Assembly (NCBI GenBank): GCA_019359355.1
Contig: JAHHHM010000001.1
Coordinates: 558,001 to 622,000 of the forward strand
Reading direction: 5' to 3'
Source: Microcoleus vaginatus WJT46-NPBG5
GTDB lineage: Bacteria > Cyanobacteriota > Cyanobacteriia > Cyanobacteriales > Oscillatoriaceae
DNA: 64,000 nt
Positions 1-64,000 of this stretch are shown piece after piece; the first letter of the stretch is position 1; every line of letters begins with the position of its first letter. The notes below the pieces were generated by a model, which saw only the letters and a program-made list of their open reading frames with translations, had not been told where the DNA came from and made no database searches. The translations under genes were made by a program, and so were the position numbers.

Positions 1-2187
1 GCGTCCATAAACTGTTTCGACGGCGGAACTCAAATAAAGCAACTGAGAGGTTGTTACATCAATTGACCAAACTACGTCATCAAGCGAATTGAGAATACTG
101 TTAAGCCTTTCTTCGCTTTGATGCAGCGCTTCCCCCACCAACTGCCGTTCAGCGATCTCTTCTTGCAATTGCTTGTTAGCTTGTTGGAAGGCTTTGGTGC
201 GTTCCTGAACTCGAATTTCCAAGTCTTCGTTTAACTTTTGCAACGCTTCTTCAGCCCGTTTGCGTTCTGTAATGTCGGTGGCAATGCCGTCGAGACGCAG
301 AGGGATACCGTCAGCGGTGCAAGTTAGATGTCCCCGATCATGCAGCCAGCGCACTTCTCCATCAGGCCGGACAATTCGATATTCTATCTCTTTGAAGCCG
401 GTGGTGAGCATTTGCTGGGAGGCAAACATTGCTCGTTCGCGATCTTCTGGATAAATGACTTCCAGCCATAAACTAGAGTTTTGGAAAAATTCTGAGGTGG
501 GCCGGCTGTAAACGTTTTCTGCTGCGGGATTGAGATAAAGTGTTTCAAAAGTTTGTGCAGAAACAGACCATACGATATCTGTGAGGGAGTTGAGAATGCC
601 TTCTAGCCGGTCTTCCGATTCCCGCAGTGCTTCTTCCATGCGCTTGCGATCGGTGATATCGCTGCCGATCAGGGTAACCGCAACAACTTTACCACCGTTG
701 TGAACCGGCCCAAGCCGGCTGGAATACCAGCAATAGTTGCCGGCAGAACCAACCCAAGCAAGTTCACAATTCTGGGGTAGGCCGGTTTCAAAAACGCTGT
801 TGATGCGCTGTCTTAATGGTTCGCGCGACTCTAGGGGAACGCAGTCATAAATACTGGTTCCCATAACTTCTTCTATGGTTAATCCCGGCAGGACGCGATT
901 GATAAACTGAATCGTGCCGGTGGCATCTACGGTGATAATCGTATCCGGTGCGTTTTCTACTAAGGAACGCCATTTCGCTTCTGATTCCTGTCGTGCCGTC
1001 TCCGCCCGCTTGCGCTCGGTGATGTCCTGCGCTAAACAGACAAACCCTTGAATTTGACCTTCATCATCCCGCAAAACTGAAGCTGAAAAATAGACGGGAA
1101 TTTTCTCACCATTTTTAGCTAAAAGCGTTGTTTCTTTTCGACCTAAAAAACTGTTATTTTGAGTTAGTTCGCTCTCTTCTAAATCTTTTAAAAATCTTTT
1201 ATCTCCTAATATAATTTTTAATGACTGGCCGATTAAATCGCTTTCATCGTCATATCTCAATAACAAGAAAGCAGCAAAATTAAAAGTTTTAATCGTCAGG
1301 TCAGGATTGAGGACGATCAAAGCGTCTATCATCGACCTTAAAACATTATCAAAATAAGATTGAGAAACCGTAATCTTGGCTAAATTGTCGGCCATTGTAT
1401 TAAAAGTATCTGCCAAGATAGCGATTTCACTTAGATTTTTAGATTTTAACCTGACCTCCAATTTACCTTGACCAATTTTAACCGCAGCATCTTTAATTTC
1501 AATAATCGGTTGAACAACTTTTTTTGCTAAAAATAATCCTAGATAAATGGCTAAAATAGTAACTAATATTATTGATGCCAAGTTGAGTTGCAGGGCATTT
1601 TTTACATTTCGAGCAGATCTTTCTTCAGCAAGCCTTAGATTATCTATCTCTATGGCAATCGCTCGATCAATTAAATCAAGAAATTCTTCTTCTGTTTCTT
1701 CCAAACCCTTGGTGGCTGCTAAAACAACTGCATTTGTATTTGGGGTATTTTTTAAATCAATGAGTAATTTATTCTTTTGAAAAAATATATTTTGATATTC
1801 TTGAAGTTCTTGAAACAACTTCTTTGATTTAGAATCGCGGGGAAGAGATTCTAATTTTTTCATCCAGGCATCCATTTCTTTTTGGGCTGCGGCAAATTCT
1901 TGTTCTTCTTCTTTCCGGTATTTTGCCAAATTTTGTGCTTCATTCGTCTTGGAGGATGTCTGAGCTAATTCTGATTTAATTAAAGCTTGACTTAAAGTTT
2001 CTGCAATCATTCGGGATGATGCAGATTTAATTTGTTCTAATCCAAGTATTTTGGGAAGAGTCGTTTGAGAAATATGCAATAAATAAGAATTATTATTCTT
2101 TTCTAAAAGTACGTTAATGATTCCTAAAAGGGCAACTAAAGAAGCCAGCCCCAAGAAACTCGAAACAAAAGCAGTCCTTAGCTTCAT
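1..2187 (-). CDS. Multi-PAS membrane sensor protein, C-terminus cut by window edge
   Basis: Reading the minus strand from the ATG at 2187 gives an open frame of 729 codons that runs off the window at position 1. The N-terminus (MKLRTAFVSSFLGLASLVAL) is a membrane helix. About 165 extracytoplasmic residues follow, then a second helix near residues 196-217 (IILVTILAIYLGLFL) and a HAMP linker starting KKVVQPIIEIK. After it come PAS/PAC units starting near SYFDNVLRSMIDALIVL, WRSLVENAPDTIITV, LEGILNSLTDIVWSV and, incomplete, LNSILNSLDDVVWSI. The first three end in a DITERK or DITDRK PAC signature. A coiled coil (LQKLNEDLEIRVQERTKAF) lies before the last PAS. The output domain (histidine kinase or GGDEF) is outside the window, so the class of signalling protein is open. 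The architecture is certain; the ligand is unknown. Confidence 0.9.
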   Translation of the reverse strand, partial: MKLRTAFVSSFLGLASLVALLGIINVLLEKNNNSYLLHISQTTLPKILGLEQIKSASSRMIAETLSQALIKSELAQTSSKTNEAQNLAKYRKEEEQEFAAAQKEMDAWMKKLESLPRDSKSKKLFQELQEYQNIFFQKNKLLIDLKNTPNTNAVVLAATKGLEETEEEFLDLIDRAIAIEIDNLRLAEERSARNVKNALQLNLASIILVTILAIYLGLFLAKKVVQPIIEIKDAAVKIGQGKLEVRLKSKNLSEIAILADTFNTMADNLAKITVSQSYFDNVLRSMIDALIVLNPDLTIKTFNFAAFLLLRYDDESDLIGQSLKIILGDKRFLKDLEESELTQNNSFLGRKETTLLAKNGEKIPVYFSASVLRDDEGQIQGFVCLAQDITERKRAETARQESEAKWRSLVENAPDTIITVDATGTIQFINRVLPGLTIEEVMGTSIYDCVPLESREPLRQRINSVFETGLPQNCELAWVGSAGNYCWYSSRLGPVHNGGKVVAVTLIGSDITDRKRMEEALRESEDRLEGILNSLTDIVWSVSAQTFETLYLNPAAENVYSRPTSEFFQNSSLWLEVIYPEDRERAMFASQQMLTTGFKEIEYRIVRPDGEVRWLHDRGHLTCTADGIPLRLDGIATDITERKRAEEALQKLNEDLEIRVQERTKAFQQANKQLQEEIAERQLVGEALHQSEERLNSILNSLDDVVWSIDVTTSQLLYLSSAVETVYGR

Positions 2188-2576
2188 CTTCTTCTGATTG
2201 TTTGTGAGGAGGCCGAAATTCAACGCATCATCCCAGGACTGAGCGATGACAGTGAGCGTGTGCTAGACCTAAGACTTTTTCTATTTTGGCAGACTTACTA
2301 AATGTTGGGTAATCAGTCGTTGCTTGACCCCGTTCCATTCCCAGTGCCACGCCGGCTGGGCAATTCAAGTAAAAATGAAATTTAGGGGATGTGAACAAAA
2401 TAAGCCACTTTGAGAGGCATTTTTTTCAGGATGGATTTCACCGGCTTCTAGGAACGGGACACTTCGCAAAGGCTAGGGCTAACTGATTTAACGCTGAATG
2501 AGCAACCGCAGGGGGTATCTGGCTCTGCTACCCTATTGCAATAGTATCCCCCGCTCAAACATCTCCTGCTAAACCA
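2188..2576. other. Intergenic region, no gene recognised
   Basis: This 389-base gap lies between two divergent genes and should hold both promoters. No RNA gene or clear terminator was seen. An open stretch near 2210-2290 (reading EAEIQRIIPGLSDDSERV) looks protein-like but is short and matches nothing I recognise. Confidence 0.5.
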
Positions 2577-3371
2577 ATGTTTCTGTTTTTGTCTAAGTTG
2601 CTGCCGATATTCATCTATCCTTTAGGGCTAAGCTGCCTGCTGATGCTCGTTGCCCTAGTTATAGTATGGAAGCGCCCTCGCTGGGCGGCAGCAGTGATTT
2701 CTCTGGCTTGGATAATTTTGTTGCTGGGGAGTAACGGCTGGGTAGCGCAGGGTTTAGTTCGTTCCTTGGAGTGGCAGAATTTGCCGGCAACGCAATTACC
2801 TCAAGCGGATGCCATTGTTGTCTTAGGCGGGGCAGTCAAGCCGGCTTTCTCACCTCGTCCTTGGGTTGATGTCAGTGAAGCTGGTGATCGAATTCTTCAC
2901 GGTGCTCAACTCTACCGGCAAGGGAAAGCGCCGTTTCTTATCCTCAGTGGTGGGCGCATTGAGTGGAAAGGAGGCGGGCCGGCAGAATCCGAAGATATGG
3001 CCAAAATCGCTGAAACAATGGGCGTACCGAAAGACGCGATTCTGCAAGATCCCACTTCACTCAACACCCACGAAAATGCCGTCAATGTGCGAAAAATCCT
3101 CGACTCTCAAGGGATTCGCCGGCAGGTATTGCTTGTCACCTCAGCTATGCATATGCCGCGATCGCTCCTCATTTTCAAGCGGCAAGGCATCCAAGCAACT
3201 CCTGCACCTACAGACTTTTTAGTCAGCGAACAAGAGTTGCAAGAAATTAATAGTAGCTGGCAATCAACACTGCTCAATATTCTCCCCGATGCCGACAACC
3301 TCCAGCAAACAACCAAAGCATTAAAAGAATACATCGGTCTTGTTGTCTATCGCTTGCGCGGTTGGCTTTAA
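2577..3371 (+). CDS. YdcF/ElyC-type DUF218 membrane protein
   Basis: The 264-aa protein has two N-terminal membrane helices (residues about 5-28 and 33-55) followed by a DUF218 domain. The domain opens with ADAIVVLGGAV and continues with GAQLYRQGKAPFLILSGG, the conserved segment SLNTHENAVNV and the closing block VLLVTSAMHMPRSLLIFKRQG. This is the SanA/YdcF/ElyC layout; ElyC in E. coli affects peptidoglycan and lipid-carrier metabolism, while the chemistry of most members is not known. Length and order match the family. It starts at an ATG and stands alone on the plus strand. An envelope role is an inference from the family. Confidence 0.9.
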   Translation: MFLFLSKLLPIFIYPLGLSCLLMLVALVIVWKRPRWAAAVISLAWIILLLGSNGWVAQGLVRSLEWQNLPATQLPQADAIVVLGGAVKPAFSPRPWVDVSEAGDRILHGAQLYRQGKAPFLILSGGRIEWKGGGPAESEDMAKIAETMGVPKDAILQDPTSLNTHENAVNVRKILDSQGIRRQVLLVTSAMHMPRSLLIFKRQGIQATPAPTDFLVSEQELQEINSSWQSTLLNILPDADNLQQTTKALKEYIGLVVYRLRGWL

Positions 3372-3590
3372 ACCGGCCAGATGTAGCGAGTGAGTTCAGC
3401 CGTTTCTAGGGCCGCAGTTGATTCTTTAGCGGGTATGTTATGGTGAGCTTAATCTTTCCTCTTCACACAAAAGCAAGTCGGAAGTTCATCTGAGCGACCG
3501 ATTAAGGTTGAGGAATTCTCCCTTTTAGCGCGAATTATTGCGTTTTCGTCTGCTTCCCTGTCAACCCTGGCATTGTTGCCTGTAACACCC

Positions 3591-3818
3591 ATGAAGTTCA
3601 ACGACTTGCGATGGATCGTTCCTGCGCCTCAGCCCGACATCGAAATTTTAGAAACCCATCAAATTAGCCGCGAGTTTTACCGGGAAGTTGAGCAGCGCGA
3701 AGAGTTTAATGAATACTGCCGGTGGTATTACGAAACCGCCCAGAAAAACCAGCAAGAGCTAGAAAAAATGCGGGGTGATATTAATATTTTTGGTTGGTTT
3801 TTCCGAGGACGAAAATAA
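3591..3818 (+). CDS. Small conserved-looking hypothetical protein
   Basis: This 75-aa protein starts at ATG 3591 (MKFNDLRWIVPAPQPDIEIL). A TTG at 3573 would add six residues, but the ATG is the more natural start. The protein is acidic and helical in the middle (ISREFYREVEQREEFNEYCR), has several aromatic residues, and ends in a basic GWFFRGRK tail. No membrane helix or known motif is seen. A strong terminator follows directly, which supports a real transcript. I recognise it only as the sort of short soluble protein found in cyanobacteria; function unknown. Confidence 0.7.
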   Translation: MKFNDLRWIVPAPQPDIEILETHQISREFYREVEQREEFNEYCRWYYETAQKNQQELEKMRGDINIFGWFFRGRK

Positions 3819-3823
3819 AAATT

Positions 3824-3869
3824 AAAAAGGCAAAGCAAAGAATTCTTTCTTATTACTGTTGCCTTTTTT
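3824..3869. terminator. Bidirectional terminator between the 75-aa gene and ftrV
   Basis: Arms AAAAAGGCAA (3824-3833) and TTGCCTTTTT (3859-3868) pair perfectly and give T-runs in both directions. The element sits between two convergent genes. Confidence 0.8.
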
Positions 3870-3880
3870 AAATCGACTCC

Positions 3881-4105
3881 TTATTCGATCAGCTCTAGCT
3901 CATTTCCTTGAAAGTGTGCTCTGAATTTTTTGTCAAACTTGACATGAACAGGCAGGTTGGCGCTGACGGGTCTCCCTTGCCAATCCTGAATAATGCCCAG
4001 AACTTCTCCTTCATGACCCTTGACATCAAAGGGTTGATTGCGATGATCGGGATGGTGGTAAACAATCACAGACTCTTTGACGCGAACGCGATCGCCAACT
4101 TTCAT
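3881..4105 (-). CDS. ftrV: Ferredoxin-thioredoxin reductase variable chain
   Basis: The 74-aa protein MKVGDRVRVKESVIVYHHPD is the SH3-like alpha (variable) subunit of ferredoxin-thioredoxin reductase. This enzyme passes electrons from photosystem I-reduced ferredoxin to thioredoxin in the cytosol. The family landmarks are present: VGDRVRVKESV, YHHPDHRNQPFDVKGHEGEV, DWQGRPVSANLPV and a final HFQGNELELIE. Length is normal for cyanobacteria. The catalytic [4Fe-4S] subunit ftrC is not in this window, which is usual since the two genes are often unlinked. It is convergent with the 75-aa gene and shares the terminator at 3824-3869. Confidence 0.95.
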   Translation of the reverse strand: MKVGDRVRVKESVIVYHHPDHRNQPFDVKGHEGEVLGIIQDWQGRPVSANLPVHVKFDKKFRAHFQGNELELIE

Positions 4106-4441
4106 AAATGTAGACCTAGTGTTCCCTCTCCAACAAGCTGAAAAACTGCCATTGCAAGAGCCTGGGGCTTTTTGCCAAGACAGCTTTTCTATCTTCTCAT
4201 ATCGCAGACGCTCAACCGGCTGCGGACAACCTTAATAGAATTGTCAACATTAAACTCGATTTGTCTTTTGAGCTTCACCCAACAGATAGCCAACTGAACC
4301 GAGCGCTTTGCCTGAACGGCATTCGTTCGATCTTGATTCCACTGGCAAATTCTGCAATTACCGACTCTATAAATTATTTCTAGCCGGTCGGCTCATTTCT
4401 TATCTTCATCCAGGCTTGCCGAGCAAAAAATTTGACAAGCA
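4106..4441. other. Intergenic region upstream of ftrV
   Basis: This 336-base stretch lies between ftrV and the exbD stop, both on the minus strand. It should hold the ftrV promoter. No open frame, RNA gene or clear terminator was recognised. Confidence 0.4.
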
Positions 4442-4843
4442 CTAAGGCTTCTGAGTCGCAATGGCCAATTTTGCTCCCTTAATCCGGCGCACGCGATCCA
4501 TCACCTCAACAACCACACCGTGATCAACAGCCTTATCAGCATTCAATACCACCAGCAAGTCCTCATCCGGCTTTATCTGTTTGCGAACTTCACTTTCCAG
4601 CGCATCTAGCTGAATCGGTTCACGGTTAAATGCCAACTTTCCTTCGGGATTGATCGTCACTGTCACCTGAGCCGGTTTCTGAGATTGTCCGCTTGCGGCA
4701 TTGGGCAAATTCACTGATAACCCTTCAGAGCGGGTCAAAAACAGTGTAGACATAACAAAAAACGTCAGAATTGCAAAGACCACATCAATCAACGGCACGA
4801 TGTTAATTTGAAATGGCAGTTCCGGTTCATCGGGTAGCCGCAT
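4442..4843 (-). CDS. exbD: ExbD/TolR-type proton-channel subunit
   Basis: From the ATG at 4843 the protein begins MRLPDEPELPFQINIVPLID and has 133 residues. A start seven codons further upstream (4864) is possible but would enlarge the overlap with exbB. It has a short cytosolic tail and one membrane helix carrying the channel aspartate (PLIDVVFAILTFFVM), then a periplasmic domain (VTVTINPEGKLAFN, VVLNADKAVDHGVVVEVMDR) typical of ExbD/TolR. With ExbB it forms the proton-driven motor that powers TonB. It overlaps exbB by 17 bases, so the two are translationally coupled. Confidence 0.93.
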   Translation of the reverse strand: MRLPDEPELPFQINIVPLIDVVFAILTFFVMSTLFLTRSEGLSVNLPNAASGQSQKPAQVTVTINPEGKLAFNREPIQLDALESEVRKQIKPDEDLLVVLNADKAVDHGVVVEVMDRVRRIKGAKLAIATQKP

Positions 4844-5480
4844 AAGACTTCTCTCCTCTTTCATAGCGATGGCGATACAGCAATTCTAACTGCCCACCAT
4901 ACTCCTGAATCCGTGCGATTTGGCGTGTGTAAAGCCCGCGAAATGAATTGGCAAACAGGAGAACAAAGATTGCAACAATCAATCCAGCAGCTGTAGAAAC
5001 TAGAGCTTCACTGATCCCAGCGGTGACGCCTGCTGTTTTACTGCCACCCACATCACCGATATTGAGAGAGGCAAAGGAAGTAATCAATCCCAAGACGGTG
5101 CCGAGAAGACCTAGCAGGGGTGCAAGTTGGATAATTGTATCAAAAATGTTATTAAACCGCTTCAGCAATGGAATTTCTGCTTGCGATTCAGTTTCCAAAG
5201 CAAGGCGAAATTCTTCTGGGGTGGGTTCTTCGAGTTCCAAAGCAGCTAGAAAAATTCGAGAGATGGGCAGATCGGCATTCTGCTGGAGTTTATTCAACGC
5301 GCCTACCACATTCTCGCGTCGGTACAGACCTAAGACTTCTCGCACCACACGATTTTGCCGGCGATTGACTCGAAACCAAAAAACCACCCGCTCGATAATT
5401 AGGGCCACTGCTAACACTGAAAATCCAAGCAGCGGCCACATAACCACGCCGCCGTCCGCAAAAATCTTACTGATTCCCAT
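4827..5480 (-). CDS. exbB: ExbB/TolQ/MotA-type proton-channel subunit
   Basis: The 217-aa protein has three membrane helices: about residues 10-31 (GGVVMWPLLGFSVLAVALII), 117-137 (APLLGLLGTVLGLITSF) and 152-175 (EALVSTAAGLIVAIFVLLF). The TVLGLITSF and AGLIVAIFVLLFANSF segments are the ExbB/MotA proton-channel signature. The large cytosolic loop between helices 1 and 2 matches the family. It is first in an exbB-exbD operon that diverges from the tonB gene. Together the three genes form a complete inner-membrane energising complex for TonB-dependent receptors; no receptor lies in the window. Confidence 0.94.
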   Translation of the reverse strand: MGISKIFADGGVVMWPLLGFSVLAVALIIERVVFWFRVNRRQNRVVREVLGLYRRENVVGALNKLQQNADLPISRIFLAALELEEPTPEEFRLALETESQAEIPLLKRFNNIFDTIIQLAPLLGLLGTVLGLITSFASLNIGDVGGSKTAGVTAGISEALVSTAAGLIVAIFVLLFANSFRGLYTRQIARIQEYGGQLELLYRHRYERGEKSYAATR

Positions 5481-5790
5481 GTACTGTTTCTAGGGCAATT
5501 GACAAGGCTACCATTGCTTACCAGATACTCTACTGGCAAAGCAAATCTTCATCATGCGAGATTACCCCTAATGCAAATCTATGTCAACCCCTATCTGCTT
5601 GTGTGCCTTAACCTCGCTGAGTAGCCAAGTATAGTTACTTAAAGGAAAAATTCTATTTTTTTCTGAAAAAGCTGGCTGATAAGCATTATAGAGACTGCAA
5701 CCCTAAAAATAACTCAGTTTCTCCTCTTGACAAAAGATGCCAATCGTCTTAATTTGACTCTGAGCAAGTGCAAATAGTTTGCAATAAAAG
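5481..5790. other. Divergent promoter region between exbB and tonB
   Basis: The 310-base gap is AT-rich and should hold back-to-back promoters for the exbBD operon and tonB. A Fur-like box is marked separately at 5677-5691. No other gene is seen. Confidence 0.6.
5677..5691 (+). promoter_or_regulatory. Possible Fur box upstream of tonB
   Basis: TGATAAGCATTATAG resembles the 7-1-7 Fur-family palindrome (TGATAAT-N-ATTATCA), with the TGATAA half intact and the other half degenerate. It lies 100 bases before the tonB start and about 200 before exbB. Iron control would fit the gene set, but the match is imperfect. Confidence 0.4.
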
Positions 5791-7896
5791 ATGAGTCTTT
5801 CAAGCATTGCTAGACAGCAACGAGAAAAAGAAGAGGAGGAGCTGAGGTCTTTTATGACCTACAGCGTCTTAGGTTCATTGGCGCTACACGCAGCGTTGCT
5901 GCTCCTGACCAATTTTGGAGTTAAAACGCCGGATTTGCTGGCAGCGGAACCTATAGAAGTGGTACTCGTAGAAGCTCCCAGTCTCGAAGCTGAGGAAGCA
6001 ATCGAACAGACTTTATCTGAAGAAGACGCTGCCGGCGGCGGTGGCGGCGGTGGCGGCGGTGGCGGCGGCGGTGGCGGCGGCGCTGAAGCTGATGCATTAT
6101 CTACAGCAGCAGATTCCTCATCAGAAATAGCTTTGGCTGCTCAACCAGTTGTTGCAGAGCAACAGCCAGTGCCGACCCCAACACCAGAACCGACCCCAAC
6201 ACCAGAACAGACCCCGACACCAGAACCGACCCCGACACCAGAACCAACCCCAACACCAGAACCAACCCCAACACCAGAACCAACCCCAACACCAGAACCG
6301 ACCCCGACACCAGAACCGACGTCGGAGGATAGCATCACGCCAGAAGAACCAACTCCCACACCAACCCCCACACCAACCCCCACACCAACCCCCACACCAA
6401 CCCCCACACCAACCCCCACACCAACCCCCACACCAACTCCCACACCAACTCCCACACCGGCACCAGCACCAACGCCCACACCGACACCCAAGGCAACGCC
6501 AACGCCAACACCGGCACCCAAGGCAACTCCCACACCGACACCTAAGGCAACACCAACACCTACTCCGGCACCTACACCCAAGCCGGCAGCTAGCCAAACT
6601 CCCAAACCAGCTCAGACAGCACAACCAACGCCAACGAGTTCTCCACAAATTGCGGACTCTAAGCCGGCGCAGACGCAAAATCCTTCGTCAAGCTTTTCTC
6701 CACCAAGGACTGGCTCTCTTTTAGACAATCTAGGATTTGGAGACAATCGTCGCAATCAGTCAGGAACTACAAGCGCTCGCACCAATGCTGGAGCTTCAGG
6801 CGGCGGTTCAGGCGGCGGTTCAGGCGGCGGTTCAGGCGGTGGCTCAGGCGGCGGCTCAGGCGGCGGTATCGGCACAGGCACCGGCACTGGGATAGGAGAA
6901 GGTACCGGCAGCGGTACAGGAGGCGGTAATGGCAGCGGCACAGGGACGGGTAGTGGCAGCGGCACTGGCAGTGGCAGCGGTACTGGTAGTGGATCTGGCA
7001 ACGGTAGTGGAACCGGCCCTGGCAATGGTACAAATGTTGCCACAGGGCCATCAAATCCAGGCAGTGGCACAGGAGAGGAGGACAGCGGTTCAAGCGATTC
7101 CGAATCGAGTCGTGTAGAGTGCCGCCGCTGTAATCCACCAAAATATCCCTCTGATGCTGAAGGTATAGAAGGCACGACTGACGTTTTAATCGATATTGAC
7201 AAAAATGGGGATGTCCAAAATGTAGAGATTTACAGAAGCAGTGGCTCCCCAATTCTTGATGAAGTAGCCTTAGACACTGTTAGAAACGAGTGGAAGTTCA
7301 CATCCTCAGACAGCGGAAAACAAGATTTGAGGGCGCAAGTTAACTTTGCTACTAGGGGTTCTGACTTCAACCGTGAAGCTCGTGAGCGTGAGCGTAACTT
7401 AGAAAGAGAACGCGAACAGAGAGAACGTGAAGTTGCTGAACAAAGAGAGCGCGAACAAAGAGAACGTGAAGTTGCGGAACAAAGAGAGCGCGAACAAAGA
7501 GAACGTCAACTTGCTGACCAGCAGCAGAGAGAACGCGAACAAGGCGCACAAGAACAGCGAGAGCGTGAACAACGCGAACAAGAATTGAGGGAGCAAGAAC
7601 AGCGAGAGCGCGAACAACGCGAACAAGAATCGAGGGAGCAAGAACAGCGAGAGCGTGAACAACGCGAACAAGAACAACGTGAGAACTTAAATCGCGAACC
7701 AGTTGATCCCATTCGACCAACTTCACCCCTGGAGACAAATCCACTTGGCGATCCAGTTTCACCTCTGGAGACAAATCCACTTAGCGATCCAGTTTCACCT
7801 AGGGAGACGACTCCATTTAATAATCCAACTGTCCCAGGTGAACCGGAGAACCCAATAGATTCAACTTCAACCCCTGAATCAACTGGAGCCGAATAA
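5791..7896 (+). CDS. tonB: Giant low-complexity TonB energy transducer
   Basis: This 701-aa protein is two to three times the usual TonB size. It has a cytosolic start (residues 1-22), one membrane helix (about 23-42, [20 protein letters not shown]), a run of about 17 glycines and a long Pro-Thr spacer of PTPEPT and then PTPT units (about 125-270). A Gly/Ser/Thr tract follows (about 330-430). The TonB C-terminal domain begins near residue 441 ([17 protein letters not shown]) and contains [13 protein letters not shown]-like strands and the WKF motif. Unlike most TonB proteins, it is followed by about 105 residues of Arg/Glu/Gln repeats (REREQRE type, about 525-632) and a Pro-rich tail with [10 protein letters not shown] repeats. 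Divergence from exbB-exbD supports the call. The receptor partner is unknown. Confidence 0.88.
6175..6450 (+). repeat. Tandem coding repeats for the TonB Pro-Thr spacer
   Basis: Two adjoining tandem arrays are seen. The first (about 6175-6318) is built from 18-base units of the form ACCCCAACACCAGAACCG, coding PTPEPT. The second (about 6358-6450) is built from 12-base ACACCAACCCCC units, coding TPTP. Near-identity of units points to recent slippage or unequal exchange, so length probably varies among strains. Confidence 0.9.
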
Positions 7897-7916
7897 AAGA
7901 TTGCCAGTAATTGTTA

Positions 7917-7945
7917 TTCGTTAGGGGTCAAGCGCCCCTAACGAA
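7917..7945 (+). terminator. Terminator hairpin after tonB
   Basis: An 11-bp perfect stem (TTCGTTAGGGG / CCCCTAACGAA) with a 7-base loop lies 20 bases after the tonB stop. It is followed by AT-rich sequence without a clean T-run. Confidence 0.65.
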
Positions 7946-8132
7946 AATATAGCTATTTATATTGATATGGCTTCATTTTCTCAGTTGTGGCAGATTCGGC
8001 AATGCCGGCATCACCCCATAAGAAAACGCCGGCTTCCGTTCCACTTTAATTGAAGGAGTAAAAGTAGCAGGGTGCCGGCTAAAAGAACTTAATTAATTTC
8101 ATTGATAACAATGTGACCAGTTTTTCTACACG

Positions 8133-8810
8133 TTAACTGCCGGCTTCTGCATCTTGCGCTATATTTTCCCCCAAGCGAGGCTCAACACCGGCAAGCAAGC
8201 GCTCAATATTACTTTGATGACGCCAAATCACATATAAACCGCCGGCAACCGCCAATAAACAGTAAGGCAGTGGTTGATGGGTCACAATCATCAAGATCGC
8301 ACAGCCAATCGTCCCCGAAATTGAACTAAGAGAAACAATTCGGGAAATTGCTAAAACAGCGAGAAAAGTGCCCAAAGTTCCTAAGCCCACCGGCCAGTAT
8401 AGTGCTAACAAAAGGCCCAAACTCGTCGCCACAGATTTGCCGCCACTGAAGCCTAGCCAAATAGATTTACTGTGACCCAACATAACAGCTAATCCTGACG
8501 CCACCACCATCCAAGGCAGCCAATTATCAAGAATTGGGGGCGCAACCAGGGTAGAAGTTATATCCAGCGTGTAAGCCCAGCGAGTTAGCAAGATCGCCGA
8601 AGCTCCCTTTAAGATATCAACCAAGAGGACAAATAGCGCCGGCCCTTTTCCCAGGGTTCTTAGCACATTCGTCGCGCCGGTTGATCCTGAACCCACCTCC
8701 CGAATGTCAACACCCTTAAGCCATCGTCCTATCGCATAGCCGGTGGGAGTTGAACCCAACAGATAAGCCGCTATCAGCAATCCCAAATTAAAACTTAACC
8801 AAAGAGCCAT
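8133..8810 (-). CDS. plsY: Glycerol-3-phosphate acyltransferase PlsY
   Basis: The 225-aa polytopic membrane protein carries the PlsY signatures AAYLLGSTPTGYAIGRWLKG (near the start), VGSGSTGATNVLRTLGKGPA (substrate-binding loop) and GHSKSIWLGFSGGKSVATSLG. PlsY transfers the acyl group of acyl-phosphate to glycerol-3-phosphate, the first committed step of membrane glycerolipid synthesis. It starts at an ATG and closes a run of minus-strand genes headed by mlaE, a setting that fits lipid metabolism. Its length is close to the family norm, with a short acidic C-terminal extension. Confidence 0.97.
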   Translation of the reverse strand: MALWLSFNLGLLIAAYLLGSTPTGYAIGRWLKGVDIREVGSGSTGATNVLRTLGKGPALFVLLVDILKGASAILLTRWAYTLDITSTLVAPPILDNWLPWMVVASGLAVMLGHSKSIWLGFSGGKSVATSLGLLLALYWPVGLGTLGTFLAVLAISRIVSLSSISGTIGCAILMIVTHQPLPYCLLAVAGGLYVIWRHQSNIERLLAGVEPRLGENIAQDAEAGS

Positions 8811-8947
8811 TCTACAATTTTAGATTTGTCAACAACTGTGAATTAAACTTCCTACATTCAGCCGGCAAACAGATACCAAAAATATCTGTGTTTATCTGTG
8901 GGTCACATTTTTGCCGAAACTGCAAGCAAACCAATCACAACTCACCC

Positions 8948-10069
8948 TTAAAACTCCCTTGCCGCCGGCATAATTTGAGGTTCAGGCGCGAAAGCCAACC
9001 ACAGGGGAAATTGCAATAACGCAAGATTAATTTGGTCTTCCGTTTCATCAATCACAATTAGCGGCATCTGACCATCTTTCACCAGCCGGTCTGCTTTTTG
9101 CGCCAGAGGTTCAGCCGCCTCAAATAAAACAACTCCCCGTTCTGGGCCAAAATCGCTGCGAGTAATCCCTAGACAGTCTTGCAGGCCGCGACGCCATTCT
9201 CCGAGACGTTCTGGCGTCGTCGCCAGCACTAACGTCCGCAGACGATTGCCATAAATCTGGCGCATTACCGAGATCGCAGATGAAGCAATAAGAATATTTT
9301 GCAACCGGCTCCCCATACTCCGCAAGGCTCCCCGGCCTCCTTGAGTAAAAAACCAGTTAGAAATTCGTTCAGCGTGAATTGGCTCAAAGGTGCGGCGCAG
9401 TTGCCAAGGCGGGCCGTAATAATCCGGCATCGTACGATATTGGTCTAAAATGCGCCGAATTTGTTTGGCTTGATCTTGAAATCCTTGCTCAGCAAACTTA
9501 GGCGATGGGGACTTTTGATCGACCCTGGCTTCTCTAACAGCTTGCTTTTGAGGAGTGGGTGCCGGCGGCGTTAGTTCTAACTGCTCAGCCGCGCTGGCCA
9601 AATCCTGCAAACTTCCAACCAAGTAGTCTTTAAAGCCTTGAACCCGAATCGCCAAATCTTGAGAAGCACCGGCAAAGGTTGTTCGCATCTCAGCACGGAT
9701 GCGTTCTTGACGCCGTTCCAGTTGTTCGACACTAATTTGCAGCGCCTGCTTGCGTTGTTCTAGCTCACTCAAGCCTTCTTGGACGAGCCGGCCTAAAGCA
9801 GCTTGCGTGTCTGCCTGAGTTTGCAGCAGTTGAGCGCGAGAGGTTTGCAATTGAGCGATTTCAGCTTTCAAGGTTTGTTCTTGCTGTTGCAATTCAGCCA
9901 CCCGTTGCGCCAACGTTGCCGCCTCATCAAGAGAAATGATTGCCGGCAGCTCAACCGGCAAATTTTCGCTATCTAACGCTGCCGGCAAACCTTGCTCCTG
10001 TGGCAAATCTGTCGGCTCAATGGCTTGATCTTGTAACTCTTCTGGATTTTGGGTTTCGTCTGAACTCAT
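8948..10069 (-). CDS. DUF3086-type coiled-coil protein
   Basis: The 373-aa protein has an acidic N-terminus, a long coiled coil (about residues 45-130, AATLAQRVAELQQQEQTLKA and following) and a conserved C-terminal half (RRILDQYRTMPDYYGPPWQL, HAERISNWFFTQGGRGALRS, ILIASSAISVMRQIYG). I recognise the C-terminal half as the cyanobacterial DUF3086 family, from memory of the pattern and not from a search. The late segments RTLVLATTPERLGEWRRG and MPLIVIDETEDQIN resemble a Rossmann-like fold. No catalytic motif is clear. It sits between plsY and a DUF3119 gene on the same strand. Function unknown. Confidence 0.75.
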   Translation of the reverse strand: MSSDETQNPEELQDQAIEPTDLPQEQGLPAALDSENLPVELPAIISLDEAATLAQRVAELQQQEQTLKAEIAQLQTSRAQLLQTQADTQAALGRLVQEGLSELEQRKQALQISVEQLERRQERIRAEMRTTFAGASQDLAIRVQGFKDYLVGSLQDLASAAEQLELTPPAPTPQKQAVREARVDQKSPSPKFAEQGFQDQAKQIRRILDQYRTMPDYYGPPWQLRRTFEPIHAERISNWFFTQGGRGALRSMGSRLQNILIASSAISVMRQIYGNRLRTLVLATTPERLGEWRRGLQDCLGITRSDFGPERGVVLFEAAEPLAQKADRLVKDGQMPLIVIDETEDQINLALLQFPLWLAFAPEPQIMPAAREF

Positions 10070-10197
10070 AAATTAATAGGGCAATCCTGAAAATTTCAGG
10101 GAACGTGCGTCACCGAGTGCATACCGAGTAGAAACTCAATCTGTTGTCTGGGCGGTATGCCTAGCCTTCGATTAGCTATAGCAAAGCCATCCCTACT

Positions 10198-10590
10198 TCA
10201 CTGATTAACTGGGCAGCGCTCCTCCAAACAGGTTTGCAGCATCTTAGGGTCAAATAACACTGGCAAGAAGTGGATACTCTTGACTTCTTTAAAGTAAAAC
10301 AGAATGGGGACAGCAGGCCAAAAAATCCGCCAATTTTGCCATTCCTGATAGGGAAAGCTGCGGATCAACTTGTCCGAACGATAGACATCCAAGGCAGTTT
10401 CTGTGAATCTCAGGCGGATCGTGAGTGCCTGAAACATCAGAAACAGCCCAAAAATCGCAATCACGCTAGCCACCCAAGGTTGCACCAGTAAAAGCGGAAG
10501 GGCAGCGAACACCAAAACCAGCGGTATTGTATAGCTGGGACTCAATTCAACTGTCTGCGCCGGCAGGCGAGAAGATGTGGCAGTTGTCAC
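10198..10590 (-). CDS. DUF3119-type small membrane protein
   Basis: The 130-aa protein has two adjacent hydrophobic helices (about residues 20-55, YTIPLVLVFAALPLLL and SVIAIFGLFLMFQAL), followed by a compact domain with aromatic residues (ALDVYRSDKLIRSFPYQEWQ, YFKEVKSIHFLPVLFD). This matches the small cyanobacterial DUF3119 family as I remember it, whose members commonly lie just after an MlaE-type permease. Here the mlaE-like gene ends 63 bases upstream on the same strand, so co-transcription is likely and a role in lipid transport is a reasonable inference. Confidence 0.75.
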   Translation of the reverse strand: MTTATSSRLPAQTVELSPSYTIPLVLVFAALPLLLVQPWVASVIAIFGLFLMFQALTIRLRFTETALDVYRSDKLIRSFPYQEWQNWRIFWPAVPILFYFKEVKSIHFLPVLFDPKMLQTCLEERCPVNQ

Positions 10591-10653
10591 TTTTCTTAAA
10601 TCCCTTTGTCTGTAAAGTTACGTTACCTCATTTAATTCTAAAGGTTCAAGCCC

Positions 10654-11451
10654 TTACAAACCTTTCATCACAGCACTGCCGGTGCCACGAAACATCAAGT
10701 AGGACAGAAAAAAGTTGAATACAAAGATCGCCAGCAGTGAGGTAACAACGGCTGTCGTGGTGGACTGCCCTACGCCCTTAGCGCCCCCCGTTGTCGTTAA
10801 ACCCCAACTGCACCCGATCACGGCAATTAACGAACCAAAGAAAATTCCTTTAATAGCCGCACTGCAAATGTCCCAAATATCGAGGAAGTTACGGGCAGAA
10901 CTTAAAAACATATTTTGGGAGATGCCGTACATATTGGTAGCGATCAACATTCCTCCTGCCATGCCGGTGATCAGGCACAGGATGGTTAAAACCGGCAGCA
11001 TAATGCAGCAGGCAATAACGCGGGGAAGTACCAAATAATCAATCGGATCAGTTTTTAAGATATACAGGGCGTCTATTTGCTCAGTTACTTTCATCGTGCC
11101 AATTTCTGCAGCAAACGCTGATCCGACGCGCCCCGCTAAGACCACTGCCGTCAAAACTGGGCCTAGTTCACGGGCTAGGGAAATGGCCAGTACGCCGCCT
11201 ACAGCATTTGCCGCACCAAAGTTAATAAATTCCCGCGCTACCTGAATTGTGAACACCATGCCGACAAAGCCAGCAGTTATTAGGGCAATCAGCAATGATT
11301 CTGGGCCAACTGCTGCCATTTGGTCGAGGGTGTTGCGCCGGTGGATCTTGCCGGCAAACAGGTGAACAATAACTTGGCCACCCAGGAAAATCGCGGCTAC
11401 TAACCGCTGACTCCACAATCCCAAGTTAGAGCTAGTAACGCTTTCACTCAT
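10654..11451 (-). CDS. mlaE: MlaE-family lipid ABC transporter permease
   Basis: The 265-aa protein is a polytopic MlaE/YrbE permease. Diagnostic stretches are FVGMVFTIQVAREFINFGAA, LARELGPVLTAVVLAGRVGS and AAEIGTMKVTEQIDALYILK, followed by RVIACCIMLPVLTI. The family forms the membrane core of a system that moves phospholipids between inner and outer membrane; in plants the homologue TGD1 imports lipid into chloroplasts. The ATPase (MlaF) and substrate-binding (MlaD) genes are not in this window. It heads the minus-strand run DUF3119-DUF3086-plsY. Confidence 0.93.
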   Translation of the reverse strand: MSESVTSSNLGLWSQRLVAAIFLGGQVIVHLFAGKIHRRNTLDQMAAVGPESLLIALITAGFVGMVFTIQVAREFINFGAANAVGGVLAISLARELGPVLTAVVLAGRVGSAFAAEIGTMKVTEQIDALYILKTDPIDYLVLPRVIACCIMLPVLTILCLITGMAGGMLIATNMYGISQNMFLSSARNFLDIWDICSAAIKGIFFGSLIAVIGCSWGLTTTGGAKGVGQSTTTAVVTSLLAIFVFNFFLSYLMFRGTGSAVMKGL

Positions 11452-11865
11452 GCGATTTTAGATTTTAGGTTTTAGAGAGAAATTCAACCCACAGGGCTAT
11501 TGCAATCATTTTAAGGGAGGCATCTATTCCGCAAGTACCGATTGCAGTGATTAGAGGAACACCCTAACATGGCACAAATCGTTTGACCAAGCTCTACCAA
11601 TAATTTTTAAGGTTATCGCTAAAAAACACAACAAACGCCAGTAAATTTCTTTGCAGCTTTCTCTAACGCTTTGCCACTGTTAAATACAGCAGATGACTCA
11701 GTGTGCCGGCGCTACGAATCTCCACCTCCTAAAAAAGTTCGGGAATTGCGATTTCTCCCTACCAAAGAACCGAATACCCCGATTCGGTAGGTTTTAATAT
11801 ATTAAAAACAAGCTCAATTGAGAGCGTTAAAACTCTTAAACGAAAAGGTAATGGAGGCAGCTACT
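11452..11865. other. Intergenic region before the small heat-shock gene
   Basis: This 414-base gap between divergent mlaE and hspA should hold both promoters. A short AGATTTTAGATTTTAGG motif near 11457 is of the tandem-repeat kind found elsewhere in this window. A hairpin at 11769-11788 is listed separately. No CIRCE element (TTAGCACTC-N9-GAGTGCTAA) was seen. Confidence 0.5.
11769..11788 (+). promoter_or_regulatory. Hairpin upstream of hspA
   Basis: ACCGAAT (11769-11775) and ATTCGGT (11782-11788) form a perfect 7-bp stem with a 6-base loop, about 77 bases before the hspA start. It may be an operator or part of a structured 5' leader. Its role is not known from sequence. Confidence 0.4.
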
Positions 11866-12306
11866 ATGGCACTCATTCGTTGGGAACCTTTCCGCGAGAT
11901 TGATAGTTTGCAACGCGAAATGAACCGGCTGTTTGATACCCTCACCCCCGCTGCTGAGGGACGCACCAATGGCGTTGCCTTTATTCCCGCAGCAGAAATG
12001 CAGGAAACTCCGGAAGCGATTCACCTGAAATTGGAAGTTCCTGGCTTAGAAGCTAAGGATTTAGATGTGCAAGTCACGGCAGAAGCCGTTGCCATTAGCG
12101 GAGAACGCCGGAGCGAAAACAAAACAGAAGAAAACGGCATGGTGCGCTCTGAATTCCGCTACGGTAAATTTCAACGCGTGATTCCTTTACCGGGACGGGT
12201 TCAAAACAACCAAGTTCAAGCCGAATATAAAGACGGCATTCTTCAGCTAAGGCTTCCTAAAGCAGAAGAAGAAAAGAACCGCGTTATTAAAGTGAATTTG
12301 GGTTAA
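11866..12306 (+). CDS. hspA: Small heat-shock protein (Hsp20 / alpha-crystallin family)
   Basis: The protein of 146 aa begins MALIRWEPFREIDSLQREMN. The start at 11866 has a GGAGG ribosome site 8 bases upstream; an upstream TTG in the same frame (11818) adds a non-conserved leader and is rejected. The alpha-crystallin domain spans about residues 40-140 and includes LKLEVPGLEAKDLDVQVTAE, the GERRSE turn, FRYGKFQRVIPLPGRVQ and the dimer/tail segment AEYKDGILQLRLPKAEE. It is an ATP-independent holdase protecting unfolded proteins and, in cyanobacteria, thylakoid membranes and phycobilisomes. It is monocistronic, with two terminators after it. Confidence 0.96.
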   Translation: MALIRWEPFREIDSLQREMNRLFDTLTPAAEGRTNGVAFIPAAEMQETPEAIHLKLEVPGLEAKDLDVQVTAEAVAISGERRSENKTEENGMVRSEFRYGKFQRVIPLPGRVQNNQVQAEYKDGILQLRLPKAEEEKNRVIKVNLG

Positions 12307-12345
12307 AGCTTGGTCTGTTAACCGTGAGCGGTAAGGTTTGATTTG

Positions 12346-12367
12346 GGGGCGAAAAATTTTTCGCCCC
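12346..12367 (+). terminator. Perfect 22-base palindrome after hspA
   Basis: GGGGCGAAAAA followed at once by its complement TTTTTCGCCCC. It lies 40 bases beyond the hspA stop and can act as a stem in either direction. Confidence 0.6.
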
Positions 12368-12409
12368 AACGAAAATTCCAACATCTGAACGTAACTTAAG
12401 ATAAATAGC

Positions 12410-12441
12410 AAACAGCCCCAGGAAATTTTCTAGGGCTGTTT
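12410..12441 (+). terminator. Second terminator downstream of hspA
   Basis: A 9-bp stem AAACAGCCC / GGGCTGTTT with a 14-base loop, followed by TTATTTTG. This is a good rho-independent form. Confidence 0.7.
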
Positions 12442-12680
12442 TATTTTGAATTTATGGGAGGATAAATGGCCACTTGCCCATTTTGGTGAGGGCAGTAAGC
12501 CTAGCAATTCTGAAGATTTCTAGAAGATTTACTTAAATCAATCTTTAGATAGATACAATCTTTTAAACCACGTAAATCAATTCCTTGTACTGCGGGGATA
12601 ACCTCGTCGGTTTATAAAGATTGCAGGGATTTGAGAAATAAAAGTCAATAAACCTTTATTGGTCACTATGGCTAACCAAA

Positions 12681-14476
12681 GTGCTGGTTCTTGCGACTGT
12701 CTACTATGCTGCAGCGATGTTCGCGCGCTCACTGGCGGATCAACCTGGGACTGTCATGCCGGTGTGGCCGGCATCTGGAATTTCCTTAGCAGCAGTCTTC
12801 CTGTTGGGATATGAAGTTTGGCCGGGAATTTGGCTAGGTGAGTTTTTAGAAGCGATGACGGCTTTACTTGGTGAAGCAAACCCACCCCCCGTGACCACGT
12901 GCATTGCTGTCGCGGCTGCCATTGGAGTCGCGGTAACGGTGGCTTATGTGTCGGGAACCTTTTTGCTGCGCCGGTTTGTGGGACGTCAAAATTTGCTGGA
13001 TCGGGCAGCGGATGTTTTTAAGTTTGTGCTGTTGGGAGCTATGCTCATCTGCGCGGTGAGCGCAACACTTGGTTCGACGAGTTTGTGCTAGGCCGGCATC
13101 TGTAGCTGGGATACCTATGGACAAACCTGGGGAACGTGGTTTTTAGGAGATACCGTCGGAATTTTGGTTCTGACGCCGGCATTGCTCATTTGGAGTCGTC
13201 CGATTTCAAATTTGAGATTTTCGACTTTGCCGCCCTATCTTAAATCTGCAATGGCAGATCCCAAATTGTTTGAAACTGTACTGCTGTTGGTACTACTGGC
13301 GGGTGTTTGCGAGGTGGCTTTCGGCGGCGGCTATGCGGTGGCTTATTTGGTCATTCCCTTTTTAGTCTGGGCTGGGCGGCAGTGATTGTAGAACGCGAGC
13401 AGGCGGAGGCTAGCTTGCAACGGGCGAATGAGCAGCTAGAACAAAGAGTTGAGGAACGCACGGCGGCTTTAATGCTGGCAAATGAAGCGTTGCAGCAGTC
13501 GGAGGTTGAATTGAAAGAAAAAGCGCGCCAGATCGAACGGGCGATGCAAGAGTTTCAGCTGACTCAATCTCAACTAATTCAGACGGAAAAAATGTCTTCT
13601 TTAGGGCAGTTGGTTGCCGGTGTGGCTCACGAAATTAATAATCCGGTGAGCTTTATATACGGCAATGTGACGCCTGCAAAGGAATATATTGACGACTTGT
13701 TACACTTGCTACAGCTTTACCAACAGCACTATCCAAATCCGGCCACTGAAATTAAGGAAGTATCAGAGTAGATGGATTTTGAGTTTGTTGGAGAAGATTT
13801 GCCTAAGCTCTTGAGTTCGATGAAAATGGGAGCTGATCGCATCCGAGGGATTGTTTTATCGCTGCGAAATTTCTCCCGTTTAGATGAATCGGAAATGAAG
13901 CCAGTTGATATTCACGAGGGGTTAGATAGTACACTGCTGCTGTTGCAAAATCGCTTGAAAGCAGATACCGGCAACAGTGAAATTCAACTTATTAAACAGT
14001 AGAGTAATTTGTCATCTGTGGAGTGTTATGCCGGCTAGCTCAATCAAGTTTTTATGAATCTTCTGGCGAATGCGATTGATGCACTAGAAAAGCAACAGGC
14101 TCCCCGAATTATTACGAGCAGCACTTCTGTGAAGATGAAAGAGAGACATCAGACGGAAGAAAAGGAATCTTCCCTCTCTAATTCCCAAGTTGTAATTCGG
14201 AGCGCTGATAATGGGACAGGAATGGAACAACATCTGCAAAAACGCCTTTTTGATCCGTTCTTTACCACAAAGCCGGTGGGCGAAGGGACGGGATTAGGTT
14301 TGTCAATTAGTTATCAGATTGTTGTGGAAAAACATAAGGGTCAATTGCGATGTGCTTCCACCTCTATGCAGGGAACAGAGTTTATCATTGAAATTCCAAT
14401 TCAGCAATCTTCTAGTAAGGTGTCTGTTTTTTCCTGTGCTTTACCGCTAGTTAGCTGTGGGAAAGGTAACGCTTGA
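12681..14476 (+). pseudogene. Broken MASE1-domain histidine kinase
   Basis: Joined across breaks, this region codes a cyanobacterial hybrid of a MASE1 membrane sensor and a histidine kinase. MASE1 pieces are VMPVWPASGISLAAVFLLGY and, after a stop, WDTYGQTWGTWFLGDTVGIL. The kinase pieces are a coiled coil ([18 protein letters not shown]), the H-box [18 protein letters not shown], a central MGADRIRGIVLSLRNFSRLD, the N-box MNLLANAIDALE and the G-boxes SADNGTGM and GEGTGLGLSISYQIV. Four in-frame stops, all TAG, lie at 13089, 13769, 14000 and 14033. A frame change near 13385 also coincides with loss of the last membrane helices. The start is unclear: the MASE1 frame extends upstream of GTG 12681 without a good ATG. 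It is almost certainly non-functional. Confidence 0.88.
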
Positions 14477-15489
14477 AATTATTAAAATATGGATAAATAA
14501 AAGGGTGTTGCCGGCTGCCAGACAGAAGAAAGCCGGCTAGAAAAAGCTTTAGAAAAAAAGGGTAGACTTCCATAAGAAGCGAGTGCCGGCTAGCAAAAGT
14601 CACCCATCTCCTCAATTGTCCTTAGACTTCCAATTCATTGAAATTTTAAGGGCAATGTCACGCTTAACTGCTTCTTCAGCGAATTGGCACGCCCTCCCAT
14701 GCGTGACAGGGCCTTCTGAAGCGGGTGGCGTTTCACAGGCGAGCGCTACTATTTGCGCCACCTCTTAAGTGCTAAAAAACTTAGGAGTTCCGGGACGATG
14801 TTCTTCAGTTAATATTTGGGTAATGAACCCCACCCACTTTTTATCCCTGACCTTTTCCTGTGCGGCAGCTTCCAGTTGCTTTGTAATGATTGCCCACCTC
14901 GTCCGCCACAAGCGCACCTAACCCTGTTCCAGTTGTCACGGGTTGCGAATCTGGGTATGACTAAACCCTTGAAGCAGCTTAGAGCAGTTGTGCCGGCCTG
15001 GCTAGAACTCCTATCCTAAGCTGATCTCTGGTAGGTTAGTTTCGCTAGACTCCACTAGCCCCTCTCGCCCTCGCCCCTTAACTATGTCTACTTTTATAAA
15101 GTTCAAGCCTTGTTAGGCTGGTAACAACCAGATAAATTCGTAATAGGTCGCTCGGTATTCATCCTGAGTGATCGAGCTACACGGCTCTATTTCTATTGAG
15201 TAACTTTCCCGGTACTCCTTATCGATGGATAGTGTTAATTTGGTTGTCTACCCGCATTCGCCCTAAGTTGAGCGAGAGATTATCTTAATTAAGGGGCTTC
15301 AAACCCATATCATCCGAGTCCGGCAATCACGTTGCTCACACAGAGTTTGACCGTCATCCGATTCAAGGAACACTCACATTGGCGCGTGCCCAGCATCGCT
15401 TCGGCATTCACCAATCGCTTTGACTTGTCTTCGAGCGAGCCTCTGTGCCGAATCGTGGGTTATCCTGCACCCTGTGAGGGGTTATTACT
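14477..15489. other. About 1 kb of decayed or regulatory sequence
   Basis: The first part holds an IS630-type remnant (listed separately at 14612-14827). From about 14830 to 15489 no coding pattern, terminator or RNA family is recognised, which leaves an unusually long, GC-moderate leader before the adenylate cyclase gene. Confidence 0.5.
14612..14827 (-). pseudogene. IS630-type transposase N-terminal remnant
   Basis: Read on the minus strand this gives ILTEEHRPGTPKFFST, then a TAA, then EVAQIVALACETPPASEGPV, THGRACQFAEEAVKRDIALK and a stop at 14612. The pattern 'RxGxPxxFs-xeqvaQIvALACExPxxsgrPisHW-rELadEaikrgI' is that of the helix-turn-helix region of IS630-family transposases, so this is a degraded N-terminal piece. 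The catalytic DDE part is absent. No terminal repeats could be identified. Confidence 0.65.
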
Positions 15490-18072
15490 ATGACATTTTC
15501 CGATGCTGGTAGCGTTCTGGCCACATTGACTCAAGCCAATCGCATGGGTGCTCTAGCCCGTCGCGTTAAAAATCTGCCAGTTGCCGAATTTGTCTGCCTG
15601 CTCGATTTTATTACCGCCGAATTTCAACAGTTTCTCCGGGCGATTGAGCTGATCAACAACGAAGCCCTGGAAACGATGCTTGAGCAGCTGCTGGATGCCT
15701 TTACGCTGAAAATTGGCCAAATTATCCAGGCGGATCGTACGACTATCTTTTTGGTTGACACCGAAAAACGCCAATTATGGTCTAAACTCACTGCCAGCGA
15801 AAATGGCAAGCCGCTGGAAATCCGCATTCCGCTTAATGTTGGAATTGCCGGCCATGTGGCCACCACCGGCAAATGCATGAATATTGCCGATGTCAGCACT
15901 ACCGATGCATTCAAGAAAGAAGTTGACGAACATCCGGGGTATCACACGCGTAACTTGCTGTGCATCCCAATTTTTAGTAACAAAAACCCCGAGCAAGTGG
16001 TGGCAGTGGTGCAGTTGCTAAATAAAGCTGGTGATGTGCCGTTTGATAGTGAGGATGAGGAGGAATTTCGCACCTTTGCCAATTCAATTGGCATTATCTT
16101 GGAAAGCTGTCAGTCTTTTTATGTGGCTGCCCGGAATCAGCGGGGGGTTTCCGCCCTTCTGAAGGCGACATCTTCACTGGGCCAAAGTCTAGACTTGGAA
16201 GCGACGCTGCGTTCTGTGATGGATCAAGCCCGTGATCTGATGCAGGCGGATCGCAGTACCCTGTTTTTGCTCAGTGAAGAAACTGGGGAACTGTGGACAA
16301 AGGTGGCGACGGCGGATGGCAAAACGATGATGGAAATCCGCATTCCTGCTAATAAAGGAATCGCCGGCTATGTGGCTTCTACCGGCGCAACGCTCAATAT
16401 TACGGATGCTTATCAAGATCCCCGTTTCGATCCGAGTATCGACAACCGCACCGGCTACCGCACTCGCACGATTTTGTGTATGCCGGTGTATAACTCGACG
16501 AGTAAATTGATTGGGGTGACTCAGCTAATTAATAAGAACCAAGGCAGTTTCACCAGTTCTGATGAAGCGTTTATGCGGGCTTTTAACGCTCAAGCCGGCA
16601 TCGCCCTCGAAAACGCCCAACTGTTTGAAAATGTTTTGATCGAGAAGCAGTATCAGAAAGACATCTTGCAAAGTCTTTCTGACGCCGTCATCTCTACAGA
16701 TATGCAAGGCCGGATTGTTACGATTAACGAAGCAGCGCTTGAGTTACTGGGTTGCCCTGTGCGAATAGAAGCCGGTAAACACCTGGCTCTCTGGGAAAAG
16801 AAGCTTGTTGACCGCTTTCTCTGGGAGGTTGTGCCGATTGAGAATCTGCGATGGCGGTTACAAGACAGTCTGACAACAGCTTCTAGGCACTATGTACCAG
16901 AACAAAATTTAGTTATAGGTTTATATATTGATCCGCCCAACTTGCTCCCAGACTCTGGCGAAGTGTCTAAACTCTACATCCTAGCCCTTCCGGATCGCAT
17001 CAACCCGGACATTTATATTCCCTGGAACCAGCTGATCTGGGATGCCGGTGATATCCAAACTCCCACGCAACTCTTTAAAGATCAGGTGACACAGATCGAA
17101 CGCAGCATCAATCTCACCGTCAACCCCCTCACCAACCCTGAAGGAGGCGTGCGAGGCGGTTTAGTCGTCCTCGAAGACATCAGCCGCGAAAAACGGATGA
17201 AAACGACCATGTACCGCTACATGACTCCAGGTGTGGCAGAACGAGTCATGGCGCTAGGTGAGGATTCTCTCATGGTGGGCGAACGCAAAGAAGTCTCTAT
17301 TTTATTTTCCGACATCCGAGGATACACAACCCTTACAGAAAATCTGGGTGCGACGGAAGTGGTAATGCTGCTGAATCAGTATTTTGAAACAATGGTGGAG
17401 GCGGTGTTTAACCACGAAGGCACTTTGGATAAATTTATTGGTGACGCCCTAATGGCCGTTTTTGGGGCACCACTGCCCCTGGAAAATCACGCAAGGATGG
17501 CTGTTGAGTCTGCATTAGATATGCGCCGGCGGTTGGTAGAGTTTAACAAAAAGCGCATTATTGAAGCTCAGCCGCAGATTCACATTGGCATTGGTATCAG
17601 TTCTGGAGATGTGGTTTCGGGCAATATTGGGTCGCAAAAACGCATGGACTACACCGTTATTGGTGATGGTGTTAACTTAAGTTCTCGCCTAGAAAGTGTA
17701 ACCAAAGAGTATAACTGCGATATTATTTTGAGCGAATATACTTATGAACTCTGTAGTGATAATATCTGGGTACGTGAGTTAGACAAAATTCGAGTGAAGG
17801 GTAAAAATGAAGCAGTAAGTATTTATGAATTAATTGGTGATCGCCAGCAGCCTCTAGACAGCGCTACTGAAAACTTTTTACAACTCTACAAGGATGGCCG
17901 CGCTGCTTACATAGCGAGGGATTTTCAGCAAGCAATTGTTTACTTTGAATTGGCAGCACAAATTCGAGAAAAAGACCGGGCGGTAGCGATTCATTTAGAA
18001 CGCTGCCACAATTATCTTAAGAACCCTCCTCCTGCGTCTTGGAATGGGGTGCATACGATGACAACGAAGTAA
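15490..18072 (+). CDS. GAF-GAF-PAS adenylate cyclase (CyaB type)
   Basis: The 860-aa protein has two GAF domains (about residues 60-215 and 235-385), a PAS domain (about 395-500) and a class III cyclase domain (about 598-770). A C-terminal TPR-like tail follows (YKDGRAAYIARDFQQAIVYF). The second GAF holds an NKFDE-type motif (NKNQGSFTSSDE), linked to cyclic-nucleotide binding in CyaB1/CyaB2 and phosphodiesterases. The catalytic domain keeps both metal aspartates (FSDIRGYT and FIGDALMAVFG), the purine-selecting Lys of LDKFIGD and the transition-state Asn/Arg in GDGVNLSSRLE. It should therefore make cAMP and be autoregulated through its GAF domains. It starts at ATG after GTGAGGGG-like sequence and stands alone. 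Confidence 0.93.
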   Translation: MTFSDAGSVLATLTQANRMGALARRVKNLPVAEFVCLLDFITAEFQQFLRAIELINNEALETMLEQLLDAFTLKIGQIIQADRTTIFLVDTEKRQLWSKLTASENGKPLEIRIPLNVGIAGHVATTGKCMNIADVSTTDAFKKEVDEHPGYHTRNLLCIPIFSNKNPEQVVAVVQLLNKAGDVPFDSEDEEEFRTFANSIGIILESCQSFYVAARNQRGVSALLKATSSLGQSLDLEATLRSVMDQARDLMQADRSTLFLLSEETGELWTKVATADGKTMMEIRIPANKGIAGYVASTGATLNITDAYQDPRFDPSIDNRTGYRTRTILCMPVYNSTSKLIGVTQLINKNQGSFTSSDEAFMRAFNAQAGIALENAQLFENVLIEKQYQKDILQSLSDAVISTDMQGRIVTINEAALELLGCPVRIEAGKHLALWEKKLVDRFLWEVVPIENLRWRLQDSLTTASRHYVPEQNLVIGLYIDPPNLLPDSGEVSKLYILALPDRINPDIYIPWNQLIWDAGDIQTPTQLFKDQVTQIERSINLTVNPLTNPEGGVRGGLVVLEDISREKRMKTTMYRYMTPGVAERVMALGEDSLMVGERKEVSILFSDIRGYTTLTENLGATEVVMLLNQYFETMVEAVFNHEGTLDKFIGDALMAVFGAPLPLENHARMAVESALDMRRRLVEFNKKRIIEAQPQIHIGIGISSGDVVSGNIGSQKRMDYTVIGDGVNLSSRLESVTKEYNCDIILSEYTYELCSDNIWVRELDKIRVKGKNEAVSIYELIGDRQQPLDSATENFLQLYKDGRAAYIARDFQQAIVYFELAAQIREKDRAVAIHLERCHNYLKNPPPASWNGVHTMTTK

Positions 18073-18278
18073 AGGGCAAAGGAAAGTTTTCTCAGGGTTG
18101 ATTTTTTAGAAATTAAGCCGGCTCAGAAAAGTTGGGGTTTAAATAGGAAAAAAGTGAATATTTTAAATCCCGTCTAGTAGATAAATCGGCTCTCACTTTT
18201 TCTACTACCTATCCCTAAATTTTTCAGGCATAAATTGAATTAAAATTCCTTCGCACTTCTTCATTCCTTATTTTTAGG

Positions 18279-18527
18279 TTAACTTTCGCTAGCAGGCGGT
18301 TGTTCACCAATTCCTAGCTCTTTTTTACTTTGTTTTAGCTGTTCCCAGAGGGCTTTAATCTCTTCATAAGCTACTTCTGGCGCAATCTTCCCATTCATTT
18401 CTAAAGCACAAAGGTAGGTCACTTTATGGGCAAATTCTTGGAGATTTGCATTAAAAACTAAGTTTTCGGGCGTAAACTTTCCATAATATCGACTGCGCGG
18501 ATAAAGAAAATTAGAGGAGTTTGCCAT
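18279..18527 (-). CDS. Small cyanobacterial hypothetical protein (possibly DUF7219)
   Basis: This 82-aa protein begins MANSSNFLYPRSRYYGKFTP and continues ENLVFNANLQEFAHKVTYLC. The FLYPRSRYYG...FTPENLVFNANLQEFA pattern is one I associate with a short, well-conserved cyanobacterial family recently named DUF7219; I could not check this. It looks soluble and helical, with an IKALWEQLKQSKKELGIG segment near the end. An SD-like GGAGAAA lies just upstream. It is monocistronic and convergent with the cyclase gene. Function unknown. Confidence 0.75.
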   Translation of the reverse strand: MANSSNFLYPRSRYYGKFTPENLVFNANLQEFAHKVTYLCALEMNGKIAPEVAYEEIKALWEQLKQSKKELGIGEQPPASES

Positions 18528-19151
18528 AAATTTCTCCTGATAAAATTTTTTAAGTTTCAGCTTTATCTAGATTAACCTAATCACTACATTTTCGTGTCTT
18601 TCTTTGATTTCCTAGGCAAGTTAACCAAAGTTCTGTCTAAGCCCAAACATTTAAAATAAGGTGTAGCTGCTTTTATGAGGTAAAGGTCATTGCCCTTAGA
18701 GCTATTTCAGAGGTTGTTACAGCAAGCGTAAAAATAATCTACCTTTGCCGGCCTTTAATATTAGGTTAATCTAATCTTAAGAATAACCCAAAAAATTCAG
18801 CTTAATTTTAGCCGAAAGCCTTGAGAAACTCAGCAGATTTTAAGCTTTAACTCAAGAAACCGGCAACGCGCTCGTTCCGGGCAGAATCAAACCGTCTTTT
18901 AAAAGCTCAAGCTTGTTATCTAAATATTCCCGTCCATCTTATTCAACTAACATAGCTGCTGACTTTTTTGATAGCAACTTTGCCAGAGGAATCTTTAATT
19001 TCTAGGCAATTAACATGGGCATAGCGGATTCACATCCCCCGATAGATAGAAAGTTTTGATGGGTTCGAGCGTCAAAGCGTGCCGCTGAAAGATAAAATAA
19101 TTGAGCCAATTGCCTGAGATAGCATTCAGTTCCCTACTCACGAGACGCCTC
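18528..19151. other. Intergenic region between divergent genes
   Basis: A 624-base AT-rich region upstream of both the 82-aa gene and purC. No RNA gene or strong hairpin was recognised. Promoters for both neighbours must lie here. Confidence 0.4.
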
Positions 19152-19892
19152 ATGTCCGCCCATCAAAAACTTTACGAAGGCAAAGCCAAAATTCTCTACA
19201 CCACCGATGATCCAGAGATTTTGCTAGCCCACTTTAAGGATGATGCCACTGCATTTAATGCCCAAAAGCGGGGCAGCATCGCCGGCAAAGGTGAGATCAA
19301 CTGCACCATTTCCAGTCATTTATTGCGAGAAATGGAAGTTGCCGGCATCGCCACCCACTTCATCGACTCTCCAACCGGCAACCAAATGCGCGTCCGGCGC
19401 GTCCGAATTTTACCGTTAGAAGTCGTAGTGAGGAACATAGCAGCAGGAAGTTTGTGTAAACAAACCGGGTTGCCGGTGGGCACCCTCCTGAAACAACCAC
19501 TGGTGGAATTCTTCTATAAAAATGACGACTTGGGAGATCCGCTTTTAACCCGTGAACGGCTTTTCCTGCTGGAGTTAGCCACCCCAGAACAGGTAGAGCA
19601 ACTCAAAACCTTGGCATTACAGGTGAACGACATCCTCTCAGCCTTTTTCCAGCGATGCGGGATTACCCTAGTTGACTTTAAACTAGAGTTCGGTCTAGAT
19701 CGTGACGGAACCCTGCGACTGGCGGATGAAATTAGTCCTGATACGTGCCGACTGTGGAATAACTCAGATGACGATCCAGATCGGCGGGTGATGGATAAAG
19801 ACCGATTCCGCCGCGATCTGGGCAATGTAGAAGAAGCTTATCAGCAGGTTTTAGAGCGGGTGCTAGCTCAAACCAACCAACAATCAGAGTAA
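19152..19892 (+). CDS. purC: Phosphoribosylaminoimidazole-succinocarboxamide synthase
   Basis: The 246-aa protein starts at ATG 19152 (MSAHQKLYEGKAKILYTTDD); an in-frame TTG upstream adds 17 unconserved residues. PurC joins CAIR and aspartate using ATP to give SAICAR in purine synthesis. Landmarks are the ATP-binding KLYEGKAKILY, the KRGSIAGKGEINCTIS segment, RRVRILPLEVVVRNIAAGSL and the paired motifs VDFKLEFGLDRDGTLRLADE and ISPDTCRLWNN. Length is typical for bacteria. It lies just before the omp85-lpx cluster but is separated by 270 bases with a repeat-like element, so is probably transcribed separately. Confidence 0.97.
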   Translation: MSAHQKLYEGKAKILYTTDDPEILLAHFKDDATAFNAQKRGSIAGKGEINCTISSHLLREMEVAGIATHFIDSPTGNQMRVRRVRILPLEVVVRNIAAGSLCKQTGLPVGTLLKQPLVEFFYKNDDLGDPLLTRERLFLLELATPEQVEQLKTLALQVNDILSAFFQRCGITLVDFKLEFGLDRDGTLRLADEISPDTCRLWNNSDDDPDRRVMDKDRFRRDLGNVEEAYQQVLERVLAQTNQQSE

Positions 19893-19905
19893 ATAGTCAG
19901 GGTGC

Positions 19906-19968
19906 AGGGGCGGGTTCAGCAGTGTGGTGCGTTCTAGAAATAGACAATGTTGAGTCAAACCCGCCCGT
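19906..19968. repeat. Short inverted-repeat element, copy 1
   Basis: GGGCGGGTT (19908-19916) and AACCCGCCC (19958-19966) are exact inverted repeats about 40 bases apart. A related element lies at 24242-24310. It looks like a small non-autonomous palindromic insert. Confidence 0.5.
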
Positions 19969-20160
19969 AAAGGTTCTTGCCAAAAGCCCGTACAGTTGCC
20001 CTTTGTCACCGTTCAGTGACAGTTCTGGCGTGATATCCTTGGGGCTGCTGAAATTGGGTTTTCGAGGTCAAACTCGAAACATTTATGATATTTGTCGCTG
20101 AGCCGAAGTGTTTTCGCCTTCGGAGTTTGATCTCAAAGGTGTGTGGGAGTGGAAAAAAAC

Positions 20161-22617
20161 GTGAACAAAATGCGGATACCTCCGGTATGGGTGGCAATTG
20201 TGACGGCTTCAGCCACCCTGAGTTTATCGAACCCCGTTAGTGGGCAAACCATCAGCTTCACACAGTCTAATTCTGAACTGGCAGACTTAATGCCGGCACA
20301 GCCTGAAACTGGGGGGGCACTGGGCAACCCAGAAGGGATAGGTGATTTGTGGCAATTGATCGGCCAAGCAGAACCCCAGGACCCTAGTAGCCCAAGCGTT
20401 TCTGGAGAACTGACTGCGGCTGAGGTTCTTGAACCAGTTGCCGTATCAGCGCTAGAGTTGCCGGTTCAAAATACTCCCGACTCCGGAAAAGAAAACGTGC
20501 CGGCACAGGGGCACAAAAACACAGAACGGAGAATAAGCTCCCCATCCAGAATCCTTAATCTCTCGACCCCGCAGAGTACATGGGCGGCTATGTCCGCATT
20601 AGAGTCCATTGCCCAGACGCCCCCATCTCCTGAACCCGGGGCGGGTGAGGAAAACCCAGACGCTGCGCCAACTCTGCCGGCACCTGAGGAAACTGCGCCC
20701 ACGCCGACTCCCTCTGCACCTGAGGAAACTGCACCCACGCCAACTCCCTCTGCACCTGAGCAGACAGCCCCACCCGCGCCGGGACCCGTTCCAACACCCA
20801 CCAGTGATCGCTGCCCCGATCCCAACGCGCCGCAAGTGCTAGTCGCAGAGGTCGTCGTTAGCGGTGTGGAAGGAGAGCTGCAAGATAAAATTTACCAAGC
20901 CATTCGCACTCAGCCCGGTCGCACCACAAATCGATGCCAATTGCAAGAAGATGTGAACGCCATCTTTGCCACCGGCTTCTTCGGCGCAGTCGATTATCAG
21001 CCAGAGGATACCCCCTTAGGCGTGCGGGTGACCTTTGCGGTACAGCAGAACCCCGTATTGCGGAATGTGACGGTGAATGTTGTCCCTGTCGGCGAAGGCC
21101 AACAAGTAGTGCCCCAAAGCGTGATTGACACCATCTTTGGCGAGCAGTACGGCGAAATTCTCAACCTGCGCCGGTTTCAAGAAGGCGTCAAACAATTAAA
21201 TAAGTGGTATCAAGACAACGGCTACATCTTGGCTCAGGTCGTTAACGCCTCACAAGTCGATGCCCAAGGCACTGTCACCTTGCAAGTAGCCGAAGGGATC
21301 ATTGAAGATATCCAAGTCCGCTTCCTCACAGAAGAAGGCGAGACAACCGACGATAAAGGCAACCCCGTTGACGGACGTACCCGCGAATTCATCATCACGC
21401 GGGAAATGCAGCTCCAAGCAGGGGACGTGCTCAATCGAGATACCCTGGTTTCAGACTTGCAGCGAGTATTTGGTTTGGGCATCTTTGAAAAAGTCGAACC
21501 CTCACTAAATCCAGGCCAAGATCCGCGAAAAGTCTTGGTGGTTCTCGATATCACCGAAAGAAACACCGGCTCTGTCGCGGCGGGTGCTGGGATCAGTTCC
21601 GCCACAGGGCTATTTGGCACCCTCAGTTATCAAGAGCAAAACTTAGGGGGAAACAACCAAAAATTAGGTGCCCAGTTGCAAGTCGGTGAACGCGCGTTAC
21701 TCTTCGACGTAAACTTCACAGATCCCTGGATTGCCGGTGACCCTTACCGCACCTCTTATACCGTCAATGGCTTCAGACGCCGGTCCATTTCTTTGATCTA
21801 CACCGGCGGCGAAGACCAAGTCTATCTTCCCGATGGAGATCGCCCGCGTCTTCTGCGTTTGGGTGGCGGCGTCACCTTTAATCGCCCTCTAGGGCCAGAC
21901 CCCCTAAATGCCGATTGGCAGGCATCCTTGGGCTTGCAGTACCAACGAATTACCATCCGCAATTCCGATGGCGACATCAGCCCCGAAGATGAGCTGGGGA
22001 ATGACTTGAGCTTCAGTGGCGACGGCAAAGACGACCTGACAACATTGCAGTTTGGACTTGTGCGGGATCTGCGCGACGACCGCGCAAAACCCACCCGAGG
22101 GTCTGTTTTGCGTTTTGGAACGGAGCAGTCTGTGCCCATTGGTAAAGGCAGCATCTTACTCAATCGTCTACGGGGCAGCTATAGCTACTACATTCCCGTT
22201 AACTACGTTCGCTTTTCCGAAGGGCCACAGACATTAGCTTTTAATGTTCAAGCCGGCACAGTGGTTGGTGATCTGCCCCCCTACGAAGCGTTTGCTCTAG
22301 GTGGCAGTAACTCAGTGCGGGGTTATGACGAAGGCGACTTGGGTAGCGGTCGCAGTTTTATTCAAGCCACTGCCGAGTATCGCTTCCCAATTTTTGCGAT
22401 TGTAGGCGGGGCGCTGTTTGCCGATTTTGGCACCGACCTCGGCACAGGATCTTCTGTACCGGGCAACCCGGCAGGGGTACGAGACAAGCCAGGGAGTGGC
22501 TTTGGCTACGGTCTTGGTGTTCGCATCAATTCTCCTTTAGGCCCGATCCGCGTGGATTATGGCTTTAATGATGAAGGAGAGGGCCGCTTTCACTTTGGAA
22601 TTGGAGAAAGATTTTAA
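20161..22617 (+). CDS. omp85: Omp85/BamA-family outer membrane assembly protein
   Basis: From GTG 20161 (or ATG 20170) the protein opens with a signal peptide (MRIPPVWVAIVTASATLSLS...VSG). A long Pro-rich linker follows with repeats of PEETAPTPTPSA. POTRA domains come next, starting near VLVAEVVVSGVEGELQDKIY and continuing through DNGYILAQVVNASQVDAQG and AGDVLNRDTLVSDLQRVFG. The C-terminal barrel runs from about ITERNTGSVAAGAGISSATG to the last strand RFHFGIGERF, ending in aromatic Phe as Omp85 proteins do; it includes LGGSNSVRGYDEGDLGSGRS, the VRGY/F motif of the L6 loop. It should insert beta-barrels into the outer membrane. It heads the cluster with lpxC-fabZ-lpxA-lpxB. Confidence 0.95.
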   Translation: MNKMRIPPVWVAIVTASATLSLSNPVSGQTISFTQSNSELADLMPAQPETGGALGNPEGIGDLWQLIGQAEPQDPSSPSVSGELTAAEVLEPVAVSALELPVQNTPDSGKENVPAQGHKNTERRISSPSRILNLSTPQSTWAAMSALESIAQTPPSPEPGAGEENPDAAPTLPAPEETAPTPTPSAPEETAPTPTPSAPEQTAPPAPGPVPTPTSDRCPDPNAPQVLVAEVVVSGVEGELQDKIYQAIRTQPGRTTNRCQLQEDVNAIFATGFFGAVDYQPEDTPLGVRVTFAVQQNPVLRNVTVNVVPVGEGQQVVPQSVIDTIFGEQYGEILNLRRFQEGVKQLNKWYQDNGYILAQVVNASQVDAQGTVTLQVAEGIIEDIQVRFLTEEGETTDDKGNPVDGRTREFIITREMQLQAGDVLNRDTLVSDLQRVFGLGIFEKVEPSLNPGQDPRKVLVVLDITERNTGSVAAGAGISSATGLFGTLSYQEQNLGGNNQKLGAQLQVGERALLFDVNFTDPWIAGDPYRTSYTVNGFRRRSISLIYTGGEDQVYLPDGDRPRLLRLGGGVTFNRPLGPDPLNADWQASLGLQYQRITIRNSDGDISPEDELGNDLSFSGDGKDDLTTLQFGLVRDLRDDRAKPTRGSVLRFGTEQSVPIGKGSILLNRLRGSYSYYIPVNYVRFSEGPQTLAFNVQAGTVVGDLPPYEAFALGGSNSVRGYDEGDLGSGRSFIQATAEYRFPIFAIVGGALFADFGTDLGTGSSVPGNPAGVRDKPGSGFGYGLGVRINSPLGPIRVDYGFNDEGEGRFHFGIGERF

Positions 22618-22656
22618 GGTCTCCAGTGAGAAGTCAAAAATGAGATGTCGTGAAGC

Positions 22657-23532
22657 ATGAGTATTTCTTTAACTGAGAACTCAGAAATGGGGACTGGGCA
22701 CTCCATTCAGGCACCGTTTGATCTGTCGGGTGTAGGACTGCACACCGGCACTCAAACTCAAGTCAGAGTCCTGCCGGCTTCACGCCATGAAGGGCGCTAT
22801 TTTGTGCGGGTGGATCTGGCCGGCTCTCCTGTCATCCCCGCCCGCGTCGAGTTTGTGCGCCAAACTACCCTTTCTACAGAACTTGGCAATGAAGACGCCT
22901 GTGTGCGAACGGTCGAACACCTGTTAGCCGCTTTGGCGGCACAAGGAGTTGATAGCGCCAGAATCGAGATCAATGGCCCAGAAGTGCCGCTGCTAGATGG
23001 CTCAGCTCATCCGTGGGTAGAGGCGATCAATTCTGTGGGGGTTGTGGGAGAAAATGACCCAACCTTTATTTCTAACGCCCCAATCCTGCAAGAGCCGGTT
23101 TGGGTGCATCAAGGAGATGCCTTTGTCGCAGCGCTGCCGGCCCCGCAAACGCGCTTCACCTACGGCATAGACTTTGATTTGCCGGCAATTGGTCAGCAGT
23201 GGTATAGCTGGACACCGGCAACCGAGCGCTTCGCCACCGAAATCGCGCCGGCTCGAACCTTTGGCTTTGCCGCCCAAATCGAGCATCTGCGTTCACAGGG
23301 TTTAATTAAAGGCGGGAGCTTAGATAATGCCCTTGTCTGCGACGTCAGCGGGTGGCTAAATCCACCACTAAGATTTGCAAATGAACCAGTGCGTCATAAA
23401 ATCTTAGACTTAGTAGGAGATATCAGCTTGTTGGGAGCTTTTCCCTCAGCTCACTTTTTAGCCTACAAAGCAAGTCACAAATTGCACATACAGCTTGCCC
23501 GGTTGCTGGCTCAGTCGCATTCGGGATTTTAG
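22657..23532 (+). CDS. lpxC: UDP-3-O-acyl-N-acetylglucosamine deacetylase
   Basis: The 291-aa zinc amidase catalyses the committed deacetylation in lipid A synthesis. Family motifs are seen in order: [11 protein letters not shown] near the start, [17 protein letters not shown] with the zinc-ligand His, [38 protein letters not shown] with the family Phe, and [16 protein letters not shown] with the second His and Asp. It begins 39 bases after omp85 and ends with a TAG stop at normal length, so amber is a true stop codon in this genome. Cyanobacterial lipid A is simplified, but the early Lpx steps are retained. Confidence 0.97.
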
Positions 23533-23557
23533 ATATGGTAATGTCCAGATTCATCCC

Positions 23558-23590
23558 CAATCTAAAATCTACAATCTAAAATCCAAAATC
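23558..23590 (+). repeat. Short tandem repeat of the AATCTAAA type
   Basis: Heptamer-like units (CAATCTAAAATCTACAATC and continuation) lie between lpxC and fabZ. Related stretches occur at 41026-41047, about 49465-49530 and 59105-59190, always between genes. This matches the STRR sequences known from filamentous cyanobacteria. Confidence 0.7.
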
Positions 23591-23601
23591 AATATCTACT
23601 C

Positions 23602-24144
23602 ATGTCCACCCTGACTGATCTTAATTCCAATCACTCCTCTGCCCCTGATTCGGCTCAGCATGAACCGGCCAGCGAGGCTGCACAGAGCGTTTCGGTGCCG
23701 GCATCACCCAAAACTGTGTTCAACATTGAAGAAATTCATAAACTTCTCCCCCACCGCTATCCTTTTTCCCTGGTGGATCGGATTATTGACTATGTCCCGG
23801 AAAAAATGGCTGTCGGGATTAAAAACGTCAGCATCAACGAACCCCATTTTCAGGGACATTTCCCAGGCCGTCCGATCATGCCAGGAGTGCTGATTGTGGA
23901 AGCAATGGCACAAGTTGGCGGGGTTGTGATGACGCAACTGCCCAATCTGCCACCCGGATTGTTTATGTTTGCCGGCATTGATAAAGTCAGGTTCCGCAGA
24001 CCTGTCGTACCCGGAGATCAGCTGGTGATGACAGTAGAACTGATCTGCGTCAAAGGCCGCCGGTTCGCTAAAATGCAGGGCCGTGCTGAAGTAGATGGCC
24101 AGCGGGTTACAGAAGGCGAACTATTGTTCTCCCTGGTGGACTGA
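23602..24144 (+). CDS. fabZ: 3-hydroxyacyl-ACP dehydratase FabZ
   Basis: The 180-aa protein has a variable Ser/Ala-rich leader of about 40 residues, then the FabZ hot-dog domain. Motifs are [17 protein letters not shown], with the catalytic His of PHRYPF, and [20 protein letters not shown], with the catalytic Glu in LIVEAMAQ. It dehydrates 3-hydroxyacyl-ACP in fatty acid synthesis, and the same acyl-ACP pool feeds LpxA next door. It is 69 bases after lpxC. The leader is longer than usual, and a later start is possible, but no Met occurs before the domain. Confidence 0.97.
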
Positions 24145-24241
24145 AAACACTGTTAATTGATCGGTCGTCAGTGGTAAGGGAAAAGTGAGGCTGCCTTCGT
24201 TGGCGCAACTCACTCATCGCTTCTAAAGACAACTGACCACT

Positions 24242-24310
24242 GTACGGGCGGGCGCAAGCAGACAATTTTTGCTTAATTCCAGACAACGTATAAACAAACC
24301 CCGCCCCTAC
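24242..24310. repeat. Short inverted-repeat element, copy 2
   Basis: GTACGGGCGGG (24242-24252) pairs with CCCGCCCCTAC (24300-24310) at 10 of 11 positions. The arms match those of the element at 19906-19968. It lies between fabZ and lpxA. Confidence 0.5.
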
Positions 24311-24333
24311 CAACTGACAACTGACAACTGACA
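24311..24333 (+). repeat. CAACTGA tandem repeat before lpxA
   Basis: Three and a half direct units of CAACTGA end just before the lpxA ATG. The same short array lies before sqdX (43048-43066), and related degenerate units are at about 39468-39500. Confidence 0.75.
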
Positions 24334-24334
24334 A

Positions 24335-25150
24335 ATGAAGACTTTAATTCATCCCACCGCTGTCATTCATCCCGGCGCTCAACTGCACCCGACAGTGCAG
24401 GTGGGACCTTACGCAGTCATTGGGGATCTCGTAAAAGTTGGCCCGGAAACGACGATTGGTGCCCATGTCGTCATTGAAGGGAAAACGGAAATTGGTGCTC
24501 GCAATCAAATTTTTCCAGGTGCCGCTATCGGGTTGGAACCTCAGGATCTTAAATATGATGGGTCCTTGAGTTGCGTAAAAATCGGAGACGACAACCGGCT
24601 GCGTGAGTATGTGACAGTTAACCGCGCCACGGGTGCCGGTGAAACGACGACGATTGGCAATAACAACCTGCTCATGGCTTACGTTCATGTGGCCCACAAC
24701 TGTGAGATCGAAAACGGGGTCGTAATTGCCAATGCGGTGTCCCTAGCAGGCCATGTCCATATTGAATCTCGCGCTACGATTGGGGGCGTTGGAGGTATTC
24801 ATCAGTTTGTCCATATCGGGCGATTGTCGATGATCGGAGGTGTGGCCCGGATTGTTCAGGATGTGCCGCCTTATATGCTCATTGAGGGCAACCCATCACG
24901 GGTGCGAACGCTGAACTCGCTTGGCCTGAAGCGGGCCGGTTTGACGGAAACTGATCGCAGTTATCTTAAGAAAGCATTCCGAATTATTTACCGTTCTGGA
25001 CTGACACTAAACGAAGCCCTAGAACAGCTAGATTTATTCCCCGAAAACGAATACGTGCAACATTTGCGCCGGTTCCTGCAACTTTCTCAAATGAAAGGCC
25101 GGCGCGGGCCAATGCCGGGCCGGCGTCTTCACATGAGAGGTGAGGAGTGA
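24335..25150 (+). CDS. lpxA: UDP-N-acetylglucosamine acyltransferase
   Basis: The 271-aa protein transfers a 3-hydroxyacyl chain from ACP to UDP-GlcNAc, the first lipid A step. The N-terminal two-thirds is a left-handed beta helix of hexapeptide repeats (IHPTAVIHPGAQLHPTVQVG and onward), with the catalytic His in NNLLMAYVHVAHNCEIEN and the G(G)VGGIHQFVHIGRLSMIGG segment. A helical C-terminal domain follows (LKRAGLTETDRSYLKKAFRI). Its stop overlaps the lpxB start, which indicates coupled translation. It has a slightly long basic tail (MKGRRGPMPGRRLHMRGEE). Confidence 0.97.
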   Translation: MKTLIHPTAVIHPGAQLHPTVQVGPYAVIGDLVKVGPETTIGAHVVIEGKTEIGARNQIFPGAAIGLEPQDLKYDGSLSCVKIGDDNRLREYVTVNRATGAGETTTIGNNNLLMAYVHVAHNCEIENGVVIANAVSLAGHVHIESRATIGGVGGIHQFVHIGRLSMIGGVARIVQDVPPYMLIEGNPSRVRTLNSLGLKRAGLTETDRSYLKKAFRIIYRSGLTLNEALEQLDLFPENEYVQHLRRFLQLSQMKGRRGPMPGRRLHMRGEE

Positions 25151-26400
25151 GGAATGCCAAAACAGAGGGGCAGATGGGCGAAGCATCATCGGAAAATATC
25201 GTATTGAATTTGCCCCTACCTCCGAAGACTCTCTCACCGTTGCGAATTTTTATCAGCACCGGCGAGGTGTCGGGTGATTTGCAAGGGTCTTTGCTAATAG
25301 AGGCTTTGCACCGGCAAGCGAATGCGACAGGCATCAAATTAGAAATTGTGGCGCTGGGGGGGGAGCGCATGGCACAGGCCGGCGCAACGCTGTTAGGCAA
25401 TACTAGCGCCATCGGTTCTGTCGGGCTTTTGGAATCTTTACCCTACATTTTGCCTACCCTTCAAGTTCAGCGTCGCGCGAAGCGATACCTGCGGGAAAAT
25501 CCCCCCGATTTAGTCGTACTGATTGACTATATGGGTCCTAATCTGGCCATCGGCAGCTATGTAAAACAGCATTTACCGACTGTGCCGGTGGTGTATTACA
25601 TTGCGCCGCAGATGTGGGTTTGGTCGCCTTTCCCGCGCTATACCGAGCAAATTGTCAGTGTCACAGACCGGCTGCTGGCGATTTTTCCAGAGGAGGCACG
25701 TTATTTTCAACAGCAAGGGGCAAAGGTAACCTGGGTGGGTCATCCGTTGGTTGATCGCTTACAGACATTTCCTTTGCGTGAACAAGCCAGGGCTAATTTG
25801 GGGGTTGACAAAGAAGCGATTGCGATTGCTCTATTGCCGGCATCTCGTCAGCAAGAGGTGCGTTACCTATTGCCGGCAATCTGTGAAGCAGCCCAGCAAA
25901 TTCAGGAGAAATTGCCGCAAGCTCATTTCTGGATTCCCCTGTCTCTGGAGAAGTTCAGACGCCCCATAGAACAAGCGATTGAGCATTACGGGTTACGGGC
26001 GACTTTAGTTACCAGTCAGTCTCAGGACGTGCTGGCAGCGGCGGATCTAGCGATCGCTAAATCGGGTACGGTTAATTTAGAAATTGCTTTATTAAATGTG
26101 CCGTTGGTGGTGCTTTACCGAGTCCATCCCTTCACCTACTGGGTTGCCCGCCGACTATTCAATTTTTCGATTCCCTTTATGTCACCGCCTAATTTGGTGC
26201 AAATGCAACCAATTGTCCCAGAGTTGCTGCAAGAGCAAGCAACACCGGCAAACATTGTCAGGGAAGCTTTAGAACTTTTACTGGATGAAGGCCGGCGTCA
26301 GCAAACTCTGAAAGCCTACCAGGAAATGCGCTCCAACCTGGGAGACGTGGGAGTGTGCGATCGCGCAGCTCAATCTATTCTGCAGATGCTCTCAAAATAA
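25147..26400 (+). CDS. lpxB: Lipid-A-disaccharide synthase
   Basis: The 417-aa glycosyltransferase joins UDP-2,3-diacylglucosamine and lipid X. It starts with GTG at 25147, overlapping the lpxA stop (GTGA); ATG 25174 is an alternative. The conserved domain opens at LRIFISTGEVSGDLQGSLLI and continues with PDLVVLIDYMGPNLAIGSYV, YYIAPQMWVWSPFP, VTWVGHPLVDRLQ and the late motif ADLAIAKSGTVNLEIALLNV. All family blocks are present. It completes the Omp85-lpx operon; lpxD, which LpxB's pathway also needs, is not in the window. Confidence 0.97.
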   Translation: MRNAKTEGQMGEASSENIVLNLPLPPKTLSPLRIFISTGEVSGDLQGSLLIEALHRQANATGIKLEIVALGGERMAQAGATLLGNTSAIGSVGLLESLPYILPTLQVQRRAKRYLRENPPDLVVLIDYMGPNLAIGSYVKQHLPTVPVVYYIAPQMWVWSPFPRYTEQIVSVTDRLLAIFPEEARYFQQQGAKVTWVGHPLVDRLQTFPLREQARANLGVDKEAIAIALLPASRQQEVRYLLPAICEAAQQIQEKLPQAHFWIPLSLEKFRRPIEQAIEHYGLRATLVTSQSQDVLAAADLAIAKSGTVNLEIALLNVPLVVLYRVHPFTYWVARRLFNFSIPFMSPPNLVQMQPIVPELLQEQATPANIVREALELLLDEGRRQQTLKAYQEMRSNLGDVGVCDRAAQSILQMLSK

Positions 26401-26461
26401 AAGAATTCTTAACTTTTCAAATTGATTTTTTAACTTTTAATGGGAAGCAACCCCGTCTGCA

Positions 26462-27805
26462 TTGTCACGGCTAATCTTCAATGTGACCAAAATTTTAAAG
26501 CCCAAGTCTCAATACCATTCTGATCGGCGACCCCTTGCAGTCGATTTATTTGCAGGTGCCGGTGGGTTTTCCCTAGCGGTTGAGCAAGCCGGCTTTGATG
26601 TCCTAACAGCAGTAGAGGTTGACTCGGTTCACGCAGCAGTTTATACGTTCAATTTCCCGTACACAGAGGTTCTGTGCGCTAATATCTCCACTCTGTCGAG
26701 TCTAGTGATTGCAGATAGCGCAGCGCAAAGTTGGGCGTCATTGCCGGTTGCGGAAAATCAGCGGCAGTCATCGGCTTGGGATGGTGAGATTGATTTGGTA
26801 ATTGGCGGGCCACCTTCTCAAGGGTTCGCCATTATGGGCAAAGGGGTTATTGAGGATGAGCGGAATGATTTCGTGTTTGAGTTCGCACGGGTGGTGTGCG
26901 AATTGCAACCGCGATATTTCATTATGGAGAATGTACCGAGTCTGGTAACAGACCAATACACAGATTTTTTAGAACGGCTGATTTCGCAGTTGGAAGCAGC
27001 GGGATATAAAATTACGCTGCCGATGCAAGTCTTGAATGCAGCGGATTTTGGCGTCCCGCAAGACCGGCAGCGGATGTTTTTGCTGGGGTCTCGTTGCGGT
27101 CAAGTTCTGTTACCTTATCCAGAACCCCTTATAGATCGTAAGGTGACGGTAAGGGATGCGATCGCAGATTTACCAGATGTGGATGAGTTTCCTGAATTGC
27201 TAGATACCGACGAGTTGCTGCTATCGGAGGCGCAACTGAAGGCTTTGGAAGATGGGGCAAGTGAGTATGTGCAATCCCTGCGGGAGTTGGTTCGCGATCA
27301 GGAAGATTGCGCTTATCACCGGCGATGGAACCGGCAGCTTTTAACCGGCTGCCTACGAACCGCACACACTGCTGATTGTGTACGGCGATTTCAGGAAACG
27401 CTGATGGGGAAGGTGGAAAATAACAGCCGGTTGCGTCGCTTAGATATGGACGGACTGTGTAGCCCTTTGCGTGCCGGTACCGGCAGAGAAGGAGGCCGGC
27501 ATACGTCCCCGCGTCCAATCCATCCTTTGCACCCCAGAGTGATTACTGTGCGCGAGGCGGCGCGGTTACATTCATTTCCAGATTGGTTTCGTTTCCACAC
27601 CACGAAGTGGCATGGGTTTCGGCAGGTGGGTAACGCGCTGCCACCCCTGTTAGGACGTGCCGTTGCCGGTGAAGTGATTAAGGCGCTGGAAGTTAAGCCC
27701 CAGGTTTCAGATGTGCCGGTTGATTTGGGAAACCCAGATTTGCTAAGGATGAGTCCGTCCCTAGCCAATTACTATTGGGAAGCCCATTTGCTGAAGACGA
27801 TGTGA
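26462..27805 (+). CDS. C5-cytosine DNA methyltransferase homologue with Ser at the catalytic Cys
   Basis: The 447-aa protein has all usual motifs of a C5-cytosine methyltransferase: motif I DLFAGAGGFSLAVEQAGFDV (SAM binding, residues 28-47), motif VI ENVPSL (156-161), motif VIII QDRQRMF (200-206) and the C-terminal GFRQVGNALPP (about 385). Motif IV reads GGPPSQGFA: the nucleophilic Cys is Ser119 (codon TCT, 26816-26818). That residue forms the covalent bond to cytosine, so normal catalysis is not expected. A long target-recognition region lies between. It begins at TTG 26462, 62 bases after lpxB, and no restriction partner is adjacent. The frame is intact, which suggests selection for a non-catalytic role, a very recent mutation, or a sequencing error. 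Confidence 0.9.
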   Translation: MSRLIFNVTKILKPKSQYHSDRRPLAVDLFAGAGGFSLAVEQAGFDVLTAVEVDSVHAAVYTFNFPYTEVLCANISTLSSLVIADSAAQSWASLPVAENQRQSSAWDGEIDLVIGGPPSQGFAIMGKGVIEDERNDFVFEFARVVCELQPRYFIMENVPSLVTDQYTDFLERLISQLEAAGYKITLPMQVLNAADFGVPQDRQRMFLLGSRCGQVLLPYPEPLIDRKVTVRDAIADLPDVDEFPELLDTDELLLSEAQLKALEDGASEYVQSLRELVRDQEDCAYHRRWNRQLLTGCLRTAHTADCVRRFQETLMGKVENNSRLRRLDMDGLCSPLRAGTGREGGRHTSPRPIHPLHPRVITVREAARLHSFPDWFRFHTTKWHGFRQVGNALPPLLGRAVAGEVIKALEVKPQVSDVPVDLGNPDLLRMSPSLANYYWEAHLLKTM

Positions 27806-28558
27806 ATTGATCCTGTAATCACCTCAACCAGTCGTAACTGGTTGGTTTTTTTTCTCCCATAGCAGTGCGAGGTTTTCAACGGCTTGCAGGTGATCACGGC
27901 AAGCCGGCAGAGTTTACTGGCTATCTCCAGTCATTCTTTTTCTCTGTTTTGCTATTCTTTCCCTAGTAACATCTTCTAGAAACCCTGCTGTATATAGGAT
28001 TTATATTTACCTTTCTTTGCATAATTAAAATAAAAATCTTAATTTTTTGGAGATTGCCCTTACTCAGGCAGAATTTTTTTAAAAAAGAACACCCTGAAAC
28101 TAAAGATGTTAGCTCCGTAAGTTTACTTAAATTTTAAAGATAACTTTATAAAAGGCTTCCGCGTATTAACTGAAGCACAATATAACCACTTAGTAAACAC
28201 CTAACTTTAGCCAAACTTGTTTCCAAGAAATCGGTGTATTAACTGAAAACTAATTTGGAGTAATAGGGTTAAATAAAGAAGTCAAGGACATTTATTTTTG
28301 AGCATCGCCCCAGGGGAAGATTTGTTAGGAGAAAAGCTGGAAAAGCCTGTGCTTAAAGCTTTACCGTTTCTTTAAAATATTTTTTTTGAAACGGGGAAAC
28401 ATTTCTAAATCGGGGGCGTCTTGAGGGGAAAGGGCAAAATAAAACGCTCTTTTCTAAGAAGTAACTAAGAACGAGCGAGCATCTTAGGGTATTAGCATCT
28501 AAGGCTGGTCTAGCCAATATCAAATCCTAATAGAAGAGTCAATCAAGGGAGATTCAAC
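27806..28558. other. Long AT-rich intergenic region before the RTX gene
   Basis: The 753 bases hold a terminator for the methyltransferase gene at 27825-27853 and then AT-rich sequence up to the RTX gene, which has an AAGGGAGA ribosome site. No RNA gene was recognised. Confidence 0.5.
27825..27853 (+). terminator. Rho-independent terminator after the methyltransferase gene
   Basis: CAACCAGT / ACTGGTTG stem (8 bp) with a CGTA loop and a run of eight T, 20 bases after the stop. A textbook form. Confidence 0.9.
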
Positions 28559-31552
28559 ATGGAACCGAACGATACCTTACCAGGCGACACCTTACCAGGC
28601 GACACCTTACCAGGCGACACCTTACCAGGCGACACCAATGATAGTCTCGGCGGAGCCACCCCCACCGAGCCAACACCCACCGACGATAGTCTCATGAGCA
28701 CCACCGGCGAACCAACAACCACCACCGAGCCGGTTGACGAGACAGCCGTTATGACCTTAGACGGCAGCACCGGCACCGACACAACAGAAGGTAGCACCGG
28801 CACCACCACCTTAGAGGGCGGCACAGTCGACGATAGCAACATTGCTACCACCGGCACCGGCACCCCCACCTTAGAGGGCGGCAGCACCGGCAGCGAGGGG
28901 GGCGAAGACATAATAGACGGCGGTACGCCTGAGAGCACAGGCATTGGTGGTGATACCCAAAACGATGGCACCGGGGGTGAACCCACCACTCCAACAAGCA
29001 CCAGCTCCCCATTTGAAACTGGAACGTTCCTAGTTGGAGAAACCGGCGAAGTCAGCTTCGACTTTAAGTGGGACGGCGGCAGCTATGAAGGCGAAGTCGG
29101 TATCTTTAACCTGGAAGGAATGGAAGCGTATGAACCAGGCTCTGAAGAGTTTATCAAAGAAGCGGCTAATCGGGCGAAGAGCAACTCTGCTGAAATGGGT
29201 CATGTCGTTATTTCCGACGCATCAGAAGGAGCTGAGTCTGAAGGAGTCTTGCCTTGGGAAGAAAACTACAACGAAGGAGAATACGCAGGCCCTAAAACCT
29301 TTGAAATGACACCTGGCAGTACATTTGGTGTCTTCCTAGTGCCCAATGGCACAGTGCAAGAAGTCTATGACGATCCAACCGTTGTCGACAACAGGCCCTT
29401 ATTCTCAATGACCACAGCCAACCCTGATGATGCCTTCCAGGTTGGCCAGCTTGCGGATGTCACCGGCGCAGGCAGTGTCTTTGTCATGGAAGACGTGTAT
29501 GTTGGTAACGAAAACTCCGATAAAGACTACAACGACCTCATCTTCAAAGTCACTGGTGCTGTTGGAGAAGCAGCCTCCATTGATGAATATATTGACCCTG
29601 ATAAAGATTGGCGCGAAGAGGAAGTCGGTCAAACTTTCATCGAAGACCTCAAAGCCGAAGAACCTGTAGAGGGCGGCGAAGGCGAAGAACCTGTCGGTGG
29701 CGAAGGCGAAGAACCTACCGGCGGTGAAGGCGAAGAACCTGTCGGCGGTGGCAGTGGCGGTGGGATTCCTCGTCCAACCTTCCCAACTGGCGGTGGTGCA
29801 ACCGGCGGTGAATTCCCAGGCGGTGGCGCAACCGGCGGTGAATTCCCAGGCGGTGGTGCAACCGGCGGTGAGTTCCCAGGCGGCGGCAACGGCGGCGGTG
29901 GCGAAGGCGATGAGACCATCGGCGGTGGCGAAGACGATGAGACCATCGAAGGCGGAGCCGGCAATGACACCCTAAATTGTGGTGGTGGCGACGACACGGC
30001 TACCGGCGGCGGTGGCGACGACGTGATCGACGGTGAGGAAGGTGACGACGATCTCGACGGTGAAGCCGGCAACGATACAGTCATCGGTGGCGTTGGCAAC
30101 GATCTCGCTTCCGGCGGTGACGGCGACGATGCAGTAGAAGGCGGCGAAGGTGACGACGATCTCGACGGTGGAGTCGGCAATGACACCTGTGAAGGTGGAG
30201 CTGGCAGTGACACTATCGTGGGTGCCGAAGGCGACGACGCTGTTGATGCTGGCGAAGGCGACGACGCTGTTGATGCTGGCGAAGGCGACGACGCTGTTGA
30301 TGCTGGCGAAGGCGACGACGCTGTTGATGCTGGCGAAGGCGACGACGCTGTTGATGCTGGCGAAGGCGATGACGCTGTTGATGCTGGCGAAGGCGATGAC
30401 GTTGTTGATGGCGCTGAAGGCGATGACGTTGTTGATGGCGCTGAAGGCGATGACGTTGTTGATGGTGGCATCGGTAACGACTCACTTGAATGTGGCACCG
30501 GCGATGACATCGGCACAGGTGGAGAAGGCGATGACGTTGTTGAAGGTGGCGACGGCGACGATAACGCCAGTGGAGATGAAGGCGACGACGTAATCGAGGG
30601 TGAAGGCGGCTATGACACCTGCCTAGGCGGAGAAGGCTCTGACACGATCGTCACTGGCGACGGCAACGATGTCGGCACTGGCGATGAGGGTGAAGACGTA
30701 ATCGACGCTGGCACCGGCGATGACATCGTTGAAGGTGGAGGCGACAATGACACAGTCCTCGGTGGCGAAGGCCACGACACCACTATGGGTGATGAGGGTA
30801 ACGACAGCGTTACGGGTGATGCCGGTTTAGATACCTGCCTCGGCGGTGGCGGTAGTGACACTATCACTGGTGGCGATGGTGGCGACGCTGGCTACGGAAA
30901 CGAGGGCGACGATGCTATCGATGGTGGCACAGGTAACGACTCCATCTATGGCGGTCTAGACAACGACACTGTCATGGCTGGCGAAGGCGAAGACTTGAGT
31001 TCTGGCGACTCGGGTAATGACATGATTGACGGTTACATGGGTTCTGACACTGCCCTGGGCGGTGAAGGCGTTGACTCAATCGGTGGCGGCGACGGTCATG
31101 ACGTCATCAATGGCAACACCGAAGACGACGCTATCAACGGCAACACCGGCAACGACAGTCTGTATGGTGGCCAAGGTAACGACATTATCCGGGGCGGTCA
31201 AGATGCTGACTGGATCACTGGTGACATTGGTGATGACGTAGTCTACGGTGACATGGGTAATGACATCCTCATCGGTGGCGCTGGCGCAGACGTGCTGATC
31301 GGTGGTGAAGGTAACGATGTCTTCACACTCGAGTCCGATATGGGTGCTGACACGGTCGTTGACTTCGTCATAGGTCAAGATACCTTCAGCTTGTCTGCCG
31401 GTTTAACCTTCGAGGGGTTAACGATTGTTCAAGGCAGCGACGCGCAAGCTAACGACACCTTGATCAAGATTGCCGGCAGTGATGAACTGGTAGCTACCCT
31501 CACAGGTGTGCAAGCCAGCTCAATCACCAGCGCTGATTTCACTCTGATCTAA
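28559..31552 (+). CDS. Large secreted RTX-repeat calcium-binding protein with DUF4114-like domain
   Basis: The 997-aa acidic protein begins with four TLPGD repeats and has no signal peptide. A Thr/Gly-rich linker leads to a DUF4114-like domain (about residues 154-332, GTFLVGETGEVSFDFKWDGG to DKDYNDLIFKVTG). A Gly/Glu-rich spacer (PGGGATGGEF repeats) follows, then hemolysin-type nonapeptides (GGxGxDxxx) from about residue 460 to 920, including GGAGNDTLNCGGGDD. The C-terminus (about 920-997) has the ADVLIGGEGNDVFTLES and later non-repeat tail typical of type I secretion substrates. It probably binds Ca2+ and is exported to the cell surface or sheath. It is monocistronic and ends before a strong terminator. 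No ABC exporter or MFP gene is in the window. Confidence 0.9.
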   Translation: MEPNDTLPGDTLPGDTLPGDTLPGDTNDSLGGATPTEPTPTDDSLMSTTGEPTTTTEPVDETAVMTLDGSTGTDTTEGSTGTTTLEGGTVDDSNIATTGTGTPTLEGGSTGSEGGEDIIDGGTPESTGIGGDTQNDGTGGEPTTPTSTSSPFETGTFLVGETGEVSFDFKWDGGSYEGEVGIFNLEGMEAYEPGSEEFIKEAANRAKSNSAEMGHVVISDASEGAESEGVLPWEENYNEGEYAGPKTFEMTPGSTFGVFLVPNGTVQEVYDDPTVVDNRPLFSMTTANPDDAFQVGQLADVTGAGSVFVMEDVYVGNENSDKDYNDLIFKVTGAVGEAASIDEYIDPDKDWREEEVGQTFIEDLKAEEPVEGGEGEEPVGGEGEEPTGGEGEEPVGGGSGGGIPRPTFPTGGGATGGEFPGGGATGGEFPGGGATGGEFPGGGNGGGGEGDETIGGGEDDETIEGGAGNDTLNCGGGDDTATGGGGDDVIDGEEGDDDLDGEAGNDTVIGGVGNDLASGGDGDDAVEGGEGDDDLDGGVGNDTCEGGAGSDTIVGAEGDDAVDAGEGDDAVDAGEGDDAVDAGEGDDAVDAGEGDDAVDAGEGDDAVDAGEGDDVVDGAEGDDVVDGAEGDDVVDGGIGNDSLECGTGDDIGTGGEGDDVVEGGDGDDNASGDEGDDVIEGEGGYDTCLGGEGSDTIVTGDGNDVGTGDEGEDVIDAGTGDDIVEGGGDNDTVLGGEGHDTTMGDEGNDSVTGDAGLDTCLGGGGSDTITGGDGGDAGYGNEGDDAIDGGTGNDSIYGGLDNDTVMAGEGEDLSSGDSGNDMIDGYMGSDTALGGEGVDSIGGGDGHDVINGNTEDDAINGNTGNDSLYGGQGNDIIRGGQDADWITGDIGDDVVYGDMGNDILIGGAGADVLIGGEGNDVFTLESDMGADTVVDFVIGQDTFSLSAGLTFEGLTIVQGSDAQANDTLIKIAGSDELVATLTGVQASSITSADFTLI
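28571..28630 (+). repeat. Four 15-base tandem repeats at the RTX N-terminus
   Basis: Units of ACCTTACCAGGCGAC repeat four times with almost no difference and code TLPGD. Confidence 0.95.
30227..30469 (+). repeat. Nine 27-base tandem repeats in the RTX domain
   Basis: Nine units of 27 bases code EGDDAVDAG (first six) or EGDDVVDGA/G (last three). The first five are nearly identical in bases, so they arose by recent duplication. Other RTX repeats around them differ in sequence. This is coding and not a CRISPR array: there are no variable spacers. Confidence 0.95.
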
Positions 31553-31560
31553 AACAGCCA

Positions 31561-31594
31561 ACTTGGGGGCGGCTTACTTTCTTCGCCCCCAGTT
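31561..31594 (+). terminator. Terminator after the RTX gene
   Basis: GGGGGCG (31565-31571) pairs with CGCCCCC (31584-31590) across a 12-base loop, just beyond the RTX stop. Confidence 0.75.
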
Positions 31595-31716
31595 CTTGCT
31601 CACAACATCTCGACTCAACCTGTAAAACTCAAGTGTGGATACAAAATTTTGACCCGCAAAAAAGCATTTACAGGTTGAAACATTCCTAAATAGGATGAAC
31701 TCCAAATCCTTAAACA

Positions 31717-31747
31717 CCCCAAACGATTAGTAATCGGTTGGGGTATT
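31717..31747 (+). terminator. Second terminator-like hairpin
   Basis: CCCCAAACGATTA / TAATCGGTTGGGG form a long stem with one mismatch, followed by TATTTTC. The region between it and the first terminator has no coding signal. Confidence 0.65.
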
Positions 31748-32190
31748 TTCTTTTTAGCTTTTAAATCAATAATCTTTCAGTTCGTTTCAATTGGCTTAAG
31801 CTGTAAATCACGAAACTTTAATTTCCGGCGGCGGGCTAATAGCCTTACTACCTAAAGACCTGGACATCGATTTTTAGCCTAATAGCTGAAGTCTTCTTTA
31901 CAAGAATGATAATAGCTAATTGAGTTTTTGAAACGATTGAGAATGTTTGCCTAGGCAGAATTAGCCTTAGCAAAAAGGGTTTAATTCACAAATTTGTTAT
32001 AAGTTTTTTGAGGATGCTTAAATTTAAATAAAATTGCTATAAAAATTGAATAAATTTTAACTAGATATCCTTCGCATAAATCTGCTAGTTCTGGCAACGT
32101 TGATAACGTTTTAAATGGAATAAACTTACTGTTTCTATCCCTAACTTTTCTAATTATTGATGATCATAATTTTTAGTGAATATGCTCAAT

Positions 32191-32862
32191 TTAAGCGCTC
32201 TCTTCAATACACTCGTGTACATCGTTGGCGGGGCTATTGACTAAGGTGCTGACTGGATAAGTTTTCATAGCTGCTTCTGGATAGGGTCCCAGTAAGGGCA
32301 AAAGTTCTTCTGGATTCTTATTTTGAGGGTCAAGCCATTGAGTATAGGCTTCAGGCTGCAAAATCACCGGCATTCGATCATGCACCGGCTGCAAAACTTC
32401 GTTAGCAGCAGTTGTCAGAAGGGTGCAGGATATGATCGTTTCTCCTTCAGGGGGTTGCCATGAGTCCCACAAGCCGGCAAAAGCAAACGGTGAACCGTCC
32501 TTCATCTGGAAATAGTAAGGCTGTTTTTGCTTACCGACTTTTTGCCATTCATAAAATCCATCAGCAATCACTAAGCAGCGTTTACGCTTAAAGGCAGTGC
32601 GAAAGGCCGGCTTTTCTGTTACGGTTTCGGCCCTGGCATTAATTAAACGCGCCCCAATTTTAATATCTTTCGCCCAACTCGGAATCAAACCCCAGCGCAT
32701 CCACTGAAACTGCCGGTGAGTTTGTCCATCCGCTAGAGACACTGTTGCGACTTGTTGGGTGGGTGCGATATTGTAGCGCACCGGCACCTGCGGTACGTCT
32801 TTAACCGCAAAGTATTCCGCTATTTTCTCGGCTTGCACGCTCAAGCTGTATCGTCCACACAT
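32191..32862 (-). CDS. yedK: YedK/HMCES-family abasic-site protein (SOS response-associated peptidase)
   Basis: The 223-aa protein begins MCGRYSLSV, with the active-site Cys2 exposed after Met removal. It has the family segments YNIAPTQQVATV, RWGLIPSWAKD, INARAETVTEKPAF, the RCLVIADGFYEW block with its Glu and the late HDRMPVIL His motif. These proteins form a stable crosslink with abasic DNA and protect replication. The family is well known; the protein is full length. It is alone on the minus strand, near an HNH nuclease and an unknown 598-aa gene. Confidence 0.96.
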   Translation of the reverse strand: MCGRYSLSVQAEKIAEYFAVKDVPQVPVRYNIAPTQQVATVSLADGQTHRQFQWMRWGLIPSWAKDIKIGARLINARAETVTEKPAFRTAFKRKRCLVIADGFYEWQKVGKQKQPYYFQMKDGSPFAFAGLWDSWQPPEGETIISCTLLTTAANEVLQPVHDRMPVILQPEAYTQWLDPQNKNPEELLPLLGPYPEAAMKTYPVSTLVNSPANDVHECIEESA

Positions 32863-33020
32863 CGTTAAGGTCGGTGAAGTAAGAGTGCTAGCTTTAGTAT
32901 GACGAGTTTATCGAGAAAATTTGCTTCAACGCAGATGTTATTTTAGCTAATAGGCAGCCAGCGTTTGTTAAAAAACCACATCCAAGCCCTACAGAAATAC
33001 GCTGAACTGCGGTTGCGCGA

Positions 33021-34817
33021 GTGAAACAGGTTGATATGCCTGAAAGTATTGGTGATACACAATTTATGAATATTAGCTTAGAGCGTAAAAACTTCTACTG
33101 CCCAATTGCGAAGTGGAGTGGACGGTTGATTTTGCCATCTCTGGCACAAAGGCAAAGTGATGGCGGAGTTTATATGGAAGTTCAGAATACTCCAGATTCT
33201 TACGCCCAGCTTAAAGGTAAAAAAGTTTGGGTGACTTGGCATTCCACCTCTTGTCACCGCAAGTGGCTGCATCGCGCTGTCACTGACATCCATTTTGATG
33301 AAATTACTCGTAAGAGTATGAAGGAAAATCATTTTATCCACCCAATTCGGCTGGATGGATGGTCAAAAGTTAGTCCTCTGGAGTCCTTAGCCGGTGGCAG
33401 TTCGATTGATGATGTGCAAGTAGAATTGGATGTTGTCAGCGTAGACAAAGAGGGGAATTCCTGGGTTCTGGCGATTGGAGACGAACCGTATCAAATTGCC
33501 GGCATTGAGAAAGCACTAATCCGATTTATCGCGCCGGCAGGAGAAAAGCGCTATCGTGTTCGGCATTATAACCCCAGCAGTCGCACTTTTGATGGCCATG
33601 AAGAAGTAGTTGCCCTCCCCGATGCCGGCACAGTTTTACCGGGAACCCGCATTGAGCAGACTTCTATCAAAAATATTGAAAAGTCACCCCTGAATGCTTC
33701 TGGCTGGTATATTTATGGCTCGCAGGATGCCTCTGGTTCTTTCACGGTAAAAGCATTGGAACCGGCAGAAGTCTTCAAACTTTTGCCAACGCGGATGTTA
33801 ATCGGAAGGGACGAAAGCCGCGATTATGTTACAGACTCGAAATGGGATAACATCCCATTGCACTGGGTTGGAAGAACGCTTTTGGATAATAACGGGGGAA
33901 TGGTTCCCCCTAACCAACGAACATCGGCACTGATCGCAAAGCGCACGAAAGAACTTTGGTATGCCGGTGATGTGGCGCTTGTGGTTCACACTTACGGCTG
34001 GCGGGGAGGCAAAAGGGGAGATAAGGTGCCGTTGGGAATCGTTCCGGGACACTTTGCTTTTGGTTTTGCCAAAGTTGTGAGGGATGAGTTTACCGGCGAG
34101 TTGCGTTTTGATCTGGTATACCGGCAAGTTTATGCACACAACCGCGAGGGTGTGATTGCCGGTGCAATGCGCTGGCACCTATATATGGGCAGTCTGAAGC
34201 ACGGATGGATGTATACGCTGCCAATTTCTGATGTACTCGTGCGACTTCCAGAACTCACGGTTCCCTACCGGCTAGGCAATCATACGTTTAATCCTCTGAT
34301 GGTCATCATACAAGAACTAGCGCTGATGACCGCCAAATACCGTGCCGGCGGGGGAAATGGCGCATCTCTCGTCACGCCGGCAGCTTCTTGTGTCAAGGAT
34401 TCCAGTCAGGCTTTATTTGCTGCCGGCAGGCGGTTGCAGAATGAAGTTCTTAACGATTCTGTGGTAAAAACCTGGCTTGATAGTAACCCCAACAGTTATG
34501 AAGCAAAGCGTTTTCGCCGGCTGGAGTCACTGCTTAATGATGTTGAAAGTACCGTACTCATCCCATTGGGAATTGTTCCAAAAAGTTGGCGCGGGGATAA
34601 CGAATATGTGGCAGCGCACCTGAAAGATGGTGCGATCACGCCTACCAGCATCCTCGAAGCACTCAAGGCTTGGAAAACAATGGTGCCTCGCCGGACTGAA
34701 ATAGAACTGCTCAAGGTTTTACTTGAGCATGGTGCCACAATGGTGGACTGTCAGGGAGCAATGCTGGGCGGTGAAGTTCCAGGAATTGTTCCTCTCGCGC
34801 CTACTGTTATTTTTTAA
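33021..34817 (+). CDS. Uncharacterised 598-aa protein
   Basis: No known catalytic motif is visible. The first 120 residues are soluble with a KVWVTWHSTSCHRKWLHRAV segment. The middle has DEPYQIAGIEKALIRFI, YRVRHYNPSSRTFDGHEE and a GWYIYGSQDASGSFTVKALE block. The second half contains VGRTLLDNNGG, AGDVALVVHTYGWRGGKRGD, GIVPGHFAFGFAKVVRDEFT and YRQVYAHNREGVIAGAMRWH. The C-terminus is helical with VPKSWRGDNEYVAAHLKDG and RRTEIELLKVLLEHGATM. I recall this layout in cyanobacterial proteins annotated as CAAX/Abi-like, but the usual CPBP membrane core (EExxxR) is absent here and no helix bundle is obvious. It begins at GTG 33021; ATG 33036 or 33066 are options. Function unknown. Confidence 0.7.
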   Translation: MKQVDMPESIGDTQFMNISLERKNFYCPIAKWSGRLILPSLAQRQSDGGVYMEVQNTPDSYAQLKGKKVWVTWHSTSCHRKWLHRAVTDIHFDEITRKSMKENHFIHPIRLDGWSKVSPLESLAGGSSIDDVQVELDVVSVDKEGNSWVLAIGDEPYQIAGIEKALIRFIAPAGEKRYRVRHYNPSSRTFDGHEEVVALPDAGTVLPGTRIEQTSIKNIEKSPLNASGWYIYGSQDASGSFTVKALEPAEVFKLLPTRMLIGRDESRDYVTDSKWDNIPLHWVGRTLLDNNGGMVPPNQRTSALIAKRTKELWYAGDVALVVHTYGWRGGKRGDKVPLGIVPGHFAFGFAKVVRDEFTGELRFDLVYRQVYAHNREGVIAGAMRWHLYMGSLKHGWMYTLPISDVLVRLPELTVPYRLGNHTFNPLMVIIQELALMTAKYRAGGGNGASLVTPAASCVKDSSQALFAAGRRLQNEVLNDSVVKTWLDSNPNSYEAKRFRRLESLLNDVESTVLIPLGIVPKSWRGDNEYVAAHLKDGAITPTSILEALKAWKTMVPRRTEIELLKVLLEHGATMVDCQGAMLGGEVPGIVPLAPTVIF

Positions 34818-34822
34818 TGGGA

Positions 34823-34845
34823 ATGGGGCATGGGGCATGGGGCAT
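34823..34845 (+). repeat. ATGGGGC heptamer tandem repeat
   Basis: Three direct ATGGGGC units follow the 598-aa gene stop by a few bases. It is a short tandem repeat of the cyanobacterial STRR type. Confidence 0.8.
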
Positions 34846-34965
34846 TGGAATGATTTAATTCTTCAATTTCTTTGCCTCAGCTACTTAATAATGATGCAGA
34901 TATACCTTTCTCTGCCCCCAATCTTGTCGCAGTTGTTGCAACAGTTCGGGGTTATACAGGGAGAT

Positions 34966-35697
34966 TCAGCCGATGATATCGGTCTGATGACTTTTGATCA
35001 GCGTTTCTAGTTCGCTTATTGTTAGCCAAGGTCTCTTTGCATGAATCATCCGATGGCAATTTGAACAAACAATAGCCAAGTCTTTAATAAATGTCTTCTC
35101 TCCAGGTTCTAGAATATGAAGCGGCTTTTTGTGATGGCATTCGATAAAACCTTTACCACGCTCGCCGTAAGTTTGCTCAAAGTCAAAGCCGCACGCTTCA
35201 CAAAATAAGCGTCCGTGTTCTTTCAAGAATTTATCTTTGCATTTCTTTACTATCTGTTGACTTCGTTCTCTTCGCTTGTGAATTTTTGTTAGAACAGAAC
35301 CCTCTTCAACTCCTTCATTGTCATCTTCCGCTGCTAGTTCTTGTAGTTCTATATCTGATTGGACAAACGTCCGAATTACTTCTGCTTCCTGACGACATCT
35401 TTCAGGATTCTTAGAAAATTCTGTCCAGATCGTTTCTTCAGTTTTCCCACGTCTTTGAAGCCCGGAACCTTGATATTGAGGATCGAGGCTCAAGAAGTTG
35501 CAGAGCTTCATGTATACACCATTTGCATTCCGGTAGCGCTCGTCACGGTATGAAGAAGTATGCACTCTAAGCTGATTCAATAACTCACTAAGTTTCAAAA
35601 TTTCGGGACTATTTTTGGCAGGCAGAGATGGTCTGTGTTGTAGGTAAAGATCAAGAGCTAGGATTAGTTCATCTCTTTGCCAAGGAGGGTTTCTCAT
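34966..35697 (-). CDS. HNH endonuclease with N-terminal recognition-like domain
   Basis: The 243-aa protein has an N-terminal domain (PPWQRDELILALDLYLQHRP through LNQLRVHTSSYRDERYRNANG, residues about 3-75), a charged linker and a C-terminal McrA-type HNH nuclease (about 170-235). The nuclease keeps CEACGFDFEQTYG, the catalytic HH in FIECHHKKPLH and the zinc/HNH ending CSNCHRMIHA. Four Cys form a zinc knuckle. Such proteins cut DNA, in several cases modified DNA, as host defence; that target is an inference. It sits opposite the 598-aa gene, with only 148 bases between stops, and starts at ATG. Confidence 0.85.
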   Translation of the reverse strand: MRNPPWQRDELILALDLYLQHRPSLPAKNSPEILKLSELLNQLRVHTSSYRDERYRNANGVYMKLCNFLSLDPQYQGSGLQRRGKTEETIWTEFSKNPERCRQEAEVIRTFVQSDIELQELAAEDDNEGVEEGSVLTKIHKRRERSQQIVKKCKDKFLKEHGRLFCEACGFDFEQTYGERGKGFIECHHKKPLHILEPGEKTFIKDLAIVCSNCHRMIHAKRPWLTISELETLIKSHQTDIIG

Positions 35698-35717
35698 AAA
35701 GATTTACCTCTGTTGCT

Positions 35718-35862
35718 CTACATAACTACACTAAGGTAGCTCTGCAAGCAGTGTTCACGCTGATAGTCACAGCAATAGATATCCATCGGTGTCTAACTTC
35801 CACAACTCTGAGGAAAGCGGTTGTAGTTATACTTGCTCTCCCACAGCTTGAGATCATAAACT
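35718..35862 (-). pseudogene. Possible integrase-core transposase remnant
   Basis: On the minus strand this stretch reads YDLKLWESKYNYNRFPQSCG, a stop, TPMDIYCCDYQ. The order YNxxRpHqsLG-xTPmey is the end of an rve/IS481 or IS3-type transposase, here with substitutions and a stop. It lies between the HNH and znuC genes. The evidence is a short motif only. Confidence 0.35.
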
Positions 35863-35879
35863 CACTAGACCTAGTTTGT

Positions 35880-36710
35880 TTAGTGATGGTGGTGATACCG
35901 GCTAAAGGCCGGCCCATAAGTGGCCAATAAATTTTGGGGTGCTAGAGCAATATCAGGTTTGCCAGTGCAAACAACTCTCTGATTGAGACAAATAACGCGA
36001 TCACAATGCCGGCTAATCATATCCAGATCGTGGGAGATTTGCAGCACAGTCCAATTCTGTTCGCGTTTTAGCTGGTTCAGCAAGGCGTAAAACTCGGCTT
36101 CTCCCTGCGCGTCTACGCCGGCAAACGCTTCATCAAGCACTAACAGCCGGCGTGGCATAACCAAGCAATAAGCCAGCAACACCCGTTTCATTTGGCCACC
36201 ACTTAAGGTGCCAATAGCTTGATGACGCAGCCGGTAAGCATCCACTCGATGCAAGGCAGCGGTTACTGCTGCTATTTTTTCTGGGTTGGTTTGCCAAAAC
36301 CACTTGAATTTTGGATTTTGATGGTTTAACCCAGCCACCCATCCCAACCCCACCAATTCCCAGACAGTAATCGGAAATGAGCGATCAAAGAGAAAGTTTT
36401 GCGGCACATAGCCGAGTTGATGACACAGGTTTCCCAGCCGTTCCATAGGCCGGCCCAATATTTGGATCTGGCCGGCTGTGCGCGGAATTAAACCTAAAAC
36501 TGCTTGTACCAGGGTACTTTTACCGGCACCATTGGGTCCAACAATCGCTGTATCGGTTCCAGGTAGCAACTCAAATGAGACATCCTGAATCGCCGGATAG
36601 TTGCCTTGATATACCGTCAGATTTTGTACCTTCAGGATCGGGATCTGGGGATTGGGAGAAGGTAATGGGCCACCGTTTGGTGGATCGAGGTTGCTCACGT
36701 CTATTGACAA
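35880..36710 (-). CDS. znuC: Zinc/manganese ABC transporter ATPase
   Basis: The 276-aa ATPase has Walker A GPNGAGKST (about residues 58-66), the Q-loop YVPQNFLFD, the signature LSGGQMKRVLLAY and Walker B LLVLDEAFAGVD, with the switch His in LQISHDLDM. It belongs to the metal-chelate ABC family. It overlaps znuA by 10 bases, so is coupled to it. Its C-terminus ends SRYHHHH, four consecutive natural His, a possible metal-sensing tail. The membrane permease is not next to it but at 44331. Confidence 0.93.
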   Translation of the reverse strand: MSIDVSNLDPPNGGPLPSPNPQIPILKVQNLTVYQGNYPAIQDVSFELLPGTDTAIVGPNGAGKSTLVQAVLGLIPRTAGQIQILGRPMERLGNLCHQLGYVPQNFLFDRSFPITVWELVGLGWVAGLNHQNPKFKWFWQTNPEKIAAVTAALHRVDAYRLRHQAIGTLSGGQMKRVLLAYCLVMPRRLLVLDEAFAGVDAQGEAEFYALLNQLKREQNWTVLQISHDLDMISRHCDRVICLNQRVVCTGKPDIALAPQNLLATYGPAFSRYHHHH

Positions 36711-37681
36711 GCAGATTCAATGGTTTGCAGATTGGTTTGCATCGCTGTAAAGTAATGCTGCGGATCGAGCGGGCCAGATTCTAATGAGTCTAGAGGACGC
36801 AAAGTTAAGTTGAGGTCTTGGGAAAGACTTTGCAGCAACTTATTATCTACTCCCGGTTCCCCAAATAGCGCTTTGACATTGTATTGTTTTACGGCTGCAA
36901 TGGTTTTTCCCACGTCAGCAGGGGAAATGCTTTGTTCTGGAATGTTAACAACGGCAACTTGTTGCAGCTGATATCGCTTGGCGAGATAAGGATAGGCGTC
37001 GTGGAATGTGACGAAGGTGCAGTTGGGATACTTTTGCAGCTGCTGCTTAAACCGGCTGTCTAGCTGTTCGAGTTGCTGGATGTAAGCAGTAGCATTGGCT
37101 TGATAGGAGGCTTTATTGCCTGGATCGGCTGCAATTAAGCCATCGCGAATATTTTGTACCTGTTGTTTGGCTAAGACTGGATCAATCCAGACGTGGGGGT
37201 TGCCGCTTCCGTTATGAGTTTCATTATGGTCGTGATCGTCGTCTTCTTTGCCGGCACTTTCAATTGGCTTTACGACTGGGGAAATTTCCTGTAAGGTTTG
37301 AATGCCTTTACTTGCCTCTATTTGCTTCAGCTTCTGGTTTTGAGCGTTTTTTACGGTTGCTTCTAAAAATTCTTCTAAGTCCAAGCCATTTTTAACGAGC
37401 ACATCGGCTTGTGCTAGTGATCGCACGTTTGCCGGTGTGGCTTGGTACTCATGCACTTCTGTGCCTGGGGGAATTAAAATTTCTACTTCTGCTTTGTCCC
37501 CGGCTACTGCTTTGGTGAACCAATAGATCGGTAAGAAGGTTGCTACGACTTTCAGTTGTTTTGAGTTAGGGGCTGTATCTTGTTCGCCAGATATAGGTGT
37601 GGGGGGGGTTTGGTTGCAGCCGATGGCGATAGTCAGCAGCAATAATGCCGGCAGCAAGTGCTGCAAGTTGGGGCTTTTCAC
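36701..37681 (-). CDS. znuA: Zinc-binding ABC transporter substrate-binding lipoprotein
   Basis: The 326-aa protein is a cluster A-I metal-binding protein. It has a lipoprotein signal (LLLLTIAIGCNQTPPTP, lipobox ending in Cys), the N-terminal LKVVATFLPIYWFTKAVAGD and the zinc-ligand His in GTEVHEYQATPANVRSL. An acidic His-rich loop follows (KEDDDHDHNETHNGSGNPHV), with VWIDPVLAKQQVQNI after it. Later ligands lie in TFVTFHDAYPYLAKRYQLQQ and FGEPGVDNKL. The His/Asp loop marks Zn uptake proteins. It is first in the znuA-znuC operon and has a Zur-like box 56 bases upstream. Confidence 0.94.
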   Translation of the reverse strand: MKSPNLQHLLPALLLLTIAIGCNQTPPTPISGEQDTAPNSKQLKVVATFLPIYWFTKAVAGDKAEVEILIPPGTEVHEYQATPANVRSLAQADVLVKNGLDLEEFLEATVKNAQNQKLKQIEASKGIQTLQEISPVVKPIESAGKEDDDHDHNETHNGSGNPHVWIDPVLAKQQVQNIRDGLIAADPGNKASYQANATAYIQQLEQLDSRFKQQLQKYPNCTFVTFHDAYPYLAKRYQLQQVAVVNIPEQSISPADVGKTIAAVKQYNVKALFGEPGVDNKLLQSLSQDLNLTLRPLDSLESGPLDPQHYFTAMQTNLQTIESACQ

Positions 37682-38041
37682 GGTTTTTCTAGAATCTGCG
37701 GAAAATTTTTGAGTATGATTTTTATTCTAGATGAAGAATGAGATTTATTCTCATTTTGCGGGGATGTTCTTTCCTTCGGGTGCCAGTTGGGGGTTGGGGA
37801 TGATTTTTTTAACTGTAGATCAACGCAGATGTGTTGTCGGTTGGTGTCTGAGTTATTTGGTTTTCGAGTAAAATATTGGAGTTTTCAGAAGATTTTTTAA
37901 ATCACAGATGTACACAAATAAAGACCAATTTATTGTTGGCCTTTATAAGTTTTATGGCCGAATTAGAGAAAGTTTCTAAAATTTATTTTAATCAAACAAA
38001 TAACCAATGAAAAGTTATATTTAAGCAATACCATTGAATAT
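37682..38041. other. Intergenic region upstream of znuA
   Basis: The 360-base gap contains the Zur-like operator at 37737-37755 and the znuA promoter. The part from 37800 to 38041 holds nothing recognised; the TPR gene stop is at its end. Confidence 0.5.
37737..37755 (-). promoter_or_regulatory. Zur-like operator of znuA
   Basis: A perfect inverted repeat, AATGAGA-TTTAT-TCTCATT, lies 56 bases before the znuA start. It fits the 7-1-7 palindrome of the Fur/Zur family. Zinc repression of znuA is the expected control. Confidence 0.75.
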
Positions 38042-39331
38042 TTAGGGAGAGCGTTTTTGATTGACCAGCTCAATTTGACGAGAAAAATAATCTTCTTGAT
38101 ATTTCAGTTCTTGGGCAATTTCTAATCCTTTTTGAAAGGCGGCTAGTGCTTGAGGAAAAGCTTGAAGATCTAAATATATTTTACCGATTTTATCATAAGT
38201 ATCCATCATTCCAAAGAAGTTGTAACCTCTTTGATCGACAACGACTAAAATTTGATAAACTTGCAGTGCTGCTTCGAGTTCGTTCTGTGAGAGATAAAGC
38301 GCGGCTAAGTTTTGCAATGCTTCGCCGGCTCTCGCATATTGCTGCAATTGCCATGCTAAGGTGTAAGCTTCTTGATAAAACTGGGCGGCTTTACCGAGCC
38401 GGCCTAATGCTTCATAATCTTCTCCCATTGCAATTTTAAGCGCTGCTACTTGGGTTGGATCTTTGGCAATTCGGTAGCGATTTAAAATTTTTGTGCGAAC
38501 ATCTAGGGCTTTCTGATGTTGCAGGGAATGCGCGTAAATAAAGGCTAGTTGTTGGAGATAGGTATCTTCTTCTAAGCGAGTTTGCTCACTGCGATTTACT
38601 TTGATCTCACTAAGTGCTAGTAGTTGCTCGTAAGCAACGGCTGCCTCTAAAAAGTTTAATCCGCCAAAGTAAAGTTCAGCAATTGTTTTAAGGGCAATTT
38701 CTTGCGCCGGCACATCTTGCCTCGCCTGTGCGTTGGCTAGAATTTGTTGGTAAACATCCACAGCCGACTGTTTCGCTTGCACTAGCACAAAAACATCCCC
38801 TAAAGCTTGCAGCAATTGGGGAGTAATAGGGGGTTGAGCTTGAGCTTCCAAATAAATAACTTGCAGCCGCTGAGTAATTAGCTGGACTTGCGTTGTTTGA
38901 TTTTGACTCAGGGCAATTTTTGCTACTCTTGTTAACGCTTCTACTTCTGCTAGAGGGCCAAGAAAGCGGCGTAACCGCAGTTCTCGATACCAAATTTTAA
39001 ACGCTTCCGCTAAATTTCCCGCCTGTAGCTGGGCAGTTGCCTGCTTGTTGAGTTCATCCAGCGCAATGGTTAAAGCTTGAACTTCTAGAGGAGTTAGCGG
39101 CTTTTTTAAAGGCCATTGAGGCAGTAGGGGATCGGGTTTGGTAATCTCCAGGGGGCTAGTATAAGGCTCATCGGGCTTAGATTGCTGGGACTGCTGAGCA
39201 AAAACCGGCCTAACATCGGCTGCCACCCACAGCAGCAAAAGAGTGCCGGCGGCGGAACAAGCCAGCCTCACAATTTGAGTGCGGCTTGTCCAAAATAAAG
39301 TTTTTTGCTCAAGCGACGTTTGCATATCCAC
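38042..39331 (-). CDS. Secreted tetratricopeptide-repeat protein
   Basis: The 429-aa protein has a signal/anchor helix (about residues 20-45, VRLACSAAGTLLLLWVAADV followed by RPVFAQ). The remainder is TPR units: LQAGNLAEAFKIWYRELRLR, LQALGDVFVLVQAKQSAVDV, LQQLAFIYAHSLQHQKALDV, IAMGEDYEALGRLGKAAQFY, LQNLAALYLSQNELEAALQV and DKIGKIYLDLQAFPQALAAF. These are protein-binding helical hairpins. The protein is probably periplasmic or membrane tethered. It faces the phytase-like gene across a short promoter gap. No enzyme motif is present and the binding partner is unknown. Confidence 0.85.
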   Translation of the reverse strand: MDMQTSLEQKTLFWTSRTQIVRLACSAAGTLLLLWVAADVRPVFAQQSQQSKPDEPYTSPLEITKPDPLLPQWPLKKPLTPLEVQALTIALDELNKQATAQLQAGNLAEAFKIWYRELRLRRFLGPLAEVEALTRVAKIALSQNQTTQVQLITQRLQVIYLEAQAQPPITPQLLQALGDVFVLVQAKQSAVDVYQQILANAQARQDVPAQEIALKTIAELYFGGLNFLEAAVAYEQLLALSEIKVNRSEQTRLEEDTYLQQLAFIYAHSLQHQKALDVRTKILNRYRIAKDPTQVAALKIAMGEDYEALGRLGKAAQFYQEAYTLAWQLQQYARAGEALQNLAALYLSQNELEAALQVYQILVVVDQRGYNFFGMMDTYDKIGKIYLDLQAFPQALAAFQKGLEIAQELKYQEDYFSRQIELVNQKRSP

Positions 39332-39514
39332 AATCTTGCCTGGTGCTAGGTGGTAGGGTGTAAAGGGTAGGTATTGCCTTTATATTTAAAGGCCAGCTAG
39401 CTGCTACATTGAAAGCGAGCTGTTCTTATCTAAATTGTCGTTTGTCAGTTGTTCGTTGTTACGACCGCAGGCTACTGACCATTGACCGCTGACCACTGAC
39501 TTCTGGATTTTGAA

Positions 39515-40828
39515 GTGAGCAGAGAATTTGTAAACATTAGCGCTTGCTATCGGGCCATATCAGGCGTTCTGGCGAAACTTCCTTTCAAAAAGACGAGATT
39601 GAAGGTTCGTTGGTTCGTTTCTTGGCTGTTAGTACCGGCACTCGTTCTATCCAATTTACTCACCGGCTGTACTTTACCCCAAGTGACGGCTGAACAAGGT
39701 AATACGCTGCCGACGCAGGAAAAAACTTTGTCGCCGGCCCAGGAAAGAAGGATACTAGCGGCTGAGAAACGGATTTTTCTTGATCTGTCCCTAGAATTTT
39801 TAGGCGAGTTCCAACTACCCCCACAAACGTTTGAGGATACGCCGGTAGGGGGATTATCCGGTATTGCCTATGATCGCAAGCGAGACCGTTTCTATGCAAT
39901 CTCTGACGATCCCAGTGGCTTCGCGCCGGCTCGATTTTACACCCTGCGCCTCGCTCTTAATTCTGACAGTGCCGGTGAAATTAGCATTCAAAATGTTGAA
40001 GTTGAAGGCGTTACCCAACTGATTGGTGAGGATGGGCAACCTTTTGAGCGGGATTTGATCAATCCTGAAGGGATTGCCTATGCCCCTCCAAATAGCATAT
40101 TTGTTGCCAGCGAAGGAATTGCGAATCTGGAGATTCCTCCGTTTGTACAAAAGTTCGATCTCAATACCGGCCAGTGGCAGCAAAATTTACCCATCCCGCC
40201 ACGGTATATCCCCGATAGGAGTAATCCTGATAACCGGCAGGGTGTACAAAATAATCTGGGATTTGAATCTTTAACGGTAGACTCAGGCGGCGTTGGAGAA
40301 CCGCTGCGCCTGTTTACAGCCACCGAGATGCCGCTGGAACAGGATCGCGATCCCCCAAGCGCCGATCAAGAGGTCAAAAATCGGCTGATGCATTATTTGA
40401 TTAGTGATCTGCCACCGCTGTTAATTTCTGAACATCTCTACTTGATGGATACAGGGCCAAGGTGGTCGGTTGCCAATGGTTTAACTGAGTTATTAACGTT
40501 GGGCCGGGGTGGCCATTTTCTAAGTTTGGAACGTTCTTTGGGTTTCTTGGGCTATGGGGCCAAGATTTATCAACTGGCCACCGGCGCTGCAACAGATACC
40601 TCTGCCATTGCCAGTCTCAAAGGTGAATTGCGAAAAATTGAGCCGGTGAGGAAAAAGTTATTGCTGGACTTGAGCACTTTGGGAATTACTTTAGACAATT
40701 TGGAGGGGATGACGCTTGGCCCTCGATTGCCAGATGGGACAGAAAGTTTACTTTTGGTCAGTGATAACAATTTCGATGAAGCGCAAGTCACGCAGTTTTT
40801 GTTGTTTCGTCTCAAACAAGGGCATTGA
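39515..40828 (+). CDS. Esterase-like phytase-family lipoprotein
   Basis: The 437-aa protein begins at a GTG and has a hydrophobic leader with a lipobox (LVLSNLLTGC). The mature part belongs to the 'esterase-like activity of phytase' family: FQLPPQTFEDTPVGGLSGIA, YDRKRDRFYAISDDPSGFAP, INPEGIAYAPPNSIFVASEG, NLGFESLTVDSG and the end DNLEGMTLGPRLPDGTESLL. The repeated 'sGIayd-DrfyaisDD' and 'npEGIa-sEg' strands suggest a beta-propeller. It probably hydrolyses phosphate or ester bonds in the periplasm; the substrate is not known. Confidence 0.88.
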   Translation: MSREFVNISACYRAISGVLAKLPFKKTRLKVRWFVSWLLVPALVLSNLLTGCTLPQVTAEQGNTLPTQEKTLSPAQERRILAAEKRIFLDLSLEFLGEFQLPPQTFEDTPVGGLSGIAYDRKRDRFYAISDDPSGFAPARFYTLRLALNSDSAGEISIQNVEVEGVTQLIGEDGQPFERDLINPEGIAYAPPNSIFVASEGIANLEIPPFVQKFDLNTGQWQQNLPIPPRYIPDRSNPDNRQGVQNNLGFESLTVDSGGVGEPLRLFTATEMPLEQDRDPPSADQEVKNRLMHYLISDLPPLLISEHLYLMDTGPRWSVANGLTELLTLGRGGHFLSLERSLGFLGYGAKIYQLATGAATDTSAIASLKGELRKIEPVRKKLLLDLSTLGITLDNLEGMTLGPRLPDGTESLLLVSDNNFDEAQVTQFLLFRLKQGH

Positions 40829-41025
40829 TGAATCTCGGCGGGCCCGCCTTTTCAAAACCGGCCTTTTTATTTATCGGATCAGAAACGAACGCAGACCCTT
40901 AAAATAGTTGGGTTCGTTATTTTTTCTCCGCGCTTTATATCACTGATGGACGTAATGAATGCAAAATTCACGTAGCCGTCAGGCCACTAAAACTGTCTTT
41001 TTGTCAACTATTTACAACCCAACTT

Positions 41026-41047
41026 CCAAACTCTAAAATCCAAAATC
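41026..41047 (+). repeat. Short CTAAAATC repeat before cpcT
   Basis: CTCTAAAATCCAAAATC, of the same heptamer family as at 23558 and 59105, ends just before the cpcT start. Confidence 0.55.
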
Positions 41048-41050
41048 GTT

Positions 41051-41647
41051 ATGACCCACTCGACGGATATTGCCACGCTGGCCCGCTGGATGGCTTGTGA
41101 CTTTAGCAACCAGGAACAAGCTTTTGAAAATCCTCCTTTTTTTGCTCACATTCGTGTTTGTATGCGACCTCTGCCGGTAGCACTCCTTGGTGGCATGAGT
41201 CTTTATTTAGAGCAGGCGTATGATTATATGCTCAATGAGCCGTACCGAGTGCGGGTTTTAAAGTTAGTGCCGGCAGACGATCACATCAAAATTGAGAATT
41301 ATGCGGTTGAGGGAGAAGAACAGTTTTATGGGGCTTCTCGCCAAAGCGAACGGTTAAAAGACCTGACGGTTGAGCGGCTGAAACTCTTACCAGGCTGCAC
41401 GTTTATCACGCACTGGACAGGAAAAGGCTTTAAAGGCGAAGTGGAACCGGGTAAAGGTTGCATTGTGGTGCGTAAAGGAAGAACGACTTATCTTGACAGT
41501 TTCTTTGAAATTGATGAACACAAATTCGTCAGCCATGATCGGGGACGTGATCCAGAAACCGACGAACATCTCTGGGGTGCACTTGCCGGCCCATTTGAAT
41601 TTGTACGGTGCGGTAGTTTTGCAGATGAGATCGTTGTGAACGCTTAA
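41051..41647 (+). CDS. cpcT: Phycobiliprotein chromophore lyase CpcT
   Basis: The 198-aa protein matches the CpcT/CpeT bilin lyase family, which attaches phycocyanobilin to a beta-phycobiliprotein Cys. Characteristic segments are LARWMACDFSNQEQAFENPP, RPLPVALLGGMSLYLEQAYD, PYRVRVLKL and LPGCTFITHWTGKGFKGEVE plus GCIVVRKGRTTYLDSFFEID. It forms a beta-barrel that holds the bilin. No phycobilisome structural genes are adjacent. It is monocistronic, starting at ATG after a short tandem repeat. Confidence 0.95.
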   Translation: MTHSTDIATLARWMACDFSNQEQAFENPPFFAHIRVCMRPLPVALLGGMSLYLEQAYDYMLNEPYRVRVLKLVPADDHIKIENYAVEGEEQFYGASRQSERLKDLTVERLKLLPGCTFITHWTGKGFKGEVEPGKGCIVVRKGRTTYLDSFFEIDEHKFVSHDRGRDPETDEHLWGALAGPFEFVRCGSFADEIVVNA

Positions 41648-41792
41648 TTGTCCTTTGTCCTTTGCTTGATGAAACTAATTGCATAGTTAAAGAAATTTGT
41701 CAACAAATAAAGACAAAAGATTGATGGCAAAGGACAAACAACAAATCCCAACAGACCCCAAGCGAAATATGTCACAGGGTACACAAACCTGA

Positions 41793-42983
<1,191 letters not shown>

Positions 42984-43047
42984 ATCAGCTGCCAGCAGTC
43001 AGCCAGTATTGACAAAGAACAACTGACGGCTGGGTGCTGACAGCAGA

Positions 43048-43066
43048 TAACTGACAACTGACAACT
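43048..43066 (+). repeat. AACTGAC tandem repeat before sqdX
   Basis: Units of AACTGAC end right before the sqdX ATG, like the array before lpxA. Confidence 0.75.
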
Positions 43067-44200
43067 ATGCGAATTGCCCTTTTTACCGAAACTTTTTTAC
43101 CTAAAGTTGACGGCATCGTGACGCGCCTGCGCCACACAGTTGAACATTTGCAGCGTGCCGGCGATCAAGTCTTGATTTTTTGCCCTGATGGGGGCTTGAG
43201 TGAGTACAAGGGAGCTAAAATTTACGGCGTTTCTGGTGTCCCCCTACCGCTGTACCCAGAGCTGAAAATGGCCTTCCCGCGACCGGCAATTGGGCAGCAG
43301 CTAGAACAGTTTCAGCCAGATATCATTCATGCTGTCAACCCAGCCGTTTTGGGATTGGGCGGGCTTTACTACGCCAAAACTTTAGGCATTCCCTTGGTGG
43401 CGTCTTACCATACTCATCTGCCGAAATATCTTCAGCATTACGGGTTAGGAATGCTAGAACCCTTGCTGTGGGAATTGCTAAAAACCGGCCACAATCAAGC
43501 TCAGCTCAACTTGTGCACCTCGACGGCAATGGTGCAAGAACTGACAGATCACGGCATTGAACGGGTGGATCTGTGGCAAAGAGGGGTGGATACGGAGATG
43601 TTTCAGCCCGATTTAGCCAGCCAGGAAATGCGCGTGCGCCTCAGCCAAGGCCATCCAGAAAGCCCGTTATTACTCTATGTTGGGCGGTTGGGTGCTGAAA
43701 AAGAAATTGAACGCATTAAGCCGGTGCTAGAAGCGATTCCTAATGCCCGTCTTGCTTTAGTGGGAGATGGCCCAAACCGGCAAGCCCTGGAACAGCACTT
43801 TGCCGGCACGCCCACCCATTTTGTCGGCTATCTCCAAGGATTAGAATTAGCCGCCGCCTATGCCTCTGCCGATGCTTTTATTTTCCCCTCGCGCACCGAA
43901 ACCCTGGGTTTGGTGCTGCTAGAAGCAATGGCTGCCGGCTGCCCTGCCATCGCGGCGCGTTCCGGGGGAATTCCCGATATCGTCACCGATGGCGTCAACG
44001 GCTACCTCTTCAACCCAGAAGATGAAAATGGGGCAATCGCAGCTACTCTCAGCCTCTTAGGGCATCGCGAAGAACGGGAAACCCTGCGGCAAAACGCCCG
44101 CCGGGAAGCCGAACGCTGGGGATGGGCTGCTGCTACAGCTCAGCTGCGCCGGTACTATCAAGCTGTACTCGCACCTCAATCTATGCCCAAGGCAGCTTAG
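43067..44200 (+). CDS. sqdX: Sulfoquinovosyltransferase SqdX
   Basis: The 377-aa GT4-family enzyme transfers sulfoquinovose from UDP-SQ to diacylglycerol, the last step of SQDG synthesis. It starts MRIALFTETFLPKVDGIVTR and has the DIIHAVNPAVLG strand, LPKYLQHYGLGMLEPLLWEL, the nucleotide-binding LLYVGRLGAEKEIERI, and the E-x7-E end region SRTETLGLVLLEAMAAGCPA. It is a membrane-associated, GT-B fold protein. Directly after sqdB, with a tandem CAACTGA repeat between. Confidence 0.96.
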   Translation: MRIALFTETFLPKVDGIVTRLRHTVEHLQRAGDQVLIFCPDGGLSEYKGAKIYGVSGVPLPLYPELKMAFPRPAIGQQLEQFQPDIIHAVNPAVLGLGGLYYAKTLGIPLVASYHTHLPKYLQHYGLGMLEPLLWELLKTGHNQAQLNLCTSTAMVQELTDHGIERVDLWQRGVDTEMFQPDLASQEMRVRLSQGHPESPLLLYVGRLGAEKEIERIKPVLEAIPNARLALVGDGPNRQALEQHFAGTPTHFVGYLQGLELAAAYASADAFIFPSRTETLGLVLLEAMAAGCPAIAARSGGIPDIVTDGVNGYLFNPEDENGAIAATLSLLGHREERETLRQNARREAERWGWAAATAQLRRYYQAVLAPQSMPKAA

Positions 44201-44330
44201 AAACTAAATGTCATGACGACAAGCTATCAATCGTGAAAATTTAAACGGTAGCGGAACTCAAAAAGGATAGCCAACCAAGTATAAAAGCTTGACAAAAAGT
44301 TCGACGGTTCTGGGATGAGTTCTGATAAAC

Positions 44331-45257
44331 TTGGCTCACCATGAGGCGCTAGCGGCTAAGCTTCAATTCTTTATCCTGGCAGCCCTGCTGACATTTATGT
44401 ATAACACTTCCTACTTCGCCGTCACCGGCAGCGCTGATTTTTTCAGCTTGTTGCAGTTTCCTTTCATGCAGCGTGCGATCGCCGGTGGTATCCTCATGGG
44501 CATTTTGGGAGGCTTACTCGGCAGCTTTGTCACCCTGAGACGGTTGTCTTATTTCAGCGATGCTGTTGGTAGCGCATCTCTAGTTGGGATTGTTTTGGGC
44601 GTCTTAATCAACGTGAATCCAACTTGGACGCTGCTGCCCTTTACCATCATTTTTGGCCTCAGCGTTCTGTACTTAATTGATCAAACCGATCTAGCTAGCG
44701 ACAGCGTTTTCAGTATTGCAGAATCGGGAGGCTTGGCTATCGGTGTCATCCTCACCAGTTTCATTCCCGGTTATCGGGGCAACTTGCTGGCGGTTCTGTT
44801 TGGCGATATTTTGGCCATCAATGAAACGGATTTAATCTTAATTTTGCTGCTGCTTCTAGCTAGCGCGGTGTTTGTGCTGTCAACTTTGCGACAGCAAATT
44901 TTATTAACCTTAAATCCTGCTTTGGCAAAAGTTCAAGGCGTCTCTGTAGACTTGCACCGATATATATTTGTGGTGCTGCTTTCTCTAACGGTTGCTGTAG
45001 CAATAAAAGCTGTGGGAATACTCCTCGTTAACGCCTTTCTTGTGATTCCCGCTTCTACCGCTAAGCTACTCTGCCACAAATTTTCGCAATTTCTGACCCT
45101 TTGTGCGATTCTGGGCGTTTTTAGCAGTGCCGTTGGCTTGCTGGGTTCGGGTCTTTTCAATTTCGCCTCTGGACCGAGCATCGTCTTGGTGCAGTTTTTC
45201 CTATTTGTCGGGATTATGGCTTGGCAGAAGGGTTTTGCTGTGAGAAATAGAGTATAA
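44331..45257 (+). CDS. znuB: Metal ABC transporter permease (ZnuB type)
   Basis: The 308-aa ABC-3 permease has about eight hydrophobic helices. Landmarks are FMQRAIAGGILMGILGGLLG, LRRLSYFSDAVGSASLVGIV (the conserved S-DA-GHA-like element) and LLVNAFLVIPASTAKLL near the end. It starts at TTG 44331; a later start is possible. The family exports or imports Zn/Mn with a ZnuA/ZnuC pair. Those partners are 7 kb upstream on the minus strand, so the operon has been split. It converges on the smtA gene. Confidence 0.93.
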   Translation: MAHHEALAAKLQFFILAALLTFMYNTSYFAVTGSADFFSLLQFPFMQRAIAGGILMGILGGLLGSFVTLRRLSYFSDAVGSASLVGIVLGVLINVNPTWTLLPFTIIFGLSVLYLIDQTDLASDSVFSIAESGGLAIGVILTSFIPGYRGNLLAVLFGDILAINETDLILILLLLLASAVFVLSTLRQQILLTLNPALAKVQGVSVDLHRYIFVVLLSLTVAVAIKAVGILLVNAFLVIPASTAKLLCHKFSQFLTLCAILGVFSSAVGLLGSGLFNFASGPSIVLVQFFLFVGIMAWQKGFAVRNRV

Positions 45258-45430
45258 AAACTCATTAGTTCCTAGCCATTGGCCTGTCAAGGTGTTTGCT
45301 CTGTGTGGGTTAGTCGCTCAATTACAGTTCAAGAAGCACTTGCCCGTCAACTTTTTGTTGAGCAACCAATCGTCAATGACGCAAAGACCGTTGAGATCAC
45401 CTTGACAGAACTACTCCTAGCTTTTAGCCT

Positions 45431-45595
45431 CTAGTGGCATCCACAGCCGGTGTGACCGCAGCTTTCTCCGTCAGCATGACCATTAGCGCAAGCATCGCTA
45501 CAGTAGGGCTTGCCATCTTTATGTATCGCATTTTCAAGGGCAACTACGCACAGGCAAGACTCACAGGCACATTTCATTTGGGTTACAGTGGCCAT
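45431..45595 (-). CDS. smtA: Metallothionein SmtA
   Basis: The minus strand from 45595 to 45431 codes a 54-aa Cys-rich protein: MATVTQMKCACESCLC, then VVALENAIHKDGKPYCSDAC and ANGHADGESCGHTGCGCH, TAG stop. It has nine Cys, with the order C-x-C-x2-C-x-C then Y-C-x3-C then C-x4-C-x-C, and three late His, exactly the layout of cyanobacterial SmtA. It binds zinc (also cadmium) as a cluster and buffers or detoxifies the metal. It is short and missed by length-limited gene callers. An SmtB-type operator lies upstream. It converges on znuB. Confidence 0.96.
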   Translation of the reverse strand: MATVTQMKCACESCLCVVALENAIHKDGKPYCSDACANGHADGESCGHTGCGCH

Positions 45596-45630
45596 AACTT
45601 TCTCCGGTTCAGTTCTTAATGGGTTAAATA

Positions 45631-45647
45631 TCTGAATACTTGTTCAG
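45631..45647 (-). promoter_or_regulatory. SmtB-type operator upstream of smtA
   Basis: Read on the smtA strand the sequence is CTGAACAAGTATTCAGATATT-like; the core TGAACA-AG-TATTCA is a 6-2-6 imperfect inverted repeat about 36 bases before the smtA start. It resembles the smt operator of Synechococcus PCC 7942. No smtB gene is seen next to it. A further TGAACA half-site lies near 45667. Confidence 0.75.
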
Positions 45648-45884
45648 TCTTTCTTACTATAACACCTGAACAGCGGGCCAGAGGTTAAGTGAGCTGCTTT
45701 TAAAAAATCGAGACAAGAATTTATCGGGGGGATGGAATTGGCAAAGAAGTTGTAGATGGACTATCGGCAATGAGGTGGGAAAAATGGACAAAGCTGATTG
45801 ACTGAGGCAAACGGGCAGCCCGGACAAGGTAAACTGTAACGGTTTTAGATTTGAGAGTGAATTCAAAATTGAAAATCCAAAAGT

Positions 45885-47027
45885 ATGAAGTACGCTCTCG
45901 TTCATGAATGGTTAACGCCAGAGGCAACCGGCGGGTCAGAATTGGTTGTGCAGGAAATTTTGCAGCACATCAATGCCGATCTCTACGCACTCATCGATTT
46001 TGAATCGACCAATCCAGAAAGCTATCTCTTCAAGCGTCCAATTGGAACAACGTTTCTGCAACATTTTCCCTTAGCGAGGAAGGGGGTGCAAAAATATCTG
46101 CCACTGCTGCCGGTGGCGATTGAACAGCTGGATTTGCGAGAGTATGACGTGATTTTGTCTTCTTCCCACGCGGTGGCAAAAGGAGTGCTAGCAAGTCCGC
46201 AGCAATTACATATTTGCTACTGCCACACGCCGATGCGCTACGCCTGGGAGATGACGTTTGATTATCTCAATAGCAGTGCAGCCGGCAAAGGGCTTCCAGG
46301 GATTTTAACGCGACAGTTGCTACACCGGCTCAGGCAGTGGGATGCTATCTCCGCGAACCGAGTTGACTATTTCATTGCCAACTCCCGGCATACCGCACAA
46401 CGCATTTGGCGCTGCTACCGGCGCAAAGCCGAAGTGATCTATCCGCCGGTGAATATCGAGAGATTTTCCGTTCAACCGCACAAGCAGGATTTTTACCTAA
46501 CCGTTTCCCGGTTAGTAAGTTATAAAAAAGTATCTTTAATTGTCCAAGCCTTCAACCACTTAGGACTTCCCTTGGTGGTGATTGGCAGTGGGCCGGAATT
46601 GCCGCTGATTCGCAAAATGGCTAAACCCAATGTGCGAGTGCTGGGTTGGCAGCCGGCTGAAGTTGTACAGAAGTATATGGCTGAGGCGAAAGCCTTTGTG
46701 TATGCAGCCTGCGAAGATTTTGGCATGGCTTTAGTGGAAGCTCAAGCCTGCGGGACGCCGGTGATCGCCTACGGTGCCGGTGGTGCACTGGAAACCGTGC
46801 GAGATATTCAGCAACACCCAGATTTAGGGACAGGCGTGTTTTTTGCCCAGCAAAACCCAGCAGCTTTAATGGAGGCGGTGGAGACTTTTGAGGCATCTCA
46901 ACCGGCTTTTAGTCCCGACAAGGTGAGAGCAAACGCAGAAAAATTTGGCCCCAAAATCTTTAAAGAGCGCTACTTGGGCTATTTAGATCACTGCTATCAA
47001 GAATTTGAGGCTAGAAATCTCAGCTAA
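45885..47027 (+). CDS. GT4-family glycosyltransferase
   Basis: The 380-aa enzyme begins MKYALVHEWLTPEATGGSEL. It has the GT-B landmarks: CYCHTPMRYAWEMTFDYLNS (acceptor side), RVDYFIANSRHTAQRIW, then the nucleotide-sugar domain FYLTVSRLVSYKKVSLIVQA, VIGSGPELPLIRKM and the E-x7-E signature in CEDFGMALVEAQACGTPVIA. It should use a nucleotide sugar for a polysaccharide or glycolipid. It starts the plus-strand polysaccharide set that includes a sugar transferase, gmd and fcl. Confidence 0.9.
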   Translation: MKYALVHEWLTPEATGGSELVVQEILQHINADLYALIDFESTNPESYLFKRPIGTTFLQHFPLARKGVQKYLPLLPVAIEQLDLREYDVILSSSHAVAKGVLASPQQLHICYCHTPMRYAWEMTFDYLNSSAAGKGLPGILTRQLLHRLRQWDAISANRVDYFIANSRHTAQRIWRCYRRKAEVIYPPVNIERFSVQPHKQDFYLTVSRLVSYKKVSLIVQAFNHLGLPLVVIGSGPELPLIRKMAKPNVRVLGWQPAEVVQKYMAEAKAFVYAACEDFGMALVEAQACGTPVIAYGAGGALETVRDIQQHPDLGTGVFFAQQNPAALMEAVETFEASQPAFSPDKVRANAEKFGPKIFKERYLGYLDHCYQEFEARNLS

Positions 47028-47132
47028 AAATCTGTATCTTACTGTCCATAGCTTTGAAAGCCTCTTCGCCGCCCTTGAGCGTCTAGAGGCTTTATGATCA
47101 GGACTGTGTGTGGTGTGAATTGAAGGAGTAAG

Positions 47133-47837
47133 ATGACTGCCGAAAGCCAACTCATCTCCGGCAAGGTCATTCGGGCGATGGTTAAACGGGGCTTTCCGCC
47201 CCTCGCATTGAGTGGTCTAGACGGAGAGTTTTCTAAGCGGTTGTTCGATATTCTGTTTTCTCTATGTGTTCTGATCCTGTTTTCCCCAGTTTATCTGCTC
47301 TTAGCTATGCTGATCGCTCTGGCCTCACCAGGGCCAGTTTTTTACAGACAAGAGCGTGTGGGAAAAAACCGCCAATCCTTTGGCTGTCTTAAATTCAGAA
47401 CAATGGTTCAAAACGCTGACGAAATGCTGCTAGAACTCATGACAGAGTCCCCCCATCTTCGTCAAGAATTCGAGAATAATTTCAAGCTTAAGCAAGACCC
47501 CAGGATTACCTGGATCGGTCGATTTTTAAGGCTGACTAGCTTGGATGAATTTCCTCAATTTTGGAATGTTTTAAAAGGGGACATGAGCGTTGTGGGTCCT
47601 AGACCTTTAGTTGAAGAGGAACTGCCGAAATATGGACGGCATATAGATAAGGTGCTAACCATCCGGCCTGGAATTACAGGCTTGTGGCAAGTATCTGGGC
47701 GGAATGACATTCCCTACCCCCGCCGAGTTCAAATGGATGTCTATTATGTCAACTTCCGGAATTTTTGGATGGATTTGTGGCTAATTTTCAAAACCCTTGG
47801 CGTTGTTATTTTCCCAAAAAATAATGGAGCCTACTAA
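47133..47837 (+). CDS. Sugar transferase (phosphoglycosyl transferase) for polysaccharide initiation
   Basis: The 234-aa bacterial sugar transferase has one membrane segment (about residues 28-58, RLFDILFSLCVLILFSPVYL). The catalytic half contains PGPVFYRQERVGKNRQSFGC, LKFRTMVQNADEML, the motif RITWIGRFLRLTSLDEFPQF, WNVLKGDMSVVGPRPLVEEE and ITGLWQVSGRNDIPYPRR. It moves a sugar-1-phosphate to the lipid carrier to start an extracellular polysaccharide unit. SD GGAG precedes the ATG. It is the short, C-terminal domain-only form, without the four-helix front of WcaJ. Confidence 0.95.
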   Translation: MTAESQLISGKVIRAMVKRGFPPLALSGLDGEFSKRLFDILFSLCVLILFSPVYLLLAMLIALASPGPVFYRQERVGKNRQSFGCLKFRTMVQNADEMLLELMTESPHLRQEFENNFKLKQDPRITWIGRFLRLTSLDEFPQFWNVLKGDMSVVGPRPLVEEELPKYGRHIDKVLTIRPGITGLWQVSGRNDIPYPRRVQMDVYYVNFRNFWMDLWLIFKTLGVVIFPKNNGAY

Positions 47838-48384
47838 AGCCAAAAGTAGGGTGCGCTCGGTGCAGAAAGTCTGTGAAAGACGCAATGCCCTATTGAGTCT
47901 GACACAAGCAATCTCTCAGGCGCGACGGTTCAAGGAGTGGCAAACATCCAAAAAATTTTGAATTCTTTACAAACATTTTAAAGTTGATGGGTGCTTGATT
48001 TCCGATTTGAAGTTAACGTAGGGATTGACACTCCCCATTTACTCCCATCAGGGAGATTTTCAGATCGGGAGAGGGTGCGGCAAGAGCAGTTGAGATTCAA
48101 ACTGGCACTCATCCCCAGTTCAGGGTCACAAGACGCCAAAGCAGGGGAAAGTGCCATCCATCAGCCTTGGGAAAACGACCGCACTCTGAGCATCGGTGAG
48201 CTATCTGATGCCCCAGATGGTAAATATCCGGTGGCCGACAAGCTGTGTGGCAGATGATATCAGCTAATCACAAATGGGAACTCTACACTCAGTCTTGCCG
48301 GTTATGGGCAGCCGGCCTATCTATCAAAGAACTGAATTTTACGTTCAGATTCTTCTTTGTAACCAACCATAAGGAATACTGAGG
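47838..48384. other. Intergenic region between the sugar transferase and gmd
   Basis: The 547 bases hold an 88-codon open frame (47991-48257, TTG start) without any recognised feature or ribosome site; I do not call it a gene. No terminator or RNA gene was recognised. Confidence 0.4.
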
Positions 48385-49464
48385 ATGACGCAACGGAAGC
48401 GAGCGCTGATCACCGGCATTACAGGTCAAGACGGCTCCTATTTAAGCGAGTTGTTGCTGGAAAATGGGTATGAAGTTCACGGCATTATCCGGCGGACTTC
48501 CACTTTTAACACTGATCGGATTGATCACATTTATGTCGATCCTCACAACGAAAGCGCACGGTTATTTTTGCACTACGGCGATTTGACCGATGGCACAACT
48601 CTGCGGCGAATCTTAGAAGAAGTTCAACCTGTAGAAATTTACAATTTGGGTGCTCAATCCCATGTAAGGGTGAGTTTTGACTCGCCAGAATACACGGTTG
48701 ATACAGTGGCAATGGGAACACTGCGCCTACTAGAGGCAATTCGAGACTATCAGCAGCGCACCGGCATTGAAGTGCGCTTCTATCAAGCCGGTTCCTCGGA
48801 AATGTATGGCAAAGTCCAAGAAATTCCTCAGAAGGAAACCACCCCATTTTATCCAAGAAGTCCCTACGCCTGTGCAAAACTTTACGGCCACTGGCAAACG
48901 GTAAATTACCGGGAGTCTTATGGGCTGTTTGCGTGTAATGGCATCCTTTTCAACCACGAAAGCCCGCGTCGGGGTGAGACATTTGTAACACGCAAAATCA
49001 CACGGGCAATTGCCAGAATTGTTGCCGGCAAGCAGAAAAAAACCTATCTGGGCAACCTAGATGCTAAGCGAGATTGGGGTTATGCAAAGGACTATGTTAA
49101 AGCCATGTGGCTAATGCTACAGCAAGAAGAACCCGATGATTATGTGATCGCTACCGGCGAAACATACTCAGTCAAAGAGTTTCTTGATATTGCCTTTAAA
49201 TACGTCAACTTAGACTGGCACGATTATGTAGAGTTTGATGAGCGATACCTGCGGCCAGCGGAAGTTGAATTGCTGATAGGAGATTCCACAAAAGCGCGGA
49301 AAAAATTAGGTTGGGAACCGACCGTTACTTTTGAAGAGTTAGTGGGTTTGATGGTCAAAGCTGACTTAGAAGTGCTGGGTGTAATTTCACCAAATGAAGA
49401 TTTAACCCAAGTTTTTAAGGATCACGCTTTTATTCGTCAAGAAGCGGGGGGCAGATTTGATTAA
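48385..49464 (+). CDS. gmd: GDP-mannose 4,6-dehydratase
   Basis: The 359-aa SDR enzyme makes GDP-4-keto-6-deoxymannose. It starts [20 protein letters not shown], with the NADP motif GxTGQDG, and [14 protein letters not shown]. The substrate/active site has [20 protein letters not shown] and [20 protein letters not shown], which holds the catalytic Yxxx[19 protein letters not shown] and [20 protein letters not shown] complete the family set. SD GAGG precedes the ATG. It is followed by fcl and supplies GDP-fucose to surface polysaccharide. Confidence 0.98.
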
Positions 49465-49548
49465 TTTTAGATTGAGAAGCTGAGATTAGAGATTCACCAG
49501 ATCAACCTCAAATCTAAAATTCCAAGACGCAGGCGGGAGGACGCAAAA

Positions 49549-50493
49549 ATGACAACACTAGAGCTAAAAGACAAACGAATTCTGGTAACGGGGGGCGCTG
49601 GTTTCTTGGGCCGGCAGGTGATAGATCAGCTTGTAAAAGCCGGCGCTGACGCCCAAAAAATTACAGTGCCGCGCTCACGTGAGTATGATTTGTGTTCAAT
49701 GGATGCCTGCCAACGAGTTGTCCAACAACAAGATATTATCGTTCACCTAGCAGCGCACGTCGGTGGCATTGGTTTAAATCGGGAAAAGCCGGCCCAATTG
49801 TTTTACGACAACCTGATGATGGGCACTCAGCTCATTCATTCCGCCTATCAAGCCGGTGTCGAGAAATTTATTTGTGTTGGCACGATTTGTGCCTATCCTA
49901 AATTCACGCCGGTGCCTTTTAAAGAAGATGATCTTTGGAATGGCTATCCAGAAGAAACCAACGCGCCTTATGGAGTTGCCAAAAAAGCTTTATTAGTGCA
50001 ACTCCAAGCTTACCGACAACAGTACAACTTTAATGGAATTTATCTGCTGCCGGTGAATTTATACGGGCCAGAAGATAACTTTGATCCTAGCAGTTCCCAC
50101 GTCATTCCCGCCTTAATTCGTAAAGTTTACGAAGCCCAACAGCGAGGAGACAAACAACTGCCGGCGTGGGGAGACGGCACTCCCAGCCGCGAGTTTCTGT
50201 ATTCAACCGATGCAGCGCGGGGCATTGTCATGGCAACCCAAAAATACAACGATCCAGATCCCGTAAATTTGGGAACCGGCTATGAAATTACCATCCGCGA
50301 TCTAGTAGAACTGATCTGCGAATTGATGGAATTTAAGGGAGAAATTATTTGGGAAACTGATCAACCGAATGGTCAGCCGCGTCGCTGTTTGGATACCGAA
50401 CGCGCAAAGCAAGCTTTTGGTTTTACTGCCGAAGTTGAATTTAAAGAAGGGCTGAAAAATACCATTGATTGGTATCGCCAGCACGCTGCTTAA
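49549..50493 (+). CDS. fcl: GDP-L-fucose synthase
   Basis: The 314-aa enzyme epimerises and reduces the product of Gmd to GDP-L-fucose. It has the nucleotide motif [60 protein letters not shown], the YxxxK in [20 protein letters not shown] and [20 protein letters not shown]. Length is typical. Start has a GGGAGGACG SD. It is 84 bases after gmd, probably co-transcribed, and followed by a strong terminator. Confidence 0.97.
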
Positions 50494-50500
50494 GTATAAG

Positions 50501-50533
50501 AAGCCTGTTTTCTCAAACAAAACAGGCTTTTTT
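50501..50533 (+). terminator. Rho-independent terminator after fcl
   Basis: AAGCCTGTTTT / AAAACAGGCTT (11 bp) with a 7-base loop and a T-run, 8 bases after the fcl stop. Confidence 0.95.
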
Positions 50534-50779
50534 AGTCTTTCCTTTCCCTACCCATAGAATTAATATATCCTCAGCAGCAAAAAGAAAATAAAATTGAGAA
50601 ATCTAGGTAAAAAAAGGTCAGAGAGGTGTCGTTAATAGGATTAGGATATCTTTGAACTACCCTATTTTAGGAAAGCGATATTTTCTGTAACCTGTCTATT
50701 GCCTAAGCCTACCTTTTCAATCTCTATTATTACCGTTCACTACTGCCTGCTACGGGTTCGCATATATTTGGGGATTTAG

Positions 50780-50962
50780 TTTCATGCAAGTGGGATCGGT
50801 AGATACTTTTATGAAAACCAAGAAACAATAAAAAAATTGCTAACCAGTTTGGCGAATTCAGCGCTGTTTACAATTGTGGTTGTTGTCTTGGTTAAACTTA
50901 ATATCTTTAGTTTGCTAATGGAATTAGCTCTACCTTGCTATCTCAAGCCAAAAATGTTTTAA
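50780..50962 (+). pseudogene. Possible MalF-type permease remnant
   Basis: Frame starting after a TAG at 50777 reads GIGRYFYENQETIKKLLTSL, then ANSALFTIVVVVLVKLNIF, and ends in a stop. This resembles the 'fxGLxNY...fwxaLxNSLxFT' start of a MalF-type permease. The intact MalG-type partner is at 51831. Evidence is a short motif only. Confidence 0.4.
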
Positions 50963-50972
50963 TAACCGTGCC

Positions 50973-51545
50973 ATGAGCAGCACTGACTCCCGGCTAGATA
51001 AAGCAACATGGCGACGTGGGCTTTTGCAGCAACGGCAATCATTGCCGGCAGATATCTGGCAGCAAAAAAGTACGCAGCTTTGTAGCCACCTGCAATCCTC
51101 ATCTTTGTTCGCTCAATCACAAACCATCCTGGCTTACTTCAGCTTTCGCCAAGAACCAGACCTCAGTCTTTTATTTAGTGATGATCACAGATGGGGATTT
51201 CCTCGATGTGCCGGTAAATCCCTGTCTTGGCACCTCTGGAAGCCCGGAGAAGCCTTGGAAACGGGCAGTTATGGTCTGATTGAACCACCGGCAGATTCCC
51301 CAACTTTGCAGCCGGCTGATGTCGATTTAATTCTTGTCCCAGCCGTCGCCTGTGATCAGCAAGGATCTCGCTTAGGCTATGGCGGTGGCTTTTATGATCG
51401 GCTCTTTAGTTCACCGGAGTGGGCATCCAAACCAACCCTCGGCATTGTGTTTGAATTTGCTTACTTACCCCAGTTGCCTGTTGATTCTTGGGATAAACAA
51501 TTGCATGGCGTTTGCACAGAAATGGGGATTAAAATGATGCAATAA
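50973..51545 (+). CDS. 5-formyltetrahydrofolate cyclo-ligase
   Basis: The 190-aa protein converts 5-formyl-THF to 5,10-methenyl-THF with ATP. It has DKATWRRGLLQQRQSLPADI at the start, ILAYFSFRQEPDLSLLF, RWGFPRCAGKSLSWHLWKPG, and the ATP-binding motif SRLGYGGGFYDRLF after VDLILVPAVACDQQG. Length is normal. It is a stand-alone gene between a decayed permease piece and an ABC permease. Confidence 0.95.
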   Translation: MSSTDSRLDKATWRRGLLQQRQSLPADIWQQKSTQLCSHLQSSSLFAQSQTILAYFSFRQEPDLSLLFSDDHRWGFPRCAGKSLSWHLWKPGEALETGSYGLIEPPADSPTLQPADVDLILVPAVACDQQGSRLGYGGGFYDRLFSSPEWASKPTLGIVFEFAYLPQLPVDSWDKQLHGVCTEMGIKMMQ

Positions 51546-51830
51546 AATCCTCACTTGTTTAAGCAATTTATCTAAACCTTGCGCGACGGACTATTGTCCG
51601 TCGCACTCCAACTACCTACCCTTTAGTGGTATTTAGTCAGACAAATACAATTACTATAATATGGCATTCCTTATAATTTTGCAACCTTTTTTTATGACTT
51701 TCTTTAAAAAAATGAAAAATTTTCCGTTACCTTAAAATTTAACGCTCAGCTCTTAAAAAAAGATTAGTATTGAGACAGTGAAATTTTGTTTTAAAATTAA
51801 AAAGTCTGTTACCAATTTACTAAAAAGTCC

Positions 51831-52706
51831 ATGCTTGGTCGAAAAAATAAAAAATTAAAATTTAAACCTCAAAGTCTAAATTGGTCTGGGTGGAAATACA
51901 TTTGGATGTATGGACTACTGAGTACGCTGGCATTTATTATGCTTGTTCCCCTGTTTTGGTTGATCAGTACGTCCCTAAAGTCGCCAACAGAAAACATTTT
52001 CCAATTTCCCCCGCAATTACTGCCGGCTCAACCAACATTACAGAACTTTGTTAAAGTTTGGCTGTCCGAACCTTTTGGCCAGTATTTGTTTAACAGCACC
52101 TTGGTTGCCGGTTTGACGGTGGGATTAAATCTGCTGTTTTGCTCTCTCGCTGCCTATCCTTTAGCACGGCTAGATTTTCGAGGGCGCGACTTAATTTTTA
52201 CCGCTATCGTTTCTACCATCATGATTCCCTTCCAAATCGTGATGATTCCCCTATATATCTTGACGGTAAAACTTCGCCTAATCAACACTTATCTCGGCAT
52301 TATTTTTCCCTCTCTTGCCTCTGCCTTTGGCATTTTCCTATTGCGGCAAGCTTTTATGGGTGTGCCTAAAGAATTAGAAGAAGCTGCTCGAATAGATGGC
52401 TGTTCTGAGTTGGGGATTTGGTGGCATATCATGTTACCTGCCATCAAGCCGGCACTGGTAACGCTAGCCATTTTTGTATTTATCGGTTCTTGGAGCGACT
52501 TTTTATGGCCTTTAATTGTCTTAGATAAGCCTGAATACTATACGTTGCCTTTAGGCGTGGCAACCCTAGCCGGCACCACCTTTTCTTTAGATTGGCGGTT
52601 AATTGCTGCCGGTTCTGTGATTTCCATTTTGCCGGTACTCTTTCTGTTCTTATTCGTGCAGCGCTACATTGTTCCCACAGATGCCGGTAGTGGAGTGAAG
52701 GGTTAA
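51831..52706 (+). CDS. MalG-type carbohydrate ABC transporter permease
   Basis: The 291-aa permease has six hydrophobic segments, beginning with YGLLSTLAFIMLVPLFWLIS. The ABC contact loop is present: ELEEAARIDGCSELGIWWHI followed by MLPAIKPALVTLAIF (EAA motif). The sequence is that of the MalG branch of sugar permeases, probably for an oligosaccharide or glycerol-like solute. No MalF, ATPase or binding protein is adjacent; a possible MalF fragment is at 50780-50962. It might work with partners elsewhere. Confidence 0.92.
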   Translation: MLGRKNKKLKFKPQSLNWSGWKYIWMYGLLSTLAFIMLVPLFWLISTSLKSPTENIFQFPPQLLPAQPTLQNFVKVWLSEPFGQYLFNSTLVAGLTVGLNLLFCSLAAYPLARLDFRGRDLIFTAIVSTIMIPFQIVMIPLYILTVKLRLINTYLGIIFPSLASAFGIFLLRQAFMGVPKELEEAARIDGCSELGIWWHIMLPAIKPALVTLAIFVFIGSWSDFLWPLIVLDKPEYYTLPLGVATLAGTTFSLDWRLIAAGSVISILPVLFLFLFVQRYIVPTDAGSGVKG

Positions 52707-52755
52707 ATAGCTGTTCCACTTAGTTGAGATTTGTTGTGCTGCCGGTCAAATGTTT

Positions 52756-55419
52756 TTATTTAGCCGCTAAAACCGCTTTCGGATAAGCAATGCGTTTGTG
52801 ATTGAACTGCAGCCAAACTTGCACAAAAATTTCCGCAATTTTTGGCATTTCTTCGCGGGTTAAACCGGAATCTGTCAGCTGGTTATCCTGCCAACGGGCG
52901 CGAAGGATTTTATTAACCATATTCAAAGCTTCTTCTGGGGTGGCATCCTTAAGAGATCGCAGCGCCGCCTCACAGGAATCTGCCAGCATAACAATCCCTG
53001 TTTCACGGGATTGGGGAATTGGGCCATCGTAGCGGAAATCCTCTTCCCTCACGATTAAACTAGGGTCTTGGGCTGCTAGTTGCTGGGCTTGGTGATAAAA
53101 ATAGGCGATGAGCATGGTTCCCTGGTGTTCTGGGATAAACGCTTTAATCGCCGTAGGCAGCCGACACTTACGAGCCATCACCAAGCCTTCAATGACGTGC
53201 TTTTTAATAATCTCGGCACTTTTCCAAGGGTCATCGATAATATCGTGCTTGTTAGGGCCACCCATCTGATTTTCAATAAACCCTAATGGATCGTGCATTT
53301 TACCAATGTCGTGGTATAGGGTGCCGGTTCTTACTAGCTCCACGTTACAGCCCAAGGCTTTGGCGGCTGCTTCGGCCAGGGTGGCAACGAAGAGAGTGTG
53401 CTGGAATGTGCCTGGAGCTTCCGAGGCTAAGCGTTTCAATAGAGGCCGGTTGGGACTAGCTAATTCAGCTAAGCGGATGGGGGTAACAAGGTCAAAGACT
53501 TGTTCCAGGTAAGGGCTAAGGCCGAGTGCCACAATACTCCAAGCCAAGCCGGCCAGACTTTGCAGCGCTGCCGCACCCACAACGGTATACCAAATCGAAC
53601 CGACACTCGCACTAGCCATCAGCGTTAAGAGGAGATAGACGGCTCCCTGAGTCAATCCGACGGCACCGCCTAAAAGGGCGAGTTCTTCGCGTGAGCGTAA
53701 TCTGCCGGCGATCAAGCCACCGATCAACCCACCGGCGGCACTAGCGATTAAATGAATTCCATCAATTTCCAAGCCCACCGGCAGTACCCAACCCAGCAAA
53801 GCGACGACGGTTGTTCCGACGGCTGAACCGTAGAAACTGCCTAGTAATAAACCAATCGCGGGCAAGCTTGTGTGAGGCACCTGCAAAGCCACTAACAGGG
53901 GCGTACTTAAGGTTAGCAGCAGTACCAAGATGTGATCGCGCCGGCGCAAACCTGGATGAAACCGCCGTTCTACCACCCATAAAACGCCGACGGCACCGGC
54001 TACTAGCCCGCCCAAGCTGATCAACCCCACCCAGTTCGGCTCTCGCTGACTTTTGCCGAAATAATCGAGCAGCACAAAATCCGGCTGGCTAATCTGTTGG
54101 CCGGCGCTGACAACCACTTCACCCCGATCAATGGTAACAATGACGGGTTCTACCTCAGAAGCGGCTTGCTCTGCCCGTAGCCTAGTACGTTCCGCATCCC
54201 TGGTTAAGTTGGGCCGTAAAACTGCCAGTAATATATCTGTCGAGAGCGACTCTGTCTCGGCTGGCACGGCTGTTCTAACTTGAATGCTCACCGCGTGCTT
54301 TAAAATGCTATCCGGCAGCCCAGGAGAAATCCCTTGAGCCAGAAGACGCTCTGCCGCCTGATAAATGCCCACTTGCATTTTCTGCCAATCGGCTTCCGAC
54401 ATGGCAAACAGCTCAGCATCGTATCGGTTAGCTAGTCCAGTCACCGATGGTTCAGAAAGAGCCGCGACAGCCATCATATAACGCCGGCGGGCTTGAGTAA
54501 TGGTTTCTAACAGCGTAGAAAAACTTTCCTCTGAGGCCGTTTGCCGATAGACTTGAAGTTCAGCAATGGCTTGCTGGCCTGCCATATTTAACGGAGGGCG
54601 GATCTGCTTGATGACGCCGCTATAAGGATCTTGGCGGGCAAGCCGGCGCAGCGCTTCCAAGGATTCCTCTAAGGGTTTTCTCGCATTAGGTGGCAAGGGG
54701 TTGCTATTGGGCTTTTTACTATCCTTTGGGTCTTTTTGAGCTTTGAGCGCGGCTAAAACCGAGCGCCAGTCCGCTTCCCTCGCTTGACGCAAGTACAACT
54801 GCGTCTCAGTTGACAAGCTGGAAGTCTCTGTGAAAGGCACCACACCGGCCATGCGTCGGAGTTCGTTACCTTGTTCGATGGCTCGTCTCAGGTCGTTGTA
54901 TATCTGCTGGTTAACTGCGTGATCGATTTTTAATATGGGGACAGAGCCTATTCGAGCGGCTTTTCGGTTTTCTTCCGTAGTTTTGGTGTCCTCCACCTTC
55001 GCCGCTGTTGGCGCAATGATCGTGTAGGGAGCCTTCGTGCCAACATCCAGTTTTGGCTTATTGTAGAAGCGGTGACCGATGGAGCCGGTGAGGCACACCA
55101 CTGCCAGCACAAGCGAAATGGGCGTGTGCGCTCTGTAGTTTTGGCTTTGTGAAACTATTGAGCGCTTTTGGTATACAGCAGGTTGATTGGACGACACGGA
55201 GGGCAAAAAGCGAGATAAGGATTTGTGGGTTGACTTGGGTGATGTGCTGCCGGCAACTTCAGCTAAGCTCTTTGTCAGCACTTTTGCTAAAAGCCCTCGC
55301 CGCCACTGGGTACTATAGCGAATGCGAAGTTGTTCAATCTGCCGCGTCAATGAAGAAAGCGTGTTCATCTGAACTCTCCGCGCGATACCCCGTTGCTGAT
55401 GAGGGCTTGTTTGTTCCAC
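52756..55419 (-). CDS. 7TM-HD family phosphohydrolase (PgpH-like)
   Basis: The 887-aa membrane protein has a helix near residues 100-120, then a long extracytoplasmic region with KLDVGTKAPYTIIAPTAAKV, and a multi-helix 7TM section (about 450-640, GLISLGGLVAGAVGVLWVVE onward). A cytosolic HD domain follows, with GTFQHTLFVATLAEAAAKAL, TGTLYHDIGKMHDPLGFIEN and VMLADSCEAALRSLKDATPE. The H...HD...D metal residues are kept. In Listeria PgpH this layout is a c-di-AMP phosphodiesterase, so hydrolysis of c-di-AMP is the likely job. N-terminus is long with a basic 90-residue leader. Confidence 0.93.
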   Translation of the reverse strand: MEQTSPHQQRGIARRVQMNTLSSLTRQIEQLRIRYSTQWRRGLLAKVLTKSLAEVAGSTSPKSTHKSLSRFLPSVSSNQPAVYQKRSIVSQSQNYRAHTPISLVLAVVCLTGSIGHRFYNKPKLDVGTKAPYTIIAPTAAKVEDTKTTEENRKAARIGSVPILKIDHAVNQQIYNDLRRAIEQGNELRRMAGVVPFTETSSLSTETQLYLRQAREADWRSVLAALKAQKDPKDSKKPNSNPLPPNARKPLEESLEALRRLARQDPYSGVIKQIRPPLNMAGQQAIAELQVYRQTASEESFSTLLETITQARRRYMMAVAALSEPSVTGLANRYDAELFAMSEADWQKMQVGIYQAAERLLAQGISPGLPDSILKHAVSIQVRTAVPAETESLSTDILLAVLRPNLTRDAERTRLRAEQAASEVEPVIVTIDRGEVVVSAGQQISQPDFVLLDYFGKSQREPNWVGLISLGGLVAGAVGVLWVVERRFHPGLRRRDHILVLLLTLSTPLLVALQVPHTSLPAIGLLLGSFYGSAVGTTVVALLGWVLPVGLEIDGIHLIASAAGGLIGGLIAGRLRSREELALLGGAVGLTQGAVYLLLTLMASASVGSIWYTVVGAAALQSLAGLAWSIVALGLSPYLEQVFDLVTPIRLAELASPNRPLLKRLASEAPGTFQHTLFVATLAEAAAKALGCNVELVRTGTLYHDIGKMHDPLGFIENQMGGPNKHDIIDDPWKSAEIIKKHVIEGLVMARKCRLPTAIKAFIPEHQGTMLIAYFYHQAQQLAAQDPSLIVREEDFRYDGPIPQSRETGIVMLADSCEAALRSLKDATPEEALNMVNKILRARWQDNQLTDSGLTREEMPKIAEIFVQVWLQFNHKRIAYPKAVLAAK

Positions 55420-55980
55420 ACTCCTACTTTAGCTAAGGAAGAATGTGGGTCAGTGAGTACCACGCTCATACAACGCATCTGTCTCTATTGTTGCCAGCCC
55501 CTAGAAGCACAAAATTCGCTGAATGTGAACGTTTATTGCCTGCGTGGCAAAGCTTTAAACCTGATTGTCTTGCAAACTCGTTGCCACTATTTCCAACTTG
55601 ACGAGCGGGCTGGTCAGGAACTTTTCAGGAACTTTATCGCAGGCATTATTATAAAACTGGACGTACGCCACGCTCTTAAACCCACAGTGGCAACACTTGC
55701 TAACAGCTACAGCTATAGTAAGCCCTTTTACATTTAATGTGTCTTGTTGTTCAAGAAAATCCCCCTTAAGGATGATTTCAATACGACAGGATGAGGGGGC
55801 TATCGCTCTGCTCTTACCGGATAGATACGGGCGTGTCTGAAAAAGGAGGCGGGAGTTATTTTGTTTAGGCTGGGCGCTCACTTCAACATGAAAGGTTTCC
55901 CTGTTGAAGGCGGCCTGAATCTAGCTCACTCAAGAATTTGTTACATAATTTGTCAACTGTTTATTTTCAATCCCACCCCA
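55420..55980. other. Intergenic region, no gene supported
   Basis: The 561 bases carry two overlapping open frames on opposite strands (55393-55737 plus; 55555-55881 minus, with a CCHCGF motif). Neither is recognised. The minus frame might code something with a short Cys motif; I leave it uncalled. Confidence 0.4.
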
Positions 55981-56976
55981 TTAACGAAGCCTCATGACTT
56001 GGGGCGCTGCAACTGCCCTCAAGCGGCCCGATTCAAGTGAAACCTCTGAAACCTGATAAACACCAGACCACGCAGCCCCCAAGCGAGCTGCGAGCTGTAG
56101 AATCTCTGTCACCCCTACACCCCACAACCGGGTATTAGAATCCATTTCCGGTTGGCTTGATTGTGTGCGCCATGCCACGGGAAAGCCGGCAGTGCTGTTA
56201 TAAGCTCCTGATAAAGCGCCGGTGATCGCGCAAGTGATTTGTGGTGCTCTGCCGATGCGAGCAGCCCGAATCACAGATAGACGCAAATCTTCTAACGTGC
56301 TTAAAAAACAATACAGCGCTAAAGCAATGGGCGTGGTGTTGGGTGTGGCTTCCTGATGTCGCACCAGCATGAGCTTAGCCATTTCTAAACCGGCTCTTTG
56401 CTGTAACAAAGTCTGAACCTGCCCCAATTGCGACACAAAAGCTCGATCCACCTCATCAGCAAGGGTTTCTTCGAGATAATCGATCATTTGGGGAATCAAA
56501 GTTGCAGCGTCGAGTTTCTCCTTCAGCGCCTGAGTCAGGGCAAACCCAACCGCCAAAACTCCATCGCGCGACTGCAAGGTATTCGGCACACTTGCAACCG
56601 CCTGTTGTAGTTGGGCTTGCCGTTTGGCCTCATTTTCATGAAAAAACAGCGCCACTGGTAGCGTTGCCACGACTGCCTCAGTGCCGGTGAAAAGCTCAGG
56701 ACGGATGTTTTCCCATTTGGCACGCCATTCATTTAAATCCAACGCACCGGCTTGAATCAAACTTTGAGCGCCGGCAACTGCGATGCCTCCCCAGCTTGGT
56801 AGCACAGGGCAATTTTGAGAATCACGACTCAACTGGCTCAATCCTTGGTGGCTCACACCCGTCCACAAATGCGCCAATGACATCTGTGAGCTAACTTGAT
56901 ACTCAGCCCCCAAAGCTTCTCCAACTGCCGCCCCCAATAAGGCTGCTTCAAACCGGCTTAGGATTGAGTATTGCAT
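55981..56976 (-). CDS. ADP-ribosylglycohydrolase-like protein, metal site degenerate
   Basis: The 331-aa protein has the overall ADP-ribosylglycohydrolase fold: it begins RFEAALLGAAVGEALGAEYQ and contains ALALYCFLSTLEDLRLSVIR and ITCAITGALSGAYNSTAGFP. The usual metal-site pattern 'GDALG' is GEALG here. The late 'GGDxDTxAAxxGA' is replaced by IGRAPQITCAITGA, so the two aspartates that bind Mg2+ are missing. It is therefore likely catalytically inactive or altered. It is 115 bases after aroQ on the same strand. Confidence 0.8.
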   Translation of the reverse strand: MQYSILSRFEAALLGAAVGEALGAEYQVSSQMSLAHLWTGVSHQGLSQLSRDSQNCPVLPSWGGIAVAGAQSLIQAGALDLNEWRAKWENIRPELFTGTEAVVATLPVALFFHENEAKRQAQLQQAVASVPNTLQSRDGVLAVGFALTQALKEKLDAATLIPQMIDYLEETLADEVDRAFVSQLGQVQTLLQQRAGLEMAKLMLVRHQEATPNTTPIALALYCFLSTLEDLRLSVIRAARIGRAPQITCAITGALSGAYNSTAGFPVAWRTQSSQPEMDSNTRLWGVGVTEILQLAARLGAAWSGVYQVSEVSLESGRLRAVAAPQVMRLR

Positions 56977-57091
56977 CGCCTAGCGCCCCTTGCTGAGTGC
57001 CCAATACCGAACACAAGCATTAACCGGGCGGCTGTATTAAAAATAAGAATTTTGCTTTTTGCCGTTGCCTTTAGCCCGTTGTCTTGTCCCT

Positions 57092-57568
57092 TCATGCTTC
57101 ATCCTTTCTCAGATGGCCCAACAGAGCGTGTAAACCAAGGCGATAACTGTCCGCGCCAAAGCCACTGATCTGTCCGATAGCCACCGGCGCAATAAAAGAG
57201 TGGTGACGAAAGGCTTCTCGGCGGTAAATGTTACTCAGGTGCACTTCTACCGTAGGAATCGCCACCGCTGCGATTGCATCTCGAATTGCCACACTGGTAT
57301 GGGTATAAGCACCTGCATTAATTAAAATCCCTTGATGATGCCCAGATGCCGAATGAATGGCATCGACAAGCGCGCCTTCATGATTCGACTGCAGCGTAGA
57401 GACTTTCGCTTCTAGCGCTCCTGCCTCATTTTCTAGTAGGCGGTTGATTTCATCTAAAGTTACAGAGCCATAAACTCCCGGTTCTCGTTGACCCAGGAGG
57501 TTGAGATTTGGCCCATGCAGCACCAGGATACTTAACAGGCGCAACTGTCCCTGTTCGTTACTCAACAA
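57092..57568 (-). CDS. aroQ: Type II 3-dehydroquinate dehydratase
   Basis: The 158-aa protein catalyses the third shikimate step. It shows [20 protein letters not shown] with the active-site Arg/Tyr loop, the Asn/His segments [20 protein letters not shown] and [20 protein letters not shown]. Length is typical. Start is probably TTG 57568, two bases after the stop-side of the small upstream ORF, so translation may be coupled. Confidence 0.96.
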
Positions 57569-57569
57569 A

Positions 57570-57707
57570 CTACCGCCGGCCTTTTGGTTCGCTGACTGGG
57601 ACTGGAATCGGTTCCGGTTCGGGCTGAGCGTCTGGCCCTAACAGTGCTTCAATTAGCTTTCGCGCCCATTCCTTAAGTTTTTCCAGTATGTTATCAATGA
57701 AATCCAT
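57570..57707 (-). CDS. Small 45-aa ORF upstream of aroQ
   Basis: From ATG 57707 the frame gives [40 protein letters not shown] and PKGRR, stop TAG. The first 24 residues form an amphipathic helix and the rest is a Pro/Glu hinge with a basic end. It ends just before the aroQ start, suggesting an operon. I think similar short proteins occur in related cyanobacteria, but this was not checked. Function unknown. Confidence 0.55.
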
Positions 57708-57821
57708 TGAACACAAAGCTCCTTAATTTCAGCCTGAGCGACTGCTTACCCACGAAAGATTTTAAGTGAGGCAAGCAGTATTTTAGTTCTTTATTCGATC
57801 ATAACGAATGATCCCAATAGG

Positions 57822-59096
57822 TCAAGGAACGAAATTTTCGAGAGGCTGCCGGCTTAACAATTTTCGCCGTAGGTGGTCAAGGGCCGCGCAGGCACTGACG
57901 TGACGAATTAAAGCCCGATCCCGTAGCGGACCAAATCGGTATTCAAAACTTTCCACTTCACCGGCAGACCCAGCCAGACCGATATAAACTAACCCTACAG
58001 GTTTAGTCTCACTCCCCCCTCCAGGCCCAGCAATGCCGGTGATACTTAGCCCCCAACCCGCACCCAGTCTAGATCGGACACCGCTGGCCATTTGCTTGGC
58101 CACTGTATCGCTAACGGCACCAAACTGATCTAAATCTTCAGAATTCACACCTAAGAGGGAAATTTTCACTTGATTGTCATAGGAAATGACACCACCAAGG
58201 AAATAATTAGAACTGCCGGCCACCTCAGTCAGCATTTGTCCCAGTCCGCCGCCGGTACAGGACTCTGCCACAACCAGGGTTTCACCGGCATTCTGCAGGA
58301 GCCGACCTACCACGACCGGGAGCGTCTCATTATCTGCTCCGTAATAGTCGAGTCCCGAAATTTGTTGCAGTTGCTTCTCAACGGGCGTAATTAACTCTAT
58401 GGCTTCTGCTTCTGAGCCGGCACGGGCTGAAACCCGCAACTTCACCTCACCGCGACTTGCGTAAGGCGCAACCGTCGGGTTAGGTAAATTAAGAAAAGCA
58501 GAAACTTTTTCCGCCAAGGTCGATTCAGCAATGCCCCAAAACTTTAATGTCCGGCTGTAAATAATTTCTTGACCCCACCCCTGACTTTTTAAATAAGGCA
58601 CAGCAGTTTCTCGCCACATCCCATACATTTCCCCAGGCACACCGGGAAAAGTCAGAATGCTTAAGCCGTTACGGGGTTGCCAGATGATGCCTGGGGCAGT
58701 GCCGGCAGGATTGGGTAAAATTTCAGCTCCCTGTGGAATTAACGCTTGTTTACGGTTGCTGGGAGCCATTGTGCGCCCGCGCTGAGCGTATTTGTGAGCG
58801 ATATCTTCTAGAATCTCTGGACGTTCAACCAAGGAAACGCCAAAAAAGTCGGCTAAAGTTTCATGGGTGAGGTCATCAGGCGTTGGGCCAAGACCACCGG
58901 TAAAAATTAGCACCTGTGATCGTTCGCAGGCAATGGCCAATACTTGTTTAAGCCGGTCTGGATTATCTCCCACCACCGTTTGAAAATAGTGAGGGATTCC
59001 CAGTTGGGCCAGTTGTTGCGCCAGAAATTGGGCATTGCTATTGAGAATGTCGCCCAGTAGAAGTTCTGTGCCGACACAGATAATTTCAGCACTCAT
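57822..59096 (-). CDS. cinA: CinA-family competence/damage-inducible protein
   Basis: The 424-aa protein starts at ATG 59096 (MSAEIICVGTELLLGDILNS); an upstream in-frame start adds an AT-repeat-coded leader and is rejected. The N-terminal MoCF/COG1058 domain (FTGGLGPTPDDLTHETLADF, PGTAPGI) is a pyrophosphatase. The C-terminal domain (LVVAESCTGGGLGQMLTEVA, GLSITGIAGPGGGSETKPVG) is a nicotinamide-nucleotide amidase. Full-length CinA recycles pyridine nucleotides and is linked to competence and DNA damage in some species. Length is typical. Confidence 0.95.
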   Translation of the reverse strand: MSAEIICVGTELLLGDILNSNAQFLAQQLAQLGIPHYFQTVVGDNPDRLKQVLAIACERSQVLIFTGGLGPTPDDLTHETLADFFGVSLVERPEILEDIAHKYAQRGRTMAPSNRKQALIPQGAEILPNPAGTAPGIIWQPRNGLSILTFPGVPGEMYGMWRETAVPYLKSQGWGQEIIYSRTLKFWGIAESTLAEKVSAFLNLPNPTVAPYASRGEVKLRVSARAGSEAEAIELITPVEKQLQQISGLDYYGADNETLPVVVGRLLQNAGETLVVAESCTGGGLGQMLTEVAGSSNYFLGGVISYDNQVKISLLGVNSEDLDQFGAVSDTVAKQMASGVRSRLGAGWGLSITGIAGPGGGSETKPVGLVYIGLAGSAGEVESFEYRFGPLRDRALIRHVSACAALDHLRRKLLSRQPLENFVP

Positions 59097-59104
59097 GGAG
59101 TTTT

Positions 59105-59190
59105 CGAGTTTAGATTGTAGATTGTAGATTTTAAACGGTGTCGGAGAGCGCAAATCTAAAATCTACCTTCGCTTCTAAAATCTACCTTCG
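59105..59190 (-). repeat. Tandem repeat array of TAGATTT units
   Basis: Repeats of TTGTAGA, AAATCTA and CTTCGCTTCTAAAATCTAC lie between cinA and the WecA-type gene; the second half carries two copies of TAAAATCTACCTTCGCTT. This is the largest array of this repeat family in the window. Confidence 0.8.
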
Positions 59191-59191
59191 C

Positions 59192-60253
59192 TTAAGATTG
59201 TCGGGCGTGCTTCCAAACTCGCCAGCTAGCATAGCTTAGTAATGCCGTCGCACCCGATGCGTAAGCGATGCCACTCGGTATCCCGGAAAAAGCGAGGGCT
59301 AAACTCCCCACCCATAAGGTAAGGGCGTAAATAAACAGAACGGTTAATCTGTGGGACAAACCGGCTTCTAGCAGCCGGTGATGCAGGTGACGTTTATCCG
59401 CAGTGAAAGGCGATTTGCCACTGCGTAAGCGAGACAGAATGACAGCAGACATATCCAAAATCGGGACGGCCAGAATGAGGTAGGGCATCAGCACCGCTGT
59501 TACAGCGGTGCCTTTAACTAAACCAATGACGCCGACACCAGCCAGGGTGAAGCCCATAAAATAGGCCCCTCCATCTCCCATAAAAATCTGAGCTGGGTTG
59601 AAGTTGTAGCGCAGGAAACCCAGTGCTCCACCGGCTAAAGCTGCTGCGATCAAGGCAGCTGCCGGTTGTTTCATGAACAAACTGACGAACAGCATGACAA
59701 CAGCGGCAATGCCAGAGACACCGGCAGCTAATCCATCCAAACCGTCAATCCAGTTGATGGCATTGGCCATGCCGACCAACCAAATCACGGTAATGGGCAG
59801 ACTTAGGATACCCAGTTGGGTAAGTCCTGTGAATGGAATTGTCAGAAAATCAATACTGACACCAGCCATCCAAGACATTGTGGCAACTGCTGATTGCATC
59901 AACAGCCGGCTGATAGGCGAAAGGCCAAACAAGTCATCTGCCAAACCGATGAGGAAAAAAGCAATTCCGCCCAGGGTAACGCCCCAGATTTCATACTCTT
60001 GATCGCGATTGAGAATCTCGCCACTGGCGTCTACAAAACCTCCTAACCCCCAAACTACAAGGAGTGCGATAACAGTGCCGGCAAAAATAGATACGCCTCC
60101 CAAGCGCACCATTGGGCGCTGATGGACTTTGCGTCCGCCCGGTTGGTCTACGCGGCCACTTTTAAGACCGATTGTTTTGACAACTGGTGTACTCCAGAGG
60201 ACAACGAGGGTGGACACCAGAAAGGCGAGCAAGTGATACAGATGGTAAGGCAT
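59192..60253 (-). CDS. MraY/WecA-family undecaprenyl-phosphate GlcNAc-1-phosphate transferase
   Basis: The 353-aa polytopic membrane enzyme has the family motifs GVTLGGIAFFLIGLADDLFG (Asp-Asp), LVGMANAINWIDGLDGLAAG, IFMGDGGAYFMGFTLAGVG and the cytosolic HLHHRLLEAGLSHRLT. It transfers GlcNAc- or MurNAc-type phosphate to a polyprenyl carrier. The WecA/Rfe type best fits the sequence, giving surface polysaccharide start units. It starts at an ATG, alone except for the downstream cinA gene on the same strand. Confidence 0.93.
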   Translation of the reverse strand: MPYHLYHLLAFLVSTLVVLWSTPVVKTIGLKSGRVDQPGGRKVHQRPMVRLGGVSIFAGTVIALLVVWGLGGFVDASGEILNRDQEYEIWGVTLGGIAFFLIGLADDLFGLSPISRLLMQSAVATMSWMAGVSIDFLTIPFTGLTQLGILSLPITVIWLVGMANAINWIDGLDGLAAGVSGIAAVVMLFVSLFMKQPAAALIAAALAGGALGFLRYNFNPAQIFMGDGGAYFMGFTLAGVGVIGLVKGTAVTAVLMPYLILAVPILDMSAVILSRLRSGKSPFTADKRHLHHRLLEAGLSHRLTVLFIYALTLWVGSLALAFSGIPSGIAYASGATALLSYASWRVWKHARQS

Positions 60254-60926
60254 CTGAAAATTATTGGGGTGCGAGCCGAAGAATGTATCAGGCAGAGTCT
60301 ACTACATTTCAGACATTCACAGTTACTTTTGGTTGACCAGGAAACCTAATCTTAAAATTTAGGTCGCCTTTCCCCTTGCCCTGCCAATATTCCAGCAAAA
60401 TTAACTTGAGAATTGAAGCTGGCAGGAGCCTTGACGGGCTTAACAATAGCTTGCTAAGGATACCCTCGAACACGCTGCATCTAATTTTGTATTTTCAGGT
60501 TTAGATTTTATCTTGAGCGTTAATTGCTTCAAACTGAAATAAGTTTAAAGCTGTAGCGATCTCTAATCTGATCAGTTTTCTTGCAAATGCAATGCAAAAT
60601 AAAAAATAATAACTTTTTCTACTACTCTGCTACAGCTTGTTATAGCTCGATCTTGGGTAGGAAATATCTGTATGATTTTAACAGATACTCTCAACTCTAG
60701 CCAAAAAAAGAGGACAGTATTTGTAACGCTTCAAATACGAAAAATAAGCTCAGCAATCAGGAATCAAACCCCACATAAAAAATGCTCCACCTCTTGCTAA
60801 GCAGCCGAGGTGAAGCATTTTAAGGGTTTCGCAAACCGGCCTGAGTATTTGCTAAAATTTCATCCGCTCAATTTTTCCAGAGGAGTTGGATCTTTCACCT
60901 CTGCAAATACCTTAATCCTGGCTGAA
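60254..60926. other. Intergenic region after glyA
   Basis: The 673 bases hold the glyA terminator (60777-60822, minus strand) and AT-rich sequence that includes the promoter of the WecA-type gene. No RNA gene recognised. Confidence 0.5.
60777..60822 (-). terminator. Terminator of glyA
   Basis: AAAATGCTCCACCTC pairs with GAGGTGAAGCATTTT at 14 of 15 positions; on the minus strand it ends in a T-run. It lies about 105 bases after the glyA stop. Confidence 0.85.
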
Positions 60927-62210
60927 TTAGACTAAAGCCGGCACAGGACTATTTAGGTGGGGATACAGAGGGAAACGCTCGCACAAAGAACCCACTCGCC
61001 GACGGCAATCTTGGGCAATGGCTTCATCTTCCGGATTCAGTAAGCGATCTGCAATAATGTCAGCAATTTCTGTGAATTCCACACTTCCCATGCCGCGTGT
61101 AGTCATCGCGGGCGAACCTAACCGTAACCCACTGGTAACAAACGGCGATTCTGGGTCAAAGGGAACCGTATTTTTATTTGCTGTAATATTGACTGCGCTC
61201 ACTAACTGGTCAGCTTGCTTGCCGGTCATGCCGATAGAACGCAAATCGAGGAGCATCAGGTGGTTGTCGGTGCCACCTGAGACAATTTTGATGCCTCGTT
61301 TTTGCAACTGGGCGGCGAGGGCACGAGCATTTTCAATCACTTGGCCAGAATAGGTTTTAAATTCTGGTTTGAGGGCTTCCCCGAAAGCAACTGCTTTACC
61401 GGCAATGACGTGTTCTAGCGGCCCGCCTTGGGTGCCAGGGAACACGGATTTATCCAGTTTCTTGCCAAGTTCAGCATCGCCAGTGAGGATTAAGCCACCG
61501 CGAGGGCCACGCAGGGTTTTGTGCGTGGTAGTGGTGACGACGTGGCAGTGGGAGATGGGGTTGGGATGGTGGCCGGTTGCAACTAAGCCGGCAATGTGGG
61601 CGATATCGGCCAACAGGTAGGCACCGATTTCATCGGCAATCGCACGGAATTTGTCAAACTCAATAACGCGGGGATAAGCTGAATAGCCACAGATCAGTAA
61701 TTTAGGTCGGTGTTGCAGCGCCAATTCCCGGATCTGGTCGTAGTCTAGCTGCTCTGTTTCCGGGCTGACTCCGTAGTGACAAACTTTGAACCATTTGCCG
61801 GACACATTCACTGGAGAACCGTGGGTTAAATGTCCCCCGTGTGAGAGATCCATCCCCATAATCGTGTCCCCAGGCTCTAGCAGAGTCAGGAAAACGGCAA
61901 AATTTGCTTGTGCGCCTGAGTGGGGTTGCACGTTAGCGTGGGCGGCACCGAAGAGCTGTTTAGCCCGGTCGATGGCTAATTGCTCGATTTTGTCAACAAA
62001 TTCGCAACCGCCGTAATAGCGTTTACCGGGCAAGCCTTCGGCATACTTGTTTGTTAAGACTGAGCCTTGGGCGGACAGAACTGCCGGTGAGGTGAAGTTT
62101 TCACTTGCAATGAGTTCCAAGTGATCCTGCTGCCGATGGAGTTCTTGCTCGATGAAGCCGGCAACATCGGGATCGCTCTTGGCGAGGAAGTCAAAATTAG
62201 TCTGAGTCAC
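60927..62210 (-). CDS. glyA: Serine hydroxymethyltransferase
   Basis: The 427-aa PLP enzyme interconverts serine and glycine with THF. The start is GTG 62210 ([20 protein letters not shown]), with a GGGGAGAG SD. A 59-residue in-frame extension up to 62387 has no family match and is rejected. Motifs: [40 protein letters not shown] and the PLP-lysine [16 protein letters not shown]. It also supports photorespiration. A terminator follows on the same strand. Confidence 0.98.
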
Positions 62211-62534
62211 GGAAGCTCTCTCCCCAGGAAAAATGTTCGACAATGGCTTTAATCTCAGGTCAGTGGCGCTTGCATTCACGAAGAATGTGGTTGCTTTCTC
62301 AGCCAGCCTATGTTTCCCAAAAACATTGATTATATACCATGCTTTACTGAAAATCCTTGGCCAATCGCGAAGGTCAGTTTTAGCCACTGATTACTGAGGC
62401 CCGCTGTCAGAAATGACGCAACAGATACTTTAACGCGTTGATGGGCACATTAAGCTGTGTGTTAATTTGCCCGATTTCCCAAAAAGCCTGAATAGAATGA
62501 ACTCAGTGGTGTAGGGGATCACCGGAGGTGTGGA
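62211..62534. other. Divergent region before glyA and the small plus-strand gene
   Basis: A minus-strand TATAAT element near 62331-62336 is a candidate -10 box for glyA; its -35 is not clear. No riboswitch was recognised. The rest holds the promoter of the Cys-rich small gene. Confidence 0.4.
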
Positions 62535-62549
62535 ATGTTAGTTATTTTG

Positions 62550-62732
62550 ATGGACAATCAGTTACTTTCCCCCCAGCAAGTTTGCCAAACCTGTTTAATG
62601 GCCGATCAAAGCGGTCAACCTCGCTGGCGTAAAGGTCAACTTTGCTGTGGCAACCAAATTAGCCAACTCGCAGAACACCAACCAGCCCAATATGAATGTC
62701 AGATGGGTTTCCGAATTGCCAATATTGAGTGA
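62550..62732 (+). CDS. Small Cys-rich hypothetical protein
   Basis: From ATG 62550 the 60-aa protein reads MDNQLLSPQQVCQTCLMADQ, SGQPRWRKGQLCCGNQISQL and AEHQPAQYECQMGFRIANIE. A second ATG at 62535 would add five residues. It has CxxC near the start, CC in the middle and another Cys near the end, which could hold zinc or an Fe-S cluster. It is soluble. Its stop overlaps the long frame preceding the Tic20-family gene. I cannot name a family. Confidence 0.7.
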   Translation: MDNQLLSPQQVCQTCLMADQSGQPRWRKGQLCCGNQISQLAEHQPAQYECQMGFRIANIE

Positions 62733-62863
62733 TATTCGGCTGTGAAACTCAAGTGCGATCTCTTGGCAGAGAGCCGGCGCGACCTTCCAGCGTTCTCGGC
62801 AACTGCGTTATCCTGAGTTCAGACGCAACTGATGATACACACTCTGGCTCTGGAGGATACCTC

Positions 62864-63340
62864 ATGTCTTGGCGCAGCTCTACGACTGTTTCAGATCGAA
62901 TTTTTGCCTGCCTACCTTATCTGCTACCCCTCATTGATGGGTTAGAGTTTGGAAGGTTTTTGTTTGCACAATTTCCACCCCTACAACTACTTTTGCTGCC
63001 CCTACTGCCCTTGTTGCAGATTTATAGCACAATTCCTTTCGCCGGCTTAATTATTTTCTTTGCCTTGTTTCTCCTTGTGGTCAGAAACGAAAAGATCAGT
63101 CATTTTATTCGTTTCAACACCATGCAGGCAATTCTTTTAGATATTGTTTTGATGCTGTGCGGGATAATTGTGCCCATTTTAGGCAAGGGTCTCCAAATCC
63201 AATTTGTCATGGAAACGCTATATAACATGATATTTCTGGGCGTGTTGGCAGCCTTTATCTATGCTGTGGTACAGTCGGCGATGGGGCGTTATGCAGAAAT
63301 CCCGACGATTTCCGAGGCAGTTCATATGCAAGTGCGTTAG
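62864..63340 (+). CDS. Tic20-family membrane protein
   Basis: The 158-aa protein has four hydrophobic helices, with RIFACLPYLLPLIDGLEFGR at the start and AGLIIFFALFLLVVRNEKIS in the middle. The HFIRFNTMQAILLDIVLML segment is the Tic20/COG4818 hallmark. Tic20 is part of the chloroplast protein import channel; in cyanobacteria its role is not settled. The ATG at 62864 has a GGAGGA SD. A longer upstream start in the same frame (62729) adds 45 unrelated residues. Confidence 0.9.
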   Translation: MSWRSSTTVSDRIFACLPYLLPLIDGLEFGRFLFAQFPPLQLLLLPLLPLLQIYSTIPFAGLIIFFALFLLVVRNEKISHFIRFNTMQAILLDIVLMLCGIIVPILGKGLQIQFVMETLYNMIFLGVLAAFIYAVVQSAMGRYAEIPTISEAVHMQVR

Positions 63341-63383
63341 GGAGTTGTGAGGAGCGAAGACACCCTGATAGCACTTTAAGGCT

Positions 63384-64000
63384 TTATGGCCGGCTCGATG
63401 ATGGCCGTGCCACTACAGTATTTTCCAGTGCACCAATCCCTTCTATTTCGACGCGAACCCGATCGCCGATTTGCAATGGCCCAACGCCTTGTGGTGTGCC
63501 GGTGAGCACCACATCTCCGGGCAGAAGAGTCATGATTTGAGAGATATAGGATACCAACACATCCGGTGGAAAAACCATGCGATCAATCGAGGAGGACTGC
63601 ACCGGGTGATCGCTGTTATTCACAAAGGTTTGCAAACGTGCACCAGGGCTTAATTCTCGGACAATCCACGGCCCAAGGGGGCAGAAGGTATTAAATCCTT
63701 TGGCTCGTGTCCACTGCCCATCCTGCTGCTGTAAATCCCTAGCCGTCACATCATTGGCGATCGTGTAACCCCAGATTTTATTTTGTGTCTGTTCTGGGGT
63801 GCAGTCGGCACAAGGTTCGCCGATAATCAGGGCCAGTTCTCCTTCGTAATCTACTCGCTTTGATTGGAGGGGATAGATGATCGGTGTTTCCGTGGCGATC
63901 ACAGCAGTTGGTGGTTTCAGGAATAACAGGGGTTCTGTCGGCACGGGTGTGCCCATTTCGGCAGCATGATCGACATAATTTTTGCCAACTGCAACAATTT
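63384..64000 (-). CDS. Fumarylacetoacetate hydrolase family protein, N-terminus outside window
   Basis: The frame runs from the stop at 63384 through the window edge. Sequence upstream of the Met at 63956 reads IVAVGKNYVDHAAE, the family start, so the start codon is beyond 64000. The FAH-fold motifs are present: LFLKPPTAVIATETPIIYPL, VDYEGELALIIGEPCADCTP, ANDVTARDLQQQDGQWTRAK and the metal-site end GDVVLTGTPQGVGPLQIGDR. Members act as acylpyruvases, hydratases or oxaloacetate decarboxylases; the exact substrate is unclear. Confidence 0.93.
   Translation of the reverse strand, partial: IVAVGKNYVDHAAEMGTPVPTEPLLFLKPPTAVIATETPIIYPLQSKRVDYEGELALIIGEPCADCTPEQTQNKIWGYTIANDVTARDLQQQDGQWTRAKGFNTFCPLGPWIVRELSPGARLQTFVNNSDHPVQSSSIDRMVFPPDVLVSYISQIMTLLPGDVVLTGTPQGVGPLQIGDRVRVEIEGIGALENTVVARPSSSRP

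Follow-up and report, generated by a model that had tools for sequence, protein, structure and literature searches.

What remains of a C5-cytosine methyltransferase when its catalytic residue has been replaced, and why would a genome keep it? In this enzyme family, the Cys of motif IV serves as the nucleophile. The window, by which we mean the whole stretch of 64,000 nucleotides analysed here, carries on its forward strand (26462..27805) a methyltransferase homologue of 447 codons in which Ser takes the place of that Cys. The gene represents a known family of enzymes in a variant form that is real, natural and well kept. We give about an even chance (0.5) to the reading that it is an old, retained homologue of an orphan CGATCG methyltransferase of the DmtC type, dead or feeble as an enzyme, which would still bind DNA.

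The gene and its active site

The frame at 26462-27805 is open and complete, with a TTG start and 447 residues. A family profile search gives one match to PF00145 (E 4.6e-57), covering residues 27-406 and profile positions 4-323 of 324; this match along the domain places the protein among the C5-cytosine methyltransferase homologues. The exact start is not certain: 454 codons are open, GTG at codon 8 (26483) is a possible alternative, and the Oscillatoria copies described below, which bear on this point, align with the window protein from residue 7 only. Upstream on the same strand (20143..26400) lie an Omp85-like gene, lpxC, fabZ, lpxA and lpxB, named from a reading of the sequence, in an order that is conserved in relatives. 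Downstream, 28559-31552 can be read as encoding a large acidic protein built of repeats, some of them GGxGxD-like; it is longer or otherwise arranged in the two congeners discussed below.

A preliminary description of this DNA had reported an intact frame with motifs I, VI, VIII and X and a motif IV reading GGPPSQGFA, with Ser119 encoded by TCT, and both statements are borne out. Motif I (FAGAGGFS, for SAM), the ENV of motif VI (FIMENVPS, 26918..26941) and the QxRxR of motif VIII (FGVPQDRQRMF, 27047..27079) are present, as is motif X (HGFRQVGNALPP; the feature at 27611..27649 reads HGFRQVGNALPPL), all on the forward strand. What an active enzyme would have and this protein lacks is the catalytic Cys of motif IV (26804..26830, forward strand): codon 119 (26816..26818, with C at 26817) is TCT, and the corresponding residue is Cys in 66/66 aligned Cys-type rows. 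The replacement does not stand alone. Residue 123 is Ala in every Ser copy and Ser in all 66 Cys-type rows; residue 160 is Ser or Thr in Ser copies, Asn in Ala copies and Gly in the 66 rows; residue 393 is Leu in both Ser and Ala copies and Val in the 66 rows; and Oscillatoria adds N391T. All five positions are invariant across the Cys-type rows, and residues 119, 160 and 393 are altered alike in Ser and Ala copies. The recognition region with motif IX (residues 207-383, 27080..27610, forward strand) keeps 49/51 conserved columns; a structure model of the protein is weak in this region.

Distribution of Ser, Ala and Cys copies

The Ser form is shared by five more species-level genomes in two genera, all reading PPSQGFA and all with the TCT codon. 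Two are congeners of the window's genome (G001 and G002; the window's genome is G000), with proteins 95-96% identical to that of the window. The other three belong to a second genus of the same family, Oscillatoria princeps RMCB-10 (G003), Oscillatoria sp. PCC 10802 (G006) and Oscillatoria sp. Prado101 (G007), and are 70-71% identical. The preliminary description had left it to be seen whether Cys or Ser is common among cyanobacterial relatives. A DNA pattern for GGPPSQGF, which covers the TCN serine codons and leaves out AGY, occurs in 6/388 genomes of the order, namely these three of the window's genus and three of the second, and, among 292 genomes sampled across the phylum, in that of the window only; the matching Cys pattern occurs in 51/60 relatives. 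At the same locus, two genomes of another family (G043 and G065) carry Ala, in the form PPAEGFS. The motif IV survey covers the 58 listed places except G188, G093, G260, G150 and G077. Elsewhere among the relatives, one clade-B methyltransferase (L030, in G019) has two in-frame TAG codons and is probably a broken copy.

The TCT codon is one base from a Cys codon, which is what a sequencing error or a decaying pseudogene might also display. A sequencing error is ruled out, short of a shared artefact, by the same codon in five other assemblies, and Ala at this position in two more, intact frames and the low dN/dS given below likewise speak against error or decay; we regard this explanation as very improbable. 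A single base change at 26817, as the preliminary description proposed, does fit the codons. It is not a recent change, being shared by two genera and accompanied by S123A, G160S/T and V393L. The Ser substitution is real, old and kept.

History of the gene

A quick tree of 77 rows comprises a clade A of 53 (45 Cys, 6 Ser and 2 Ala), a clade B of 21 Cys rows, two outgroup rows and a second copy of G043 that falls outside; the Cys copy of G045 was left out. The Ser and Ala copies form one subclade among Cys enzymes (SH-aLRT 99), and the grouping persists with support 100/99 in a careful tree of 44 of the 77 rows from which the active-site columns were removed. Gene order agrees with this placement. 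The order Omp85-lpxC-fabZ-lpxA-lpxB-methyltransferase is common to the six Ser genomes and G043, and is also that around the Cys copies in G024 and G051. A same-strand lpxB precedes 8/8 Ser or Ala copies, 17/45 Cys rows of clade A (26 have no lpxB in the stretch examined and two too little sequence) and 2/21 clade-B rows. Tree place and gene order together make the window gene a member of clade A, the lpxB-linked orphan methyltransferases of this order.

Ser and Ala copies depart alike from the Cys type at residues 160 and 393, which favours a single history of the gene. In the lpxB tree, G043, of the Ala lineage, does not fall beside the Ser genomes, a point against our preferred reading, so that one loss of Cys, two losses or a transfer may lie behind the pattern; that tree does not decide for a joint history of lpxB and the methyltransferase gene in the Ala lineage.

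Selection and the pattern of change

The Ser-type gene, judged by its substitution rates, is under purifying selection. Values of dN/dS are 0.068, 0.107 and 0.071 for the Ser pairs within the window's genus, 0.13-0.22 within the second genus and 0.13-0.15 between the two genera, the last with dS above 1; 12 pairs of Cys clade-A genes give 0.12-0.34. Neutral decay is disfavoured by these values. The gene combines a lost catalytic residue with retention by selection, the pair of features expected of an inactive partner protein of the Dnmt3L/DRM3 kind.

The Ser copies retain 105, and the Ala copies 109, of the 117 columns that are at least 95% conserved in the 66 Cys rows; motif I is kept at 8/8 and the recognition region with motif IX at 49/51 (Ser) and 50/51 (Ala). 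Changes concentrate in motifs IV, VI and X, with motif I and the recognition region nearly intact. On this wider set, the comparison of motifs IV, VI and X with the rest gives a two-sided Fisher p of 0.009 for the Ala copies and a non-significant 0.069 for all Ser copies. A leave-out control used columns at least 98.5% conserved (75-77 columns, of which motifs IV, VI and X contribute 19). Six columns are broken by the second genus and six by the Ala lineage, in each case five of them among the 19 (one-sided Fisher p 0.003 in both cases); the window's genus breaks eight, four of them among the 19, which is not significant (one-sided p 0.11). Eleven Cys groups break 0-2 columns each and none of the 19.

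The preliminary description expected a protein that binds SAM and DNA but forms no covalent intermediate. The intact motif I, the conserved recognition region and the further active-site changes fit a SAM- and DNA-binding protein without normal catalysis, in which the covalent intermediate may be absent. The main rival to a catalytically dead DNA-binding protein is a slow but genuine methyltransferase, with the Ser hydroxyl as nucleophile and low-level methylation sufficient for its role. The residue is Ser in 6/6 genomes with no mixture, the protein retains motifs I, VI (ENV) and VIII, and, to judge by the title of Gabbara et al. 1995, partial activity is reported for a cytosine methyltransferase whose active-site Cys is replaced by Ser. 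Against such an enzyme, the sister copies have Ala, and S123A, G160S/T, V393L and the N391T of Oscillatoria all depart from residues that are invariant in the 66 Cys-type rows. We consider it rather unlikely, if the most serious of the alternatives.

HIP1 and the probable target

In published genomes, the presence of DmtC of Anabaena PCC 7120 and M.Ssp6803I (slr0214), orphan m5C methyltransferases of CGATCG, tracks the highly iterated palindrome HIP1 (GCGATCGC), according to PMC4390886. A similar relation appears here. Among genomes that encode a Cys enzyme of clade A or clade B but lack a Ser copy, the sampled DNA is mostly HIP1-rich (G048 has two sites in 8 kb), and that of G014, which has neither enzyme, is not, with three sites in 60 kb. 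The correlation, which has exceptions, speaks for CGATCG as the ancestral target. In five Ser genomes a Cys clade-B copy goes with little HIP1, and G036, G037 and G054 are CGATCG-rich (in small samples of 7, 29 and 10 kb, some of these genomes being incomplete) without a strong methyltransferase match; both observations count against our preferred reading.

The Ser genomes have largely exchanged HIP1 for another palindrome. The window's genome has 532 HIP1 sites, about ten times a reversed-pattern control (56), compared with 8,681 in G043 and 6,828 in G024. In 144 kb sampled from it, GCCGGC occurs at 9.7x, ACCGGC at 7.2x and GCCGGT at 6.9x the expectation from base composition; ACCGGT occurs once, GGCGCC not at all, and CGATCG at 0.8x. 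The switch from HIP1 to rCCGGy is found in all six Ser genomes and in G004, and is absent in another family member, G005. Elhai had reported it earlier in Oscillatoria PCC 10802 (PMC4390886), and it now spans three genera of the family. G004, in which neither clade has a strong match, has no CGATCG in 60 kb sampled (L118-L120) and 81 HIP1 sites genome-wide. No general tie between loss of Cys and the switch was found: the Ala carriers are HIP1-rich (127x and 187x expectation), and G004 has switched with no strong match to the gene. Another methyltransferase of the window's genome, a Cys enzyme with PPCPDFS (G000:C34:111773-112861; L099, L103), is present in each of the seven family members that have the alternative palindrome and not in G005, and in 13/60 relatives in all; by this correlation it is a candidate for the rCCGGy (DmtD-like) enzyme.

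CGATCG is not over-represented in 5/6 Ser-genome samples (0.8-1.5x; G007 reaches 1.9x on 31 kb). This would be expected if the protein had been put to a new use away from CGATCG, by a changed DNA target, an RNA target or a role in protein binding. The recognition region, which retains nearly all of its conserved columns (49/51), argues the other way, and we find a new use of this kind improbable.

A local enrichment of CGATCG is seen around the gene itself. Three of the ten sites in the window fall at 26051-27159, in the end of lpxB and the methyltransferase gene, at places partly shared with other Ser genomes, and in G001 the gene lies within the densest 2-kb CGATCG stretch of 400 kb. With the amino acid sequence allowed for, the gene ranks 9/86 in G000 (p = 0.24), 2/274 in G001 (0.002), 3/51 in G002 (0.12), 1/45 in G003 (0.013), 2/65 in G006 (0.020) and 1/21 in G007 (0.039), in genomes that are not independent. 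CGATCG density in lpxB is non-significant in all six Ser-genome samples (p 0.06-0.35). Autoregulation through this cluster was considered and, once the amino acid sequence and the non-independence of the genomes are taken into account, is a weak lead only.

Cys paralogues in the carriers

A Cys paralogue stands beside the Ser or Ala copy in 7/8 carriers. The second copy belongs to clade B in G001, G002, G003, G006 and G007, and is more distant, with PPCQGF, in G043 and G065. Seven Cys clade-A genomes placed in the tree (G010, G018, G021, G024, G034, G048 and G051) have no second strong copy. In G192 and in G065, the second methyltransferase copy is followed, in the same orientation, by another C5-methyltransferase homologue (L210, L216).

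The remaining carrier is the window's genome, in whose assembly a search found no Cys paralogue, a result that counts against our preferred reading. The 5.1-kb neighbourhood of the Cys copy in G001 is matched at 93% in G002. Because this whole neighbourhood has no counterpart in the window's genome, an assembly gap and a true loss are indistinguishable, and loss of the paralogue is not claimed.

The distribution of paralogues bears on a special form of our preferred reading, in which the dead protein would associate with the Cys paralogue to stimulate or direct it. Dnmt3L and DRM3, catalytically mutated paralogues required for normal methylation (PMC2965745), would be precedents, and the Cys paralogue in seven of eight carriers, with no second strong copy in the seven Cys genomes, is in keeping with it. 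The paralogue was not seen in the window's genome, possibly through a gap. Bacterial C5-methyltransferases mostly act alone. Such a partnership seems doubtful to us.

A proposed role

The reading that we prefer, a retained DNA-binding homologue with little or no activity, can be put as follows. The gene would be an lpxB-linked orphan C5-methyltransferase of clade A, most likely of the CGATCG-specific DmtC/M.Ssp6803I type. Its catalytic Cys may have been lost in an ancestor that it has in common with Oscillatoria and a further lineage, or else along a related line, and the protein may since have been kept for DNA binding with no or very weak methylation. With motif I and the recognition region intact, it would bind SAM or SAH and its old site; the base would probably be flipped and the normal chemistry not completed. 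It would then act by occupying sites, either tuning an active DmtC-type paralogue or serving as a local DNA-bound factor. We infer the binding to DNA and SAM, the lack of activity and the regulatory role from sequence comparison. The CGATCG target is inferred from Elhai 2015 and the HIP1 correlation. The role of 'reader or regulator' suggested in the preliminary description is a plausible conjecture.

Cys has been lost naturally in two cyanobacterial families with the gene kept under selection, which offers a ready-made test of what orphan methyltransferases do beyond methylation. Since the highly iterated palindrome, too, differs in most carriers, comparison of carriers with relatives could show whether the upkeep of HIP1 needs CGATCG methylation, occupancy or neither.

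Comparison with known systems

Among the closest known systems are DmtC and M.Ssp6803I. The window gene resembles them as a widespread orphan C5-methyltransferase of its order that tracks HIP1 in most samples, a likeness drawn from published description rather than sequence comparison; those enzymes are active, whereas the window protein has no Cys. Of the solved structures, PDB 3g7u, a prophage methyltransferase of E. coli, gives the best sequence match (E 9.4e-70), with an alignment that extends through the recognition region. It differs in having PPCQGF and, according to its title, in being prophage-borne. No natural Cys-less bacterial C5-methyltransferase is described among the matches listed from the open-licence literature, including that on cyanobacterial methylation.

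Laboratory mutants resemble it in the active site. The M.HaeIII C71S mutant, Cys to Ser, has been crystallised with DNA, as the title of PDB 3ubt states, and M.EcoRII C186A forms tight, non-covalent complexes with DNA and blocks forks (PMC4437897). They are altered at the same position, to Ser or Ala, as the Ser and Ala copies; they are laboratory-made, however, whereas the Ser copies are natural and long kept.

Evolutionary parallels may be Dnmt3L of mammals and DRM3 of plants, C5-methyltransferase paralogues with mutated catalytic sites that selection has retained alongside an active one (PMC2965745). They are eukaryotic and of other families, and the partner role shown for them would be a guess for the Ser protein. 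A prokaryotic counterpart, in which DmtC, the HIP1-site enzyme, has given rise to a dead bacterial methyltransferase that controls an active paralogue, be it as its partner or by sequence-specific binding, is a tentative possibility to which we give somewhat more weight than to a slow Ser enzyme. If true, the two roles of the HIP1 enzyme, binding and methylating, would have been separated in nature.
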